Shown here piece by piece: positions 1-64,000 of a stretch of 64,000 nucleotides of DNA (position 1 is the first letter of the stretch; the number at the start of each line of letters is the position of its first letter). The notes beneath the pieces were generated by a model. It did no database searches, was not told the origin of the DNA, and saw only the letters and a list, made by a program, of their open reading frames with translations. The position numbers and the translations under genes were made by a program. The DNA comes from Sphingomonas sp. SUN039 (GTDB lineage: Bacteria; Pseudomonadota; Alphaproteobacteria; Sphingomonadales; Sphingomonadaceae), in the NCBI RefSeq assembly GCF_024758725.1, contig NZ_CP096972.1:1594001-1658000 (forward strand), read 5' to 3'.

Positions 1-203
1 TTTTTCAGGACGCGCGCCTTGCCGACATACAATACATCGCCGCGCGCGTCGGTCATACGATAGACGCCGGGCTTCGATGGCAATGTTTTCAGGACATTGC
101 GGATCGCCGCGACCCCGGCATCGAGATCGGGCGCATCGCTGCCCTTGACCGTATAGGTCGCGGCATCTTCGTTGAAACGATCAGGGGACTGCGGGCGCGA
201 CAT
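1..203 (-). CDS. uvrC: UvrABC excinuclease subunit C, N-terminal part (cut by window edge)
   Basis: The first 67 residues of UvrC, the subunit that makes the two incisions around bulky DNA lesions in nucleotide excision repair. They read from ATG at 201-203 and run off the left edge. The visible part carries the start of the GIY-YIG nuclease domain: GVYRM near residue 47 and VLYVGKAR near residue 58 match the GVYRM...YVGKA(R/K)xLK signature of the family. About 20 residues ahead of the core look poorly conserved. The remaining ~550 residues lie outside the window. The gene reads in the same direction as the small exported protein and the F0 genes, which lie upstream of it. Family assignment is firm from the motif; nothing can be said about completeness. 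Confidence 0.9.
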   Translation of the reverse strand, partial: MSRPQSPDRFNEDAATYTVKGSDAPDLDAGVAAIRNVLKTLPSKPGVYRMTDARGDVLYVGKARVLK

Positions 204-249
204 TCCAGCGATCTAGGGCGCGCGCCCGCGGGATGCTACCGGCTTGCGG

Positions 250-561
250 CTACTTCACCGCAGCCAGCGCCTCATTGGCCTTGGCCAGCCCCTCATCGGT
301 GATCTTGCCGCCCGACATCGGCGCGAGCTGCTTCAGCGACATCGCCTTGAACTGCTCGTACATCGCATGGGTCGTGACGCCGGGCATCACCGTATCGAGC
401 ACAGCCTTTCCGGCCGGATCGGCGGCAATCGTCTCGATCGGCGTGTCGATGGAATATTTCGCTGCAGCGGCAGGAGCCGCCGCAGGCACGGGTGCCGTCG
501 TCTGGGCGGCCAGCGGCGCAACGAAGGTCAGGGCAGTAGCTACAGCAACAAGAAAGCGCAT
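250..561 (-). CDS. small exported protein of unknown function
   Basis: 103 residues. A clear Sec signal peptide occupies residues 1-19 (MRFLVAVATALTFVAPLAAQ), followed by an Ala/Pro-rich stretch to about residue 34. The mature domain of ~68 residues is predicted mostly helical, with YSIDTPIETIAADPAGKAVL and a C-terminal KITDEGLAKANEAL segment. The pattern suggests a small periplasmic helical domain but no family was recognised and no catalytic residues are evident. It lies 33 bp downstream of atpF on the same strand, so it may be co-transcribed with the F0 operon; that is inference only. Function unknown. Confidence 0.75.
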   Translation of the reverse strand: MRFLVAVATALTFVAPLAAQTTAPVPAAAPAAAAKYSIDTPIETIAADPAGKAVLDTVMPGVTTHAMYEQFKAMSLKQLAPMSGGKITDEGLAKANEALAAVK

Positions 562-594
562 GGATCGGCCTTTCGGGAAAAATTTCCGAACGGC

Positions 595-1140
595 TTAGTT
601 CATCCGTGCGATGGCGCTGTCAACCAGCGACTTGTCGGTCGCGGCATCGTGATGCGCGGCAATCAGCGATGCAGCGGCACCGGCGGCGGCGGCTGCAGCC
701 TTGGCACGGACCTCGGCAATCGCGGCACGCTCGGCGGCGGCAATCTTGTCGTCGGCCATGCCTTTGCGGCGCGCGATCAGCGCGGTGGCATCCGATTCGG
801 CTTTGGCAACAATGGCTTCAGCCTCGGCATGGGCATGGGCGCGCATCGCTTCGGCATCGGCGCTGGCAGCAGCGGCCTTGCCCTCATATTCGGCTTTCAG
901 CGCCTCGGCTTCGGCGCGCAACTGGGTTGCCTCGTCGAGCTGATGGCGGATTTCGCCGATACGCTTGTCGAGCATCCCCGCAACCATCGCCGGGACTTTT
1001 TTCCAGATCGCCAGACCGATGACGACGAGCATCGCCAGCGCGACCCACATCGTCGCGTCCAGACCCAGCGCCGAGGGGTCGCTGTGCGGTGCCGCGCCGT
1101 GCGCTTCCGTGCCGGCTTTGGTGTGTGCTTCCTCAGCCAT
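595..1140 (-). CDS. atpF: ATP synthase F0 subunit b
   Basis: 181 residues; peripheral-stalk subunit b of F1F0 ATP synthase, linking the membrane a-subunit to F1. A ~25-residue polar, His-containing N-terminal tail precedes one membrane helix at about residues 31-47 (MWVALAMLVVIGLAIW). A long Ala/Glu/Lys heptad-rich coiled coil follows, from ~55 to ~165, as expected for the stalk dimer. It is last in the F0 operon and its ATG overlaps the end of the b' gene by 8 bp, indicating translational coupling. Alphaproteobacteria carry two b-type subunits; this copy, with the longer N-terminal tail and last position, is taken as b and the upstream one as b'. Confidence 0.92.
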   Translation of the reverse strand: MAEEAHTKAGTEAHGAAPHSDPSALGLDATMWVALAMLVVIGLAIWKKVPAMVAGMLDKRIGEIRHQLDEATQLRAEAEALKAEYEGKAAAASADAEAMRAHAHAEAEAIVAKAESDATALIARRKGMADDKIAAAERAAIAEVRAKAAAAAAGAAASLIAAHHDAATDKSLVDSAIARMN

Positions 1141-1627
1141 GGACCATTGCTTCCTTCACCGCAGACGCAGCAGCAGCGGCGGTCACTTTCGCGCCCGACA
1201 GCTTTGCGACCATATCCTGCGCGGCTTCGGCTGCGGCACTTTCGATGCTCGACAGGGCTATGGCCGTTGCCGACCGGATCGATGTTTCGGCTTCGGCAAC
1301 CTTGGCCGCTGCCTTGACGTCGGCAGCCTTCACCCGCTTTTCAGCGGCGAGGGCAGCCTTGGTCTTGGCTGCAGCGGTTTCCGCCTGAGCCTCGGCCTTG
1401 GCCGCCGCCATTTTGGTGCGCCATGCCTCTTCGGTGGCGTCGGCAGCGACCCGCGCCGCCTCCGCCGCCGCCAGATCGTCGGCAACCTTGCGAGCACGCA
1501 TATCGACCGTCGCTTCGATCTTCGGCAGCATGGCGCGACCGATCCCGAAGTAGATGAGGCCGAAAACGATCAGCAGCCAGAAAATCTGGCCTGCATAGGT
1601 GCTCGCGATCTGGGCAATCTGGGGCAT
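1133..1627 (-). CDS. atpG (b'): ATP synthase F0 subunit b' (second b-type stalk subunit)
   Basis: 164 residues. The N-terminal helix with GQIFWLLIVFGLIYFGIGRAM (residues ~13-33) is the typical b' membrane segment, followed by P-x-I and a charged, alanine-rich coiled coil to the C terminus (KMAAAKAEAQAETAAAKTK). It forms a heterodimeric peripheral stalk with subunit b, as in photosynthetic and many alphaproteobacterial enzymes. The gene lies between atpE (11 bp upstream) and atpF (8 bp overlap). The b and b' labels come from N-terminal features and gene order, so they could be swapped. Identification as a b-type subunit is secure. Confidence 0.9.
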   Translation of the reverse strand: MPQIAQIASTYAGQIFWLLIVFGLIYFGIGRAMLPKIEATVDMRARKVADDLAAAEAARVAADATEEAWRTKMAAAKAEAQAETAAAKTKAALAAEKRVKAADVKAAAKVAEAETSIRSATAIALSSIESAAAEAAQDMVAKLSGAKVTAAAAASAVKEAMVHG

Positions 1628-1638
1628 CGACTAAAGTC

Positions 1639-1866
1639 TTAGGCGACGAAGATCAGGATCATCGCGACGACGAACGCGAGCAGACCGAGAAGTTCGGCGG
1701 CCGCGAAGCCGATGAACAAACGACCCTGCTGGCCGTCGGCAGCACCCGGATTGCGCAGCGCGCTTTCCAGGAACGAGCCGAACACATTACCCACACCGAG
1801 CGCGGCCATGCCGACACCGATGGCGGCGAGACCTGCACCGACGAGCTTTGCTGCTTCTGCGTCCAT
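1639..1866 (-). CDS. atpE: ATP synthase F0 subunit c (proteolipid)
   Basis: 75 residues starting at MDAEAAKLVGAGLAAIG. Two membrane helices (about residues 8-30 and 50-74) flank a polar loop containing RNPGAADGQQ, the conserved R-(N/Q)-P turn contacting F1 gamma/epsilon. The second helix carries the essential proton-binding carboxylate in FAAAELLGLLAFVVAM (E58 or nearby). The upstream reading frame is open for 34 more codons, but the ATG at 1864-1866 gives the canonical length. It is located between atpB and the b' gene on the minus strand. The ring binds H+ or possibly Na+; no clear Na+ ligand pattern was noted, so H+ is assumed. Confidence 0.95.
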   Translation of the reverse strand: MDAEAAKLVGAGLAAIGVGMAALGVGNVFGSFLESALRNPGAADGQQGRLFIGFAAAELLGLLAFVVAMILIFVA

Positions 1867-1897
1867 TATCGTAACTCCTTCGTATATCTTGTTGAAA

Positions 1898-2683
1898 CTA
1901 GTGAAGATTGACCGCGTCGTTGATGTACAACGACGTGAGCAGGGCGAAAACATAGGCCTGGATGGCACACACCAGCAGTTCGAGCAGGGTGATTCCGATC
2001 ATCAGGATGAAGCTGGGCAGCGCCACGACCGGCGCGACCCACAGCGCCTCGGCGTTCAGCCCGTTAATGACGAAGCCCGCAAGCACCTTCATCAGGATGT
2101 GTCCCGCCGTCATCGCGACAAAGAGTCGCAGTGCCAGCGAGAACGGGCGGATCAGGAACGAGAACAGCTCGATCACGAACAGCAACGGGACCATGATCGT
2201 CGGCGTGCCATGCGGTACGAACAGCGAGAAGAAGTGGAAACCGTGCTTCCAGAAGCCGACGACCAGCACGATCGAAAAGCTGATGACGGCCAGCACACCG
2301 GTCACCGTCAGATGGCTCGTCACGGTAAAGGCATGGACGCCGGGGATAATCCCCAGCGGCATCATGCCCAGCATGTTGGCCACGATGATGAACATGAACA
2401 GCGAAAAGACGTACGGCACATAGGCCTTGCCCTGCGGCCCGATGTTCTGTGCCAGCATGTTCGAGATGAACCCGGTCACGCTTTCCACCGCGACCTGCCA
2501 GCGGCCGGGGACCAGCTCGCGCTTCATGCCGCCGAGCATGAACACCCAGATCAGTCCGAGCACGACGACCATGAACAGCGCCGAATTGGTGAACGACAGA
2601 TCGTAACCGCCCACGTGCAGCGGAACCAGCGGTTCCACCGTGAACTGGTGCATCGGATCGATCTTGCCGCCTTCAGCCGCCAC
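1898..2683 (-). CDS. atpB: ATP synthase F0 subunit a
   Basis: About 261 residues. This is the stator channel subunit providing the two proton half-channels. After IDPMHQFTVEPLVPLHVGGYD come five to six membrane helices. The diagnostic SLALRLFVAMTAGHILMKVL segment (around residues 180-200) carries the essential arginine facing the c-ring, and the C-terminal AIQAYVFALLTSLYINDA motif is also present. The start is uncertain: a TTG at 2692 extends the frame by three codons but lies only 2 nt from AAGGG. The GTG at 2683, about 10 nt from the same AAGGG, is preferred. It is 31 bp upstream of atpE and follows atpI. Confidence 0.94.
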   Translation of the reverse strand: MAAEGGKIDPMHQFTVEPLVPLHVGGYDLSFTNSALFMVVVLGLIWVFMLGGMKRELVPGRWQVAVESVTGFISNMLAQNIGPQGKAYVPYVFSLFMFIIVANMLGMMPLGIIPGVHAFTVTSHLTVTGVLAVISFSIVLVVGFWKHGFHFFSLFVPHGTPTIMVPLLFVIELFSFLIRPFSLALRLFVAMTAGHILMKVLAGFVINGLNAEALWVAPVVALPSFILMIGITLLELLVCAIQAYVFALLTSLYINDAVNLH

Positions 2684-2718
2684 GTCGTTCAAACCCTTAT
2701 ACGTCGAGAGCGGTCGGA

Positions 2719-3039
2719 CTACTCCGGCCGCTCGCCTGAAATCCTGATGATGTTCCTGAATGCCACGACGATCCCGAGGGCCATCAGGGCAAGCAGGAGA
2801 ACGGGGGAAGTGCCGAACAGCCGGTCCAACAACCAGCCGATCACCGCACCGCCGACAGGACCGCCGATCAGTTGCGACAGGACGCGATTGCCTTGGGAAT
2901 ATCCCTTCCCCTGACCTTCGCCCACCTTGCCGGACTTGATCGCCTCGTCGCGCTTCGCCGCGTCCAGCCGCTTGTTCAGCGACGTGATTCTCGGGTCTTC
3001 GCGGTCTAGGCCGTCCTGCCCGGGATCATCGTTACCCAT
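2719..3039 (-). CDS. atpI: AtpI/AtpZ-type ATP synthase accessory protein
   Basis: 106 residues. The N-terminal half is charged and soluble (DRED..., KRLDAAKRDEAIKSG). The C-terminal half has two membrane helices (LIGGPVGGAVIGWLLDRLF and LLLALMALGIVVAFRNIIRI). This is the layout of the AtpI/AtpZ family (PF09527 type) that assists c-ring assembly or inhibits uncoupled ATP hydrolysis in alphaproteobacteria. It is the first gene of the F0 operon, 35-36 bp upstream of atpB, with a good promoter candidate 63 bp upstream. It is an accessory rather than structural subunit; the exact role is not settled by the sequence. Confidence 0.88.
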   Translation of the reverse strand: MGNDDPGQDGLDREDPRITSLNKRLDAAKRDEAIKSGKVGEGQGKGYSQGNRVLSQLIGGPVGGAVIGWLLDRLFGTSPVLLLALMALGIVVAFRNIIRISGERPE

Positions 3040-3101
3040 ATCGATCCTCCAGTTACGGACGACGCGACACGGGCGCGAACGACCCCGCCTTGCTGGGCGC
3101 G

Positions 3102-3130
3102 CGTCTAGGAAGGTGACAGGTTCAAGTCAA
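3102..3130 (-). promoter_or_regulatory. sigma-70-type promoter candidate for the F0 operon
   Basis: On the minus strand TTGACT (3130-3125), a 17-base spacer and TAGACG (3107-3102) match the alphaproteobacterial housekeeping promoter pattern. It lies upstream of the atpI ATG in the gap between ydbL and atpI. Predicted from sequence alone. Confidence 0.45.
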
Positions 3131-3172
3131 CTCTTGTGCGGTGCGGCAGATCGCGCACCGACGCTTCGCCGG

Positions 3173-3544
3173 TCAGCTGCAATAATCGGGCAGCGGGATC
3201 GGGGCCGCGCCCTGCCGCACCCGCCACACGCCGTCGCGCAGCATATAGGCCTCGCCTGCCCCCACGCGCGTCTTGAGTGTGGTGCAGCCGACGGCCGCCG
3301 CGACATCCTTCACCGTCACGCCGCGCTGGCCCGCGAGGTCGGTATAGGCGGCGCGGCGCTTGATGTTGATCGCTTCCATCTCCGCACGGATTTTGTCGGA
3401 CACGCTGCCCCGCACGCCGAGGAAACCATCGGCCTGTTCGCCGACCTGGCCTGCGTCGATGGCGGCAGCAAGTTCGGAACCCTGCGCCAAGGCAACCCCG
3501 CCAGTGGCGAGGAGCAGCGCAGCAATCATCGGTTTGGCGTTCAT
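3173..3544 (-). CDS. ydbL: YdbL family protein (DUF1318)
   Basis: 123 residues with a signal peptide at 1-20 (MNAKPMIAALLLATGGVALA). The mature part matches the YdbL/DUF1318 pattern: G.VGEQADGFLGVR, then KIRAEMEAINIKRRAAYTDLA and a VTVKDVAAAVGC segment. In E. coli YdbL is the periplasmic third member of the ydbH-ynbE-ydbL operon and modulates YdbH-YnbE complexes. A C-terminal extension (about residues 88-123) has two of the three cysteines, including the penultimate YCS. Its ATG overlaps the ynbE stop as ATGA, showing tight coupling. It is the last gene of the operon. Confidence 0.88.
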   Translation of the reverse strand: MNAKPMIAALLLATGGVALAQGSELAAAIDAGQVGEQADGFLGVRGSVSDKIRAEMEAINIKRRAAYTDLAGQRGVTVKDVAAAVGCTTLKTRVGAGEAYMLRDGVWRVRQGAAPIPLPDYCS

Positions 3545-3738
3545 TTCGGGAACAACTCCGGATTCGAGGTGATCAGGTCCTGGGCATCTTTTTGCAGGCG
3601 GACGATGATTTCCTGTTTGATCGTGACGTTAAGGTTGATCTCGATGGGTTTGTCGGGCGCTTTCACGCTGATGCAGCCTGCCAGGAACAGTGGCACCAGC
3701 AGTATCGCGGGAACGATAAGCAAAGCGATATTTTTCAT
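3541..3738 (-). CDS. ynbE: YnbE-like outer-membrane lipoprotein
   Basis: 65 residues from ATG at 3736-3738. The signal sequence ends in a lipobox, LFLAGC, near residue 21, so the mature protein starts at Cys. The short mature part (ISVKAPDKPIEINLNVTI, then QEIIVRL) is the YnbE signature; a beta-strand supplied by YnbE is thought to complete the C-terminal end of the YdbH groove at the outer membrane. It sits 47 bp downstream of ydbH and overlaps ydbL by 4 bp. The upstream in-frame extension was rejected because the lipoprotein signal begins at this ATG. Confidence 0.87.
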   Translation of the reverse strand: MKNIALLIVPAILLVPLFLAGCISVKAPDKPIEINLNVTIKQEIIVRLQKDAQDLITSNPELFPK

Positions 3739-3785
3739 GCCTGTCCGATTCGCATTGCCCGTCCCCTTCGTCAATCTTGTTACAC

Positions 3786-6700
3786 CTATGGCTGCTTGCC
3801 GCTTGCCTCAGCCTTAACAGCTTTGTCGATTGCACCGCGCGGATCCTGGAAATCGCGCGCCGTCCCCACCAGCCCGCGAAACGGCGCGCGTACGCGGATG
3901 TTAAACAGGAACGGCAGCCCGGTGAACGACCGCGCCAGTCCGCTCGGGGCGACCGGCGACCGATTGACCCCGTCGAAGCGGACGAGACTCACCATTTCGC
4001 CGTCGAGCGAGCCATCGAGTTCGATGATCAGATTCTTGTAGCGGATCGATTTGAGCGCATCGAAGGCTAGCCGGGTCATCGCATTGGTCTGGGCATTCGA
4101 CACATCGCCGACATAGGCGAGCGTCCCGCCGCCGGATCGCGCGATAATCTGCCCGCCGACAATGCGCCCTTCGACGATACCGCCAACGCTGGTGCCGAAG
4201 ACGATCGGCAGGGTGCCGTCGAAAGTGCCGGTCGCCGCGATATTTTCGAGCTTCAGCTGTTCGATAAACTTCGCCGCATCGAGGCCCGTGACGCGGAACG
4301 ACAGGCGGCGCTCACGAGGGCTGCCGAAATCGAGCGACGCCGGATCGAGCAGCAGCTCGCCGCCCGCAAATGGCCAGCGCCCACGCTCGATCTCGACGAT
4401 CTGGTTGGGCCGCAGACGGTACGAAATCACGCCGTCCTTCACTTCAGTGCCCGGGTTGACCAGCGCCAGCTTGACCGTCTGGCCGGGCGGCGTCGACAGC
4501 GCGATCAGGTCGTCGAACTCGATTTCGCCCGACGCCCCGGTAACTGTGCCGAAGCCCGCCTCGAGGTCGAGGCCGTCGGTGCGGAACCGGCCCGAACTGG
4601 TCACCTTGTCGCCGCGCCACTGGACGAGGCCGGTGCCATCGATCGTGCCATAGACACTCGGGACAATCGCTTTGGTCAGCGGCGTAATCGCTTCGGGTTG
4701 CAGCAACTTGCCGAATGTCAGCCCCTCCACCGCCAGCCGCGCCTCGCCGACGCCGCGCGACAGGTCGTGCGCGACGGTAACCGTCGTGACGGCGCGACCG
4801 GAAACGGGTTCGGTCAGGACTGCGCTCGCGGCGATCCGTCCGTCCTTGAGCCGCAGCTTCACCCCTCGCGCCGACAGCGGGTTGAACCGTATGGTTTCGG
4901 CCTGGTCGGCCAACATCACAGTTCCACCGACGTCGAGCGTCCCGCCCGCGAAGGTCCAGTTGCCCTGCCCGGCACTGGCGAGGAACGGCGCCCGCGCGAT
5001 ATTGCCCGACAGACCCGCATAGCGGCCCGACAGGCCCGATGCGCGCGACACGCCGTCGAGCCGCGCAATCCGGAGCTGCGTCCGGCGATCCGCCGTCCCG
5101 ATCAGGGCCGCAAAGTCCGCGAGCGACACCGGCCCGCCGAGGTCGAACGATGCCCGCGCCGCCGACAAGGCCAGTGGCTGATCGCCGACCCGCCCCGTCA
5201 GGCGCAGCGGCCCGGTCCGTGCGCCACCGGCAAACCCGCCGCGCGTGCTGCGGACCAACGCGCCGCCCTGTGTCGGGCACAGCGTCACGCTGCCCGGTGC
5301 CAGCATCGTCCCGGCCATTGCGACCCGGTGCCAGGCAACGGGCGTGCATCCCGGCGCGACAAATATATCCCCCGACGAAGCGCGCTGCACGGCCAGCGGC
5401 ATCCGTATCCCCTCCGCGCGCCCGTCGCCGAGTGGGCCGTCGAGCAGTGCCACGGTCTCCACCCGCATCGTGCCGTCAGGGCGGGCGGCAAAGCGTACCG
5501 GGGCCAGCGCCAATTGCGCGCTTCCCGCCCGATAGACCGCCACGTCGAACAAGCCCCGGGTCGTTCCATCGGCGGCGCGGTTCAGCCGACCGCGAACCGC
5601 CGGAAAGCCGCCGCCCGTCAGGGAAATATCGGCGTCGGCGGCCACCCCGCCCCGACCGATCACGACAGCCCCGTTGCGGAGCGTCAACATACCGCCACCC
5701 CGCGCAGCGACCCGCACATCGGAGAGTCGCGCCGTCGCATCGCGATAGGCGAAGACGGCATCGACGGCGGCCCCATCTCCCGCGCGACCGATCGCTTGCG
5801 ACAGCGCAGCGGCCAGCGGGCCGACCGGCGTCCCGGCTGCTCCCGCAAACGCGCGGCGCAGAGAGGCCAGCTGAACCGGGTCGGCAAGGGCGCGCGCGAC
5901 GTTCGCCCGACCATCGGCCGTGATCGACTTCCCGACATCGAATGTGCCGTTCGCGGTCAACCCGGCCAATCGGGTTCCGGCATAGCGGGCAGCAGGCGAG
6001 GCGATGGTAAAGCTGCCCTTCGTGTCCGCCGCTGTGCCCGAAAATGCCAGCCGGACTATCGGCTGCGCGACTTGCAGCGCGTCCTGCCGGAGGCCCGCAG
6101 CGGCGACATCCGCAGTGCCCTTCCACGTGTCGAACGCCTCGCCCAGCGTCACCTCGAACCGTGTCCGCAGCGGACCGGTGGCGATACCATCGCAGCCCGA
6201 GGAGCTTGCGCCCAGCGTGCCGACAAGGTGCGGACGTCGCCGCGTAATTGTCACCTGTGTCAGAGCAATCGGAGACTCCAGCCGACAGACCGCGCGCCCC
6301 GCAAAGGGTGCCGTAGCGCGCACCTGTCCATTGAACCCGCTGCTCAGTTGCCCCGCGCCCGTCACATCCGCCGTGAACGCCCCGATATCGGTCGCCAGCG
6401 TCACCCGCGTATCCGCCAGCCGGACGTCGATGTCGGGCAGCGCCAGCGGCTTCCCCGTCGGCGCGGGCAGCAATTTGTCGACCGCGCCCCAGCTGACCCG
6501 CCCATCCACCACGCGACCGTGCAGGCGTACCCCGCTGGCATTCAGCGCCGTGACCGTGACGCCGCCCCATGTCGGCGCGAGCGACACCTCCGCCCAGTCC
6601 GCTGTCAGGTCGGGGTTGGCGGGATCGCCGAGGCGCAGCTTCTCGATCCGTTGGGTCCGGAAGCCGATGTCCCTGATCTCGTAGCTCGCCTGCACGCCCC

Positions 6701-6833
6701 GCGCCGCCAGCGCGCGGTCGATGGCCCCGGCAGCAATCGGGCGGCGCTGCGACCAGATGAGCGCGAGCGCCACCGCAACGATGGCCGTTCCCACCAGCAG
6801 GGCGCGCCCGATCCTGACCTTCGCGAAACCCAC
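3786..6833 (-). CDS. ydbH: YdbH-like AsmA-superfamily intermembrane transport protein
   Basis: 1015 residues from a GTG start. One N-terminal membrane anchor (RALLVGTAIVAVALALIWSQ) is followed by a long periplasmic repetitive beta-strand protein rich in G, T, V and L. This is the shape of the AsmA/TamB/YhdP/YdbH bridge family that moves phospholipid between inner and outer membranes. The C-terminal region (GTFDGTLPIVFG..., SLDGEMVSLVRFDGVNRSP, LPFLFNIRVRAPF) matches the DUF3971/YdbH-type ending. The following ynbE and ydbL genes confirm the identity by context. It is divergent from radC. Length is close to, or somewhat above, the E. coli protein (about 880). Confidence 0.9.
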   Translation of the reverse strand: MGFAKVRIGRALLVGTAIVAVALALIWSQRRPIAAGAIDRALAARGVQASYEIRDIGFRTQRIEKLRLGDPANPDLTADWAEVSLAPTWGGVTVTALNASGVRLHGRVVDGRVSWGAVDKLLPAPTGKPLALPDIDVRLADTRVTLATDIGAFTADVTGAGQLSSGFNGQVRATAPFAGRAVCRLESPIALTQVTITRRRPHLVGTLGASSSGCDGIATGPLRTRFEVTLGEAFDTWKGTADVAAAGLRQDALQVAQPIVRLAFSGTAADTKGSFTIASPAARYAGTRLAGLTANGTFDVGKSITADGRANVARALADPVQLASLRRAFAGAAGTPVGPLAAALSQAIGRAGDGAAVDAVFAYRDATARLSDVRVAARGGGMLTLRNGAVVIGRGGVAADADISLTGGGFPAVRGRLNRAADGTTRGLFDVAVYRAGSAQLALAPVRFAARPDGTMRVETVALLDGPLGDGRAEGIRMPLAVQRASSGDIFVAPGCTPVAWHRVAMAGTMLAPGSVTLCPTQGGALVRSTRGGFAGGARTGPLRLTGRVGDQPLALSAARASFDLGGPVSLADFAALIGTADRRTQLRIARLDGVSRASGLSGRYAGLSGNIARAPFLASAGQGNWTFAGGTLDVGGTVMLADQAETIRFNPLSARGVKLRLKDGRIAASAVLTEPVSGRAVTTVTVAHDLSRGVGEARLAVEGLTFGKLLQPEAITPLTKAIVPSVYGTIDGTGLVQWRGDKVTSSGRFRTDGLDLEAGFGTVTGASGEIEFDDLIALSTPPGQTVKLALVNPGTEVKDGVISYRLRPNQIVEIERGRWPFAGGELLLDPASLDFGSPRERRLSFRVTGLDAAKFIEQLKLENIAATGTFDGTLPIVFGTSVGGIVEGRIVGGQIIARSGGGTLAYVGDVSNAQTNAMTRLAFDALKSIRYKNLIIELDGSLDGEMVSLVRFDGVNRSPVAPSGLARSFTGLPFLFNIRVRAPFRGLVGTARDFQDPRGAIDKAVKAEASGKQP

Positions 6834-6891
6834 ACTGACCTCTTCGACGCTCGGGTTACTTTTCGCGCTTTATCGGCCATCGGCAAGCGGT

Positions 6892-6919
6892 TTGACCCCG
6901 GAGCCGCATCGGCTAGTCA
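6892..6919 (+). promoter_or_regulatory. promoter candidate giving a leaderless radC message
   Basis: TTGACC (6892-6897), 16-base spacer and TAGTCA (6914-6919). The predicted start of transcription would fall at or next to the radC ATG at 6926, and no Shine-Dalgarno is visible before that ATG, so a leaderless mRNA is possible. Confidence 0.3.
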
Positions 6920-6925
6920 TCCTGA

Positions 6926-7615
6926 ATGGCCGATGCACCGCCCCCGAACGACACCGCCGGACACCGTGCGCGGCTGCGGGCGCGGTTGCTGGAGAGCAAA
7001 GGCGCGGCGCTCGCCGATTATGAGTTGCTCGAATATCTGCTGATGCTCGGCCTGCCGCGCGTCGATACCAAGCCGCTCGCCAAGGCATTGCTGAAGGAGT
7101 TCGGCGACCTCCGCCGCGTACTGACCGCCAAACCCGACGAGCTGGCCCGCGTTAAGGGAATGGGCGAAGGAGGGGCGGGAGCGCTCGTCATCGCGCGCGC
7201 CACTGCCCAAGCATTGCTCGCTGCACCGCTTCACGACGCGCCGATGCTCGCAAGCTGGCAGGCGCTGCTCGATTACCTGCGCGCCGATATGGCGTGGCTG
7301 GTGCACGAGCGGGTGCGCGTGCTGCATCTCGACAGCAAGAACACGCTGATGCGCGACGAGATCGTGAGCGAGGGCTCGGTCGACCAGGCAAATGTCCACG
7401 TCAGGGAGATCATAAAGCGCGCCCTCGAAATCGGGTCGTCGGGCCTGATCCTCGTTCACAACCACCCCAGCGGCGACCCGCAACCGAGCCGGGCCGATAT
7501 CCAGCTGACGCGCGAGATTGTCGAGGCCGGCAAGCGCCTGAACATCGCCGTGCACGACCATGTCATCATCGGGGCGAACGGCCATACCAGCCTGCGCGCG
7601 CAAGGGTTGATGTAA
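6926..7615 (+). CDS. radC: RadC family JAMM-fold protein
   Basis: 229 residues. The N-terminal helix-hairpin-helix region (residues ~15-75: YELLEYLLMLGLP, LARVKGMGEGGA) is followed by the MPN+/JAMM domain. Its zinc motif is intact: an upstream Glu in the SEGSVDQANVHVREI region and HNHPSGDPQPSRAD for the H-x-H-x7-D site. RadC (YicR) is historically annotated as DNA repair, but its biochemical role is unproven. It is divergent from ydbH; 54 bp separate it from the convergent EF-hand gene, with a hairpin between them. The start lacks a ribosome-binding site (see the promoter entry). Confidence 0.93.
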   Translation: MADAPPPNDTAGHRARLRARLLESKGAALADYELLEYLLMLGLPRVDTKPLAKALLKEFGDLRRVLTAKPDELARVKGMGEGGAGALVIARATAQALLAAPLHDAPMLASWQALLDYLRADMAWLVHERVRVLHLDSKNTLMRDEIVSEGSVDQANVHVREIIKRALEIGSSGLILVHNHPSGDPQPSRADIQLTREIVEAGKRLNIAVHDHVIIGANGHTSLRAQGLM

Positions 7616-7622
7616 ACGCAAA

Positions 7623-7650
7623 ACGGGCCGCACCTTGCGATGCGGCCCGT
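7623..7650. terminator. bidirectional hairpin between radC and EF-hand gene
   Basis: A perfect 10-bp stem (ACGGGCCGCA / TGCGGCCCGT) with an 8-base loop lies between convergent genes. There is an A-run on the left side (U-run for the minus-strand transcript) and none on the right, so termination should be stronger for the minus-strand gene. Confidence 0.6.
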
Positions 7651-7668
7651 CCCTGCGACCCGACAGGC

Positions 7669-8097
7669 TTACGCCTTGACGGTCAGGTAGGTCTGCAACT
7701 CGGCGAGCGTCACCGATTTGCTCTTGTCCTTGTCGGCAGTCGCAAACGCGCCATCGGCGAACTTGGTCAGTTCGGCGGGCGGCGTCGGCTTGCCGTCGGC
7801 CTTTTCTTTCAGCGCGCCGATCCACGTCGCGAACTCGCTCTTGTTGAGCGTCCCGTTGCTGTCCTTGTCATAAGCCGGGAATTCCGATGCGATTAGCGCC
7901 TTCGGATCCGACGGCGTGACAGTCGTCGATGTCGTGTCGGTCGTCGTGGTGGCCGGGTCGCTCGGCGGCGTGGCCGGAGTCTGGGTGGTTGTGGTCGTTG
8001 ATTGGGTCGTGGTGGCACCCGGCGTGGCGGGTTCCATCTGGGCCAGCGCAGGGGTGGCGAGCGCCAGCGCGCTCACTGCGATCAGAAGGGTTTTCAT
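7669..8097 (-). CDS. exported EF-hand calcium-binding protein
   Basis: 142 residues. The signal peptide occupies 1-19 (MKTLLIAVSALALATPALA). A very Thr/Pro-rich low-complexity linker (~residues 25-68, many TTT and TP units) separates it from two EF-hand loops: DKDSNGTLNKSEF near 77 and DKDKSKSVTLAEL near 121. Loop positions 1, 3, 5 and 12 are conserved in the first; the second has D, D, S, E-type ligands. It is probably a periplasmic Ca2+ buffer or sensor of the kind common in sphingomonads. It is convergent with radC and divergent from purB. Partner unknown. Confidence 0.85.
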   Translation of the reverse strand: MKTLLIAVSALALATPALAQMEPATPGATTTQSTTTTTQTPATPPSDPATTTTDTTSTTVTPSDPKALIASEFPAYDKDSNGTLNKSEFATWIGALKEKADGKPTPPAELTKFADGAFATADKDKSKSVTLAELQTYLTVKA

Positions 8098-8231
8098 CGG
8101 TCTTCTCCGTTGTTTTTCAAAACACTCGGCACGGCAGTCAGCCGTTCCACCGGGTCAACGATGCGGGATAAAAGCCGTTGCTCGACCGACCGCGTTGTCG
8201 GCTCGCCTTGTCCCTGCTAGGCGCGCCGCCC

Positions 8232-9548
8232 ATGATCGCACGCTATTCCCGCCCCGCCATGGCCGCGCTCTGGAGCGCCGAAAGCCGTTACCGAATCTGG
8301 TTCGAGATCGAGGCGCATGCGCTCGACGCGATGGCCGACCTGGGCGTGGTGCCGCAATCGGCTGCAAAGGCCGTCTGGGACTGGTGGGCGACGAACCCGA
8401 TGATCGACGTTGCTGCTATCGACGCCATCGAAGCGGTGACCAAGCACGATGTCATCGCATTTCTGACCTGGGTTGCCGACCACGTCGGCGATGAGGCCCG
8501 CTTCCTGCATCAGGGGATGACCTCGTCCGACGTGCTCGACACCTGTCTTTCGGTGCAGCTGGCGCGTGCCGCCGACTTGTTGATCGCCGACCTCGACACC
8601 TTGTTGGAGGTGCTCAAGCGGCGCGCATTCGAGCACAAGCTCACCCCGACAATCGGACGCAGCCACGGCATCCACGCCGAGCCGGTCACCTTCGGTCTGA
8701 AACTGGCGCAGGCCCATGCCGAGTTCGCCCGCAACCGCGCCCGCCTCGTCACGGCGCGCGCCGATATTGCGACCTGCGCGATCTCGGGTGCGGTTGGGAC
8801 GTTCGCCAATATCGATCCGCGTGTCGAAGCGCATGTTGCCGCCAAGATGGGTCTAGGCATCGAGCCCGTCTCGACGCAGGTTATTCCCCGCGACCGCCAT
8901 GCGATGTTTTTTGCCACGCTTGGGGTGATCGCCTCCAGCATCGAACGCCTCGCCACCGAAATCCGCCACCTGCAACGCACCGAAGTGCTCGAAGCCGAGG
9001 AATATTTCGCGCCCGGGCAAAAGGGCTCGTCGGCCATGCCGCACAAGCGCAACCCGGTGCTGACCGAAAACCTCACCGGCCTCGCCCGCATGGTCCGCAG
9101 TGCCGTGACGCCCGCGATGGAGAATGTCGCGCTGTGGCACGAGCGCGACATCAGCCATTCGTCGGTCGAACGCTATATCGGTCCCGACGCGACGATCACG
9201 CTCGACTTCGCGCTCGCGCGGCTGACCGGCGTCGTCGACAAGCTGCTCGTCTATCCGGTGCGGATGCAGAAGAACCTCGACCGTATGGGCGGCCTCGTCC
9301 ATTCGCAGCGTGTCCTGCTCGCGCTGACCCAGGCTGGGATGAGCCGCGAGGATGCCTACAAAGCCGTGCAGCGCAACGCGATGCAGGTCTGGGAATCCGA
9401 CGGCGCGCTGTCGCTGATGGAATTGCTCAAGGCCGACGCCGATGTCGCCGCATATCTTTCTGTGGCCGAACTCGAGGACAAGTTCGACCTCGGCTATCAC
9501 TTCGCGCAGGTCGATACGATTTTCGAACGGGTATTCGGGAACGCCTAA
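8232..9548 (+). CDS. purB: adenylosuccinate lyase
   Basis: 438 residues from ATG at 8232. It catalyses two fumarate-releasing steps: SAICAR to AICAR in purine synthesis and adenylosuccinate to AMP. Family hallmarks are the TSSDVLDTCLSVQL segment, the substrate-binding GRSHGIHAEPVTFG loop with catalytic His, and the fumarase/aspartase signature GSSAMPHKRNP near residue 265. Length fits the short bacterial/archaeal class (~430). The upstream frame is open for 18 codons, but homology-like sequence begins at MIARYSRPAMAALWS. Its stop overlaps the end of the convergent collar-domain gene by 4 bp. Confidence 0.95.
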   Translation: MIARYSRPAMAALWSAESRYRIWFEIEAHALDAMADLGVVPQSAAKAVWDWWATNPMIDVAAIDAIEAVTKHDVIAFLTWVADHVGDEARFLHQGMTSSDVLDTCLSVQLARAADLLIADLDTLLEVLKRRAFEHKLTPTIGRSHGIHAEPVTFGLKLAQAHAEFARNRARLVTARADIATCAISGAVGTFANIDPRVEAHVAAKMGLGIEPVSTQVIPRDRHAMFFATLGVIASSIERLATEIRHLQRTEVLEAEEYFAPGQKGSSAMPHKRNPVLTENLTGLARMVRSAVTPAMENVALWHERDISHSSVERYIGPDATITLDFALARLTGVVDKLLVYPVRMQKNLDRMGGLVHSQRVLLALTQAGMSREDAYKAVQRNAMQVWESDGALSLMELLKADADVAAYLSVAELEDKFDLGYHFAQVDTIFERVFGNA

Positions 9549-10417
9549 CGCCCGACGACGCGCTTGCCGCGCAAATCGGGGAGCGCGAAGTCGGTTTTGC
9601 CATCGCCGCCGAAACTCGTGCCGATCAGGGTGAACAGACCCCTGTTATCCTCGATCGGCAGCAGCGATCCGTCGCAGAAGGACCAGCCCTTCGGTGCCTG
9701 AAGTCCGCCATAAGCGATGATCTGGCCCAGCACCGGCTCATTGTCGGGAAAACCGCCGTCACCGCCGCTCATCGGGTACAGTGCGGCTGTCGCGATGAGG
9801 TAGTTGAGGGCGATGCCGGGGACCGCGCCCGCGACCTTCGCGCCGACATCGACTGTCACGCCACCCGCCTGCCCCGCGCCATAGGCCGCCATGCCATTCA
9901 TGTCGGGAAGCATGAAATCGGCCTGACCGTCGCCGCCGAACAGCGTGCCGATCGTCATGAACAGATCGACGTGCGCGCCGATCGACAGCGTCCGGCCGTC
10001 GGCCACCATCCAGCCATCCGGCGCAAAATTTCCTACGAAAGGCACGAGCGCACCGACGGGCGGCGCGCCGACGAGATTGTCGGCAGCGATCAGCCAGGTC
10101 ATTTCGAGCGTGTCGGCGGTCGTCGCCCCGAGATTGGTGCCGCCGACCACCGACCGGTTCGTCAGGTTCGGCAAGTCGAAGTGCTGTTGCCCGTCACCGC
10201 CGAAAGCGGGACCGACCACCGAGAACAGCCCGGTATGGGCGGCGATCGCAAATTGTTGCCCCTGGGCATCGGGCGCGCCGAACGCATCGAGCACCGGTGC
10301 CATTGTCTGGATCATGCCGAGCGTGAATACGGGCGTGGTGTTGCCGGTGCCGCGCCGCGGATAATCGCCCCAGGTGGCGATTAGCGACGTCAGGGCAAGT
10401 GTGGAAGCAGTGGCCAT
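9545..10417 (-). CDS. phage tail collar domain protein (microcystin-dependent-protein-like)
   Basis: 290 residues with three tandem collar-type modules. Each has a 'PDGW/KGWxFCDG...L' half and an 'LFxxIGTxFGGDGxxxFxLPDLxGR' half, seen at about residues 60-95 (FSVVGPAFGGDG, FDLPNL), 140-180 (FMTIGTLFGGDG, FMLPDM) and 250-290 (FTLIGTSFGGDG, FALPDL, ending in GKRVVGR). This fold occurs in T4 short-tail-fibre collars and in stand-alone bacterial proteins called MdpB or microcystin-dependent proteins. No other phage gene is nearby, so it is a bacterial stand-alone copy rather than prophage debris. The N terminus is hydrophobic enough (STLALTSLIAT) to be a weak signal. Role unknown. Confidence 0.82.
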   Translation of the reverse strand: MATASTLALTSLIATWGDYPRRGTGNTTPVFTLGMIQTMAPVLDAFGAPDAQGQQFAIAAHTGLFSVVGPAFGGDGQQHFDLPNLTNRSVVGGTNLGATTADTLEMTWLIAADNLVGAPPVGALVPFVGNFAPDGWMVADGRTLSIGAHVDLFMTIGTLFGGDGQADFMLPDMNGMAAYGAGQAGGVTVDVGAKVAGAVPGIALNYLIATAALYPMSGGDGGFPDNEPVLGQIIAYGGLQAPKGWSFCDGSLLPIEDNRGLFTLIGTSFGGDGKTDFALPDLRGKRVVGR

Positions 10418-10500
10418 GCGCGTGTCTCCGCTTGGGGAAATGTCACGCTAACAGTCGCGGTTCGGAACGGCAACGTGACGATCAGCCTTTCGAGGCGGGA

Positions 10501-11547
10501 CTATGCCCAGACAACCTCACCGGCCTCGGTCAACAGCTTGAGCGTCGTCGCCGCGCCGCATTGCTGCGACCTCGCCCTGGCATTGAAGCTGCCATCCGCG
10601 ACGAATTTGCCCGCCTCATAATGGTTCGAGAAGCTCCACAGATAGGGAGTCGGGACGCCGAGCCGCCGGTAGCCGAAGCCGTTATACGCCTCCAGCCGGT
10701 AGAGCGTGCGTTCGAGCGACCAGTCGGTCGCGCCGGCAAAGCCCATTAGCTTGAGCGCATCGACGGCGCTCGCTTCCCAGTCATAGGGCGCGGTCCAGGC
10801 TTTGGGTCGGCCAGCGGGAACCTGCCGCGTCCGCTGGCTAAGCGGGGCGTCGCCATTGTGGAGGTGGGCGCGGAAATTATAGCTCGCCTCCAGTCCGTGG
10901 ATCAGGCCGATGAAATACCACGGCACGTCGGTAGCGCGCGTCACCGCTTCATAGCGTCGCCGGAACTGGCGCAGCGCCGTGACATGCCAGCGCGCAAGGT
11001 CGCCGCGTTCTGGCCGCAAGGCGGCCGAGGCGAACAGCGCGGCATATTCGTCCTTCAACCCGGCGAAATCGCGGGCGCGGCTGGGGACGCGCTTCTCGTC
11101 GAACGCCTCTGGAATGACATGCTGCGTGGCGTTGACGTCCGCGAGCAACTCGCCCGCGCGGTCGCCGAGTTCGACGTTGCTCGCCTCGGTCCGCTCGATG
11201 ATCGATACCAGCCGCGGCACACCCGCAGCGTAAAGGTCGTCGGCGTTGACCGGCGTAGGCGCAGTCGGATCGGCGGCAGGTTCGAGCGAAAGCGGTGTCG
11301 GCTTCAGGCCGAGGGCCGATACCTGATTTTCCAGCACGGTCATGGCGGCAACGATACCGGCGACATCGACCGGTTTACCCGGTTGCGGCGGCGGTGGCGC
11401 AGGTGTCTTCAGCAGGCCGAGCATGCGCAGCAGCGCCGAGACGGGATCGCGCGCCTGGGCAGCGGCACTCGATCCGGTAGCGACTCCCAGCAGAGCCGCC
11501 GCGCCGGTTTTCAGGATCGTGCGGCGATGCTGCCGAACCCGCTCCAT
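10501..11547 (-). CDS. exported protein with muramidase-like C-terminal domain
   Basis: 348 residues. The N-terminal RTILKTGAAALLGVATGSSAAA after basic residues resembles a Tat/Sec signal (HRRTILK). A Pro-rich linker with PAPPPPQPGKP follows at ~residue 50. The C-terminal ~180 residues contain WYFIGLIHGLEASYNFRAHLHNGD and later YRLEAYNGFGYR and PYLWSFSNHY. These motifs recur in bacterial lysozyme-like/peptidoglycan-binding proteins, with the Glu of HGLEAS as the likely catalytic acid. Peptidoglycan cleavage in the periplasm is therefore a reasonable guess, not proven. The middle region (~100-190) is unassigned. It is in tandem with the collar gene (83 bp gap). Confidence 0.65.
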   Translation of the reverse strand: MERVRQHRRTILKTGAAALLGVATGSSAAAQARDPVSALLRMLGLLKTPAPPPPQPGKPVDVAGIVAAMTVLENQVSALGLKPTPLSLEPAADPTAPTPVNADDLYAAGVPRLVSIIERTEASNVELGDRAGELLADVNATQHVIPEAFDEKRVPSRARDFAGLKDEYAALFASAALRPERGDLARWHVTALRQFRRRYEAVTRATDVPWYFIGLIHGLEASYNFRAHLHNGDAPLSQRTRQVPAGRPKAWTAPYDWEASAVDALKLMGFAGATDWSLERTLYRLEAYNGFGYRRLGVPTPYLWSFSNHYEAGKFVADGSFNARARSQQCGAATTLKLLTEAGEVVWA

Positions 11548-11651
11548 GACGCCCCCTTTCCTTGCCCGGCGAGACTATCACGCCGACGCGGCATTGCCAG
11601 ATCGAACGGGCATGGATTGCATAAACTGCATTCGAGATTGAAATCGTTGCG

Positions 11652-11709
11652 GTTGTAATACAACACTGAATTACTAGGTATTGCCGCGTTGCAGCATAAG
11701 GTTTGCAAC
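11652..11709. promoter_or_regulatory. palindromes ahead of the miniprotein gene
   Basis: A perfect 13-base palindrome GTTGTAATACAAC (11652-11664) and a second inverted repeat GTTGCA...TGCAAC (11688-11693 and 11704-11709) lie in the AT-richer 199-bp gap upstream of the 26-residue gene. Both could be operators; the regulator is unknown. Confidence 0.4.
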
Positions 11710-11746
11710 TGGGGGCCGGCCTCTTCCGGATAACAGGAGACTGCAG

Positions 11747-11827
11747 GTGCAGAATTTCGAATTGGCGGTTTTCACCGTCGCTGCGATCCTCGCCCAGGTC
11801 CTGCTCGCGACGGCGATCGTCGCTTAA
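11747..11827 (+). CDS. 26-residue membrane miniprotein
   Basis: GTG start at 11747 with an ideal AGGAG (11735-11739) seven bases upstream, stop TAA at 11825-11827. The peptide begins with a short polar segment (MQNFE) and then is one hydrophobic helix of about 20 residues rich in A, V, L and I (LAVFTVAAILAQVLLATAIVA). A single-pass membrane miniprotein is the simplest reading. Palindromic sequences lie upstream and a small GC-rich hairpin (CGGGCGAACCGCCCG, just downstream) follows, so it has the architecture of its own transcription unit. No family was recognised. It is intergenic between the muramidase-like gene and dnaJ, and the strand is opposite to both. Confidence 0.55.
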   Translation: MQNFELAVFTVAAILAQVLLATAIVA

Positions 11828-11894
11828 GTAAGACCCGGGCGAACCGCCCGCCCCGCGCGTAACCGCCCGGGGTGGGCGGACAGCTCGCTCCTCC

Positions 11895-13016
11895 TCACAC
11901 GATATCGTCGAACACCGCGCGCAACTTGTCGAAGAAGCCCGTCGACTTCGGGCATTCCTCGCCGGTTTCGGTTTCGCGGAAGGATTCGAGCAGCTCGCGC
12001 TGCTTCGCGGTCAGCCGCGTCGGGGTTTCGACCTCGATCTGGACCACGAGATCGCCCTGCCCGCGCGCGTTGAGCACCGGCATCCCTGCCCCGCGCTGAC
12101 GCAATTGCTTGCCCGACTGGATGCCCGCCGGGATGCGGATCTCGTGGCGGGTCTGGTCGAGCCCCGGTATCTCGATGCTGCCGCCGAGCGCCGCCGTCGT
12201 GAAGCTGATCGGCGCGCGACAGAACAGGGTCGTCCCCTCGCGTTCGAAGATCGCGTGGCGCTTCACATGCAGGAAAATGTAAAGGTCGCCCGCCGGTGCG
12301 CCGCGCGCGCCCGCCTCGCCTTCGCCCGACAGGCGGATGCGCGTGCCCTCGTCGACGCCTGCCGGAATGTTGACCGACAGCGTCTTGGCCTTGTCGACGC
12401 GGCCCTCGCCGCGACAGGACGGGCACGGGTCGGCAATGACCTGCCCCGCGCCGTGACACGCGGGACACGTCCGCTCGACGACGAAAAATCCCTGTTGCGC
12501 GCGGACTTTGCCGTGCCCGCCGCAGGTGCCGCATTGCTTTGCCGAGGTGCCGGGCTTGGCTCCCGAACCGCCACACGGCCCGCACTGGGTGGAAACTTCG
12601 ACGCTGACTTCGGTGGCTTTGCCGTGGAACGCGTCCTCGAGCGTGATTTCGAGGTCGTAGCGCAGGTCCGCCCCGCGTTGCGGTCCGCGCTGGCGACCGC
12701 CGCGTCCCCCGCCCATGAACTCGCCGAAAATATTGTCGAAAATGTCCGAGAAGCCCTCGAACCCCTGCCCCTGCCCGCCACCGCCGCCATTCTGGAACGC
12801 GGCATGGCCGAACCGGTCGTAGGCGGCGCGCTTTTGCGGGTCTTTCAGGCAGTCGTACGCTTCAGAGATCGCCTTGAACTTCGATTCGGACTCATGACAG
12901 CCGGGATTCTTGTCCGGATGGAATTTCATCGCGAGCTTGCGATAGGACGATTTGATCGTCCCGTCGTCGGCGGTCCGTTCGACCTCCAGCAGCTCGTAAT
13001 AGTCGGTGTCAGCCAC
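11895..13016 (-). CDS. dnaJ: chaperone DnaJ (Hsp40)
   Basis: 373 residues from a GTG start. The J-domain (1-70) has the HPD motif in [11 protein letters not shown] Gly/Phe-rich region (~78-115) follows, then four CxxCxGxG zinc repeats ([32 protein letters not shown]) and the C-terminal substrate-binding beta domains. It stimulates DnaK ATPase and delivers unfolded substrates. It lies 74 bp downstream of dnaK on the same strand; a perfect 14-bp hairpin in the gap may lower dnaJ expression or mark an mRNA processing site. Length is standard. Confidence 0.96.
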
Positions 13017-13033
13017 TGCCGCCCCTCACACGC

Positions 13034-13065
13034 TTTGACTGCCCGGCACAGGCCGGGCAGTCAAA
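13034..13065 (-). terminator. 14-bp perfect hairpin between dnaK and dnaJ
   Basis: Arms TTTGACTGCCCGGC and GCCGGGCAGTCAAA with a 4-base loop. No clear U-run follows in the dnaK-to-dnaJ direction, so it is better seen as an attenuator, RNA-stability or processing element than as a full terminator. Confidence 0.5.
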
Positions 13066-13090
13066 GGTCACAAAAGTCACACCTGAACGA

Positions 13091-15007
<1,917 letters not shown>

Positions 15008-15076
15008 ATCCGTGTCTTGCCCTGCATGTTGGTGGGACGGCGAGACGCCGAGCCCGGTTGAAGAGGTTCAGGGGCG

Positions 15077-15104
15077 ATATAGGTGCCGATTCCCTTGCCG
15101 CAAG
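15077..15104 (-). promoter_or_regulatory. sigma-32 (RpoH) heat-shock promoter of dnaK
   Basis: Minus strand CTTG (15104-15101), 17 bases, CCTATAT (15083-15077). This fits the alphaproteobacterial RpoH pattern CTTG-N17-CYTATnT and lies ~70 bp upstream of the dnaK ATG, as expected for a heat-shock operon. Confidence 0.6.
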
Positions 15105-15153
15105 AAGCGGTGGACCCTAGCTATCGTGCCGAACAGCGACGAAAGGGTTCTGA

Positions 15154-15594
15154 ATGCGTGCTTTAGGATTGATCGGAGCCGTTTCGGCGATTGCGCTGGC
15201 CGGGTGCGCCGCCAAGCCGACCGAACCGACGGTCGCCGATGCCATTGTCCGCATGGCCGCCAATCCCAAGGCGCCGTCTGCGGGTTACTTCACCCTGAAA
15301 GGGGGACCGAAGGACGATACCTTGCTGACCGTCACCTCGCCCGTCGTCATCCGCGTCGAGATGCACGAGAGCATGACCGGCGGCAACATGGCCAGCATGA
15401 AGCCGCTCGACGGCGGGGTTGTCGTACCCGCCAACAGCGATGTGAAATTCGAACCCGGCGGCAAGCACATCATGCTCTACAACATCAATCCGGGCATGAA
15501 GGTCGGCCAGACGATGCGGCTCGATTTCGTCTTCGCCAGCGGCCTGCAATTATCGGCCTATGCCCCGTTGCGCGCGGCCGGATCGGCGGAATAG
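15154..15594 (+). CDS. periplasmic copper chaperone PCu(A)C family
   Basis: 146 residues. The lipoprotein-type signal ends in IALAGCAA (Cys ~17), so it is probably an outer- or inner-membrane lipoprotein. The mature domain has the PCu(A)C (DUF461) copper site H-M...M...H-x-M: MHESMTGGNMASM (~residues 68-81), then GGKHIMLYNI near 108 with His and Met. Such proteins deliver Cu(I) to the CuA centre of cytochrome oxidase or buffer periplasmic copper. It is followed 3 bp later by the HExxH gene, probably co-transcribed, and is divergent from dnaK. Confidence 0.88.
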   Translation: MRALGLIGAVSAIALAGCAAKPTEPTVADAIVRMAANPKAPSAGYFTLKGGPKDDTLLTVTSPVVIRVEMHESMTGGNMASMKPLDGGVVVPANSDVKFEPGGKHIMLYNINPGMKVGQTMRLDFVFASGLQLSAYAPLRAAGSAE

Positions 15595-15597
15595 CGC

Positions 15598-16056
15598 ATG
15601 GACGGACGGCCGCTGACGCCGTCGGAAGTAGCGCTGGCACGGTCGATGTTCGGCGATGCGATCGACTATGTGCCGGTGCGGGTCCACCGGCGCAAATGGG
15701 CGTTTTTTCAGCCGCGCAATGTCGTGATGGCCCCCGACGGGCATATCTGGTTCCATCCCGCCGACAGCCGGTACAGCGCGGATTTCTGCGGTTGTGCACC
15801 GGATATGCAGGGGCTGTTCCTGCACGAGATGACGCATGTCTGGCAGCGGCAGCAGGGGATTTACCTGCCCCTCCGACGGCACGCATTCTGTCGCTACGGC
15901 TATGTGCTGAAACCCGGCCAGCGGTTCGGACGCTACGGGCTGGAGCAGCAAGCCGAAATCGTGCGTCACGCCTTTTTGATTCGCGAAGGGCGCACCGTTC
16001 CCGGCGCGCCCCCGCTAGATCAGTACAGGTCGGTTCTGCCGTTCCTCGGCAGCTAG
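15598..16056 (+). CDS. HExxH-containing 'vgr-related' protein
   Basis: 152 residues, no signal peptide. A zinc-protease-like LFLHEMTHVWQRQQG motif sits near residue 75. The environment resembles the DUF4157-type metallopeptidase domain, including an RYGLEQQAEIVRHAF segment 40 residues later that could give the third ligand (Glu in EQQAE). In sphingomonad annotations such proteins are called vgr-related, but no VgrG fold is evident. It begins 3 bp after the PCu(A)C gene, implying co-expression. Enzyme activity is inferred from the motif only; the substrate is unknown. Confidence 0.65.
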   Translation: MDGRPLTPSEVALARSMFGDAIDYVPVRVHRRKWAFFQPRNVVMAPDGHIWFHPADSRYSADFCGCAPDMQGLFLHEMTHVWQRQQGIYLPLRRHAFCRYGYVLKPGQRFGRYGLEQQAEIVRHAFLIREGRTVPGAPPLDQYRSVLPFLGS

Positions 16057-16062
16057 GACCAA

Positions 16063-16134
16063 GGGACTGTCCCTGCTTGAGGACCGTCCCTCTTCACCTT
16101 GGCAGGAAACAGTCCCCAAGCGGGGACAGTCCCC
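16063..16134. repeat. cluster of GGGAC(T/A)GTCCC-type palindromes
   Basis: Four related GGGAC-GTCCC motifs lie between convergent genes: 16063-16073, 16081-16090, part of 16109-16117, and the perfect GGGGACAGTCCCC at 16122-16134. The last two can pair through the loop AAGC. They probably serve as a terminator or are a dispersed intergenic repeat. Confidence 0.6.
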
Positions 16135-16141
16135 AGCACTG

Positions 16142-17377
16142 TTACTTGACGTAAACCTCGACCCGCCGCGCTTCCGCCGCCGTCACCGTCGCATCGGTCG
16201 CCGCTTCGGGCTTGATGAGTTCGATGGCCGTGTCGGGGATGGTCGCTGCGACCAGCGCCGCCTTCACCGCCTCCGCCCGCTTTTTCGACAGCGCCGCATT
16301 TACTGCCGCATTGCCGGTCGGATCGTTGTAGCCCGACACGCCGAGCGAACTGCCCGCATGGCCGTCGAGATAGGCTTTCACCTTCGCGGCCTCGGCCGCG
16401 AATTCGGGCGCGACATCGGCCTTTCCGGTCGCGAAATACACCTTCACGACGGGCTTTTCGTCGCGCACTTCGGCGACGATCCCGGCACCTTCCGGCACCG
16501 CTGCTTCGACCACCGGTGCCGCGACAGGTGCCGTCTCGGGCGCTGCCGTGGCAACGGCAGCGGGCTTGTGCATGAACAACAGCCAGAGCAGCGCGAGTGC
16601 AAGCAGCCCAAGCGCCAGCCACATGAACATGCGGATTTCCTTGCCGCCGCCACCGTCGCTGAACAGGCTCAGCCTGCGCCCGAGCGGACTCGAATCGCCT
16701 TTCCAGTTCCCGATTGCAGAGGCCGCAACGCCTGCAGCGGCGGCGCCTGCGGCAGTTGCTGCGACGGCGGAGTTTGCGACCGGCGCGGCAGGCTTGGCGG
16801 CGACAACCGGGGCTGCCGCAGCAACGACCGGCGCGGCGGCAAGTGCGGCGAGCGGGGCAGCTGCCTTAGGCGCGGCCGTTTTCGCTGCTGCCTTGGGCGC
16901 GGTGGCCTTGGGCGCTGCTGCCTTTGTAGCCGCTGCCTTGGCGGTAGCAGCCTTCGGCTTGGGCGTTTTGGCCGCAGCCGCTGCGACACCCGCTGCCGCC
17001 GCCAGTCCGGCAGCCGCCGCCACCGGCGCGGCCTTCGCCGCCGTCGCCTTGGCTGCTTTCACGAACAGGCCGTGCATCCCGAACTTGTCCGAGAGCAGGT
17101 AATAGACGGTCACGCGGTTCTTGGTACGGTCGGCCTTCATCCGCTCGCCGACCTCGGCAATCGCGGCATCGAGCACCGCATCGCTATCGGTCAGCCCGCA
17201 TTTCTTCTTGAGGAAGTTGTTGCGGACGCGCGCGAGTTCGACAGGGTCGCTGAACGCCACCAGCGATGAATCGACCTTTTGCAGGGCGATCCCGCAATAG
17301 CGCACGATCCCCGCGATCACGCCGTCATCGGCGTCCGGCGCATATTTCTTGACGTCGCTTGCCCAGTCCTTGGCCAT
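16142..17377 (-). CDS. DUF2853 - Ala/Pro/Lys linker - membrane helix - OmpA-domain fusion protein
   Basis: 411 residues in four parts. Residues 1-~105 are a DUF2853 domain (MAKDWASDVKKYAPDADDG, KCGLTDSDAVLDAAI, VTVYYLLSDKFG). Residues ~110-215 are a low-complexity A/K/P linker of KAA and KPA units. One membrane helix (MFMWLALGLLALALLWLLF) lies near 250-270. A C-terminal OmpA/MotB-type domain follows from ~300, with YFATGKADVAPEF and GYNDPTGN...LSKKRAEAVKAAL providing the Asp and Arg that bind diaminopimelate. The topology suggests a cytoplasmic DUF2853 domain tethered through the membrane to peptidoglycan. It is convergent with the HExxH gene. Function unknown. Confidence 0.8.
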   Translation of the reverse strand: MAKDWASDVKKYAPDADDGVIAGIVRYCGIALQKVDSSLVAFSDPVELARVRNNFLKKKCGLTDSDAVLDAAIAEVGERMKADRTKNRVTVYYLLSDKFGMHGLFVKAAKATAAKAAPVAAAAGLAAAAGVAAAAAKTPKPKAATAKAAATKAAAPKATAPKAAAKTAAPKAAAPLAALAAAPVVAAAAPVVAAKPAAPVANSAVAATAAGAAAAGVAASAIGNWKGDSSPLGRRLSLFSDGGGGKEIRMFMWLALGLLALALLWLLFMHKPAAVATAAPETAPVAAPVVEAAVPEGAGIVAEVRDEKPVVKVYFATGKADVAPEFAAEAAKVKAYLDGHAGSSLGVSGYNDPTGNAAVNAALSKKRAEAVKAALVAATIPDTAIELIKPEAATDATVTAAEARRVEVYVK

Positions 17378-17551
17378 ATCTTCCTCCCCGTCGCCCGCCG
17401 CGTCGCGGCGCAGTCCGACACATTGCTAGCGTATCGATTGCAAAAGGTAAGCCGGAATCATTTCGGGCGTGAATTGCAAACAATGGTGGCACCGTGCGGT
17501 GGCTGGACGCCAGTGCAACGGGCGCTATCGTTGCGGCGAAGGAGTATCGCC

Positions 17552-18004
17552 TTGGACCAGCCGCTTGACACGTTCCGTTCCTCGACCTGGGGCTGGCTGC
17601 GCGGGACGCTCGCGGGCTGGGCAACGCTGGCGCTGTGCCTCGTCGGGATCGGACTGGTCATCGTCCTGATCAAATGGATCGAAAATCTGGCAACGACCTA
17701 CGAGATTTCCGAAGACCGGCTGATCCTCCGCAAGGGCATTTTCGTCAAAAGCATCGACGAGGTCGAACTATACCGGGTGAAGGACGTGCGGCTGGATTTC
17801 ACCCTCATCAACCAATGGGCGAACATCGGCACGATCACGATATCATCGAGCGATGAAACCACCCGCGACGCGCCACTGGTCATCCGCGATGTCGACAATG
17901 CGAACACGCGGCGCGAGAAATTGCGGCGGCTGGTCGAAGCTGCGCGGGTGAAGCGACGGGTGCGTGAACTGGATGTCGGGGGCGAGGGGTTTAGCGAAAA
18001 ATAA
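17552..18004 (+). CDS. PH-domain (DUF304/YdbT-like) membrane protein
   Basis: About 150 residues from TTG at 17552, chosen because GAAGGAG lies 8-9 bases upstream; the open frame continues further 5' without a better start. One hydrophobic segment (LAGWATLALCLVGIGLVIVLI) is followed by the bacterial PH-like motif: YEISEDRLILRKGIFVKSIDEVELYRVKDV, then a NIGTITISSSD strand and a basic C-terminal helix. Bacterial PH domains of this type are membrane-bound and of unclear ligand. It is divergent from the DUF2853-OmpA gene. The stop is followed immediately by the AT-rich island. Confidence 0.75.
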   Translation: MDQPLDTFRSSTWGWLRGTLAGWATLALCLVGIGLVIVLIKWIENLATTYEISEDRLILRKGIFVKSIDEVELYRVKDVRLDFTLINQWANIGTITISSSDETTRDAPLVIRDVDNANTRREKLRRLVEAARVKRRVRELDVGGEGFSEK

Positions 18005-18046
18005 CGAACAAGAGTTCCAGCAATCTCGAAATTTATTGACCAAAAG

Positions 18047-18778
18047 TTATTCGAGAGCAGATACATTTTTTATGCCGCCCCATTCACCTAAATCAATTCT
18101 AATCGGGACGCTCATATCAGTAACTGGGATTCGCTTCATATTTCCAAAAATAAATGACTCATTGCCTTTTATATAAATTATGTAAGCATTGTTTATATTG
18201 TATGCATCCAATCCAGTAGATACCGAAAAATGAAATTGATTGGTATTTGTCCAAACTATTTTTTCAATATTCACATATGAAAAAGGTTGATGAAAATCGA
18301 TTTTCGTTTTCATATTTGGAACTATTCCAAGCACAATAATTTCTTTTGAGCTAGCAAGCGCAATTTTTTTTCCATCGGGAGAAACAGAGTAAATCGATGG
18401 TGCAAATTGTCGAGCTTCAAATAAGGTTTCTTTGGCGTTTTGAACCTTATAGATTCCTTGTTGTCGAAAAAATCCACCATCCCGCCAGTCGAGCTTAGGT
18501 TCTGGTTCGATGGTAGCGACTGAAAACGATAGCTTACCAGAACCGGGTTCGACCGGATCACAATCTACCGACAAAGGTAGAGCTAAACATATAAGTGTGT
18601 CTTTCAAATCTCTACCGGTGGTCGATCTTAGAAACACGTCGGTAACAGCAAACGCAATAGGTACTAAAATCCATAGAATTTTTCCAAGCGGCGTCTTTCC
18701 CAACCAACCCACGCAAACGAACAAGACAGCTAACGCCGCTCCGATGACCAAAATACTATCAACTAAGAGACTTGTCAC
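18047..18778 (-). CDS. AT-rich orphan membrane protein
   Basis: 243 residues from GTG at 18776-18778. Two N-terminal membrane helices (ILVIGAALAVLFVCVGWLG and ILWILVPIAFAVTDVFL) are followed by a ~180-residue soluble part containing YSVSPDGKKIALASSKEIIVL, a beta-propeller-like (WD40/TolB) blade pattern, then a second blade-like stretch. Base composition is far lower in GC than all neighbours, and codon use is AT-rich (many AAT, AAA, ATT). That suggests recent acquisition from a low-GC donor. A run of ten G (on the coding strand) lies 3 bases before the start codon, in the Shine-Dalgarno position. It is downstream of grpE. No family recognised. Confidence 0.7.
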   Translation of the reverse strand: MTSLLVDSILVIGAALAVLFVCVGWLGKTPLGKILWILVPIAFAVTDVFLRSTTGRDLKDTLICLALPLSVDCDPVEPGSGKLSFSVATIEPEPKLDWRDGGFFRQQGIYKVQNAKETLFEARQFAPSIYSVSPDGKKIALASSKEIIVLGIVPNMKTKIDFHQPFSYVNIEKIVWTNTNQFHFSVSTGLDAYNINNAYIIYIKGNESFIFGNMKRIPVTDMSVPIRIDLGEWGGIKNVSALE

Positions 18779-18781
18779 TTA

Positions 18782-18791
18782 CCCCCCCCCC
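18782..18791. repeat. homopolymer tract C10/G10 next to a start codon
   Basis: Ten consecutive C on the plus strand (G10 on the coding strand) between grpE and the AT-rich orphan, ending 3 bases before its GTG. Mononucleotide G tracts of this length are slippage-prone and can vary expression of the gene behind them. Confidence 0.8.
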
Positions 18792-18823
18792 GGGCGACCC
18801 TAATCTCAAGAAACGTCCTACAA

Positions 18824-19378
18824 TTAAGTGGTCTTTGCAACCCCGACCATCGCCGCACGCAGCAACCGGTCGCGGATCATATAGCCTGCCTGCATCTCTT
18901 GCACGATCGTGCCGGGCTCCGCATCGCTCGGCAGTTCGATCATCGCTTGGTGCTTGTTCGGGTCGAGCTTCTCCCCGACCGACAAAATCCGCGTGATGCC
19001 GTTGCGCTCGAACACCTTGTCGAGTTCGCGCCCGGTTGCTTCGAGGCCCACGACCAGCCCCTTGAACTTGTCGTCGTCGCGCAATTCCTGCGGAATAGCA
19101 TCCAGCGCGCGCGACAGGTTGTCGGCGACCGACAGCACGTCACGCGCGAAATTCGTGGCCGCATAGGCGCGGGCGTCCTGCGCGTCCTTTTCCATGCGGC
19201 GGCGGACGTTCTGCGTCTCGGCCTGTGCGTAGAGCACGGCCTGCTTGGTCTCGGCCAGTTCGGCCTCGAGCGCGGCGTACTGCGCCTCCGGATTGGGTTC
19301 CGACGGCGCGCCCTCGGCAACCATTTCGTCTTCGGCTGCTAAATCCTGTGCCGCGTCGTTTTCGTTCATCTGGGTCAT
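18824..19378 (-). CDS. grpE: nucleotide exchange factor GrpE
   Basis: 184 residues from ATG at 19376-19378. The acidic N-terminal tail and long coiled coil (ALEAELAETKQAVLYAQAETQNVRRRMEKDAQDARAY) match GrpE. The C-terminal beta domain carries GVEKLDPNKHQAM-type residues (here VGEKLDPNKHQAMIELPSDAEPGTIVQEMQAGYMIRDRLLRAA). It accelerates ADP release from DnaK. The start overlaps the hrcA stop by 4 bp (ATGA), so the two are coupled. An upstream TTG three codons earlier was rejected because the ATG fits the overlap. Confidence 0.95.
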   Translation of the reverse strand: MTQMNENDAAQDLAAEDEMVAEGAPSEPNPEAQYAALEAELAETKQAVLYAQAETQNVRRRMEKDAQDARAYAATNFARDVLSVADNLSRALDAIPQELRDDDKFKGLVVGLEATGRELDKVFERNGITRILSVGEKLDPNKHQAMIELPSDAEPGTIVQEMQAGYMIRDRLLRAAMVGVAKTT

Positions 19379-20421
19379 TCTCGCCAAAGTCTCTGTGATA
19401 GGGTTTGTGCCGTGAAATCCACCATCGGGACGACACGGGCGTAATTCAAGCGGGTCGGGCCGATCACGCCGACAACGCCGACGACGCGGCCATCGCGCCC
19501 GTGATAGGGGGCCGCTATCACCGACGAGCCCGACAGCGCAAACAGCTTGTTCTCCGCGCCGATAAACACTTTGGCGGCGGAAGCGTTGCTGGCCGAGCCG
19601 AGCAACGACGCAATCGCTTCCTTGCCCTCGATCTCGTCGAGCAACTGCCGGACGCGGTCGAGGTCGGCCATCGCAGTGTCGTCGATCAGGTTCGCGGCCC
19701 CGCGCACGATCAGCACTGGCCGCGCTGCGCCATCCTGCGACCAGATTGCCAGCCCGCGTTCGATCAGTTCGCGCGATGCACTGTCGAGCGCCGCTTTCTC
19801 ATGGCGCAACTCGCCCGCGATCCGCGCCTGCGCTTCGACGAGTGTCAGCCCCGCGAGCCGCGCCGACATATAGTTGCACGCCTCGGTCAGGGCATCCGCG
19901 CTCAGGCCGTCGGGCAGCGCAATGACGCGGTTCTCGACCGAGCCGTCGTCGCCGACCAGCACCGCCAGCGCCTGCCCCGGCGACAGCGGCACGAACGCGA
20001 ACTGGCGCACGCGCACCTCGCGGGTCGGCACCAGCACCAGACCCGCGCAAGCCGACAGGCCCGACAGCGCCGCCGTCGCCGCCGCCAGCGCCTCCTCGAC
20101 CGGACCCGCCGTAGCCAACCGCCCCTCGATGACCGCACGTTCCTCGACCGTCGGTTCGGCGGCCTGCATCATGCCGTCGACGAACAGCCGCAGCCCGGTC
20201 TGCGTCGGCATACGCCCAGCCGAGGTATGCGGATGGTCGAGCAGCCCCGCTTCCTCCAGATCCTGCATGACATTGCGAATCGAGGCGGGCGACAGGTTGA
20301 GCCCCGACAGCTTCGAGATCGTCCGCGACCCGACCGGCGCGCCCGAATCGAGATATTGTTCGACGACAACGCGAAACACGTCGCGCGCGCGGGTCGTCAG
20401 TTCCTGAACGGGGGCGGACAT
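19375..20421 (-). CDS. hrcA: heat-inducible transcription repressor HrcA
   Basis: 348 residues from MSAPVQELTTRARDVF. The N-terminal winged helix (ISKLSGLNLSPASIRNVMQDLEEAGLL, then HPHTSAGRMPTQTGLRLFVDGMM) is diagnostic. The central and C-terminal GAF-like domain (SGSSVIAAPYHGRDGRVVGVVGVIGPTRLNYARVVPMVDFTA) follows. HrcA normally represses groESL through CIRCE sites; none was seen in this window, so its targets should lie elsewhere. Gene order 62-residue gene - hrcA - grpE is on the minus strand, divergent from rph, the usual alphaproteobacterial arrangement. Confidence 0.95.
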   Translation of the reverse strand: MSAPVQELTTRARDVFRVVVEQYLDSGAPVGSRTISKLSGLNLSPASIRNVMQDLEEAGLLDHPHTSAGRMPTQTGLRLFVDGMMQAAEPTVEERAVIEGRLATAGPVEEALAAATAALSGLSACAGLVLVPTREVRVRQFAFVPLSPGQALAVLVGDDGSVENRVIALPDGLSADALTEACNYMSARLAGLTLVEAQARIAGELRHEKAALDSASRELIERGLAIWSQDGAARPVLIVRGAANLIDDTAMADLDRVRQLLDEIEGKEAIASLLGSASNASAAKVFIGAENKLFALSGSSVIAAPYHGRDGRVVGVVGVIGPTRLNYARVVPMVDFTAQTLSQRLWRE

Positions 20422-20440
20422 CGCCGCGCTATATGGGGCG

Positions 20441-20629
20441 CTATCGCCGCCGTGCAAAGATCAGGCAGCCGACGCCGACGGTCGCGAGCAGGACGCCCCA
20501 CATCGCCCAGATGCGCTGGTCGAGCATGAAGCTCGACTGCGGCCACATGACGAGGCCGGTCCCCTGCCCGATCCAGAGCAGGCCCATCAGCACCGCGAGT
20601 ACTCCGACGATGTTCAGCACAATCTTCAT
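20441..20629 (-). CDS. small two-helix membrane protein
   Basis: 62 residues with two hydrophobic segments ([20 protein letters not shown] and [20 protein letters not shown]) separated by a short polar loop with QSSFMLDQR, and an RRR C-terminal end. It is likely a small inner-membrane protein. It lies 19 bp upstream of hrcA on the same strand, so it probably heads the hrcA-grpE transcription unit; heat-shock coregulation is possible. No known domain. Confidence 0.7.
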
Positions 20630-20709
20630 GGCAACGTCCCCTGTTCGCCGCTGGCATCTCGCCAGTTGCCCCGCTAGATGCCCGCATTCATTTTCAAAGG
20701 ACAGCCCCT

Positions 20710-21426
20710 ATGCGCCCATCCGGCCGCGCCCCCGACCAGATGCGAACGATTGCCATCGAACCCGGTTTCACGATTCACGCCGAGGGATCGGTGCTCGTCA
20801 GCTTCGGCGACACCCGCGTGCTGGTGACCGCCAGCGTCGAGGAACGCGTCCCGCCGTTCCTGCGCGGTAAGGGCGAGGGCTGGGTCACGGCGGAATACGG
20901 CATGCTGCCGCGCGCGACGCATACGCGCGGATCGCGTGAGGCGGCCAAGGGCAAGCAGTCGGGGCGGACGCAGGAAATCCAGCGGCTTATCGGGCGTTCC
21001 TTGCGCGCGGTGGTCGACATGAAGCTGCTCGGCGAACGCCAGATTACGATCGACTGCGACGTCATCCAGGCCGACGGCGGCACCCGCACCGCGTCGATCT
21101 CGGGCGGCTGGGTCGCGCTGCGCCTCGCGGTCGACAAGCTGATTGCCGAGGGCAAGCTGACTGTCGATCCGATCCAGCAGCAGGTCGCCGCGATCAGCTG
21201 CGGCATTTACGAAGGCACGCCGGTGCTCGACCTCGATTATATCGAGGATTCGAACGCTCATGCCGACGCCAATTTCGTGCTGATCGGCGACGGCAACATC
21301 GCCGAAGTGCAGGCGACGGCGGAAGGCGCGACGTACGACGAGGAAGCGCTGTTACGGTTGCTGCGACTGGCACGTATCGGCTGCGCGGAGATTTTCGCGG
21401 CGCAAAAGGCGGCCACGGGGCGGTGA
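20710..21426 (+). CDS. rph: ribonuclease PH
   Basis: 238 residues, standard length. A phosphorolytic 3'-5' exoribonuclease that trims tRNA and other RNA ends. Signatures: the N-terminal [92 protein letters not shown], and [25 protein letters not shown] precedes the ATG. Positioned divergent from hrcA and upstream of rdgB. A palindromic repeat separates it from rdgB. Confidence 0.96.
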
Positions 21427-21433
21427 ACTTTTT

Positions 21434-21572
21434 CCCTCTCCCTTTGGGGAGAGGGCCCTCGCGCTCCAGCGCGGGAGGGTGAGGGAAGTGCGGTGCTTCA
21501 ATTGGAGCAGTGTTATCCCTCACCCCGCCGCGCCTAGGGGGCGCGTGTCGCCCTCTCCCCAGAGGGAGAGGG
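21434..21572. repeat. composite palindromic repeat, copy 1 (rph-rdgB gap)
   Basis: Outer arms CCCTCTCCC...GGGAGAGGG at both ends, each forming its own short hairpin, with inner GGGTGAGGG and CCCTCACC halves that pair with each other. Same plan as copies at 24488, 29454, 31821 and 33761. The right end reaches into the purine run that serves as the rdgB ribosome-binding site. Confidence 0.85.
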
Positions 21573-21588
21573 AAAGAAGGAAAAAAAT

Positions 21589-22209
21589 TTGAAAAAACTC
21601 ACCCCCGGTCGCCTCGTCATCGCGTCGCACAACGAGGGCAAGGTCCGTGAAATCCGCGCACTGCTCGCACCGTTCGGCATGGAACCCGTGTCGGCAAAAT
21701 CGCTCGACCTGCCCGAGCCCGAGGAAACCGGTACCACTTTCGTCGCGAATGCGATGCTTAAGGCACAGTCCGCCGCCGACCTCTCCGGCCTGCCCGCGCT
21801 GGCGGACGACAGCGGGCTGGTGGTCGAGGCGCTGAACGGCGAACCGGGCGTGTACACCGCCAATTGGGCCGAAACCGCGGCCGCAGACGGAACGATCACC
21901 CGCGACTGGATGCTCGCGATGCAAAAGGTCGAGGACCGGCTACAGGCGCTGGGGCCCGACGTCTCGCGGTCGGCGCATTTCACCTGCACGCTCGCGCTGG
22001 TCTGGCCCGACGGCAGCGACTTGTTCTGCGAGGGACGCGTCGAGGGGACGCTGGTCTGGCCGCCGCGCGGCGACAAGGGCTTCGGCTACGATCCGGTGTT
22101 CGTGCCGCTCGGCCACACCGAAACCTTCGGCGAAATGGACCCGGACGCAAAGCACGCAATCAGCCACCGCGCCGACGCGTTCGCAAAGCTCGTCGCGGCA
22201 GCCTTCTAA
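21589..22209 (+). CDS. rdgB: RdgB/HAM1 non-canonical purine NTP pyrophosphatase
   Basis: 206 residues. Hydrolyses ITP, XTP and dITP to monophosphates to keep deaminated bases out of nucleic acids. Motifs: [25 protein letters not shown], the [45 protein letters not shown] block, and [23 protein letters not shown]. The start is TTG with MKKLTPG; no ATG is available. GAAGG at 21576-21580 sits 8 bases upstream, at the end of the palindromic repeat. Synteny rph-rdgB-hemW is interrupted by two minus-strand genes before hemW. Confidence 0.94.
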
Positions 22210-22213
22210 GTGA

Positions 22214-22639
22214 CTAGCGGCTGACCGACCGGCCGCTGCTGGCGATCGCGATGCCGGTCGCCACACCTGCGGCGGCGAGCAGCGCGATGATCGTGCCGTT
22301 GCCGCCTTTTTTCGCGACAGCGAGTTTGGCGGCCGCCGGAGCGGGCGGTGCCGGTGCTTCCGCCACGACCGGGGGCGGCGGCGCTTCGGCAGCAGGCGCA
22401 GAGGCCGGTGCAGGTTGAGCGACCTCGACCGGCGCCGGTTGTTGCGGCGCGGCTGCAGCGGCAGGTCTGGCCGCAGCCCGGCGAACCGCGTGCGGCTTTG
22501 CCTTCGCCTTGGCGTGGCGCGGGACATAACGCGGGTTGGAGGCATCGGCCATGACCGGCACCGGTGCCAGCCCCAGCGAGAGCACACCCAGCATCGCCAG
22601 CAGTCCGCTGAAACGCTTGAAGATTGCCGTCATATCCAT
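22214..22639 (-). CDS. exported Ala/Pro-rich protein with C-terminal hydrophobic segment
   Basis: 141 residues from MDMTAIFKRFSG. An N-terminal signal segment (LLAMLGVLSLGLAPVPVMA) precedes a basic, Ala/Pro/Val-rich low-complexity middle (~residues 40-110, with PAPASAPAAEAPPPPVV). The C-terminal hydrophobic stretch GTIIALLAAAGVATGIAIASSG may be a membrane anchor. Composition suggests an unstructured periplasmic spacer protein; no domain was recognised. Convergent with rdgB (4-bp gap). Function unknown. Confidence 0.6.
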   Translation of the reverse strand: MDMTAIFKRFSGLLAMLGVLSLGLAPVPVMADASNPRYVPRHAKAKAKPHAVRRAAARPAAAAAPQQPAPVEVAQPAPASAPAAEAPPPPVVAEAPAPPAPAAAKLAVAKKGGNGTIIALLAAAGVATGIAIASSGRSVSR

Positions 22640-22728
22640 GGTCAGCCCGCCTCGAAATGCAATCGAATGCAAATCATGACGTAAGCGATACGATCGATCA
22701 ACGACAAGTTATCCGACGTAACAACTGT

Positions 22729-23313
22729 TTACGGTTTGCGCGGAACGACAACCACAACCGGGCGCAAGTCGCTGCCATAGACATTGCCCGCCGACAGGTA
22801 ACGGCAGACAAGGAAATCGTCGTCGGCGTTGCTGGCAAGGCCGCAACCGACGCTGGCGCTCGCGGGCCAGACGATCTGCGTATAATGGCCGACGACGCCC
22901 CAATTGCCGGTGCGGCTGACATCGGGGAAGCGGCCGGGTTTGAAATCCTTGCGCTCGTCGACCCAACTCGCCGCCATCGCCGCATAATCGAACGCGCCGC
23001 GCGTTCCCACCCACAGATTTTCGCCCTGGCGCACTTTCGCGCCCTTTTGCGGGTCGTGGCCGAAGCGGTTTTCCCTGGCGAGCACCCGCGCATAGGCAAG
23101 CGCGTTCGCCGCGAGCGCATCGTTCCAGACCAGCGGCATCGACCCGAACGCGGCCCGCGCGCGGTTGTGCGACACCAGCATCGCCGCGCGCATCGCGGCA
23201 TCGCTGCGCGGCGCAGCCTTTCCGTCCCATTCCTGGGTGTACGATTGCACTTGGGCCGATACCGCGAGTGGCGTCAGCAGGGCGAGCGACGTAAGGAGCG
23301 CGCGGATCATCAT
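22729..23313 (-). CDS. exported CAP-domain (SCP/PR-1-like) protein
   Basis: 194 residues; signal peptide 1-20 (MMIRALLTSLALLTPLAVSA). A CAP domain follows, with LVSHNRARAAFGSMPLVWNDALAANALAYA near residue 47, GENLWVG, the signature GHYTQIVWPASASVGCGLA near 145 and DFLVCRYLSAGNVYG. Bacterial CAP proteins are secreted and of unknown function; sterol/lipid binding is known for eukaryotic relatives. Its ATG shares a CATG with the divergent hemW start: 23311-23313 read minus, 23312-23314 read plus. Confidence 0.88.
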   Translation of the reverse strand: MMIRALLTSLALLTPLAVSAQVQSYTQEWDGKAAPRSDAAMRAAMLVSHNRARAAFGSMPLVWNDALAANALAYARVLARENRFGHDPQKGAKVRQGENLWVGTRGAFDYAAMAASWVDERKDFKPGRFPDVSRTGNWGVVGHYTQIVWPASASVGCGLASNADDDFLVCRYLSAGNVYGSDLRPVVVVVPRKP

Positions 23314-24487
23314 GGCGACCGCCCATACCTTGCCACTGCTTAACGCAAAACAACCGGACGAGGCCTTTGCGCTCTACGTCCACTGGCCGTTTTGCGTGTC
23401 GAAATGCCCCTATTGCGATTTCAACAGCCATGTCCGCGAAACCGTCGATCAGGCCGCATGGCGGGCGGCGCTACTGGCGGACCTCGCGCATGAAGGGACG
23501 ATGCTGCCGGGGCGAACGCTCGGGTCGATCTTTTTCGGCGGGGGCACGCCATCGCTGATGCCGCCCGCCACTGTCGCAGCGATCATCGACGCCGTGGCGG
23601 GGAACTGGCGCGTCGCGGACGATGTCGAGATCACGCTGGAGGCCAACCCATCCTCGGTGGAAGCAGCGCGGTTTGCCGATCTGGCAGCGGCAGGCGTGAA
23701 CCGGGTGTCGCTGGGACTTCAGGCGCTCGACGACGCGACATTGGCGTTTCTGGGGCGGGCGCATTCGGTTACCGAGGGACTGGGCGCGCTGGAGACAGCG
23801 CAGGCGGCATTTGCGCGGGTGAGTTTCGACCTGATCTATGCGCGGCCGGACCAGACGCCCGACGCGTGGGCAGCCGAACTCGAACGCGCGCTGTCGTTCG
23901 GCACCGAACATCTGTCGCTCTACCAGCTGACCATAGAGCCCGGCACGCGCTTTGCGACTCTGTTCCAGCAGGGCAAATTGACCCCGCTCGATAATGACGC
24001 TGCCGCCGACATGTTCGAGAGCACCCGCGCACGGCTGTCGGCGGCGGGGCTGCCCGCCTATGAAATCTCGAACCACGCAAAACCCGGCGCGGAAAGCCGC
24101 CACAACCTGACCTATTGGCGCTACGGCGATTATGCGGGGATCGGCCCCGGCGCACACGGACGACGCTTGGGGCAAGCGACGGTGCGGCATAAAAAGCCCG
24201 AGAACTGGCTGTCGGCGGTTGCCCGCAACGGCCATGGCATGGTCAGCGAGGACGCCCTGCCCCCGCGCGACCGGGCGGTCGAGGCGCTGCTGATGGGGCT
24301 GCGGCTGGGCGAGGGGGTCGATGTAGCCCGGATTGCCGCGCGGAGCGGCGTGGCGGAGCCGGTGGATTTCGGGGCGGTGGAACGGTTGGTGAAGCTGGGG
24401 CTGATCGAATTCGCGCCGCCGCGATTGGCGGTTACCGAACGAGGGTTCGGGGTTCTCGATGCGATTTTGGCGGAGGTAGTTGCTTAA
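23312..24487 (+). CDS. hemW: HemW-like radical SAM heme chaperone
   Basis: 391 residues. The radical SAM cluster motif CVSKCPYCDF begins near residue 28, and GGGTPSLMPPATVAAIIDAV, EANPSSVEAARFADLAAAGVNRVSLGLQAL and YEISNHAKPGAESRHNLTYW complete the HemN/HemW core. HemW inserts or carries heme and is not the oxygen-independent coproporphyrinogen oxidase; the short N terminus without HemN's extra cysteine favours HemW. The start overlaps the divergent CAP gene. It follows rdgB in the usual order, with two inserted genes between. Confidence 0.9.
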   Translation: MATAHTLPLLNAKQPDEAFALYVHWPFCVSKCPYCDFNSHVRETVDQAAWRAALLADLAHEGTMLPGRTLGSIFFGGGTPSLMPPATVAAIIDAVAGNWRVADDVEITLEANPSSVEAARFADLAAAGVNRVSLGLQALDDATLAFLGRAHSVTEGLGALETAQAAFARVSFDLIYARPDQTPDAWAAELERALSFGTEHLSLYQLTIEPGTRFATLFQQGKLTPLDNDAAADMFESTRARLSAAGLPAYEISNHAKPGAESRHNLTYWRYGDYAGIGPGAHGRRLGQATVRHKKPENWLSAVARNGHGMVSEDALPPRDRAVEALLMGLRLGEGVDVARIAARSGVAEPVDFGAVERLVKLGLIEFAPPRLAVTERGFGVLDAILAEVVA

Positions 24488-24615
24488 CCCCTCTCCCTAC
24501 AGGGGAGAGGGTCCTCGCGCGGAGCGCGGGAGGGTGAGGGGTTGAGGCAATACTCGTGCCCTCACCCTGGTCGGCGGGCAACGCCGACCTGCCCCTCTCC
24601 CCTTTAAGGAGAGGG
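24488..24615. repeat. composite palindromic repeat, copy 2 (hemW-lppC gap)
   Basis: Begins with CCCCTCTCCC and ends with GGAGAGGG, with an internal GGGTGAGGGG/CCCTCACCC pair and two further small stems (CGCGC...GCGCG and GTCGGCG...CGCCGAC). It lies between two convergent genes, so it could double as terminator. Confidence 0.85.
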
Positions 24616-24622
24616 AAGGAGA

Positions 24623-25798
24623 TCAAAACCCCCGCGGCGCCCCGTCCACCACGACGAACCCGCTCGGCCCGGCCTGCTGCACTTCGAGCGCGCGTTCGGC
24701 GATGCCGTCGCGACCGAAGCGGAATGCGCCGTCGATCCCGGTAAATCCGCCCGCATCGCTCAACCGGTTCGCCGGAAATGCGCTGCCGAATTTCCAGTCG
24801 CCGCCGATGCGCGTCACCAGCAGCACCGCGTCATAACCCAGACTCGCCAACCGGTACGGCCCCTTGCCGAAGCGCGTCCGGTATTTACCCGCCAGCTGCG
24901 TATAGACGCCGTCGGACACGCTCGCGAACCACGCCCCGCGCAAGGCCGGATTGGCGGCGAGCGCCCCTTCGGCGTTCCACAGTTCGGTGCCGAGCAGCCG
25001 CGCCCCTGCCCCGCCGTGCGCCCGGATGACCGGCCCGGCTTGCACCGCGACCCGCGCCGAATCGGCAATCAGCACAGCATCGTAAGGCGAGGTATTCGAC
25101 ATGCGCGTGATCGCCGCCGTGATCGATCCCGCCGTGCGGTCGAACGTCTGGAGCGAGACGACCTGCCCGCCTGCTGCCTCGACGCTCCGCAGGAACGCGG
25201 TCGAGGCGCGCTGACCGTAAAGGCCCGCCGGCACGAGCCCGGCAAATTTTGTCGCGCCCTTGCTCTTCGCATAGGCGACGACACGCTCGATCGACTGGGC
25301 GGGCGCAAAGCCCATCACATAAACGCCGTTTCCGGCCACGCCGACATCGTTGGAAAAGGTCACCACCGGCACCCGCGACGCGCGGGCAATGGGGGCCACG
25401 ACCCGCACGTCCTCGGCCAGCAGCGGGCCGAGGATCAGTTTGTTACCCTCGGCAATCGCCTTTTGCGCCGCTGCTGCTGCTCCGGTTGCCGTGTCGTACA
25501 TCGTCACGCGGATGGTTTTGCCGCCGGTGTCGAGCACCGCCATGTTCGCCGCGTTCGAAATCGATTCGCCAACCGCCGCATTCGGACCGGTCAGCGGGAC
25601 GAGCAACGCGACGCGGTTGCGCTGGGTATCGCTCGGCAGCGACGGCCCGACCGGCTCGACGACGACCGGCGGTGGGACATCGATAGGACGCGGCGGCCCC
25701 TTCGGCACGACCTGGCAGCCCGCGAGTGCCGCCGCTCCCAGCAGCGCAAGCCACTTGCCCGCGCGGCCGAATTGCGCCAGCGCCCCTGCTCCTGTCAT
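24623..25798 (-). CDS. LppC/LpoA-type penicillin-binding protein activator lipoprotein
   Basis: 391 residues from ATG at 25796-25798. The signal ends in the lipobox AALAGC (Cys ~31). A Pro-rich linker (PPRPIDVPPPVVVEPV) leads to a type I periplasmic-binding fold: VALLVPLTGPNAAVGESISNAANMAV, VFSNDVGVAGNGVYVMGFA and YDAVLLVTRIGGDW. In E. coli LpoA, which also lies next to rsmI, this domain activates PBP1a. The N-terminal TPR domain of E. coli LpoA is absent here, as usual in alphaproteobacteria. Divergent from rsmI by 15 bp. Confidence 0.85.
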   Translation of the reverse strand: MTGAGALAQFGRAGKWLALLGAAALAGCQVVPKGPPRPIDVPPPVVVEPVGPSLPSDTQRNRVALLVPLTGPNAAVGESISNAANMAVLDTGGKTIRVTMYDTATGAAAAAQKAIAEGNKLILGPLLAEDVRVVAPIARASRVPVVTFSNDVGVAGNGVYVMGFAPAQSIERVVAYAKSKGATKFAGLVPAGLYGQRASTAFLRSVEAAGGQVVSLQTFDRTAGSITAAITRMSNTSPYDAVLIADSARVAVQAGPVIRAHGGAGARLLGTELWNAEGALAANPALRGAWFASVSDGVYTQLAGKYRTRFGKGPYRLASLGYDAVLLVTRIGGDWKFGSAFPANRLSDAGGFTGIDGAFRFGRDGIAERALEVQQAGPSGFVVVDGAPRGF

Positions 25799-25813
25799 GA
25801 CCCTTTTTCCCTT

Positions 25814-26647
25814 ATGAACGCACCGCTCTCGCCCGGCCTCTATATCGTCGCCACGCCTATCGGCAATCTTGGCGACCTGACCCCGCGCGCCGCGTCGGTG
25901 CTTTCCCACGCCGATGTGCTGTGCGTGGAGGACAGCCGAGTCACGGGAAAACTGCTCAATCACCTCGGTGTGAAGCGGTCTATGACAAATTATCACGATC
26001 ACAACGCCGATGCGGTGCGCCCCGGGCTGGTCGCGCGGATGGGCAGCGAATCGGTGGCGCTGGTCAGCGATGCCGGGACGCCGTTGATTTCAGACCCCGG
26101 CTACAAACTGGTCCGCGACGCCCGCGCGGCGGGGCACAATGTCGTGACGGTCCCCGGTGCCTGTGCCGCGATTGCGGGATTGACCTTGGCAGGGCTGCCG
26201 ACCGACCGGTTCCTGTTCGGCGGGTTCCTGCCGGTCAAGGCCAAGGCAAAGGCCGACGCGATTGCCGAGCTCGCGCATGTTCCGGCGACTTTGGTGTTCT
26301 ATGAATCGGGACCACGGCTAGGGGCGACACTCGCCGCCTTGCTGAACGTGCTCGGCGACCGCGACGCCGCAGTCGCGCGCGAGCTGACCAAGGCCTATGA
26401 GGAGTGCGTGACCGGAACGCTGACCGACCTTGCCGCGCGCTACACCGACGCCCCGCCCAAGGGCGAAATCGTCGTGCTCGTCGGTCCGCCAGCGGTGCGC
26501 GAAGTCGCCATCGACAGCGACGCAGCGCTGCGTGAGGCGCTGACCCGCCTGTCCGTCGGGCGCGCCGCGAGCGAAGTTGCCGATGCGACCGGCCTTGACC
26601 GGCGGACGCTTTACGCCCGCGCGCTCGAACTCAAGGGCGCGGCATGA
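25814..26647 (+). CDS. rsmI: 16S rRNA (cytidine1402-2'-O)-methyltransferase
   Basis: 277 residues from MNAPLSPGLYIVATPIGNLGD. A tetrapyrrole-methylase-fold RNA methyltransferase acting on C1402 in the decoding centre, with SAM as donor. Signatures: VATPIGNLGDLTPRA, CVEDSRVTGKLLNHLG, ALVSDAGTPLISDPGYKLV and VPGACAAIAGLTLAGLPTDRFLFGGFLP. Length matches the family (~280). Overlaps yraN by 4 bp (ATGA) and is divergent from the LppC-type gene. Confidence 0.96.
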   Translation: MNAPLSPGLYIVATPIGNLGDLTPRAASVLSHADVLCVEDSRVTGKLLNHLGVKRSMTNYHDHNADAVRPGLVARMGSESVALVSDAGTPLISDPGYKLVRDARAAGHNVVTVPGACAAIAGLTLAGLPTDRFLFGGFLPVKAKAKADAIAELAHVPATLVFYESGPRLGATLAALLNVLGDRDAAVARELTKAYEECVTGTLTDLAARYTDAPPKGEIVVLVGPPAVREVAIDSDAALREALTRLSVGRAASEVADATGLDRRTLYARALELKGAA

Positions 26648-26994
26648 GCCGCGCGCTTGCCGAACAACGCGGTCGCCGCGCCGAACGCATTGCGGCGTGG
26701 TATTTGCGGATGAAGGGCTGGCGCATCGTCGGCACCCGCGTCCGCACGCCCGTGGGCGAGATCGATATCGTCGCGCGGCGCTTTCGCACGACGGCGTTCG
26801 TCGAGGTCAAGACGCGCGGAACGCTCGCCGAACTCGATTATGCGGTGGACAAGCACCGCTTGCGGCGCGTCGCGGCGGCAGCCTCGGCGCTGGCGGCGCG
26901 GCACGCCTTTCCGGGCGGCGACATCCGCATCGACGTGATCCTCGTCGCACCGGGCCGGATGCCGAAGCATTTGTCGAACGTGTGGGAGGAGTAG
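26644..26994 (+). CDS. yraN: YraN family protein (UPF0102)
   Basis: 116 residues. A small nuclease-fold protein of unknown role. The PD-(D/E)xK-like arrangement appears in GEIDIVARRFRTTAFVEVKTR (Asp...Glu-x-Lys) near residues 38-58. It occurs next to rsmI in most proteobacteria. It is coupled to rsmI by a 4-bp overlap and followed by a palindromic repeat and gshB. Length is in the normal range. Confidence 0.9.
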   Translation: MSRALAEQRGRRAERIAAWYLRMKGWRIVGTRVRTPVGEIDIVARRFRTTAFVEVKTRGTLAELDYAVDKHRLRRVAAAASALAARHAFPGGDIRIDVILVAPGRMPKHLSNVWEE

Positions 26995-27038
26995 CGCCCT
27001 TCGCCGCAGGCATTTCGCCTTGCCGAAAAGGAGCGGGT

Positions 27039-27104
27039 TCACACGAAGCTCACGAAGACACGAGGAAGAACGCCTTACTTTGTGCCTTCGTGAGCTTCGT
27101 GTGA
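27039..27104. repeat. palindromic element with perfect 19-bp arms (yraN-gshB gap)
   Basis: Left arm 27039-27057 (TCACACGAAGCTCACGAAG) and right arm 27086-27104 are exact reverse complements, separated by 28 bases that also contain CACGAGG and GTGCC fragments. It is a different family from the CCCTCTCCC element. Confidence 0.9.
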
Positions 27105-27180
27105 CAGTCGGCACGATGCCACGGCATGAAAGCGGTTTCGCCGGGGTGACGAAGTGCCGGACGGGCGATAGGAGGTACCC

Positions 27181-28134
27181 ATGACCCTCCGCATCGCTTT
27201 CCAAATGGACCCCCTGCCGGGGCTCAATATCGCCGGTGACTCCACCTTCGCGCTGATGCTATCGGCGCAGGCACGCGGCTATACGCTCTACTATTACGGC
27301 GTGAACGACCTGACGTGGCAGGACGGGCGGCTCTACGCGATGGCGTGGCCGGTCGCGGTAAGGCGCGAGGTCGGCAACCATTTCACCCTCGGCGAACCGC
27401 AAATCCTCGACCTCGGCCGCGACGTCGATGTCGTGTGGATGCGGCAGGATCCGCCGTTCGACCTGAGCTACATCACCGCGACGCATTTGCTCGAACGCAT
27501 TCATGGCGAAACGCTCGTCGCCAACGACCCCGCCAGCGTCCGCAACGCGCCCGAAAAGCTGTTCGTGCTCGATTACGCCCGCTTCATGCCGCCGACGATG
27601 ATCACGCGGTCGCTGGGCGCGACGCGCAAGTTCCTCGAAACGCACGGCGAGATCGTCATCAAGCCGCTGCACGGCAATGGCGGCAAGGCGATTTTCAAGA
27701 TCGGCCGCTCGGCTGAGAACCTGTCGTCGCTGATGGAAATGTTCAACGGCGCGTACGTCGAGCCGCACATGGTGCAGGCTTTCCTGCCTAGCGTGACCGC
27801 AGGCGACAAGCGCATCGTGCTCGTCGATGGCGAAGTCGCGGGCGCAGTCAACCGCATCCCCGGCGAAGGCGAAATCCGCAGCAACCTCGCGGTCGGCGGC
27901 ACCGCGGCGAAGACCGAGCTCACCCCGCGTGAAGCCGAAATCTGCGCGGCAATGGGGCCGGAACTCAAGAAGCGCGGCCTGATCTTCGTCGGCATCGACG
28001 TGATCGGCGGCGAGTGGCTGACCGAGATCAACGTGACCTCGCCGACGGGAATCGTGGCGATCGACCGGTTCAACGGGACCGATACGGCGGGGATGATTTG
28101 GGAAGCGGTCGAGGGGCGGTTGGCTTTGGGCTGA
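27181..28134 (+). CDS. gshB: glutathione synthetase
   Basis: 317 residues. An ATP-grasp enzyme joining gamma-glutamylcysteine and glycine, cytoplasmic. N terminus IAFQMDPLPGLNIAGDSTFALMLSAQARGY; MRQDPPFDLSYI; the ATP-grasp loops IVIKPLHGNGGKAIFKI and LIFVGIDVIGGEWLTEINVTSPTG. A strong GGAGG lies 5-6 bases before the ATG. Gene order rsmI-yraN-gshB is conserved in alphaproteobacteria. Length is typical. Confidence 0.96.
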   Translation: MTLRIAFQMDPLPGLNIAGDSTFALMLSAQARGYTLYYYGVNDLTWQDGRLYAMAWPVAVRREVGNHFTLGEPQILDLGRDVDVVWMRQDPPFDLSYITATHLLERIHGETLVANDPASVRNAPEKLFVLDYARFMPPTMITRSLGATRKFLETHGEIVIKPLHGNGGKAIFKIGRSAENLSSLMEMFNGAYVEPHMVQAFLPSVTAGDKRIVLVDGEVAGAVNRIPGEGEIRSNLAVGGTAAKTELTPREAEICAAMGPELKKRGLIFVGIDVIGGEWLTEINVTSPTGIVAIDRFNGTDTAGMIWEAVEGRLALG

Positions 28135-28136
28135 TG

Positions 28137-28568
28137 TTACTGGGGCATCGAGCCGGCTGCACATGTGAATGGCACCATGCCCGCAAGCAGTGAATCCGGT
28201 ATGATTGGCTCCAAATCTTCCGGCTTACCTTTGGATTGATAGACCACTTGCCGAGCGGAATTGTAATTGAGCAACAAAACGGTTGAATGCCAATTTCTGC
28301 GGCAGTCGAGGCGTTCATACACCAGCGATTGTATCACTCCCTTCTGATCGGGAACGTCACTGTCGTATTTGAACCAAACATCAATCATGCCATCGCCAGC
28401 GCGACGTATCGTTTCCATGTTAATCCACATCGTCATGTGCGGAGCGTGGGGTGGGTCGTAGCGTCCAGCCTGAACCCATGGCCAGAATGGATACTTCGGA
28501 TCGCTGGCAGCGTGGGCTTGAGCGCCGCACAATGCCAACAGGCAAGCAAGAAGAACAGTTCGCTTCAT
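28137..28568 (-). CDS. exported adhesin-E-like protein
   Basis: 143 residues with a signal peptide (MKRTVLLACLLALCGAQAHA). The mature domain has the pattern of surface-adhesin protein E-like domains (PF16747 type): MTMWINMETIRRAGDGMIDVWFKYD near 45-70, LVYERLDCRRNWHSTV with a Cys, and the end VPFTCAAG with a second Cys for a disulfide. AT-content is higher than in the flanking genes. Convergent with gshB and separated from xerC by only 18 bp. Function is guessed from fold resemblance. Confidence 0.6.
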   Translation of the reverse strand: MKRTVLLACLLALCGAQAHAASDPKYPFWPWVQAGRYDPPHAPHMTMWINMETIRRAGDGMIDVWFKYDSDVPDQKGVIQSLVYERLDCRRNWHSTVLLLNYNSARQVVYQSKGKPEDLEPIIPDSLLAGMVPFTCAAGSMPQ

Positions 28569-28586
28569 TCGGGACTATTGCGCCAC

Positions 28587-29648
28587 TTAACTGAGATTGT
28601 CACTCATCGCCCGAGGATGCGCGTTCCGATACACATCGAGCAAGTGCGCCGTATCAACCGACGTGTAGATCTGCGTCGATGTCAAACTCGCATGGCCCAG
28701 CAGCTCCTGCAGCGACCGTAAATCCGCGCCCCGCGCCAGCAGGTGCGTCGCAAAGCTGTGGCGCAGCGCGTGCGGTGTGGTTCGCTCCGCCAGCCCCAGG
28801 CGCGTCCGCGCGATCCGCACCGAGCGCCGCACGGTCGACGGATCGAGCGGCCCGCCACGCACGCCGCGGAATAGCGGCGTCGTCCGGTCGCAGGGGTGCG
28901 GGCATGCCGCGACATAGATTTCGATCGCCTCGCTGACTTGCGGGAGCAGCGGCACCATCCGCGTCTTGTCGCGCTTGCCGGTCACCGCCATGACCTTGCC
29001 CAGCGGCAGCACCGCGCCGGTCAGCCCCAGCGCCTCGCCGATCCGCAGCCCCGCGCCATAGAGCAGCATCAGCACCGCCCAGTCGCGCGCCGCAATCCAT
29101 TCCTCGCGGCCCTGCCCTGCCACGTCCTCGGCCAATGCCATCGCCTCGGCGGGCGAGACCGGGCGCGGGACGCCGCGCTTGACCTTCGACCCGCGCATCC
29201 GGGGCATCGCATCATCGCCGCCGGTGAACTGGATGAACGCCCGCACCGCCGACAATTCACGCGCGGCGCTGGCGTTGCACAGGCCATCGGCGCGGCGGCT
29301 GGCGAGGTAATCGCGCAGCTGGCGGGCGTCGGGCGCGGTGGTACCACCGAGATGTTCGACCAGCCGCTCAGCGGTCGCAACATAGGCGCGGACGGTGTGC
29401 GGCGACCGGCGGCGGTCGCGGGTGAGGTGGGCGGCGAAGGCGAGAACGCTCTGCCCCTCTCCCCTTGCGGGAGAGGGCGACTCGCGCGAAGCGCGGCGGG
29501 GAGAGGGGTCGGGCGCGTCTGCGCCCGTAAAGACAGCGGTGTTTGCGGACAGAACGAGTCTTTCAGCCGCAGACGCGGCTGGCCCCTCTCCCGCCCAGCG
29601 GGCACCCTCCCCCGCGAGGGGGGAGGGGCTAGTCTGCCCTTTACCCAA
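28587..29648 (-). CDS. xerC: tyrosine recombinase XerC, 5' end altered by a repeat
   Basis: Site-specific recombinase resolving chromosome dimers at dif. The catalytic set is intact: Arg in [57 protein letters not shown] with H-x-x-R, His and Tyr nucleophile. The C-terminal ~285 residues from [21 protein letters not shown] match family length. About 68 residues ahead of that are encoded by the palindromic repeat ([12 protein letters not shown]..., [11 protein letters not shown]) and are not protein-like. The only in-frame start is TTG at 29646-29648, which overlaps the end of fsa; no canonical start remains near the natural N terminus. Expression may be impaired, or the extension may be tolerated. 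Confidence 0.85.
29454..29628. repeat. composite palindromic repeat, copy 3 (5' end of xerC)
   Basis: Two units, about 29454-29510 (CCCCTCTCCCC...GGGGAGAGGGG) and about 29580-29628 (CCCCTCTCCCG...GGGGGAGGGG), flank a 70-base spacer. The whole lies in the translated 5' part of xerC on the minus strand. It is the most diverged and longest copy. Confidence 0.8.
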
Positions 29649-30294
29649 TCGTCTGCCCCGTCTTCGCCCAATCAGCCATGAACCCGGCGATCCCCTTGTC
29701 GGTCAGCGGGTGGTTGAACAGCGCCTTGATCACCGCCGGCGGCGCAGTCATCACGTCGGCACCGATGCGCGCGCTCTCAAGGATGTGGATCGGGTGCCGC
29801 ACGCTCGCGACCAGAATTTCGGTGTCGAACGCGTAATTGTCGTAGATCAGCCGGATATCGCGGATCAGGTCCATCCCGTCCTGCCCGATATCGTCGAGCC
29901 GCCCGACGAACGGCGAAATGAAGGTCGCACCAGCCTTGGCCGCGAGCAGCGCTTGTGCAGGCGCAAAGCACAACGTCACATTGACCTGCGTCCCCTCGCC
30001 GGTCAGCGCCTTGCACGTCTTCAGCCCGTCCAGCGTCAGCGGCACTTTCACGCAAACATTGTCGGCGAGTTTCCGCAGGATTTCGGCCTCGCGCATCATG
30101 CCCGCATGATCGATCGCCACGACTTCGGCCGACACCGGCCCGTCGGTCAGTGCGCAAATCTCCTTTACGACATCCAGAAACTGCCGCCCCGATTTGGCGA
30201 TCAGCGAGGGATTGGTCGTCACCCCGTCGAGCAATCCCGTCGCCGCCAGCTCGGCAATGTCGGCAGTATCGGCGGTATCGACGAAAAACTTCAT
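29641..30294 (-). CDS. fsa: fructose-6-phosphate aldolase / transaldolase family (TalC/FsaA type)
   Basis: 217 residues from [13 protein letters not shown]. The small single-domain transaldolase family: [16 protein letters not shown], the Schiff-base Lys in [45 protein letters not shown], and [21 protein letters not shown]. It interconverts sugar phosphates; whether it acts as transaldolase or F6P aldolase cannot be told from sequence. A start 4 codons upstream (GTG) was rejected in favour of the family-typical MKFF. Sits between priA-side genes and xerC. Confidence 0.92.
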
Positions 30295-30308
30295 GGGAGT
30301 GCTCACCT

Positions 30309-30337
30309 TTGTCGGTCGTTGCGGATGCGACTAATGC
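30309..30337 (+). promoter_or_regulatory. promoter candidate for the 109-residue exported protein gene
   Basis: TTGTCG (30309-30314), 17-base spacer, TAATGC (30332-30337), 50 bases ahead of the ATG in the short divergent gap with fsa. Confidence 0.3.
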
Positions 30338-30387
30338 CGCGCCCGTGCGTTACGGTGCCCGTCTATCCAGTTCCAAGGAGAAAAACG

Positions 30388-30717
30388 ATGCGAAAACTTA
30401 CCCTCATTGCCGTGCTCGGTAGTCTGGCAGTCAGCGTCCCTGCCTTCGCCGATGTCGGGATCGATATCCGGATCGTCGATCTGCAACGACAGGTCGATGC
30501 CGGCAAGCGTTCGGGCAAGCTCAGCATCGGCGAACGTGTTCGCCTGACCAACGAGATCAAGGCGACGAAGCGCATCGTCGAGCGTTACGAAAACAGCGGC
30601 GGACGCTTCACGCGCCCCGAAAAGCGCGCCGTTCAGGACCGGCTCGACCGGATCCAGTTCCATATCAGTACGGCGAAGCGCAACGGCGTGCGGGGGCCGA
30701 ACGACGTGCCGTTTTAA
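30388..30717 (+). CDS. small exported basic helical protein
   Basis: 109 residues; signal peptide 1-21 (RKLTLIAVLGSLAVSVPAFA). The mature ~88 residues are rich in R and K with regular helical spacing: IRIVDLQRQVDAGKRSGKLS, VRLTNEIKATKRIVERYENSGG, and RAVQDRLDRIQFHISTAKR. Seen widely in sphingomonads as an uncharacterised periplasmic protein; the pattern LSxxExxRLxxExxxIxxxE suggests paired helices. AAGGAG lies 9 bases upstream. Divergent from fsa; convergent with the DUF4197 gene (7-bp gap). Function unknown. Confidence 0.75.
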   Translation: MRKLTLIAVLGSLAVSVPAFADVGIDIRIVDLQRQVDAGKRSGKLSIGERVRLTNEIKATKRIVERYENSGGRFTRPEKRAVQDRLDRIQFHISTAKRNGVRGPNDVPF

Positions 30718-30724
30718 GCCCTAG

Positions 30725-31408
30725 CTACCGCGCCAGCCCGAACACGGCGGCGATCAGCGGATCGCCGGTCGATGACGGGTTGGCGCGGATCGCGGCTTCC
30801 TCGCGCCCGATCGCGCGATAGATCCCGTCGGAGGCCTTTTGCGCGACATCGGCGCGCAGCCCCGTGATGTCGATGCCGGTCGCCGCACGCAGCGCCTGCG
30901 TCACGACCCCCGAATCGAACAGCCGCAAGCCGTCGCCGATGCCGGGAATCATTGTTTCGACCAGACGCTGGCCCAATGCGCCCTGCAGCAGCGTCGTGGC
31001 CGCGGTCGGCCCGCCGCGCACGATCGACACCACGTCGCGGATCGGCATGCCCTGAATGACATCGGTCACGACCGGGGCCGCCAGCGCCGCGCCCTTTTCC
31101 GCTGCGCGATTGAGCGAACGCGACAGCCGGTCGCGAAACGCGGTCGATTGCAGGATCGCGCCAAGGATCGAGGTCGCCTGCCCGCCGCCCAGTTGCGGCG
31201 GCAACGCGATGCGCGCGACCTGGCTGTCGAAAAACCCGTTCTCGGCCATCAGCGATGACAAGGCGCGCTGCGCCGAAAGACCGAGCAAGCGCCGGATCGC
31301 CTCGGTCAGGTCGAACCCGCCGCCCATGGTCGCGCATCCCGGCAGCGCGAGCAGCGGTGCCAGTGTTGCCGTCGCGAGCAGTGCCCGCCGTCCGATGATG
31401 TCAGTCAT
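30725..31408 (-). CDS. DUF4197 family lipoprotein
   Basis: 227 residues. The N-terminal signal has an RR pair (IGRRALLATATLAPLLALPGC) and ends in a lipobox with Cys ~25, so Tat- or Sec-exported and lipid-anchored. The mature part matches DUF4197: LTEAIRRLLGLSAQRALSSLM, FFDSQVARIALPPQL, QGMPIRDVVSIVRGG, and a C-terminal GIYRAIGREEAAIRANP segment. Function unknown. Divergent from priA by 50 bp. Confidence 0.85.
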   Translation of the reverse strand: MTDIIGRRALLATATLAPLLALPGCATMGGGFDLTEAIRRLLGLSAQRALSSLMAENGFFDSQVARIALPPQLGGGQATSILGAILQSTAFRDRLSRSLNRAAEKGAALAAPVVTDVIQGMPIRDVVSIVRGGPTAATTLLQGALGQRLVETMIPGIGDGLRLFDSGVVTQALRAATGIDITGLRADVAQKASDGIYRAIGREEAAIRANPSSTGDPLIAAVFGLAR

Positions 31409-31458
31409 GGCAACCTCCCCCTGTTGCTTGCGGGTGATTAAACCCTAGTTGCAGGGCG

Positions 31459-33756
31459 ATGTCACGCGCCCGCGTCCTTACCCTGAACGCCGCATTGGGG
31501 CCGCTCGATTACCGCGTGCCGCACGGCATGCAGGTCGAGCCGGGCAGCATCGTGCTTGCCCCGCTCGGACCGCGCCAGCTGGCCGGGGTGGTGTGGGAGG
31601 CAGAACATATGCCCTCGGACGCGGAGGTCGGCGACAACCGGCTCCGCAACCTGCTGTCGGTGTACGACCTGCCGCCGCTAGCCGCGCCGCTCAGGCGGCT
31701 GATCGAATGGACGGCAAACTATTACCTCGCCCCCCCGGCAGCGGTGCTGCGGATGGCGCTGGCAAGTGCGAGCGCGCTCGATGACCGGCGGAATGTGGTG
31801 GAGTATCGGGTCGCACAGCTCCCTCTCCCTGCAGGGGAGAGGGACAGCGCGGGGTTGCAACCCGCGCAGGGTGAGGGCGCGAGTGAGGATTCAACCCCTC
31901 ACCCCGCCGCGCTTCGCGCGAGTCGACCCTCTCCCCTGGAGGGAGAGGGTAGGCAGTTCCGCCTCACCCCCCAACGCGCCCAAGCCCTCGAACGCATCGG
32001 CGAGCGGCAGGGTCTCGTCCGCGAACTCGCCACCATCGCGGACGTCAGCGACGGCGTTATCCGCGGCCTCGTCAAGGCGGGACTGATCGAGGCCGTCGAG
32101 GTGACCGTCGACGACCCCTACCCCCTGCCCGACCCCGGCTTCGCTCCACCCCAATTGTCGAATGCCCAAACCGCCGCAGCCACTGCGCTCGTCGCCGATG
32201 TCGCCGCCCGCGCCTTCGCCCCGACCTTGCTCGACGGCGTCACGGGCTCAGGCAAGACCGAGGTGTATTTCGAAGCCATTGCCGAAGCACTGCGCCAAGG
32301 CCGCCAGACCCTCGTCCTTCTCCCCGAAATCGCGCTGACCGAGCCGTTCCTGCGCCGTTTCGAGGCGCGTTTCGGGCATCAGCCGGTCGCCTGGCATTCG
32401 GGCCTGCGCCAGTCGCAGCGCCGCCGTGCGTGGCGCGCGATTGCCAGCGGCGAGGCGAAAGTCACCGTCGGTGCGCGCTCCGCCCTGTTCCTCCCCTATC
32501 GCGACCTTGCGCTGATCGTCATCGACGAGGCGCACGAGACCAGTTTCAAGCAGGAGGACGGCGTCCATTACCACGCCCGCGACGTCGCAGTGATGCGCGC
32601 GCGGTTCGAGGGGTGCCCCGTCGTCCTCGCCAGCGCGACCCCCGCCATTGAAACGCGGCAACAGGTCGCGCTGGGCAATTACAACGAACTGAAACTCCCC
32701 GGCCGTTACGGCGCGGCGCAGATGCCGAGCATTGCCGCCATCGACCTGACGCAGGACGTGCCGCCGCGCGGACGCTGGCTCGCCCCCACGCTCGTCACTG
32801 CATTGGAAGACGTGCTCGAACGGCAGGAACAGGCGCTGCTGTTCCTCAACCGCCGGGGCTACGCGCCGCTGACGCTCTGCCGCCACTGCGGCCACCGCTT
32901 TCAGTGTCCGAATTGCACCGCGTGGATGGTCGAGCACCGCCTGCTCGCGCGGCTCCAGTGCCACCATTGCGGCCATGTCATGTCGCCGCCGAAGAAGTGC
33001 CCCGAATGCGGCGAAGAGGACTCGCTGGTCGCCTGCGGCCCCGGCGTCGAACGCATCGCCGACGAGGTGGCCGAGCTCTTCCCCGAGGCGCGCCGCGCCA
33101 TCGTCACGTCCGACACGCTCTGGTCCCCCGCCAAGGCCGCCGAGTTCGTCGGCAAGATGGAAGCGGGCGAAATCGACATCGTCATCGGCACGCAATTGGT
33201 GACCAAGGGCTATCACTTCCCCAACCTCACGCTGGTCGGCGTCATCGATGCCGACCTCGGCCTGCAGGGCGGCGACCTGCGCGCGGCCGAGCGCAGCTTT
33301 CAGCAGATCATGCAGGTCGCCGGACGCGCGGGGCGCGGGGTCAAGCCGGGCAAGGTCTTCGTCCAGACGCACGAACCCGGCGCGCCGGTCATCGAGGCTT
33401 TGGTCTCGGGCGACGCCGACAGTTTCTACGCCGCCGAAACCGAAAGCCGCCGCGACGCGGGCGCACCCCCGTTCGGGCGGCTCGCGGCGATCATCATTTC
33501 CTCGGAAAACCAGCGCGAAGCCGCCGACACCGCGCAGCGCATCGCCAAATCGGCACCGCAGATCGACGGCATGGAAGTCTTCGGCCCCGCCCCCGCCCCG
33601 CTCGCGATGCTGCGCGGCCGCCACCGCATCCGCCTCCTCATCCACGCCCGCCGCGCGCTCGACGTGCAGGACGTGATCCGGGGATGGCTGGGCGGCGTGG
33701 AGTGGAGCGCGAAAGTGCGCGTCGCGGTGGATGTCGATCCCTATTCGTTCGTTTAA
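31459..33756 (+). CDS. priA: primosomal protein N' (PriA helicase) carrying an in-frame repeat insertion
   Basis: 765 residues. Restarts collapsed replication forks. N-terminal 3'-DNA-binding domain (~1-115), then the helicase: Walker A GVTGSGKTEVYF, DEAH box VIDEAHETS, SATPAIETRQQVALGNY, and the zinc knuckles CRHCGH, CPNC, CHHC, CPEC within 475-520. The interval at residues ~121-166 (LPLPAGERDSAGLQ..., SPLEGEGRQ) is the translation of a 130-bp palindromic repeat. It lies between the 3'BD and winged-helix region, where an extra loop should be least harmful. Motifs downstream are intact, so the gene is probably functional. Divergent from the DUF4197 gene. Confidence 0.95.
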   Translation: MSRARVLTLNAALGPLDYRVPHGMQVEPGSIVLAPLGPRQLAGVVWEAEHMPSDAEVGDNRLRNLLSVYDLPPLAAPLRRLIEWTANYYLAPPAAVLRMALASASALDDRRNVVEYRVAQLPLPAGERDSAGLQPAQGEGASEDSTPHPAALRASRPSPLEGEGRQFRLTPQRAQALERIGERQGLVRELATIADVSDGVIRGLVKAGLIEAVEVTVDDPYPLPDPGFAPPQLSNAQTAAATALVADVAARAFAPTLLDGVTGSGKTEVYFEAIAEALRQGRQTLVLLPEIALTEPFLRRFEARFGHQPVAWHSGLRQSQRRRAWRAIASGEAKVTVGARSALFLPYRDLALIVIDEAHETSFKQEDGVHYHARDVAVMRARFEGCPVVLASATPAIETRQQVALGNYNELKLPGRYGAAQMPSIAAIDLTQDVPPRGRWLAPTLVTALEDVLERQEQALLFLNRRGYAPLTLCRHCGHRFQCPNCTAWMVEHRLLARLQCHHCGHVMSPPKKCPECGEEDSLVACGPGVERIADEVAELFPEARRAIVTSDTLWSPAKAAEFVGKMEAGEIDIVIGTQLVTKGYHFPNLTLVGVIDADLGLQGGDLRAAERSFQQIMQVAGRAGRGVKPGKVFVQTHEPGAPVIEALVSGDADSFYAAETESRRDAGAPPFGRLAAIIISSENQREAADTAQRIAKSAPQIDGMEVFGPAPAPLAMLRGRHRIRLLIHARRALDVQDVIRGWLGGVEWSAKVRVAVDVDPYSFV
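31821..31950. repeat. composite palindromic repeat, copy 4, inside priA
   Basis: Begins CCCTCTCCCTGCAGGGGAGAGGG and ends with CTCTCCCCTGGAGGGAGAGGG, with inner GGGTGAGGG / CCCTCACCCC pairing and a GCGGGGTTGCAACCCGC stem. Same architecture as the intergenic copies but fully open in the priA frame. Confidence 0.88.
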
Positions 33757-33760
33757 TTTT

Positions 33761-33891
33761 CCCTCTCCCTGAAGGGGAGAGGGACAGAGCGGCGTTGCAA
33801 GCCGCTCAGGGTGAGGGCACGAGTGAACGTCACACCCTCACCCTGCCTGCGTTGCAACCGCAGGCTGTCCCTCTCCCCTTCAGGGAGAGGG
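33761..33891. repeat. composite palindromic repeat, copy 5 (priA-protease gap)
   Basis: Outer arms CCCTCTCCCTGAAGGGGAGAGGG and CCCTCTCCCCTTCAGGGAGAGGG with GCGGCGTTGCAAGCCGC-type inner stem. Closest relative of copy 4. It starts 5 bp after the priA stop and ends right before the TAGGAAAG ribosome-binding site of the protease gene. Confidence 0.88.
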
Positions 33892-33904
33892 TAGGAAAGT
33901 TCGC

Positions 33905-35440
33905 ATGATTCGCCTCCTCGCCCTTCTCGCTCTCCTCCTCCCCCTCCCCGCGCTCGCCCAGTCGAACGCGGATGTGGACGCCGCCGCGCGCAGTGTCGTG
34001 CGGGTCGTCGTCACCGATGACGCGAACGAGGGCGATCTCGGTATGGGATCGGGCGTCGCGGTCAGCCCGACGCGCATCGTGACCAACGCGCATGTCGTCG
34101 AGCGCGCGGTCGAGAGCGGCGGGTTCGTCGGGGTCGTGCCGAGCGAAGGGCGCAAGCGATACGAGGGCAAGGTCGTCGCTTATGCGCCCGATCTCGACCT
34201 CGCCGTCATCGCGATCACCAGCGGGCGGATCGAGCCGGCGACGTTGTACGGCGGCCCGGTGGCCGACGGCGCGGCGGTCGCGGCGCTCGGCTATCCTTAC
34301 GGCGTCGACCGCGCGATGGCGTCGGGCCTCGACGAGCTCATCCGGCCGCAGGCCCCGGTCAAATCCCTAGGCCATGTCGGCGGGCGGCGGACCAACGCGC
34401 GCTACGATACCGTCCTGCACGATGCCAATATCGGCCGCGGTAATTCGGGCGGCCCGCTGGTCGATGCGTGCGGGCGCGTGATCGGGATTAACTCCTTCCT
34501 GTCGGTCAGCGAGGGCATCGATTCGCCCTTTGCCTTTGCGCTGTCTGTGAAGGAACTGGCGGCGTTCCTGGCCAAGGCAAAGGTCGCGCCGACGGTCGTC
34601 ACCTCACCCTGCCTCAGCGAAGGCGAGATCGGGGCGCGGGCGGGGGCGCTGTCGCAGGCCGAAGCCGCGCAGCAGGCACAGGAGGCACGTCGTGCTGCCG
34701 TCGAGGCCGAGCGCGCCACCGCCGCCAAACAAGGAATCCGCGACGATATCGCGAGCGAGCGCGACAACGGCATGGCGCTCGCGGCGGGATTGCTCGTCCT
34801 CGGGGCACTGTGCGCCGTCGGCGGGATGATCCTGCTCGGCGACCGGCGGCGCAAGTCGAAGGGCGCGGCCTGGGCAACGCTCGCGCTGGGCGGCGCGTTG
34901 ATGCTCGGCGCCATCGTAGCCTTCCTCGCGCGGCCCAAAATGTCGGAGGTCGAGGACCGTTACGCAAAACTGCATCCGTCCGAACCCGCGCCGGTGCTGG
35001 GCGGCAGCGCCGCGCTCCAGGCGGTCGAGGGCGACAAGCTCTGCGTCATCGATATGGACCGCAGCATCGTGAAGCTGTCGAAGACCGACGATGTGCCGCT
35101 CGACTGGCGCGACGACGGCTGCGTCAACGGCAAGACGCAGTACGGCGCGAATGCAGGGACATGGAGCCGGACCTTCGTACCCAATGGCGAGGCGACGGTG
35201 ACGATCCAGAGCTACGACCCGGCCAAGGCGCGCTACAGCGTCGAACGCTTCCTGATGGGCGCCGACGCGATGGACAAGGCCCGCGCCATCCGCGCGCGCT
35301 ACAAGAACAACGCCTGCACCCCCGACCCCGCCCAGCGCCAGTCGGTCGCCGACATGGAAAGCGCGATCCGCGCAGTGTTGCCGACGCAGCCGAACGAGAA
35401 GCTGGTTTATTCATGCCGTACCATCGCAGCAGAGAAGTAA
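33905..35440 (+). CDS. exported trypsin-like serine protease with two internal membrane segments
   Basis: 511 residues. Signal peptide 1-19 (LLALLALLLPLPALAQ). A trypsin/DegP-type catalytic domain follows (~20-230): His in IVTNAHVVERAV, Asp in YAPDLDLAVIAI, Ser in GRGNSGGPLVDACG. A coiled, Ala/Glu-rich stretch (AEAAQQAQEARRAAVEAERATAAK) leads to two hydrophobic segments (~280-300 and ~310-335: GMALAAGLLVLGALCAVGGMILL, WATLALGGALMLGAIVAFLA). The last ~175 residues carry several cysteines, match no family I recognise, and lie on the outer side of the membrane if both segments span. No PDZ domain. Its SD abuts the repeat copy 5. A strong palindrome follows its stop. Confidence 0.8.
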   Translation: MIRLLALLALLLPLPALAQSNADVDAAARSVVRVVVTDDANEGDLGMGSGVAVSPTRIVTNAHVVERAVESGGFVGVVPSEGRKRYEGKVVAYAPDLDLAVIAITSGRIEPATLYGGPVADGAAVAALGYPYGVDRAMASGLDELIRPQAPVKSLGHVGGRRTNARYDTVLHDANIGRGNSGGPLVDACGRVIGINSFLSVSEGIDSPFAFALSVKELAAFLAKAKVAPTVVTSPCLSEGEIGARAGALSQAEAAQQAQEARRAAVEAERATAAKQGIRDDIASERDNGMALAAGLLVLGALCAVGGMILLGDRRRKSKGAAWATLALGGALMLGAIVAFLARPKMSEVEDRYAKLHPSEPAPVLGGSAALQAVEGDKLCVIDMDRSIVKLSKTDDVPLDWRDDGCVNGKTQYGANAGTWSRTFVPNGEATVTIQSYDPAKARYSVERFLMGADAMDKARAIRARYKNNACTPDPAQRQSVADMESAIRAVLPTQPNEKLVYSCRTIAAEK

Positions 35441-35441
35441 A

Positions 35442-35516
35442 GGGCTTCGACAAGCTCAGCCAAGTCGGCTTGGGGACGCAGTTTTCTGTCCGACTTGGCT
35501 GAGCTTGTCGAAGCCC
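35442..35516. repeat. long palindrome with perfect 27-bp arms after the protease gene
   Basis: Left arm 35442-35468 (GGGCTTCGACAAGCTCAGCC...) and right arm 35490-35516 are exact reverse complements, with a 21-base loop. It starts one base after the protease stop, so it can act as terminator for that gene. It is a third family of palindrome, and its right half is open in the frame of the next gene. Confidence 0.95.
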
Positions 35517-35566
35517 CCCTCTCGGAGCGAAGGGGGAGAGGGGCTATAGTTCCACCCCCAGCGACC

Positions 35567-35593
35567 CTCCGCTTCTCCGCGCCGCGTGAACCC
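35567..35593 (+). repeat. left direct repeat flanking the nuclease-methyltransferase cassette
   Basis: CTCCGCTTCTCCGCGCC followed by GCGTGAACCC, similar to the sequence at 38035-38065 right after the cassette stop. The second copy has an extra TCC and two substitutions. Confidence 0.5.
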
Positions 35594-35632
35594 ATTCTTG
35601 CCCACCCGCACGAAAGCCGCCAAGGTCGCCGC

Positions 35633-38032
35633 TTGACCCAGCTCGCCGACAGCCTCGCCCGCGCCCGCTCCGAAGAGGACGTGAAGGACGCCTATGTCCG
35701 CGCGCTTGGGCTGAAAGATGTCACCAAGGGACAGGTCGACATCCAGACCAAGGACATTTGGTTCGAGGCGAAATGCGATCCGAAACCGGTCACGGCGATG
35801 TTCGCGCAGTTGCTGTTCTACGTCCGGCAAGCGCATGCGGTCGGTCAGCCGATCCCGCCGTTCCTCGCGGTGGTGGACCGCGAGAAAGCGGCGATCCTCG
35901 AAACCGAACTTGCACGACCCGTACTGAACGATCCCGACATTGCGTGGCCCGCCGCCGCGTCTGCTGTCAGCAAAGCCTGCATCGCGCAGGTGGCAGCGCA
36001 TATCGAAGGGCATTTTAACCCCTACACTGTCGCCACCGACGAGCCTGCGTTCGTCGCTGCGGTCAAGGCTGCCATCAGCGAAGGCCGCATCGTCCGCACC
36101 CCTATCACACCCGACAATCTGCGGCAGGTGTTCAACAAATGGGTGGAGATGATCGGGCGCGAAATCGCGGTGCCTGCGGTGGGCGACTATGCCGAGCTGT
36201 TCTTCGCCGACATCATGCACGACGGCGACAATGCGGCGATGACCAACCTGTCGGCGCGGCTGGTCTATGACGGCGGCAAGCCCGTCTTTCACCTGAAGGG
36301 CAAGCTGTACGACCTCGCCAGCCAGCGCGGCTATCGCGACTTCTGGCGGCTCTACCACCGCCCGCCGGAGACGCGGCACCGGCATTACCTGCTCGAACGG
36401 CGCGACATGCTGCTGCCGATCGACGAGCAGAAGTTCAAGGGTGCCTATTACACCCCGCCGCACATCGTCGACAAAGCCTATGACCTGCTGACCGCGACGC
36501 TGGGCGAGGGGTGGCAGGAAAAATGCATCATCTGGGACATGTGCTGCGGCGTCGGCAATCTGGAACTGGCGCACAGCAACCCGCGCAACCTGTACATGTC
36601 CACGCTCGACCAGCCCGATATCGACAATATCCGCGCGCGCGGCTTGTTTCCGGGGGCGGAGATTTTCCAGTACGATTACCTCAACGACGACGTCACCGAT
36701 TTCGGCGAGATCGATTACAGCCTGTCGAACAAGGTGCCGATGGCCCTGCGGCGGGCAATTGCCGATGCGAAAATGGGCGTCGCGGGCGCGAAGCCGATCC
36801 TGGTGCTGATTAATCCGCCTTATGCGGAGGCGACAAGCTCTGACAATGCCGTAAGCCAAGGCGACGACCGCAGCAAAAAGGGAGTTGCGCGATCTCGATT
36901 TTCGCTAGCGGGAATGGACCAGTATGGAAAGGCTAGCAACGAACTCTTCACGCAATTTCTAGCACGGGCGCACCAGGAGCTACCTACTGCGACAGTGGCG
37001 ACGTTTAGCACGTTAAAGTATGTGAACTCGCAAGCATTCGAGGAATTTCGGTCAGTCTGGCAGGCAAAATACCTTGGCGGTTTTGTCGTTCACAGTCGTG
37101 CCTTTGACGGCTTGAAAGGTGATTTTCCGATAGGTTTTCTCATTTGGGACACATCGCTCCATGAGCCGATTGGTGAAATCGAGGCAGTTGCCCTTGATCG
37201 GAATGGCGAACTGGTAGGCGAAAAAATGTTCGCCAATATAGGGAATGAGCGCCTCCTCGCCACTTGGGTTCATCGGCCCGCCACTAACAGGCAACCGGCC
37301 CTTCCACTAAAGGGGGCTGTCGACCCCGCGACTGCAAAAGGCGATGTTCGTGGAACGCGGTGGTCGGATGACGCAATCGCTTGGTTCAATTGTGCGGGAA
37401 ACGACCTCCAGCAAGCGGCAAAGCTGACCATGATGTTATCGTCGGGATTCGGCAGCGGCAGAGGGTATTTCGTCAACGCCGAAAACCTGGGGCAAGCCGC
37501 CATCGTCTTCAGCGTCCGACGTCTCATCAAGCCGACCTGGCTCAACGACCGCGACCAGTTCCTGCAACCAAGCGAACCGCTGACCGACGACTTCAAATCG
37601 GACTGCCTCGTCTGGATGCTGTTCAACGGCAGCAACCTGACCGCCGGGGCCGACGGGCTGCGCTGGAACGACCGCGACTGGAGCCTCGTCAATCACTTCA
37701 TCCCGTTCACCGAAGGCGAAGTCGGCGTGCAGGGGCGGTTCGAGAGCGACTTCATGGTTCGTTACATGGCGGGCATTGCGTTCTCGCCCGAAGCGCAAGC
37801 GGTGCTCGACGCGGGACGTGTCATCTGGACGCGCTTCCACGCCACGCAATTCCCGCACAGGATTCGCGACGAGTTCAAGCTCGGTCGCCCCGATGCGGGC
37901 TGGTACCAGATCCGCCGGTCGTTGAAGGCGCATGAGGTGGTGACCGATTTCGACCCCTTCGACGCCGCCTATGCCGCACTGACCGCCAAGCTGCGCCCGA
38001 TGGTCTATGAGCTCGGCTTCCTGCCCGCGTAA
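35633..38032 (+). CDS. putative single-chain restriction-modification enzyme (nuclease plus N6-adenine methyltransferase)
   Basis: About 799 residues if translation starts at TTG 35633 (LTQLADSLARARSEEDVKDAYVRALG); the open frame continues upstream through the palindrome. An N-terminal PD-(D/E)xK-like nuclease motif VDIQTKDIWFEAKCDPKP gives Asp...Glu-x-Lys. The methyltransferase core has motif I in WDMCCGVGNLEL and motif IV as INPPYAEA, i.e. NPPY of the N6-adenine/N4-cytosine class. The rest (~400 residues) should hold target recognition. This resembles type IIG enzymes in which one protein cuts and modifies. No separate R or S gene is next to it. A segment after NPPY (36830-37450) is clearly lower in GC, suggesting recombination in the specificity region. 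Activity and target are inference. Confidence 0.7.
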   Translation: MTQLADSLARARSEEDVKDAYVRALGLKDVTKGQVDIQTKDIWFEAKCDPKPVTAMFAQLLFYVRQAHAVGQPIPPFLAVVDREKAAILETELARPVLNDPDIAWPAAASAVSKACIAQVAAHIEGHFNPYTVATDEPAFVAAVKAAISEGRIVRTPITPDNLRQVFNKWVEMIGREIAVPAVGDYAELFFADIMHDGDNAAMTNLSARLVYDGGKPVFHLKGKLYDLASQRGYRDFWRLYHRPPETRHRHYLLERRDMLLPIDEQKFKGAYYTPPHIVDKAYDLLTATLGEGWQEKCIIWDMCCGVGNLELAHSNPRNLYMSTLDQPDIDNIRARGLFPGAEIFQYDYLNDDVTDFGEIDYSLSNKVPMALRRAIADAKMGVAGAKPILVLINPPYAEATSSDNAVSQGDDRSKKGVARSRFSLAGMDQYGKASNELFTQFLARAHQELPTATVATFSTLKYVNSQAFEEFRSVWQAKYLGGFVVHSRAFDGLKGDFPIGFLIWDTSLHEPIGEIEAVALDRNGELVGEKMFANIGNERLLATWVHRPATNRQPALPLKGAVDPATAKGDVRGTRWSDDAIAWFNCAGNDLQQAAKLTMMLSSGFGSGRGYFVNAENLGQAAIVFSVRRLIKPTWLNDRDQFLQPSEPLTDDFKSDCLVWMLFNGSNLTAGADGLRWNDRDWSLVNHFIPFTEGEVGVQGRFESDFMVRYMAGIAFSPEAQAVLDAGRVIWTRFHATQFPHRIRDEFKLGRPDAGWYQIRRSLKAHEVVTDFDPFDAAYAALTAKLRPMVYELGFLPA

Positions 38033-38034
38033 CT

Positions 38035-38065
38035 CTCCGCCTCTCCGCGCCTCCGCGCGAAACCC
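38035..38065 (+). repeat. right direct repeat flanking the nuclease-methyltransferase cassette
   Basis: CTCCGCCTCTCCGCGCCTCC followed by GCGCGAAACCC, two bases after the gene's stop. Compare 35567-35593. Confidence 0.5.
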
Positions 38066-38543
38066 GAAAACCCCCTCCCGCCGCAGATTTTCGCCATCGA
38101 CTCGGAAAAACCGGGGCATGGCCCACCTGACGGTCTCCCCGCCGCCAACTGGTTGATCCGGAACGCTAATTCGCAAATTGTGCGGGGAGACCCGTCCGAC
38201 GCTCTCCTGCCAACGCTGCCTCCCGCCAAGTTATTGATAGCGAAACAAAAAATGCCTGCATTGGCGGCACACATCGTCGCGGCAGGGCGGCAGGGGTCGC
38301 CTGCGCGGAAAACTGCCATTTTTCGCTTATTGCGAAACCCGTTCGCAACTGGCGCTACGGGTCCGGCGCTGGGCTTCGAGCCATTGTGCGCCACTGTCCA
38401 TAGCGCATCGGAGCCGCAACGCTTTGATATAGAACCCGAAAACCGCTGCCCTGTCCTACACGCCGCCGATGCGGGACAATACGGGCATGATGAAAAATCC
38501 CGCCAAATCGATTTTTCCGGCTGCCCGAGGGGATCTCCCGGCG
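38066..38543. other. intergenic region between convergent genes, no gene seen, hairpin-rich
   Basis: No convincing reading frame. An 11-bp inverted repeat GGTCTCCCCGC (38132-38142) / GCGGGGAGACC (38182-38192) encloses 39 bases, and smaller stems (GCAGG...CCTGC, TTTCGC...GCGAAA) follow. GC is patchy with AT-rich patches around 38230-38255 and 38310-38340. It could be degenerate DNA left by the cassette, terminators for both genes, or a structured RNA. Confidence 0.4.
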
Positions 38544-39584
38544 CTAGCTCTGCCGCTCGCGCTTGAGCAACTCGCTCTTGCGCTCCAGCCCATAGGCATA
38601 GCCCCCCAGCGTCCCGTCCGTCCGGATGACGCGGTGGCAGGGGATCAGCACCGCAACATTGTTCGCGCCATTGGCAGAGCCTGCCGCACGCACCGCCGCC
38701 GGTTTCCCGACCGCTGCCGCAATCGCGGCATAGCTGCGCGTTTCGCCGGGCGGGATGCGGCGGAGTTCGTCCCACACCGCCTGCTGGAACGCGGTGCCCG
38801 CCACGTCGAGCGGCAGGTCGGGCATGTTGGCGGGGTCGGCACATGCCTTGACCGCGCCTTCGACCAGATCGGCCATCGCGGCACCGCCGGCCTCGATCGC
38901 GGCATTGGGGAAGCGGCGGCGGAGTTCGCTTTCGTCCTCGTCGAACGACAGGCGGCAAATGCCCTTCTCGGTCGCGGCGAGCAGCATCTTGCCGAGGACG
39001 GTATCGACCACGGCATAGCGGATCGTCACCCCCGCCCCGCCGCGACGCCACGCCGAGGGCGTCATGCCCAGCCGGTCGGGGGCGGCGGCGTAAAAGCGGC
39101 TCGGGCTTTCGAACCCGGCGTCGTAAATGGCTTCGGTCACTGTGGCGGCATCCTTCAGCATGGTCTCGGTCCTTTTGGCACGCAGCGCGCGGGCATAAGC
39201 GGCAGGGGTGACACCGACATCGCGCTTGAACAGGCGGTGGAAATGGTGCGGGGCATAGCCGACGGCCGCCGCGAGATCGTCGAGCAGCGGCAGTTCCCCA
39301 TCGATTTTGGCGGCGCGCTCGATCAGGCGGATGGCTTTCGCCACCGCCTCGCGGTCGCGGCCGATCTCGTCGGGTTTGCAGCGCAGACAGGCCCGGTATC
39401 CCGCCGCCCGTGCGCCCTCTCCATCGGCGAAGTATTCGACATTATGCGGCAGCGGGTGGCGCGCGGGGCACGACGGCTTGCAGTAGATGCCCGTCGTCTT
39501 GACCGCACCGACGAACATGCCGTCGAAGGCACGGTTGCGGGCGGTGAAGGCGGCCCAGGCGGCGGCGGTGTCGATGGTCGTCAT
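38544..39584 (-). CDS. ada: Ada: bifunctional methyl-phosphotriester sensor and O6-alkylguanine-DNA alkyltransferase
   Basis: 346 residues with all three Ada parts. The zinc N-terminal domain includes GIYCKPSCPARHP and YRACLRCKPD (four Cys). An AraC-type DNA-binding region follows (DDLAAAVGYAPHHFHRLFKRDVGVTPAAYARALR). The C-terminal suicide alkyltransferase has IPCHRVIRTDGTLGGYAYGLERK with acceptor Cys in PCHRV. Methylation of the N-terminal Cys converts it to an activator of the adaptive response, as known for E. coli Ada. Length ~346 is normal. Convergent with the nuclease-methyltransferase gene; divergent from the b561 gene. Confidence 0.96.
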   Translation of the reverse strand: MTTIDTAAAWAAFTARNRAFDGMFVGAVKTTGIYCKPSCPARHPLPHNVEYFADGEGARAAGYRACLRCKPDEIGRDREAVAKAIRLIERAAKIDGELPLLDDLAAAVGYAPHHFHRLFKRDVGVTPAAYARALRAKRTETMLKDAATVTEAIYDAGFESPSRFYAAAPDRLGMTPSAWRRGGAGVTIRYAVVDTVLGKMLLAATEKGICRLSFDEDESELRRRFPNAAIEAGGAAMADLVEGAVKACADPANMPDLPLDVAGTAFQQAVWDELRRIPPGETRSYAAIAAAVGKPAAVRAAGSANGANNVAVLIPCHRVIRTDGTLGGYAYGLERKSELLKRERQS

Positions 39585-39682
39585 GCCCTTTGTCTAGCAA
39601 CCCGAATCGCGCCCCGCATCCCGCATCTTGCGGCCAAAGCGGGCGCGCGGCATTCTCTCTCCGCAACCGAGGAACGCCCCGC

Positions 39683-40237
39683 ATGATCGAAGCCGCTACC
39701 CGAACCCGCTACACCAACGTCGCCATTGCCCTGCACTGGCTGATCGGGCTTGCCGTCATCGGCAATCTGGCGGGCGGGTTGACGCATGAATCGGTGCCGA
39801 AGGACATGCAGGGTGTGGTGATGGGGTTGCACAAGGCCACCGGCATTACGATCCTCGCGCTCAGCCTGTTCCGCCTGTTCTGGCGGCTCGGCCATCGCCC
39901 GCCTCCCTATGAGGCGACGCTGGCGGGCTGGGAAAAGACGACGGCCAAGATCACGCACTGGGCCTTCTATATCCTGATCATCGCAATCCCGTTCAGCGGC
40001 TGGCTGATGACCTCGGCGGGCGGGCGCAAATACGGGCTGAGCTGGTACGGGCTGTTCGACATCCCCTTCCTGCCTGTCGCACAGGACAAGATGCTGGCCG
40101 CGGGCGGGGGCGGCGCGCACGAGAATCTGTCGTTCCTGCTGATCGCGTTGCTGCTGCTCCACATCGGCGCGGCGATGAAGCATGTCTTCCTCGACGGCGA
40201 CGGCACGTTCGCCCGGATGCTGCCGGGGCGCGGCTAG
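39683..40237 (+). CDS. cytochrome b561
   Basis: 184 residues, four membrane helices: VAIALHWLIGLAVIGNLAGGL, TGITILALSLFRLFWRLG, ITHWAFYILIIAIPFSGWLM, and LSFLLIALLLLHIGAAMKHVFL. Histidines at helix positions (HW in helix 1, LHK, THW and LLHIGAAMKH) are the likely heme b ligands. A di-heme inner-membrane electron carrier of the bacterial b561 family, often linked to superoxide or ubiquinone oxidoreduction. Starts at ATG 39683 with a weak site; its stop overlaps the PfpI gene end by 4 bp (CTAG) in convergent orientation. Confidence 0.88.
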   Translation: MIEAATRTRYTNVAIALHWLIGLAVIGNLAGGLTHESVPKDMQGVVMGLHKATGITILALSLFRLFWRLGHRPPPYEATLAGWEKTTAKITHWAFYILIIAIPFSGWLMTSAGGRKYGLSWYGLFDIPFLPVAQDKMLAAGGGGAHENLSFLLIALLLLHIGAAMKHVFLDGDGTFARMLPGRG

Positions 40238-40959
40238 AGGATTGCGGCCAGTCGCACTGCCAGCGTCCAGGCATCGCCCGGCCAGCGCGCAGAGAGATAC
40301 GCCCCGTCGGTGACGACGAAGCCGGCATCGGGATTGCCCGCGTCGGCGTAGCGCGGCACGATCGGTCCGCGCGCGAACGCGCCGGTCGGGCCAACGGCGG
40401 CACGGACTTCGCTTTCCACCGTCTGCGGATAGGTGCGGTAATGACCTGGCAGCGCGCGCCGGGTAAGGACGACGGCGGTGTTTTCCATCATGGCGGTCAG
40501 CGCCGTCGTGCGCCGCCCGGCCAAAACGCCGGCACGCGCCAGTGGCAGCACGCCGTGGCAGATGGCCGCGACCGGCATCGCGGCCGCAAATGCCTCGCGC
40601 GCCAGTCGGGCGACTTCGGCGGACTCGCAATAGGACCGCATCCCGGGCGCGTGGCCGCCGGGAAAAAGCAGTCCCCCGAAATCGATCGCACGGGCGTCGG
40701 TCCAGCGCAGCGGCTTACGGTAAACGGGGTCCGCAACCATCCGGGCATAGGCATCGCGCGCGAACGGACGCGCCCGCAACGACCGCGCCACCGAGGGCAG
40801 CCCGTCCCCCGTCAGCGTTACCGGATCGCAATCCGCCGCTTCGCCGGTTTCGGTCGCGAAATGGACGCGATGCCCCGCCTCTGTCCACACCAGCCACGGC
40901 AGCGCGACTTCGCTCGGGTCGAAGTCGCGCTGCGGCAGGATGGCGAGGATGTCGGCCAC
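40234..40959 (-). CDS. DJ-1/PfpI superfamily glutamine-amidotransferase-like protein
   Basis: About 241 residues from GTG at 40959; a TTG eight codons upstream would make it overlap the hydrolase gene. The class I amidotransferase-like fold is shown by LLFPGGHAPGMRSYCESAEV with the oxyanion GGH and the nucleophile elbow AAICHGVLPLARAG, Cys near residue 133. The family includes chaperone/glyoxalase III-type proteins (DJ-1, Hsp31); which one is not clear. It lies 4-5 bp downstream of the dienelactone hydrolase gene in the same operon. Convergent with b561. Confidence 0.8.
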   Translation of the reverse strand: MADILAILPQRDFDPSEVALPWLVWTEAGHRVHFATETGEAADCDPVTLTGDGLPSVARSLRARPFARDAYARMVADPVYRKPLRWTDARAIDFGGLLFPGGHAPGMRSYCESAEVARLAREAFAAAMPVAAICHGVLPLARAGVLAGRRTTALTAMMENTAVVLTRRALPGHYRTYPQTVESEVRAAVGPTGAFARGPIVPRYADAGNPDAGFVVTDGAYLSARWPGDAWTLAVRLAAIL

Positions 40960-40963
40960 CGGC

Positions 40964-41683
40964 TTATCCGAACACTTCGGCAAAGAAATCGGTCAGCGCC
41001 GCCCACGACCGCCGGTCGGCGGTCGCGCTATAGTTCATACCGCGTTCGGGCTCGTTGGCGGACTTGCGGGTAAAGGCATGTGTCGTTCCGCTATAGGCGT
41101 GGATCTGCCAGTCCGCGCCCGCAGCCGTCAGTTCGTCGGCAAGGCCGACCATCGCCGCCGGGTCGGCCATCGGGTCGTCATAGCCGTGGCCGACGAGTAG
41201 TTTCGCCGAAATCGGCCCCTGCGGCCCGAGGTTCGGCTTGGCGAAAACGCCGTGCAGGCTGACGACGCCGACGACACCGGGCACACCGCCGCGCGCGACA
41301 TCCAGGACGCACAGCCCACCGAAGCAATAGCCGATCATGCCGATCCGCTGCGGATCGGTCGCCATATGGCCCTTCGCAAAGTCGACTGCCGCGGTCAGCC
41401 GCCGGAGCAATCCGGCGCGGTCGCCGAACCACGGCCCGAGCAGCGCGCTATTGTCGCCCGCCGGGTCGCCGCGCACCCCCTTGCCGAACACATCGATCGC
41501 GATCCCGACATAGCCCAGTGCTGCCATCCGGTCGGCGGTCTCACGCTCCTGATCGCCCTGCCCCGCCCATTGGTGGACGACGAGCACAGCGGGGACCGGC
41601 GCGGCAAGCGGGCCCGCCGGCAGGCTGACATAGGCTTCGCAGACAGTGTCGCCGTCGAAATAGTCTATATAGGTGCCGGTCAT
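40964..41683 (-). CDS. dienelactone hydrolase family protein
   Basis: 239 residues, alpha/beta hydrolase. Nucleophile motif GYCFGGLC has Cys at the elbow (near residue 116), as in dienelactone hydrolase. VGHGYDDPMADP supplies the acidic residue and GTTHAFT the His. Substrate unknown: DLH-family enzymes open lactones from chloroaromatic degradation, but many are general esterases. No catabolic genes are nearby. First gene of a two-gene unit with the PfpI-type gene, divergent from atpH. Confidence 0.85.
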   Translation of the reverse strand: MTGTYIDYFDGDTVCEAYVSLPAGPLAAPVPAVLVVHQWAGQGDQERETADRMAALGYVGIAIDVFGKGVRGDPAGDNSALLGPWFGDRAGLLRRLTAAVDFAKGHMATDPQRIGMIGYCFGGLCVLDVARGGVPGVVGVVSLHGVFAKPNLGPQGPISAKLLVGHGYDDPMADPAAMVGLADELTAAGADWQIHAYSGTTHAFTRKSANEPERGMNYSATADRRSWAALTDFFAEVFG

Positions 41684-41749
41684 ATCGCTCTCTCATGCAT
41701 CGCCCGCCCGCTTCCTTTCCGGAAGTCGGGGCTATCCGCAAGCCCCACC

Positions 41750-41778
41750 TTGCATCGCAGCAAGGCCGATGCTAGGCG
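41750..41778 (+). promoter_or_regulatory. promoter candidate for the F1 operon
   Basis: TTGCAT (41750-41755), 17-base spacer, TAGGCG (41773-41778), about 75 bp ahead of the chosen atpH GTG. Position is right; the -10 match is moderate. Confidence 0.3.
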
Positions 41779-41853
41779 CGCGCCATTCCGATGCACAGGC
41801 GCTTTATCGAGCGCTTTCGCGCGGGTTCAACGAGTCTTTGGGGACGTTCGCGC

Positions 41854-42408
41854 GTGGAGAATTCCGGCGGTATTCAGGCTAGCCTTGCAGGGCGGTACGC
41901 AGCCGCGCTGTTCGATCTCGCGCGCGAGAACAAGGCGCTCGACGCGGTCGAGACGAGCCTCAAGACGCTCGAATCGGCACTCGACCAGTCGGCCGATCTG
42001 AAGCGTCTCGTCACCAGCCCGCTGGTCGGTCGCGATGCCGCCGCCGCCGCGATCAAGGCGGTCGGATCGACGCTGAAGCTCGATACGCTGACCGCCAATT
42101 TCCTCGGCGTGCTCGCCCAGAACCGCCGCCTGCGTCAGGCCCCTGCCGTGATCGCCGCATTCCGTGCAATGGCCGCGAACCACCGGGGCGAGACGACCGC
42201 GCAGGTCACGACCGCGCATCCGCTGAGCGCCGATCAGGTGACGGCGCTGAAGGCCAAGCTCAAGACCCGTGTCGGGCGCGATGTCGCGGTCGACATGAAA
42301 ACCGACCCCGGGATTCTCGGCGGGCTGATCGTCAAGATCGGCAGCCAGATGATCGACGGGTCGATCCGCACGAAATTGAACACCCTCGCGCATGCGATGA
42401 AAGGCTGA
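41854..42408 (+). CDS. atpH: ATP synthase F1 subunit delta
   Basis: 184 residues from GTG at 41854 (VENSGGIQASLAGRYAAALFDLARE). The upstream in-frame ATG at 41791 adds 21 residues rich in Arg and unlike the family, so GTG is preferred. N-terminal six-helix domain (AGRYAAALFDLA..., VTSPLVGRDAAAAAIKAVGS) and the C-terminal region with GILGGLIVKIGSQMIDGSIRTKLNTLAHAMKG, the family signature. Links F1 to the b/b' stalk. First gene of the F1 operon, 9 bp before atpA. Confidence 0.93.
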   Translation: MENSGGIQASLAGRYAAALFDLARENKALDAVETSLKTLESALDQSADLKRLVTSPLVGRDAAAAAIKAVGSTLKLDTLTANFLGVLAQNRRLRQAPAVIAAFRAMAANHRGETTAQVTTAHPLSADQVTALKAKLKTRVGRDVAVDMKTDPGILGGLIVKIGSQMIDGSIRTKLNTLAHAMKG

Positions 42409-43947
<1,539 letters not shown>

Positions 43948-43951
43948 GTAA

Positions 43952-44832
43952 ATGGCCAGTCTGAAGGCCCTCAAGATCCGCATCGGCTCGGTGAAGTCGA
44001 CGCAGAAGATCACCAAGGCGATGAAGATGGTCGCCGCCGCGAAACTGCGCCGCGCGCAGGAAGCGGCGGTTGCCGGACGTCCCTATGCCGAGCGTCTCGA
44101 AGCGGTGATGTCGAGCCTCGCCGCCAAGGTGACGGTCAGCGAAAACAGCCCAAAACTGCTCGCGGGCACCGGCAAGAATCAGGTTCACCTGATCGTCGTC
44201 GCGACCTCAGAGCGCGGGCTGGCAGGTGCGTTCAACACCAACATCGTCCGCGCCGCACGCGCCAAGGCGGTCGAGCTGGAAGCCGCGGGTAAGACCGTGA
44301 AGTTCTACCTCGCGGGCAAAAAGGGGCGCGTTCTTCGCCGTTTCTACCCCAAGCAGATTCTGCACGATCAGGAAGTCGGCCACATCAAGAACGTCGCTTT
44401 CACCGACGCGCAGATCGTGGCGCAGGATCTGATCGCGCGGTTCGAGGCGGGCGAGTTCGACGTCGCCCACCTGTTCTTCGCGAAGTTCCGCTCTGCGCTG
44501 GTGCAGGAGCCGACAGGCATCCAGATCATTCCCGTGCCGCTCGCGCCCGCGCCTGCCGTTGCCCCCGTGGGCGCGCAGGCGGCGGTCGAGTACGAACCAG
44601 ACGAGGAAACCATTCTCGCCGACCTCCTCCCCCGCAACGTCGGGATCCAGATTTTCCGCGCGATGCTGGAAAACGCCGCCTCCGAACAGGGCAGCCGCAT
44701 GACCGCCATGGACAATGCGACGCGCAACGCAGGCGACATGATCAACAAGCTGACCGTTCTCTACAACCGCACCCGTCAGGCCGCGATCACGACCGAACTG
44801 ATCGAGATCATCGCCGGGGCGGAGGCGCTTTG

Positions 44833-44833
<1 letters not shown>
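43952..44833 (+). CDS. atpG: ATP synthase F1 subunit gamma
   Basis: 293 residues. N-terminal helix [35 protein letters not shown] and C-terminal helix [46 protein letters not shown] form the central rotor coiled coil. The middle Rossmann-like domain has [15 protein letters not shown]. The stop (TGA 44831-44833) overlaps the ATG of the small exported gene by one base. Confidence 0.97.
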
Positions 44834-46678
<1,845 letters not shown>

Positions 46679-46939
46679 GTGCTGACCTTCGAACTCGTCA
46701 CGCCCGAGCGCGCGGTGCTGAGCACTTCGGCCTATCTGGTCGAGCTGCCCGGCAGCGAAGGCGATATGGGCGTATTTGCGGGCCATGCGCCGGTGATGAC
46801 GACAATCCGCGACGGCGAAGTCCGCGTTTATGCAAGCGCAGGCGCGACGCCGCAGCGGATCGCGGTCGAGGGCGGCTTTGCCGAAATCGGCGAGAAGGGC
46901 GTGACCCTCCTCGCCGAACGCGCGTCGGTCGTAGCCTAA
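46679..46939 (+). CDS. atpC: ATP synthase F1 subunit epsilon, short form
   Basis: 86 residues from GTG directly after the atpD stop (TAAGTG). The N-terminal beta-sandwich is complete: LTFELVTPERAVLSTSAYLVELPGSEGDMGVFAGHAPVMTTIRDGEVRVYA and ending TLLAERASVV. The C-terminal helical hairpin (residues ~90-135 in E. coli) that inhibits ATP hydrolysis is absent. Short epsilon is common in sphingomonads; rotor contact is kept, hydrolysis inhibition by the hairpin is not possible. Convergent 4-bp overlap with the hemerythrin-like gene. Confidence 0.93.
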   Translation: MLTFELVTPERAVLSTSAYLVELPGSEGDMGVFAGHAPVMTTIRDGEVRVYASAGATPQRIAVEGGFAEIGEKGVTLLAERASVVA

Positions 46940-47379
46940 ACCGCGACCGCTTCCTTCAGCTTTTCGAATGCCGCGCCCATTTCTTCGCGCTCGTTGCTTT
47001 CGAAATTGTCTTTTACATCGTCGAAGATCGTGTCTTCCTCTTCCTTGATATGATGCTCGAGGATTTCCTGCATCACCTGCGCTTCGGCGCGCCATTCCGC
47101 TGACAACGGATCGGTACCAGCTTTCAGCTTCTTGAGTAGCGTGTCGGCGAGCATATGCTCGGTGTAGCCTTCGTGCGCGTCGACCTCGGTCTCATCGTCA
47201 CCCGTGCCGATCAGGGCATCATAGACGACTTTTTCTTCCGCCTTCGAATGCTTGCCGAGCAACTCGGCAAATGCCTCGAACGTCGTACGAATTTCGACGG
47301 CGTCCTCGCTAGAATTGATCGTGTCGAGCATCGATTTCAGCTCTTTATGATCTTCTTTCAACGCTTTGGTAATTTCCAC
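46936..47379 (-). CDS. hemerythrin HHE-domain protein
   Basis: 147 residues from GTG at 47377-47379, seven bases after AGGAG. Hemerythrin-like iron ligands: ALKEDHKELKSML near residue 10, LGKHSKAEEKVVYDAL near 42 (H-x3-E), HEGYTEHMLADTLLKKL near 68 and HHIKEEEDTIFDDVKDNF near 110. A four-helix di-iron protein that may bind O2 or NO, or store iron. Convergent with atpC. Distinct from the classic DcrH/HHE two-repeat layout; single domain. Confidence 0.82.
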   Translation of the reverse strand: MEITKALKEDHKELKSMLDTINSSEDAVEIRTTFEAFAELLGKHSKAEEKVVYDALIGTGDDETEVDAHEGYTEHMLADTLLKKLKAGTDPLSAEWRAEAQVMQEILEHHIKEEEDTIFDDVKDNFESNEREEMGAAFEKLKEAVAV

Positions 47380-47548
47380 GGTCCATCTCCTTCGGGGGCG
47401 TTCGCGGAAATGAACGTTCGAAATCGGGTTCCGTTGCGCGTGCTGCGAAATCGACCGACGCATTAGCGTTTCGTCAAAGTTTACGTCCTATTCACCGTCT
47501 CTGGCCACAGAGTTTTGACGTGGCATCCCTTTGTTGTGGGGCGGACTG

Positions 47549-49084
47549 ATGAGTGCATTTGGCAAGCGAGGCGGTATCAGCGGCACGGGTGCACCCCGGC
47601 CCGCCTTCGGCGTCGCACGCCCGATGCAGGGTCCGGGCGGCCCGACGCCGGTCAACGGCCCCGTCGAAGGCGGCAGCCAGTTTCCCCCGTTCGAAACCGT
47701 ACCGCTGCCCGGTGCCGAACCCGAACCGTCGCAAGGGCGTCCCAACTCGTCGGCCGATGCAATGTCGCGCCTCAACGACCGCCAGTCGGCGGAAATGGAA
47801 GCAGCCCCCAAGGCCGAAGGCTTCGAGGCGAGCGTTCACAAGATCAAGGAACAGGTGCTGCCGCGCCTGCTCGAACGCATCGACCCCGAAGCAGCGGCCA
47901 CGCTGAACAAGGACGAGCTGGCCGAGGAGTTTCGCCCGATCATCGGCGAAGTGCTGGCCGAGCTGAAATTCACGCTCAACCGGCGCGAGCAGTTCGCGCT
48001 CGAAAAAGTGCTGGTCGACGAACTGCTCGGCCTCGGGCCGCTCGAGGAATTGCTCAGCGACCCGACGATTACCGACATCATGGTCAACGGCCCCGACCAG
48101 ACCTACATCGAGCAAAAGGGCAAGCTTACGATCGCGCCGATCCAGTTCCGCGACGAAGAACATCTGTTCCAGATCGCGCAGCGGATCTGCAACTCGGTCG
48201 GTCGCCGTGTCGATCAGACCAGCCCGCTCGCCGACGCCCGTTTGAAGGACGGCAGTCGCGTCAACGTGATCGTGCCGCCGCTCAGCTTGCGCGGTACCGC
48301 GATCTCGATCCGCAAATTCTCCGCCAAGCCGATCACGCTCGACATGATGGCCAAGGGCGGATCGATGTCGGAAAAGATGGCGACCGCGCTGAAAATCGCG
48401 GGCGCATGTCGATTCAACATCGTCATCTCGGGCGGTACCGGTTCAGGTAAGACGACGATGCTCAACGCCTTGTCGAAAATGATCGACCCGGGCGAGCGCG
48501 TGCTGACCATCGAGGACGCCGCCGAACTTCGTCTGCAACAGCCGCACTGGCTGCCGCTCGAAACGCGCCCGGCGAACTTGGAGGGACAGGGCGAAATCTC
48601 GATCCGCGACCTCGTCAAGAACGCACTGCGTATGCGCCCCGACCGCATCATCCTCGGCGAAATTCGCGGTCAGGAATGTTTCGACCTGCTCGCGGCGATG
48701 AATACCGGCCATGACGGGTCGATGTGCACGCTCCACAGCAACTCCCCGCGCGAGGCCATCGCGCGCATGGAGAACATGGTGATGATGGGCGACATCAAGA
48801 TGCCCAAGGAAGCCATTTCGCGCCAGATCGCCGACTCGGTCGACCTGGTCGTGCAGGTCAAGCGCCTGCGCGATGGCTCACGCCGGGTCACCGACATCAC
48901 CGAGATTGTCGGGATGGAAGGGCCGGTGATCGTGACGCAGCAGCTGTTCAAGTTCGAATATCTCGACGAGAGCGCCGACGGCAAGATCATCGGCGAGTAT
49001 CGCGCCATGGGTTTGCGCCCCTATACGCTTGAAAAGGCCAAGCAATACGGCTTCGACCAGCCGTATCTCGAATCCTGCCTGTAA
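47549..49084 (+). CDS. cpaF: CpaF/TadA-family secretion ATPase
   Basis: 511 residues from ATG at 47549. A 90-residue Gly/Pro-rich N-terminal tail (GAPRPAFGVARPMQ...) precedes the secretion ATPase. Motifs: TDIMVNGPDQTYIEQKGK, ADARLKDGSRVNVIVPPLSLRG, Walker A ISGGTGSGKTTMLNAL, DRIILGEIRGQECFDLL (Walker B) and GHDGSMCTLHSNSPREAIARMENMV. Such ATPases power assembly of Flp/Tad pili or, as CpaF, type II/IVc-like secretion. No cpaA-E or tadB/C genes lie within this window, so the partner cluster must be elsewhere. Confidence 0.92.
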   Translation: MSAFGKRGGISGTGAPRPAFGVARPMQGPGGPTPVNGPVEGGSQFPPFETVPLPGAEPEPSQGRPNSSADAMSRLNDRQSAEMEAAPKAEGFEASVHKIKEQVLPRLLERIDPEAAATLNKDELAEEFRPIIGEVLAELKFTLNRREQFALEKVLVDELLGLGPLEELLSDPTITDIMVNGPDQTYIEQKGKLTIAPIQFRDEEHLFQIAQRICNSVGRRVDQTSPLADARLKDGSRVNVIVPPLSLRGTAISIRKFSAKPITLDMMAKGGSMSEKMATALKIAGACRFNIVISGGTGSGKTTMLNALSKMIDPGERVLTIEDAAELRLQQPHWLPLETRPANLEGQGEISIRDLVKNALRMRPDRIILGEIRGQECFDLLAAMNTGHDGSMCTLHSNSPREAIARMENMVMMGDIKMPKEAISRQIADSVDLVVQVKRLRDGSRRVTDITEIVGMEGPVIVTQQLFKFEYLDESADGKIIGEYRAMGLRPYTLEKAKQYGFDQPYLESCL

Positions 49085-49160
49085 CCGCCAGACTCCCCTT
49101 GCACACATAGCGGCGCAGCCCCATTCAGAGGTGTATTGACCTCGTATGCGGAGCCCGACG

Positions 49161-49991
49161 ATGCGCCCTTCCCTGATTGCAGCTGTATTGATGATCGGGG
49201 CAGGGAGCGTCGCGACGACTGTTGCGGTAACCGCCAAAACCACGCCGTCGATGCGGACGGCGCTCGCCGCCGCTGTTGCCGCGCCGACGCGCACCGCGAC
49301 AAACGTCGCACGCGACAAATACCGCAAGCCCGCCGAAACTCTGGCGTTTTTTGGCGTGAAGCCGACCGACAACGTGGTCGAAATCTGGCCGGGCGGCGGC
49401 TGGTACACTGAAATCCTCGCGCCCTATCTGCGCGACAACGGGCAGCTGACGGTAGTGTCACCGCCGGGAAGCGGTAGCGACAGCATCGCCAAGAAGCTGG
49501 ACGCAAATGCCGCGACCTATGGCAAGGTTGCACGGGCAAATTTCCCGTCTGTGCTGGGCGGCACAGGCGTCGCCCCCGGCAGCGCCGACGTCGTGATGAC
49601 GTTCCGCAACGTCCACAACTGGCGGATGGGGGCGTACAATAAGGACGTAGATTACAGCGAGGCCGCCTTTCGCGAAATCTACGCGATGCTGAAACCCGGC
49701 GGGGTGCTCGGCATCGAGGATCACCGTCTGCCCGAAAACATGGACACCGCCCGCGAACGGTCGAGCGGCTATATGAAGGTGTCGACGATCAGGATGCTCG
49801 CCCAGAGCGCAGGATTTCAGTTCGCCGGGTCGAGCGAAGTCAACGCCAACTCGCGCGACACCCATGATTATCCCAAAGGTGTGTGGACCCTGCCCCCGCG
49901 TTTTGCCGAAGGCGACACCGACCGCGCCAAATACGCCGCCATCGGTGAAAGCGACCGCATGACGTTAAAGTTCGTCAAGCCGCGCCGCTGA
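49161..49991 (+). CDS. exported class I SAM-dependent methyltransferase-like protein
   Basis: 276 residues if started at ATG 49161 (MRPSLIAAVLMIGAGSV); the ATG five codons earlier also fits. A signal peptide (1-~24) precedes a Rossmann methyltransferase fold: YRKPAETLAFFGVKPTDNVVEIWPGGGWYTEILAPYL with the GGGxY-type motif I (WPGGGWYTE), SADVVMTFRNVHNW, FREIYAMLKPGGVLGIEDHR (motif post-I). This is the predicted-methyltransferase family COG4798. An exported SAM enzyme is odd, as SAM is cytoplasmic; it may be a retired fold or use a different cofactor. Confidence 0.78.
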   Translation: MRPSLIAAVLMIGAGSVATTVAVTAKTTPSMRTALAAAVAAPTRTATNVARDKYRKPAETLAFFGVKPTDNVVEIWPGGGWYTEILAPYLRDNGQLTVVSPPGSGSDSIAKKLDANAATYGKVARANFPSVLGGTGVAPGSADVVMTFRNVHNWRMGAYNKDVDYSEAAFREIYAMLKPGGVLGIEDHRLPENMDTARERSSGYMKVSTIRMLAQSAGFQFAGSSEVNANSRDTHDYPKGVWTLPPRFAEGDTDRAKYAAIGESDRMTLKFVKPRR

Positions 49992-50002
49992 ACAGACGTG
50001 CA

Positions 50003-50548
50003 TTAGTCGGCGAGCTTGTCGACCTTCGCCTGAAGCTCGGCAATCTGTGCCTTCAGCGAGCTAATCTCGGTCGCGTTTTCGGCTTTCGTCCCCGGCACGA
50101 ACGCGCTGGCGGCCGCTTCGAACATCGCCATGTTACGCTTGGCCATCTCCGCGAACGGACCGCCCGAAAATGCGGTTTTCATCGCGTCGTTGAACTTCGA
50201 CTGGTTCAACCGGAACGCGTCCATCGACGCTTCGAGATATTGCGGGACCATCGACTGCATCGAGTCGCCGTACATCGAGATCAGCTGGCGCAGGAAGGTC
50301 GGCGGCAGCAACGTCTCGCCGCGGCTCTCCTCGTCCATGATGATCTGGGTCAGGACGCTGTGGGTGATATCCTCGTCGGTCTTGGCATCCAGCACCTTGA
50401 AATCGCGCCCTTCACGGGTCAGCTGGGCGAGGTGTTCGAGCGTAATATAGCTCGATGTCTCTGTGTTATAGAGACGGCGGTTCGCGTATTTCTTGACGAT
50501 AACGGCGGGGCGTTCGCCGCCTTCGCCCTCAGGTGCTGCTTTGGCCAT
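50003..50548 (-). CDS. phaR: polyhydroxyalkanoate synthesis repressor PhaR
   Basis: 181 residues from ATG at 50546-50548. The N-terminal DNA-binding domain reads VIVKKYANRRLYNTETSSYITLEHLAQLTREGRDFKVLDAKTDEDITHSVLTQIIMDEE, the PhaR signature (DUF1152/PHB_acc_N). A PHB_acc domain follows, then a C-terminal coiled coil (ISSLKAQIAELQAKVDKLAD). It represses phasin and PHA genes by sensing PHB granules. It is divergent from the thiolase gene, the usual partner, with a 141-bp control region. Confidence 0.93.
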   Translation of the reverse strand: MAKAAPEGEGGERPAVIVKKYANRRLYNTETSSYITLEHLAQLTREGRDFKVLDAKTDEDITHSVLTQIIMDEESRGETLLPPTFLRQLISMYGDSMQSMVPQYLEASMDAFRLNQSKFNDAMKTAFSGGPFAEMAKRNMAMFEAAASAFVPGTKAENATEISSLKAQIAELQAKVDKLAD

Positions 50549-50594
50549 TGTAGGTATGTCCCGATACGGAAAGTCGTTCTGTATCACCATATCA

Positions 50595-50606
50595 TGCTGC
50601 ACAGCA
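50595..50606. promoter_or_regulatory. candidate PhaR operator
   Basis: TGCTG-CA-CAGCA inverted repeat in the phaR-thiolase gap. PhaR proteins are reported to favour TGC-rich palindromic sequences, so this is the best candidate in the control region. Untested. Confidence 0.3.
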
Positions 50607-50689
50607 ACAAGGGCCGCTAACGGGCGGTGACATTGCCTACTCTCTGCCATATGGAGGCAAGACAAACGCGTTACGTAGGGGATTTTCGC

Positions 50690-51865
50690 ATGACTGAGGT
50701 TGTCATAACTGCCGCACGCCGCACGCCGGTCGGGAGTTTTATGGGCAGTTTTGCGAACGTACCCGCTCACGAGCTCGGTCGGGTAGCCATTCTCGCCGCG
50801 CTGGAAAGCGCCGGCGTTGCCCCGGGGGAAGTCTCCGACGTCATTCTCGGGCAAGTGCTAACGGCCGCGCAAGGCCAGAACCCGGCGCGTCAGGCATCGA
50901 TGGCTGCAGGGATTCCCAAGGAAATTCCGGCATTCGGGATCAACCAGGTGTGCGGTTCGGGTCTGCGGGCCGTTGCCCTCGCGACGCAGGCAATCAAGGC
51001 CGGCGATGCGTCCATCGTTTTGGCGGGCGGACAGGAAAGCATGTCGCTCAGCACCCACGCTCAGACGCTGCGCCCGGGCACCAAGATGGGCAGTCTCGAG
51101 CTGATCGATACGATGATCAAGGACGGCCTGACCGATGTATTCAACGGCTATCACATGGGCATCACTGCCGAAAATCTGGCCGAGCAGCACCAGATCACCC
51201 GCGAGATGCAGGATGCCTTCGCGGCGCGTTCGCAGAACCTTGCTTCTGCTGCACGTGCGAACGGCGTATTCGCGGCGGAAATCGCACCTGTTACTGTCAA
51301 GGGACGCAAGGGCGATACGGTCGTCGATACCGACGAGTTCATCCGCGACGGCGTTACGGCAGAGTCGCTTGCCGGGCTTCGCCCCGCGTTCAAGAAGGAC
51401 GGCACGGTGACTGCGGCGAACGCGAGCGGCCTCAACGACGGCGCCGCGGTGCTGGTGCTGATGTCGGCCGACGAAGCCGCGCGTCGCGGCGCGCCGGTGC
51501 TGGCACGAGTCGCGGGCTGGGCGACGTCGGGGGTCGATCCCTCGATCATGGGTATCGGCCCGGTCCCCGCCACCCGCGCTGCGCTCGCCAAGGCTGGCTG
51601 GACTGTCGCCGACCTCGATCTGATCGAAGCGAACGAGGCATTCGCGGCACAGGCGCTGGCCGTCGGCAAGGAACTCGGCTGGGATCCCGACAAGGTCAAC
51701 GTCAACGGCGGGGCGATCGCGATCGGCCACCCGATCGGTGCAAGCGGCGCACGGGTGCTGACCACCCTGCTCCACGAAATGGGCCGGCGCGATGCCAAAA
51801 AGGGTCTGGCGACGCTGTGCATCGGCGGCGGCATGGGCATTGCACTGGCGGTCGAGCGCGGCTGA
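50690..51865 (+). CDS. phaA: acetyl-CoA C-acetyltransferase (thiolase II)
   Basis: 391 residues. Biosynthetic thiolase condensing two acetyl-CoA to acetoacetyl-CoA for PHB. Active-site Cys in [15 protein letters not shown] (near residue 88), His in [21 protein letters not shown], second Cys in [11 protein letters not shown] near the end. Length is typical (390-395). Starts at [15 protein letters not shown]. Divergent from phaR, whose product presumably represses it; no phaB reductase is adjacent. Confidence 0.96.
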
Positions 51866-51929
51866 CGGTGTGCGGTTTCCCTATGTGGCAATTGGGTGAC
51901 ACCGCCCGCGTTTTTTAACGGCAGATGAA

Positions 51930-51950
51930 CGGGCGGCCTTGTGCCGCCCG
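51930..51950 (+). terminator. GC hairpin after the thiolase gene
   Basis: 8-bp stem CGGGCGGC / GCCGCCCG with a 5-base loop, 65 bp beyond the thiolase stop. It lacks a T-run, so intrinsic termination is uncertain. Confidence 0.4.
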
Positions 51951-52001
51951 CCGATTCCCCCTTTCAAGTACATATGGCGCGAATCCCGCGCACAAAGATA
52001 C

Positions 52002-52019
52002 ATGACAGGGGTTTGTCAT
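52002..52019 (+). promoter_or_regulatory. hairpin presenting the ribosome-binding site of the TonB receptor
   Basis: ATGACA (52002-52007) and TGTCAT (52014-52019) form a 6-bp stem with GGGGTT in the loop, directly before the ATG at 52020. The loop holds the purine-rich site, so ribosome access could be structure-dependent. Confidence 0.3.
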
Positions 52020-55000
52020 ATGAACGTAGTACGTTTCCTGAGCGCGACCGCGCTCGCTGGCGCGGCTTTGGCGCTGCCCGGATTTGCCCTCGCACAGGGT
52101 ACGGCGCCGACCGCCGAGCAGTGCAAAGACAATCCGCAGCTCGCAAATTGCCCGACAACCAACGCCGATGGCTCGGAGTCGACCAGCAGCACGATCGTCG
52201 TCACCGGTTCGCGCATTGCGCGCCCCACGCTCTCGTCGCCCGTTCCGGTAACGAGCGTGAGCGCGGAGGATATCCTGTCGAGCGGCGACCTCAATGTCGG
52301 CGACGCGCTCAACGACCTGCCGTCGCTGCGTTCGACCTTCAGCCAGTCGAACTCGACGCGCTTCATCGGCACCGCCGGTCTCAACGAGCTTGACCTTCGC
52401 GGCCTCGGCGTCGCGCGTACGCTCGTCCTTGTGAACGGTCGCCGCCATGTCACCGTCGCACCGGGCAGCTATATCGTCGATGTCAACACCATCCCGGGCG
52501 AACTGCTCGAGCGCGTCGATGTCGTCACCGGCGGCAACTCCGCCATTTACGGGTCGGACGCCATCGCCGGCGTCGTCAACTTCGTACTTAAGCGCAACTT
52601 TGACGGTTTCCGCATTTCGGGACAGAGCGGCGTTTCCCAGCGCGGTGATCGCGGCTCCTATTTCGTTGCCGGCACGTTCGGGCGCAATTTCGCCGACGGA
52701 CGCGGCAATATTGCGGTTTCAGCCGAATATTCGAAGCAAAATCCGATCAAGTTTGTTGGGCGCGATTATCTGACCGGCGCATTTTCGGGCCGTAATCAGT
52801 TCAACACCAACGAGCCGACCGCAGGTGAACCCCAGTCGGGCGACGGCATTCCCGATCAAGTCTATCTGACCGGTGTCCGCAACGGCAACATCTCGGATGG
52901 CGGCTTGATCACGGGCGTATGCAATTCGACGCTGCTAACAAATTCAACGCGTTGCGCTGTTGGTGCTACCACAGCACTGCCCCTCGCCCAGATGTACGTT
53001 TTTCAGCCCGATGGTACGTTGATCGTGAACCCGGTGATTCGCGATCTTCGGGTAGAAACGGGGAATGCAACTTCAAACACCGTTGGAGGCCTTGGCTCGA
53101 CGCTGTCGAACTACGGCGATCTTTTTCCTGAACTCGAACGATTTACCGTAAACGTGCTGGCTCGCTTTGAGGTGTCGGATGCGTTCCAACCCTTCGTCGA
53201 GGCCAAGTACAATCGGCTGAAGGTCATCTCGGAGACTTCGCCGAGCTTCTTCCAAGGTTCGATCCCTGGCTTCTTCGGCGGCGGTGCCAACCTGCGCTGC
53301 GACAACCCCTATCTGACGCAGCAGGCCTTCAACCAGCTGGTCACGATCGGACGCTGCCCGACCGGAGTTGCCTTTGGCGCAACCAACGCAGCGACTTTCA
53401 ATCTGACCGGTCGCAACAATGTCGATCTCGGGTCGCGCGGCGAGTTCAACACCCGCGACACATTCCGCATTGTTGCAGGGATCGAGGGTCGGTTCAACGA
53501 CGACTGGCGCTATGAAATCGCGGTCAACTACGGCCAGCTGATCAGCAACACGACCTCCACCAATAACCTGCTGCTGTTCAAACCCGATGGCAGCAACGCC
53601 GGTTTCCTGAACGCCATCGACGCCACACGCAATGCAGCGGGCCAGATCGTTTGCCGCATCAATGCGGTCACGGTTACCGACCCGGCCTGCGTACCGTACA
53701 ATCCTTTCGGGTCGGGTGCGTCGACCAATCTGGAAGCAGTTCGCAACTATGTGAACGTCAACAGCCAGTTCCGTGACACGGCATCGGAGCTCGTCATATC
53801 GGCCAACCTCGGCGGCGACTTGTCACAGCTGTTCGAACTACCCGGCGGTCCAATCGGTTTCGCCATCGGCGGGGAGTATCGCGAGGAGCGGGCGAGCCGT
53901 GCCGTCGACGACAACACGAGTCTCGGTCTGACATTCCTTACAGCGCTCCAAGGGGTGAACTATCCCAAGCTCACTGTGAAGGACATTTACGGCGAGGTCC
54001 GCGTCCCGATCCTCCGCGATACGCCCGGCTTCCAGCTGCTCGAGTTCAATGGCGCCTACCGCTATTCGGAATACAATACGAATGCCGGCGGCACACACGC
54101 TTATAACGCATCTGTGGTCTATTCGCCGATCGCCGACCTGAAGTTCCGCGCCGCTTATGCCCGTTCGGTGCGAACCCCCACGCAAGCAAACTTGTTCGCG
54201 CCGGTGGGCCAGAACTTTGCATCGATTTCCGACCCTTGCGATGTTCTGTTCATCAACTCGGGTTCGGCGACGCGTGCTGCCAACTGCGCGGCGGCAGGTA
54301 TTCCTGTTGGATTCGTAAATACGGCTGCGCGGGCGGCAACACTCAGCTTCTCTCAGGGCGGAAACCCGTTTCTGACCGCTGAAAAGTCGGACAGCTACAC
54401 GCTAGGTGCCGTCCTCGAACCACGGTTCGTGCCGGGTCTGTCGATCACAGTCGATTATTACAACATCAAGGTCAGCAACCTGATCGCGACGCTGGGCGCC
54501 AACACGATCATCAACCTGTGCTATGACTCTCCGACGCTCAACAACCAGTATTGCCCGCTGGTCAATCGTGTCGCTGGCGGCAATTTCGGGCCGCGTGCCG
54601 TGCTGTCGGGGCCGGTCAATTTCGCGCGGCAGGTGGCCAAGGGCATCGACATCGATCTTGCCTACAGCAAGAAATTTGAAAACGGTGATCGCTTCGCCTA
54701 TCGCGTGATCGCGGGATGGAAGCTAGCGATCGACAACTTCGTCGATCCGACCAATCCGTTGATCCCGGACCGCCAGTTGAGCGAGCTTGGCGATCCTCAG
54801 TTCGAGTTCTCGGCCAGCACGTCGTACAAGCACGGACCGGTCGAAGGGCGACTGGCCGTTCGCTACATCGGGCCGCAAACCATCGGTACCTACGAGGCGC
54901 AGAATCCCTATTACGGGCTCTGTCCGACAGCGACGAACGCTGCTGCAGGGGTCACCGCAGGCCAGGGCCTGCGGGGTGCCTGCACGGCCGGAAGTATCGT

Positions 55001-55232
55001 CCTGCTGCAACCGCAGAATGCCGACCAGACTGCCGAGGTCTACTACCCGTCGCAGGTGTATGCAGACGTGCGCTTCAGCCTCGACGTGACGAAGAAGTTC
55101 CGGCTATCGGTTGGCATCGACAATCTCTTCGACCGCAAACCGCCGCTCGGGCTGCTCGGTACCGGTGCCGGCAGCGGCATCTTCGATGCGACCGGTCGCT
55201 ACTTCTACGCCGCGTTCCGCGCCGACCTGTAG
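52020..55232 (+). CDS. TonB-dependent outer-membrane receptor
   Basis: 1070 residues with a signal peptide (MNVVRFLSATALAGAALALPGFALA). An N-terminal plug domain (IVVTGSRIARPTLSSPVPVTSVSAEDIL, DLNVGDALNDLPSLR) and a large beta-barrel follow, with repeated alternating hydrophobic strands and a terminal ATGRYFYAAFRADL strand ending in a Leu. Length and Asn/Ser/Gly-rich loops fit the large sphingomonad oligosaccharide or peptide-uptake receptors rather than siderophore receptors. Substrate cannot be told. Followed by a strong intrinsic terminator. Confidence 0.93.
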   Translation: MNVVRFLSATALAGAALALPGFALAQGTAPTAEQCKDNPQLANCPTTNADGSESTSSTIVVTGSRIARPTLSSPVPVTSVSAEDILSSGDLNVGDALNDLPSLRSTFSQSNSTRFIGTAGLNELDLRGLGVARTLVLVNGRRHVTVAPGSYIVDVNTIPGELLERVDVVTGGNSAIYGSDAIAGVVNFVLKRNFDGFRISGQSGVSQRGDRGSYFVAGTFGRNFADGRGNIAVSAEYSKQNPIKFVGRDYLTGAFSGRNQFNTNEPTAGEPQSGDGIPDQVYLTGVRNGNISDGGLITGVCNSTLLTNSTRCAVGATTALPLAQMYVFQPDGTLIVNPVIRDLRVETGNATSNTVGGLGSTLSNYGDLFPELERFTVNVLARFEVSDAFQPFVEAKYNRLKVISETSPSFFQGSIPGFFGGGANLRCDNPYLTQQAFNQLVTIGRCPTGVAFGATNAATFNLTGRNNVDLGSRGEFNTRDTFRIVAGIEGRFNDDWRYEIAVNYGQLISNTTSTNNLLLFKPDGSNAGFLNAIDATRNAAGQIVCRINAVTVTDPACVPYNPFGSGASTNLEAVRNYVNVNSQFRDTASELVISANLGGDLSQLFELPGGPIGFAIGGEYREERASRAVDDNTSLGLTFLTALQGVNYPKLTVKDIYGEVRVPILRDTPGFQLLEFNGAYRYSEYNTNAGGTHAYNASVVYSPIADLKFRAAYARSVRTPTQANLFAPVGQNFASISDPCDVLFINSGSATRAANCAAAGIPVGFVNTAARAATLSFSQGGNPFLTAEKSDSYTLGAVLEPRFVPGLSITVDYYNIKVSNLIATLGANTIINLCYDSPTLNNQYCPLVNRVAGGNFGPRAVLSGPVNFARQVAKGIDIDLAYSKKFENGDRFAYRVIAGWKLAIDNFVDPTNPLIPDRQLSELGDPQFEFSASTSYKHGPVEGRLAVRYIGPQTIGTYEAQNPYYGLCPTATNAAAGVTAGQGLRGACTAGSIVLLQPQNADQTAEVYYPSQVYADVRFSLDVTKKFRLSVGIDNLFDRKPPLGLLGTGAGSGIFDATGRYFYAAFRADL

Positions 55233-55254
55233 TCAACCGACTGACGAAGAATCA

Positions 55255-55287
55255 GGGCCGCTTCCTTCTCGAAGCGGCCCTTTTTTT
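55255..55287 (+). terminator. intrinsic terminator of the TonB receptor gene
   Basis: 10-bp stem GGGCCGCTTC / GAAGCGGCCC with a 6-base loop followed by seven T. It ends next to the alr stop on the opposite strand. Confidence 0.9.
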
Positions 55288-55288
55288 G

Positions 55289-56293
55289 TCAGGACCAGAT
55301 GCGTTCGAAGCGGGACGCCAGCCCGGTGAGCAGCTCGTATTGCGACAGCCCGGATGCGGCACTTGCGGTCGGCAGGTCGTAATCCAGCACGACCCAGTCG
55401 CCCTCCCCGATGTCCGCGCCCGTCACGTCGATGGCGGTCAGGTCCATCGACACGCGGCCGAGTACGGGAAAGCGCCTCTGTCCTGCCGAACCGCGCGAAG
55501 AGAAGCTGCGGAGATAGCCGTCGGCATAGCCGATATTGAGAATGGCGACGTCGGTGTCGCGGGCAGCGACGAAGGTCGCACCGTAACCGACGCCCTGCCC
55601 CGCGGGAACGCAGCGGCGCTGAACGATCTGGGCTTCGGGGAAAACCACTTGGGCGATGTGCCCCGTCGCATCGGCCCGCGGGAGGCCGCCATACAGCGCA
55701 AGGCCCGGACGCGTCAGGTCGAAGGCATATTCGCCACCTAAGCAAATTCCGGCCGAATTGGCGAGGCTGCGACGCTTGGCAGGCACGTCGAGTGCCGCGA
55801 ACGCCGCGCGCTGCGCCGCATTCATCGGGCTGTCCTCATCGGCGCAGGCGAGATGGCTCATCAACGTGTCGATCTCCAGCCCCGCCAGATCGTCGGCGGA
55901 CGACAGGCCGAGCCGGTTCATGCCGGTATCGATCATCACGTCGCAGGGTCGCCCGGTCGGCCGCCAGCGCGCCACTTGTTCGGCCGTGTTGAGCACCGGC
56001 CGCGCGGTCGAGGCCACGGCGACACCCATATCCTCTGCCCGGACGCCGTGGAGCACCGACAGCGCGCGCCCGTCGGGTAGCGGCCCAAGTGCCACTGCCT
56101 CGGCCCAGGTCGCCACGAAAAAATCGCGGCACCCCGCCGCCGCCAAGTGCGCCACGACCTGACGGGCACCCAGGCCATAGCCGTCGGCCTTGACCGCCGC
56201 ACCGCACGCCGCACCGCCGCTTCTCCCCGCCAGCCAGCGCCAGTTCGAGGTCAGGGCATTGCCGTCGAGGCGCAGGCGCAGGGGGGCAGGCAT
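55289..56293 (-). CDS. alr: alanine racemase
   Basis: 334 residues, at the short end of the family. PLP lysine in GAAVKADGYGLGARQV near residue 35 and catalytic Tyr in GVGYGATFVAARD on the opposite face. Also DTGMNRLGLS, LACADEDSPMNAAQRAAF and MDLTAIDVTGADIGEGDWVVLD. Makes D-alanine for peptidoglycan. 12 bp downstream of the MFS transporter gene, convergent with the TonB receptor gene. Confidence 0.95.
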   Translation of the reverse strand: MPAPLRLRLDGNALTSNWRWLAGRSGGAACGAAVKADGYGLGARQVVAHLAAAGCRDFFVATWAEAVALGPLPDGRALSVLHGVRAEDMGVAVASTARPVLNTAEQVARWRPTGRPCDVMIDTGMNRLGLSSADDLAGLEIDTLMSHLACADEDSPMNAAQRAAFAALDVPAKRRSLANSAGICLGGEYAFDLTRPGLALYGGLPRADATGHIAQVVFPEAQIVQRRCVPAGQGVGYGATFVAARDTDVAILNIGYADGYLRSFSSRGSAGQRRFPVLGRVSMDLTAIDVTGADIGEGDWVVLDYDLPTASAASGLSQYELLTGLASRFERIWS

Positions 56294-56305
56294 GGCGTTT
56301 TCGGA

Positions 56306-57901
56306 CTAATCGAGCGGCTGGCCCGACCGCTCCTTCAGGAAGAACAGGCTCACGAAAAACGCCATCACCACGACCACGACGGTGTACCATAGCCCCGCAT
56401 AGGGATCGCCGCTCTTGATGACGATCAGCTGCGAAATAAACGGCAGGAAGCCACCGAAATAGCCCGACCCGATGTGATAGGGCACCGACATCGACGTGTA
56501 ACGAATGCGGGCAGGGAACATCTCGACCAGGATCGCCGCGACCTGGCCGTAGGTCATGGCCGACAGCCCGACCATCAACGCAATGGCGAGGATGATTTTC
56601 CAAGGTTGCTTTTCCTTGGGGTCGGCCTTGTCGGGATAGCCTGCCGCGACCAGCGCCGCCGTATAGGCCTTTTCATCGAAGCCTGCGATGCGGCGCTCGC
56701 CCACAGTGAAGGCCACCTCGCCCGGGGCATAGGGCGCAACCTTGCTATACCCGATCCCGCGCTTGGCGAGATAGCCGAGCGCCTTCGCACAGGGCGTTTC
56801 CTGTTTTGCGGCAAAGATGCTGAAGTCGCATTCGGGCAGTTCGAGTCGCACCGGGGAGGCCGCATTGGCGCGGGCGAGTGCCGGATTGGCGGCATCGGCC
56901 ATCATGTGGAAAATCGGGAAGACGAACAGCGCCGACAGGGCGTAGCCGGTCAGCAGGATTTTCTTGCGCCCAATGCGGTCGCTAAGCGCGCCGAACAGCA
57001 CATAAAGCGGCGCCGCGAGACAAGCTCCGATCGCCATATAAAGCAGCGCATCCTCTTCGGCGAGGCGCGTCGTGTCCCGCAAAAACGCCAGCGTCGCGAA
57101 CTGCGATGTGTAGTACACCACCGTCAGCCCTGCCGCGACGCCGAACAGCGCGACCAGCACCCGCCCGAGATTGCCGGGCGCGCGGATCGAATCCATGATC
57201 GGGTTGCGCGACGTGGTGCCGGCTTCCTTCATCGCCTTGAATACCGGACTCTCGCTGAGCTTCATCCGGATGTAGAGCGAGATCGCGAGCATCACGAGCG
57301 AGGCAAGAAAGGGAATGCGCCAGCCCCACGTCTCGAAGGCCTCTTTGCTGAGGTTGTGACGGCAGGTCAGCACGACGATCAGGCTGAGCAGGAAGCCGCC
57401 GACGACCGAAACCTGGATCCAGCTGGTGTATTGCCCTCGCTTCTTGGCGGGCGCGTGTTCCGCGACATAGATTGCCGCGCCGCCATATTCGCCGCCCAGT
57501 GCCAAGCCCTGCAGCAAGCGCAGTCCCACGAGCATCACCGACGCCCAGATCCCGGCGGTCGCATAGGTCGGCAGGAAACCAATGGCAGCCGTCGCGCCGC
57601 CCATCAGGGTGATCGTGACCAGAAACGTATATTTGCGCCCGATCAGGTCGCCGAAATAGCCAAAGACAAGGGCACCGACCGGTCGCACGCCGAAGCCCGC
57701 ACCAAAGACGGCAAGGCTGGCCAGCGTTGCTGCGGTTGCGTTCGTCGAAGGAAAAAACAGGCTTCCGAGCAGCGGCGCAAGGATGCCGTACACGAAGAAA
57801 TCATACCATTCGAACACCGTGCCCAGCGACGAGGCGACGATAACGAGCCGGTCGCGTTTCGGATCGAGCGTATCGGGTGCGGTAACGGCAGTATCGGTCA
57901 T
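56306..57901 (-). CDS. MFS transporter, metabolite:H+ symporter type
   Basis: 531 residues, 12 membrane helices. The MHS-subfamily loop 2-3 signature GYFGDLIGRKYTFLVTI, LLQGLALGGEYGGAAIYVAEHAPAKKRGQYTSW, and loop 8-9 GALSDRIGRKKILLTGYALS are present. The ~100-residue hydrophilic insert around residues 345-440 (AASPVRLELPECDFS..., AGYPDKADPKEKQPW) in the second half is longer than in ProP/ShiA-type proteins. Substrate is likely a small organic acid or osmolyte. Upstream of alr by 12 bp, same strand. Confidence 0.85.
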   Translation of the reverse strand: MTDTAVTAPDTLDPKRDRLVIVASSLGTVFEWYDFFVYGILAPLLGSLFFPSTNATAATLASLAVFGAGFGVRPVGALVFGYFGDLIGRKYTFLVTITLMGGATAAIGFLPTYATAGIWASVMLVGLRLLQGLALGGEYGGAAIYVAEHAPAKKRGQYTSWIQVSVVGGFLLSLIVVLTCRHNLSKEAFETWGWRIPFLASLVMLAISLYIRMKLSESPVFKAMKEAGTTSRNPIMDSIRAPGNLGRVLVALFGVAAGLTVVYYTSQFATLAFLRDTTRLAEEDALLYMAIGACLAAPLYVLFGALSDRIGRKKILLTGYALSALFVFPIFHMMADAANPALARANAASPVRLELPECDFSIFAAKQETPCAKALGYLAKRGIGYSKVAPYAPGEVAFTVGERRIAGFDEKAYTAALVAAGYPDKADPKEKQPWKIILAIALMVGLSAMTYGQVAAILVEMFPARIRYTSMSVPYHIGSGYFGGFLPFISQLIVIKSGDPYAGLWYTVVVVVMAFFVSLFFLKERSGQPLD

Positions 57902-57958
57902 GCAACTCCCCCTGCCCGCGACACTAGGGTGCGAAGGCTGGTCGCCGCAAGGGCGCTG

Positions 57959-58330
57959 TCAGAACAGGCGCGATCCATTGGGGACGATCATATCCGGCGC
58001 GAACAGCACGACATGCCCGTCGGTGTCGGGAAAGCCGAGGGTCAGCACTTCCGACATGAATTTGCCGATCTGGCGCGGCGGGAAATTGACCACCGCCGCG
58101 ACCTGCCGCCCGACCAGAGTATCGAGGTCGTAATGCTCGGTGATCTGCGCGCTCGACCGACGGGTGCCGATGGCGGGGCCGAAGTCGATGGTCAGCTTGA
58201 ACGCGGCCTTGCGCGCCTCGGGGAAGGCCTCTGCCGCGACGATCGTCCCGACGCGGATATCGACGCGGAGGAAATCGTCGAAAGCGATGGGGTCGGCGGG
58301 CGGTGCGGCAGGATCGGGGATCAGGTGCAC
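57959..58330 (-). CDS. csaA: CsaA-type tRNA-binding domain protein
   Basis: 123 residues from GTG at 58328-58330. An OB-fold of the EMAP-II/CsaA type: [44 protein letters not shown] and [27 protein letters not shown], with the terminal VPNGSRLF. A small dimeric tRNA-binding or chaperone-like protein. Length normal (~110-120). Starts one base before the end of glmS, in the same operon, so it is coupled to glmS. Role in sphingomonads unknown. Confidence 0.88.
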
Positions 58331-60153
58331 TATTCCACCGTCACCGACTTCGCCAGGTTGCGCGGCTGGTCGACGTCCGTCCCTTTCGCGACGGCGACAT
58401 GGTAGGCCAGCAACTGCACCGGCACGGCGTACACAAGCGCCGCGATCAGCGGATGGACCTTGGGCATTTCTATGGTCGCCATCGCGTCGCCCCCGGCCTC
58501 GGCGATTCCTTCGGCGTCGGAGATCAGCACGACCTTTGCCCCGCGCGCCATGGCTTCGTGCATGTTGCTGACGGTCTTTTCGAACAACGGTCCGCTAGGC
58601 GCGATGACGATCAGCGGGACATTCTCGTCGATCAGCGCGATGGGGCCGTGCTTCATTTCGCCCGACGCATAGCCTTCGGCGTGGATATAGCTGATTTCCT
58701 TGAGCTTCAGAGCGCCCTCCAGCGCGAGCGGATAGTCCTGCCCGCGCCCGAGGTACAGCACGTCGCGCGCGCCCGCGATGGTGTGCGCCATGGCTTCGAT
58801 CTCGGCATCGTGCGCCAGCGCGGCGTTGATCGCGGCAGGCACTTCGGTGAGATGTTCGACGATCTCGCGCTCCTCGGCGGCAGGCAGCTTGCCCTTGGCG
58901 CGGGCGAGATTGACCGCGAGCGCCGCCATGACTGCGAGCTGGCAGGTGAACGCCTTGGTCGAGGCGACGCCGATTTCGGGGCCGGCGTGGGTCGGCATCA
59001 GCAGATCGACTTCGCGCGCCATGCTCGACGTCGGGACATTAATAATGCCCGCCGTGGTCAGGCCGCCGCTCTTCATATGGCGCAGCGCCGCAAGCGTGTC
59101 CGCCGTCTCGCCCGACTGCGACACGACGACGCCGAGCATGTTCGGCAGCAGGACTGGGTCACGGTAACGATATTCCGACGCCACATCGACCTCGACGGGA
59201 ATGCGCGCGAGCTGTTCGATCCAGTATTTGCCGATCATGCCGACATAGGAGGCGGTACCGCAGGCGACGATGACCACGCGTTCAATGCTGGCGAGGTCGA
59301 AATCCATTTGCGGCAACCCGACCTGCTCCTCAAGCGGGCGCAGATAGGAGCGCAAGGTCTGCGCGACGACCGTGGGTTGTTCGTAAATCTCCTTGAGCAT
59401 GAAGTGGCGGTAATTGCCCTTTTCCATCAGTGCCGCCGACACGCCCGACAAGGTGATCTCGCGGGTGACGGGATTGTTGTCGCAGTCGAATATCTCTGCG
59501 CCGCCACGTGTGATGACGACCCAGTCGCCCTCCTCCAGATAGGCGATGCGTTGAGTCAGCGGCGCGAGCGCCAGTGCATCCGAGCCGAGGTAGGTCTCGC
59601 CCTCGCCGTAGCCGACCACGAGCGGCGAGCCGAGCCGCGCACCGATGAGCATGTCGGGATGCTGGCGAAAAGCGATGGCAAGCGCGAAAGCCCCGCGCAG
59701 TCGCGGGAGCACCGCTCTGACCGCGTCCTGCGGCGATTTCCCCGCCTCGACCTGTTCGCTGACGAGGTGTGCGACGACTTCGGTATCGGTCTGGCTTTCG
59801 AAGGTGCGGCCGCGCGCTTCGAGCTCTTCGCGCAGAGACTTGAAATTCTCGATGATGCCGTTGTGAACAAGCGCGACCTCGCCGGTGGCGTGCGGATGGG
59901 CGTTGGTCGTGTTGGGCACGCCGTGCGTCGCCCAGCGGGTGTGCGCGATGCCGGTATTGCCCGGCGCAGGATCGGCGGCAAGGACGCGCGCGAGGTTCGC
60001 CAGCTTGCCCTCGGCGCGGCGGCGGACCAGCCGGCCGTCGATGACGGTGCAGATGCCCGCCGAGTCATAGCCGCGATATTCCATCCGCTTGAGCCCGTCG
60101 ACGAGCCGGTCGGCGACGCTGTCCTTGCCCACAATTCCGATAATGCCGCACAT
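58330..60153 (-). CDS. glmS: glutamine-fructose-6-phosphate aminotransferase
   Basis: 607 residues. N-terminal Ntn glutaminase (Cys2 nucleophile: [33 protein letters not shown]) and two SIS domains for fructose-6-P ([69 protein letters not shown]). Makes glucosamine-6-P, first step to UDP-GlcNAc. Downstream of vapBC and glmU on the same strand. No glmS ribozyme seen, as expected outside Gram-positives. Confidence 0.97.
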
Positions 60154-60171
60154 GGTCGATCAGGCTTTCGC

Positions 60172-60540
60172 TTAGAGTTGGTAGGGGACACGGATACCCG
60201 GCATGTTCGCCGGAAAATCCTTGGTGTTGCGTGTCACGAGGATGCGTCCGCGCACCTGCGCCGACGCGAGGATGATCGCGTCGGGAGATTTAAGCGACTT
60301 GCGCTGGTTGCGGATCGCGGCCGCCCTGCGTGCGATCTCCTCGTCGATCTCGCTCATCGAAAAGAAGCGCAGAAATTCCTCGGTCTCGGCAGCGGCCTCG
60401 TCGGCAACACCCGACATGGTTTCGATCCAGGTGATACGGCTGATCCAGGCGCGCGACGCGCTGCGATACTCCGACCAGGCTATGGGCCGGTTGTGCAGCA
60501 TGTCGATGACGATGTTGGTATCGAAGAAGCGCTCGCTCAC
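60172..60540 (-). CDS. vapC: VapC-type PIN-domain toxin
   Basis: 122 residues from GTG at 60538-60540. PIN ribonuclease residues: Asp in FFDTNIVIDML near residue 5, Glu in TWIETMSG, Asp in KSPDAIILASAQ near 85 and Asp/Asn in TRNTKDFP. These acidic positions form the Mg2+ site that cleaves RNA (often initiator tRNA). Overlaps the antitoxin gene by 4 bp. Part of a vapBC-like unit placed between glmU and glmS. Confidence 0.86.
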   Translation of the reverse strand: MSERFFDTNIVIDMLHNRPIAWSEYRSASRAWISRITWIETMSGVADEAAAETEEFLRFFSMSEIDEEIARRAAAIRNQRKSLKSPDAIILASAQVRGRILVTRNTKDFPANMPGIRVPYQL

Positions 60541-60803
60541 GCGATGTCGCGCCCGGCTGCATCGGGCATTTCGCCAACGTCGGGCCATTCGTCGCGCAAC
60601 GCCCGCTCATAAGCGAGGCCATCCACTTTGGAGCCGTGCCGTTCCCACAAGCCGAAATATTTCTCGATACCCGCCTTGTCCTCGCGATGGCGAAAGGCGG
60701 ACACGGCATCGCGCACGATGGCGGCGCGCGACTTGCCCTGTTCGCGCGCAAGGCCGTCGAGCCACTTCAGGTCATCGTCGGGAATATCGGCAAGGAAGCG
60801 CAT
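60537..60803 (-). CDS. vapB: ribbon-helix-helix antitoxin (CopG/VapB-like)
   Basis: 88 residues. The N terminus MRFLADIPDDDLKWLDGLAREQGKSRAAIVRDAVSAFRHR has the RHH pattern: beta-strand residues, then two helices with KSRAAIVRDAV. The C-terminal tail (DGLAYERALRDEWP) should bind the PIN toxin. First gene of the pair, directly downstream of glmU. Its start codon lies in a long palindrome, giving likely autorepression by the antitoxin or complex. Confidence 0.82.
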   Translation of the reverse strand: MRFLADIPDDDLKWLDGLAREQGKSRAAIVRDAVSAFRHREDKAGIEKYFGLWERHGSKVDGLAYERALRDEWPDVGEMPDAAGRDIA

Positions 60804-60833
60804 GATATATCGATATCATATCGCGATATCATG
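60801..60833. promoter_or_regulatory. palindromic operator of the vapBC-like pair
   Basis: 33 bp rich in ATATCG: CATGATAT...ATATCATG at the ends, inner ATGATAT-atcg-ATATCAT and a perfect ATATCGCGATAT. It overlaps the antitoxin ATG and ends one base before the glmU stop. Confidence 0.6.
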
Positions 60834-62177
60834 TCAACTCTTCTTCCGCCCCGCCATCATCGTGCGGAACCCCTTGGCCCAGCCCGACTTGGACTCCTGT
60901 TTGCCGCGCGCGACGGCGAGCGCGTCGGGGGCGACATCGGCGGTGATGACGCTGCCCGCCGCGACGATGGCGCCGGGGCCGATGGTCACGGGCGCGACAA
61001 GTGCGCTGTTCGAACCGACGAAGGCGCCCGCACCGATCTCGGTCTTATATTTGAAGAACCCGTCGTAGTTGCAGGTGATCGTTCCCGCGCCGACATTTGC
61101 GCCCGCGCCGACTTCAGCATCGCCGAGATAGGTCAGGTGGTTCGCCTTCGCACCTGCCCCTATCGTAGTTTTCTTGACCTCGACGAAATTTCCGACCTTC
61201 GATTTTTCCCCGAGTACCGCACCGGGGCGCAGGCGAGCGAAGGGACCGACTTCGGCACCCTCGCCTACAGTTGCGCCTTCAAGGTGGCTGCTTGCCCGGA
61301 TCGTCGCGTGATCGGCCAACGTGACACCAGGGCCGAAAAAGATGTTCGGTTCGAGAAGGACATCGCGGCCGACCCTCGTGTCCCAAGCGAACCAGACCGT
61401 CTCAGGAGCGATCAGGGTCGCGCCGTCGGCCATAACTTCGGCGCGGCGGGCGGCCTGCCAGTCGGCCTCGACCCCGGCCAGTTCGGCGCGACTGTTGATG
61501 CCGGCGACTTCGCCCTCGGCACAAGTGATCACCGCACATTTCCGGCCATCGGCGTTGGCGATGTTGACGATGTCGACAAGGTAATATTCGCTCGCCGCAT
61601 TGGCGTTGCCCACGCGCGCGAGCAATGCGAACAGATCGGCGGCGCGCACCGCCATCAGGCCCGAATTGCACAGGCGCACTGCGCGCTCGGCTTCGGTCGC
61701 GTCCTTGTGCTCGACCATCTTTTCGATCAGCCCGCCCTGCGCAACCACCCGGCCGTAGCGCAACGTGTCGCGCGGTTCGAAGCCCAGCACGACCACAGCG
61801 GGCGCATCGTCGGCGCGCAGCCGGTCGAGCATGGCGCGCATTGTCTCGGCGCGGACCAGCGGCACGTCGCCATAAAGAATCAGCACGTCGCCATCGAAGC
61901 CGGCAAGTGCGCCCTGGGACTGCTGCACCGCATGGCCGGTCCCCTGCTGCGGTTCCTGCACCGCGACGTCGATCCCCATCGGGTCGACGACCGCCTCGAT
62001 CTGTTCGCGCCGCGCGCCCGCGACGACAACGGTGCGCGCGGGCGCGAGTTCGGCGGCGCTCGCGAGCAAATGCAGCAGCATCGGCCGTCCCGCGATCGGG
62101 TGAAGCACCTTGTGCAGGTCCGATTTCATCCGCGTGCCCTGCCCCGCCGCCAGCACCACTACTGCTACCTGCCGCAA
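60834..62177 (-). CDS. glmU: bifunctional GlcNAc-1-P uridyltransferase / GlcN-1-P acetyltransferase
   Basis: 447 residues from TTG, seven bases after GGAG; alternative starts are unclear. N-terminal pyrophosphorylase: VVVLAAGQGTRMKSDLHKVLHPIAGRPMLLHLL, VLILYGDVPLVRAETM, NSGLMAVRAADL. C-terminal left-handed beta helix of hexapeptide repeats (LGEKSKVGNFVEVKKTTIGAGAKANHLTYLGDAEVGAGANVGAGTITCNYDG) with acetyl-CoA binding. Makes UDP-GlcNAc. Divergent from gph; vapBC-like genes now separate it from glmS. Confidence 0.95.
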   Translation of the reverse strand: MRQVAVVVLAAGQGTRMKSDLHKVLHPIAGRPMLLHLLASAAELAPARTVVVAGARREQIEAVVDPMGIDVAVQEPQQGTGHAVQQSQGALAGFDGDVLILYGDVPLVRAETMRAMLDRLRADDAPAVVVLGFEPRDTLRYGRVVAQGGLIEKMVEHKDATEAERAVRLCNSGLMAVRAADLFALLARVGNANAASEYYLVDIVNIANADGRKCAVITCAEGEVAGINSRAELAGVEADWQAARRAEVMADGATLIAPETVWFAWDTRVGRDVLLEPNIFFGPGVTLADHATIRASSHLEGATVGEGAEVGPFARLRPGAVLGEKSKVGNFVEVKKTTIGAGAKANHLTYLGDAEVGAGANVGAGTITCNYDGFFKYKTEIGAGAFVGSNSALVAPVTIGPGAIVAAGSVITADVAPDALAVARGKQESKSGWAKGFRTMMAGRKKS

Positions 62178-62257
62178 ATCCCGTCTCCGTCCTGTCCGTT
62201 CGCGCGTTTAGACCCGCCCGCTTGCCACTGCCAGCGTCTTCGCCGATGGGCGCGGCC

Positions 62258-62935
62258 ATGGCAGCATTTCCTTTCGATATCGTCGGATTCGACCTTGACG
62301 GCACGCTCGTTGACACTTCGGGCGATCTGACAGCGGCGGTGAATCACACGCTGGCTCTCGCGGGACGAAAAGCACTCGCACCGGAAACGGTCAGGGCCAT
62401 GATCGGCGGCGGGGCGAAGGCGATGCTGCAACGCGGGCTCGATGCGACCGGCGGGTGCGAAGCGGACGAAGCGCGGCGGCTCTACAAGCTGATGCTCGAA
62501 TTCTACGGGGCGAATATTGCGGTGCACTCGCGACCCTTCCCGGGCATGGTCGCGGCGCTGGACGAGCTTGAGGCGCTGGGCGTGAGACTGGCAGTCGTCA
62601 CCAACAAGTTCGAGAGTTTCGCGCGGAAGCTGTTGGCTGAACTCGGCCTGATCGACCGTTTCGCGACCTTGATCGGTGGCGACACGCTAGGGCCGGGACG
62701 TGCCAAGCCCGCCGCCGATCCGATATTGGAAATGATTGCGCGACTCGGCGGCGGACGCGCGGCGTTCGTCGGCGATTCGACCTATGACACGCTGGCGGCG
62801 CGCAACGCAGGCGTGCCGAGCGTTGCGGTGTCGTTCGGATTTCTCGACCGGCCGGTCGGCGAATTGGGTGCGGACGCGGTAATCGACAGCTATGCGGAAC
62901 TGGTGCCGGTGCTCAAGACGTTTTCCGCCACTTAG
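62258..62935 (+). CDS. gph: phosphoglycolate phosphatase, HAD family
   Basis: 225 residues from ATG at 62258; the ATG at 62246 adds four residues and cannot be excluded. HAD motifs: DLDGTLVDTSGDLTAAVN (nucleophile Asp), VVTNKFESFARKLLAELGL, and VGDSTYDTLAARNAGVPSVAVSFGF with the acidic pair GDS-TYD. The cap domain lies between. Removes phosphoglycolate, a by-product of DNA repair. It overlaps the convergent nucleotidyltransferase gene by 23 bp. Divergent from glmU. Confidence 0.93.
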   Translation: MAAFPFDIVGFDLDGTLVDTSGDLTAAVNHTLALAGRKALAPETVRAMIGGGAKAMLQRGLDATGGCEADEARRLYKLMLEFYGANIAVHSRPFPGMVAALDELEALGVRLAVVTNKFESFARKLLAELGLIDRFATLIGGDTLGPGRAKPAADPILEMIARLGGGRAAFVGDSTYDTLAARNAGVPSVAVSFGFLDRPVGELGADAVIDSYAELVPVLKTFSAT

Positions 62936-63917
62936 TCCACAAATGCCGTGCCAGCAGCAGCGGCGGCATTCGCAGCCAGTGCGAGCGGATGTAGAACATC
63001 AGCCGAAGCAGCGGACGCGTCGGGCGGCCCCATCCGTCGCGGGCGAGAAGGCGGGCGCGGAACATATGGTCGTTGCCCTTCCGGTTGCCCGTTGGCGCGA
63101 CCGGCGTGGCGAACAGCGCTTTCGAGAGCCGCAAGGCGCGAGCGACCTCGCGCGACAGGCGGTGGATCGCGGCGCGATCACGAAGGCGACCCGCGAAACC
63201 CTCTTCGTCGAAATCACGCAGCAGCCGGTCGATATCCCACAGGTTCCGCAAGCCGCCTGCCAGATCGCCATCGGCCAGCAGGTGTGCGGCGGCGTGGACG
63301 ATCATGTCCTCCGGACACAGCACGCGCAGACCATTTTCGAGCGGAACGCTCGCCGCGATCAGCGCTGCCGCATCGGGGGTGGGCCGCGCGGTCGGCGGGA
63401 GGATCGTGTGGTGGACATCGATCATCCGGTCGCGGTCGCGGTGGATCAGCGGGGGTAGTTCGTGCATCCAGAGGCGATAATAATCGTCGTCATAGGGGTC
63501 GGGCTTCACCCATTCCCACCCCGCCGCGATCAGCGCCGCCTCGACCTCGCCCAGCCGGTCGCGCGGCACGAGGATGTCGAGATCGCCGATATTGCGCCCC
63601 TGCCCCGCATCGAGGCCAGCCGCTACGAATGCCGTCCCCTTGAGCAGCACGACTGGCACACCCAGATCGCCAAGCGCGCGGCGCGCCATTTCGGCTTCCC
63701 ACAGCGCCTCGGTCCGCCCGGCCTCGACATCGGTACGGGCGCTGTCGAGGATGGACTGCACGGCGTCGGGCAAGTCGAGACCGTCGAGCCGGTGTGCGAG
63801 GCTCGCCAGCAGGAGTTCGGCGCGCGCGGCGCAGAGGATGCCGGTCCAGGTTTCGGTGTCGAGACCGGCCGCGCGCGACGGATGGGACAGCAGCGCGGCG
63901 ACGCCTGCGGCACTCAT
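62913..63917 (-). CDS. nucleotidyltransferase-fold protein
   Basis: 334 residues from MSAAGVAALLSHPSRAA. A nucleotidyltransferase motif of the PF14907 type: VVLLKGTAFVAAGLDAGQGRNIGDLDILVPRDRL, with the D-x-D (DLD) metal site, and a downstream IDVHHTILPP segment. The C-terminal half is helical. Such proteins occur beside asparagine-synthetase-like and HPr-kinase-like genes in sphingomonads. Upstream gene overlaps it by 3 bp (ATGA), so they are coupled; the role is unknown. Confidence 0.75.
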   Translation of the reverse strand: MSAAGVAALLSHPSRAAGLDTETWTGILCAARAELLLASLAHRLDGLDLPDAVQSILDSARTDVEAGRTEALWEAEMARRALGDLGVPVVLLKGTAFVAAGLDAGQGRNIGDLDILVPRDRLGEVEAALIAAGWEWVKPDPYDDDYYRLWMHELPPLIHRDRDRMIDVHHTILPPTARPTPDAAALIAASVPLENGLRVLCPEDMIVHAAAHLLADGDLAGGLRNLWDIDRLLRDFDEEGFAGRLRDRAAIHRLSREVARALRLSKALFATPVAPTGNRKGNDHMFRARLLARDGWGRPTRPLLRLMFYIRSHWLRMPPLLLARHLWTKWRKTS

Positions 63918-64000
63918 AGCGCACCCCACAAATCGTCGATCATCCGGCGCGCGGTGCGCATGTCGGGGTAATCGAGCGCGACCGAGGGCACCCCTTCGAC
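63914..64000 (-). CDS. C-terminal end of an unidentified gene (cut by window edge)
   Basis: 28 codons are visible, reading VEGVPSVALDYPDMRTARR and ending in WGAL before TGA, which overlaps the nucleotidyltransferase start as ATGA. Too short to identify; an HPr-kinase-like gene would be common in this context, but that is inference only. Confidence 0.6.
   Translation of the reverse strand, partial: VEGVPSVALDYPDMRTARRMIDDLWGAL

Follow-up and report, generated by a model that had tools for sequence, protein, structure and literature searches.

A G10 tract as the proposed Shine-Dalgarno element of an orphan gene behind grpE in Sphingomonas sp. SUN039

The stretch of DNA analysed here (hereafter the window) comprises 64,000 nucleotides of the Sphingomonas sp. 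SUN039 chromosome contig, and all positions are those of the window unless stated otherwise. The analysis is centred on the interval between grpE and dnaK (17378-18823) and its grpE side, where the following features are located.

17553 to 18004, forward strand: bPH_2-domain gene, convergent to the orphan gene (Pfam bPH_2, 3e-14)
18047 to 18778, reverse strand: orphan open reading frame (ORF) of 243 amino acids with a GTG start, two N-terminal hydrophobic helices (sequence and structure model) and a third-position GC content (GC3) of 0.32
18779 to 18781, reverse strand: TAA, a fixed 3-nt spacer and in-frame stop immediately 5' of the start (sequence)
18782 to 18791, reverse strand: G10 tract, the proposed Shine-Dalgarno (SD) element (sequence and pairing model)
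18824 to 19387, reverse strand: grpE (Pfam GrpE, 1e-46)
19375 to 20457, reverse strand: gene upstream of grpE and overlapping it, taken here to be hrcA from the general order of these genes; this order is conserved in relatives

The orphan gene follows grpE on the same strand at a distance of 45 nt. The convergent bPH_2 gene, which appears to start with TTG at 17553 judging from its AAGGAG SD, occupies the same spot in several genera by synteny. In the relatives the grpE-dnaK interval is short or holds other genes, its contents ranging from little beyond an ORF of 65-66 amino acids to an OmpA-like gene, a small lipoprotein-like ORF or a hydrophobic ORF of 111 amino acids; in one relative it carries a flippase-like ORF and further ORFs which, read by their sequences, look like sugar-polymer genes. 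The interval is a gene-turnover spot in the family, with contents dependent on the species. Since these contents are varied in the relatives and the orphan has no homologue (see below), the orphan is probably a recent arrival at this spot behind grpE. A search for insertion-boundary repeats returned just one 11-nt pair (18003 and 18716), of a size expected by chance.

The orphan ORF, with 243 codons, exceeds the longest ORF (219 codons) found among 2000 simulations with matching dinucleotide composition and is therefore considered real; a genuine coding sequence thus follows the tract. The GC contents of its three codon positions are 0.47, 0.38 and 0.32, as against third-position values of 0.77-0.85 in the neighbouring genes, and the GC content drops to about 0.30 in its 3' half. 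No homologue was detected in a sample of the genus, in 299 genomes of the family and 398 of the order, in a scan of GTDB contigs, or among viral contigs, plasmids, phages and the PDB, and searches against Pfam, NCBIfam, PHROGs and PADLOC yielded nothing usable, leaving the orphan without an above-threshold protein family. Weak matches in three genomes (G100, G045 and G209) were not convincing as a related gene.

Hydrophobic stretches were observed at about residues 2-25 and 30-54 of the orphan protein, and a single-sequence structure model (mean pLDDT 40.7) is semi-confident only at the N-terminal helices, being too poor for a fold judgement or a fold search. N-terminal membrane helices are plausible on this basis. 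The first-pass annotation had additionally proposed a propeller-like exterior domain, for which no adequate support was obtained: the propeller-related Pfam matches lie below the cut-off (RMC1_N, residues 130-195, 19.7 bits against a cut-off of 27.3), neither profiles nor fold reveal the several blades of a beta-propeller or WD40 protein, and a sequence search of the PDB gave no match. The 243 residues, less the anchor, would also leave room for few blades.

On the coding strand, the order at the start of the gene is GTCGCCC-G10-TAA-GTG-ACA-AGT, the G10 corresponding to a C10 at 18782-18791 on the forward strand, with the TAA at 18781-18779 and the GTG start at 18778-18776. The arrangement reported by the first-pass annotation, G10-TAA-GTG across 18776-18791, is thus exact. 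All other G or C runs in the window are of 7 or fewer, and the C10 is the sole longer run; a dinucleotide chain predicts 0.13 runs of at least 10 per window on both strands, and 0.0008 C runs of at least 10 in the AT-rich stretch itself. A pattern search of the 3.53-Mb genome identified 17 places with G8 or more (eleven G8, three G9, two G10 and one G13/14), three of which are of G10 or more; most of the G8 tracts sit within long ORFs.

The capacity of the tract to serve as an SD was examined with an ungapped pairing model with a spacing penalty, applied to tracts from G3 to G14 ahead of the fixed TAA-GTG. The 16S rRNA model (RF00177) had no match in the genome copy searched, which is rated 100% complete but presumably lacks its rRNA, and the anti-SD was therefore assumed to be CCUCC. 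The modelled energy at a suitable distance from the start (gap 5 nt) is -8.7 kcal/mol and is constant from G9 to G14, decreasing in strength for shorter tracts to -8.2 (G8), -7.7 (G7), -6.1 (G6), -2.9 (G5) and -1.3 kcal/mol (G4). In the same window, the SD of the OmpA-like gene reaches -9.1 and that of dnaJ -5.7 kcal/mol, those of grpE and dnaK being very weak. These values come from a simple energy model, in which co-transcriptional folding, G-quadruplexes and standby sites play no part. The predicted folding of the leader is not out of the ordinary (z 0.58) and shifts by about 1 kcal/mol over G8-G14. By this model the tract would act as a strong SD, and it is very probably the Shine-Dalgarno of the gene. 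Five to eight Gs would be engaged by the 16S tail, GGGGG opposite CCUCC and more Gs through G-U pairs to the following U residues.

Support for this assignment was sought outside the locus. The second G10 of the genome (genome positions 1220863-1220872, or 1220398-1220872 together with the ORF that it precedes) lies downstream of an enoyl-CoA hydratase and has the order G10-CGG-ATG, exactly 3 nt before the start of a hydrophobic ORF of 153 amino acids. A homologue of this ORF was found in only one other genome (G177, 63%) among 398 family genomes, where it is preceded by an ordinary GGAG SD and no tract. Long G tracts were then considered across the family, using tracts fetched from a pattern listing over 200 family genomes and selected for a nearby RTG. 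A tract was scored as gene-like when an ATG or GTG lay 3-10 nt after it and opened an ORF of at least 100 amino acids, the frame being open for no more than 40 codons upstream. This was the case for 17 of 45 G10+ tracts as against 7.8% of random positions, which are mostly coding (p 2e-8), and for none of 14 C tracts. The gene-like fraction rises with the length of the G run, from 9% for G3, 12% for G4, 22% for G5 and 18% for G6 to about 38-39% for G10+, while it remains at or below 10% for C runs. When the ORF test is left off, 55 of the 200 family genomes contain G10-N3-8-RTG and 45 contain the reversed control (a hand count from the table), so the effect of G tracts is modest. The enrichment at gene starts could also arise from a purging of long tracts out of coding sequence, although the strand bias argues against that alone. 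Pfam domains above the cut-off were present in 9 of the 16 post-tract ORFs scanned, and the genes include a ChlI-type Mg-chelatase (domain from residue 21), two MFS transporters, an ion channel, a serine hydrolase, a transglutaminase-like protein and a glyoxalase. The genes after G10+ tracts are not mainly surface traits or antigens. The geometry of the second G10 and the enrichment in the family lend independent support to long G tracts as SDs, and the tract under study is very probably a real, mildly unusual all-G SD. The ribosome-binding position assigned to it by the first-pass annotation is borne out by the real 243-codon ORF and by the family-wide enrichment of G tracts before gene starts.

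Taken together, the G10 tract is likely to be the SD of a laterally acquired orphan gene for a membrane protein, one that entered behind grpE and probably shares the hrcA-grpE transcript. Neither a terminator-like site between grpE and the orphan nor a promoter for the orphan around the tract was recognised, and the window contains no CIRCE heat-shock operator; the grpE transcript would probably be the source of the orphan mRNA. A promoter role of the tract was considered and rejected, the sole promoter-like match near the start being inside the gene and such matches occurring at about chance level.

An alternative, which appears unlikely, takes the same arrangement as a neutral accident: the tract would be a remnant left where the insertion meets grpE, the gene would be hardly expressed or would start at another place, and the resemblance to an SD position would be without function. 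This alternative agrees with the low GC3 of the orphan ORF at a gene-turnover spot, with the want of a recognisable promoter of its own and with the location of the tract on the side of the insert that faces grpE, the point at which alignment to the relatives stops. However, no other in-frame start was noticed that has an SD of similar quality, the second G10 of the genome shares the 3-nt geometry, and gene starts throughout the family show an excess of G tracts on the sense strand.

The first-pass annotation had taken the site for a contingency locus subject to phase variation: by slipping, the G tract would alter the strength or the spacing of the SD and so switch or tune the translation of a surface protein. 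This reading finds encouragement in a long G homopolymer (about 7 or more units, here G10) in the leader, 3 nt from the start and in the SD position, where expression could be affected; in the tuning of uspA1, tlpB, espR and tprL by leader poly-G (PMC7302503, PMC8295292, PMC11898584, PMC7864442); in a one-G difference in the only long G tract seen twice in the assembly; and in the nature of the gene, an orphan of low GC3 with N-terminal helices. The proposed mechanism does not hold in the pairing model, however, where the SD strength is the same for every length from G9 to G14 and the spacer does not vary. Additional Gs would lengthen the tract at its 5' end, the TAA spacer to the GTG remaining constant. 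Since positions -4 to -13 are all G and the TAA spacer is fixed, a tract with one or two Gs more or fewer is predicted to provide an SD of the same quality, still suitably spaced. Slippage of the tract may well occur, its effect near G10 being predicted as close to neutral, and output would fall, in a graded manner, only below about G7, that is, upon contraction to about G6 or less. A length change of one or two Gs is nearly without predicted effect, and the tract is therefore not a convincing on/off switch; for a change of one unit in particular, the modelled SD energy is flat and the frame is unaffected, so that no altered expression is expected. Switching of the frame through the tract was rejected as well, since the TAA after the tract, in the frame of the GTG, blocks a frame fusion, and more stops lie upstream. 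Moreover, leader folding changes little, the surface location of the protein is unsupported, and with only three G10+ tracts in the genome and most G8 tracts inside long ORFs there is no set of such loci. A gapped pattern search of GTDB contigs returned no variant tract length in another strain. Phase variation at the tract is unproven and, as modelled, mechanistically weak, and the contingency reading is accordingly held to be decidedly unlikely.

A broader proposal, for which we see but a slim chance, is that all-G SDs of at least ten form a recurrent class in the family, which would slip often, be buffered near ten and lose output after several losses, thereby providing a slow, reversible and graded tuning of, for example, newly acquired genes.

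That the length of the tract, or the tract itself, is an artefact of sequencing or assembly is very unlikely, though the lengths of such tracts call for caution. The first 109 and the last 110 bases of the chromosome contig are the same sequence, an untrimmed terminal overlap, and their sole difference is one G in a poly-G written as G13 in the first copy and as G14 in the last; the lengths given for long G tracts in this assembly may therefore be off by one or more. The mismatch may reflect slippage in culture or a read error, and sequencing noise fits as well as biology. An acyl-CoA-dehydrogenase-like gene is found immediately upstream of this G13/14 tract, and the tract is followed by a short ORF, the stop codon of which overlaps the next start. 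In the family's draft genomes, several poly-G tracts of 10-26 are found near the ends of contigs, which suggests sequencing difficulty or assembly breaks. One family genome (G054) has a run of 66 Gs (about 1447-1512 of the fetched region) inside a long contig, 3 nt before an ATG-containing stretch, which is probably an assembly artefact. The tract under study, however, is internal to a 3.5-Mb contig with intact flanking genes, and an error of 1-2 bases would still leave G8-G12 at the same place. Control of translation by a small RNA that binds the tract through a C/U-rich loop, in the manner of RepG on tlpB, is extremely improbable: accessible leader G-repeats are all possible targets of such RNAs (PMC8295292), but none is known here, and Rfam gave no match across 17300-20600, the region to which that search applies.

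If the preferred reading is correct and the tract is only an all-G SD, a poly-G beside a start is by itself no evidence for phase variation. Where the repeat constitutes the SD and is followed by a fixed spacer, a change of its length is predicted to be nearly silent, and this near-silence provides a simple filter for genome scans. Should tuning prove true instead, it would represent a translational contingency mechanism acting through the length of the SD and not through the reading frame or the spacing of a promoter.

Phase variation by poly-G tracts was not found for this lineage in the titles and abstract openings covered by a literature search. GnT mutational hotspots have been measured for G3-G5 only, with 5' C and 3' A flanks as the least mutagenic (PMC12344412); with the T that follows it, the present G10 formally qualifies as such a GnT site, but it has the 5' C and 3' A flanks and is beyond the measured lengths. 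Leader G tracts with regulatory effects are known from other bacteria. In Moraxella catarrhalis, a leader G(n) of about 6-12, located 29 bp upstream of uspA1, alters the mRNA level (PMC7302503); the present tract likewise lies in the leader of a gene for a putative membrane protein, outside the coding sequence, but 3 nt from the start, as the SD itself. The leader G-repeat of tlpB in Helicobacter pylori varies in length and permits post-transcriptional tuning via a C/U-rich small RNA, RepG (PMC8295292); the present tract is likewise a leader G-repeat, but no such RNA is known here. In Mycobacterium tuberculosis, one G added to a leader G7 144 bp upstream of espR raises translation via leader folding (PMC11898584); both cases involve a leader G homopolymer in a GC-rich genome, whereas the predicted leader folding here changes little with tract length. 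The variable G7-G11 upstream of tprL, a putative outer-membrane protein gene of Treponema pallidum, has a promoter effect (PMC7864442), unlike the present tract, around which no promoter was recognised. The tracts of uspA1, tlpB, espR and tprL are all situated away from the SD, whereas the tract behind grpE very probably constitutes the SD.
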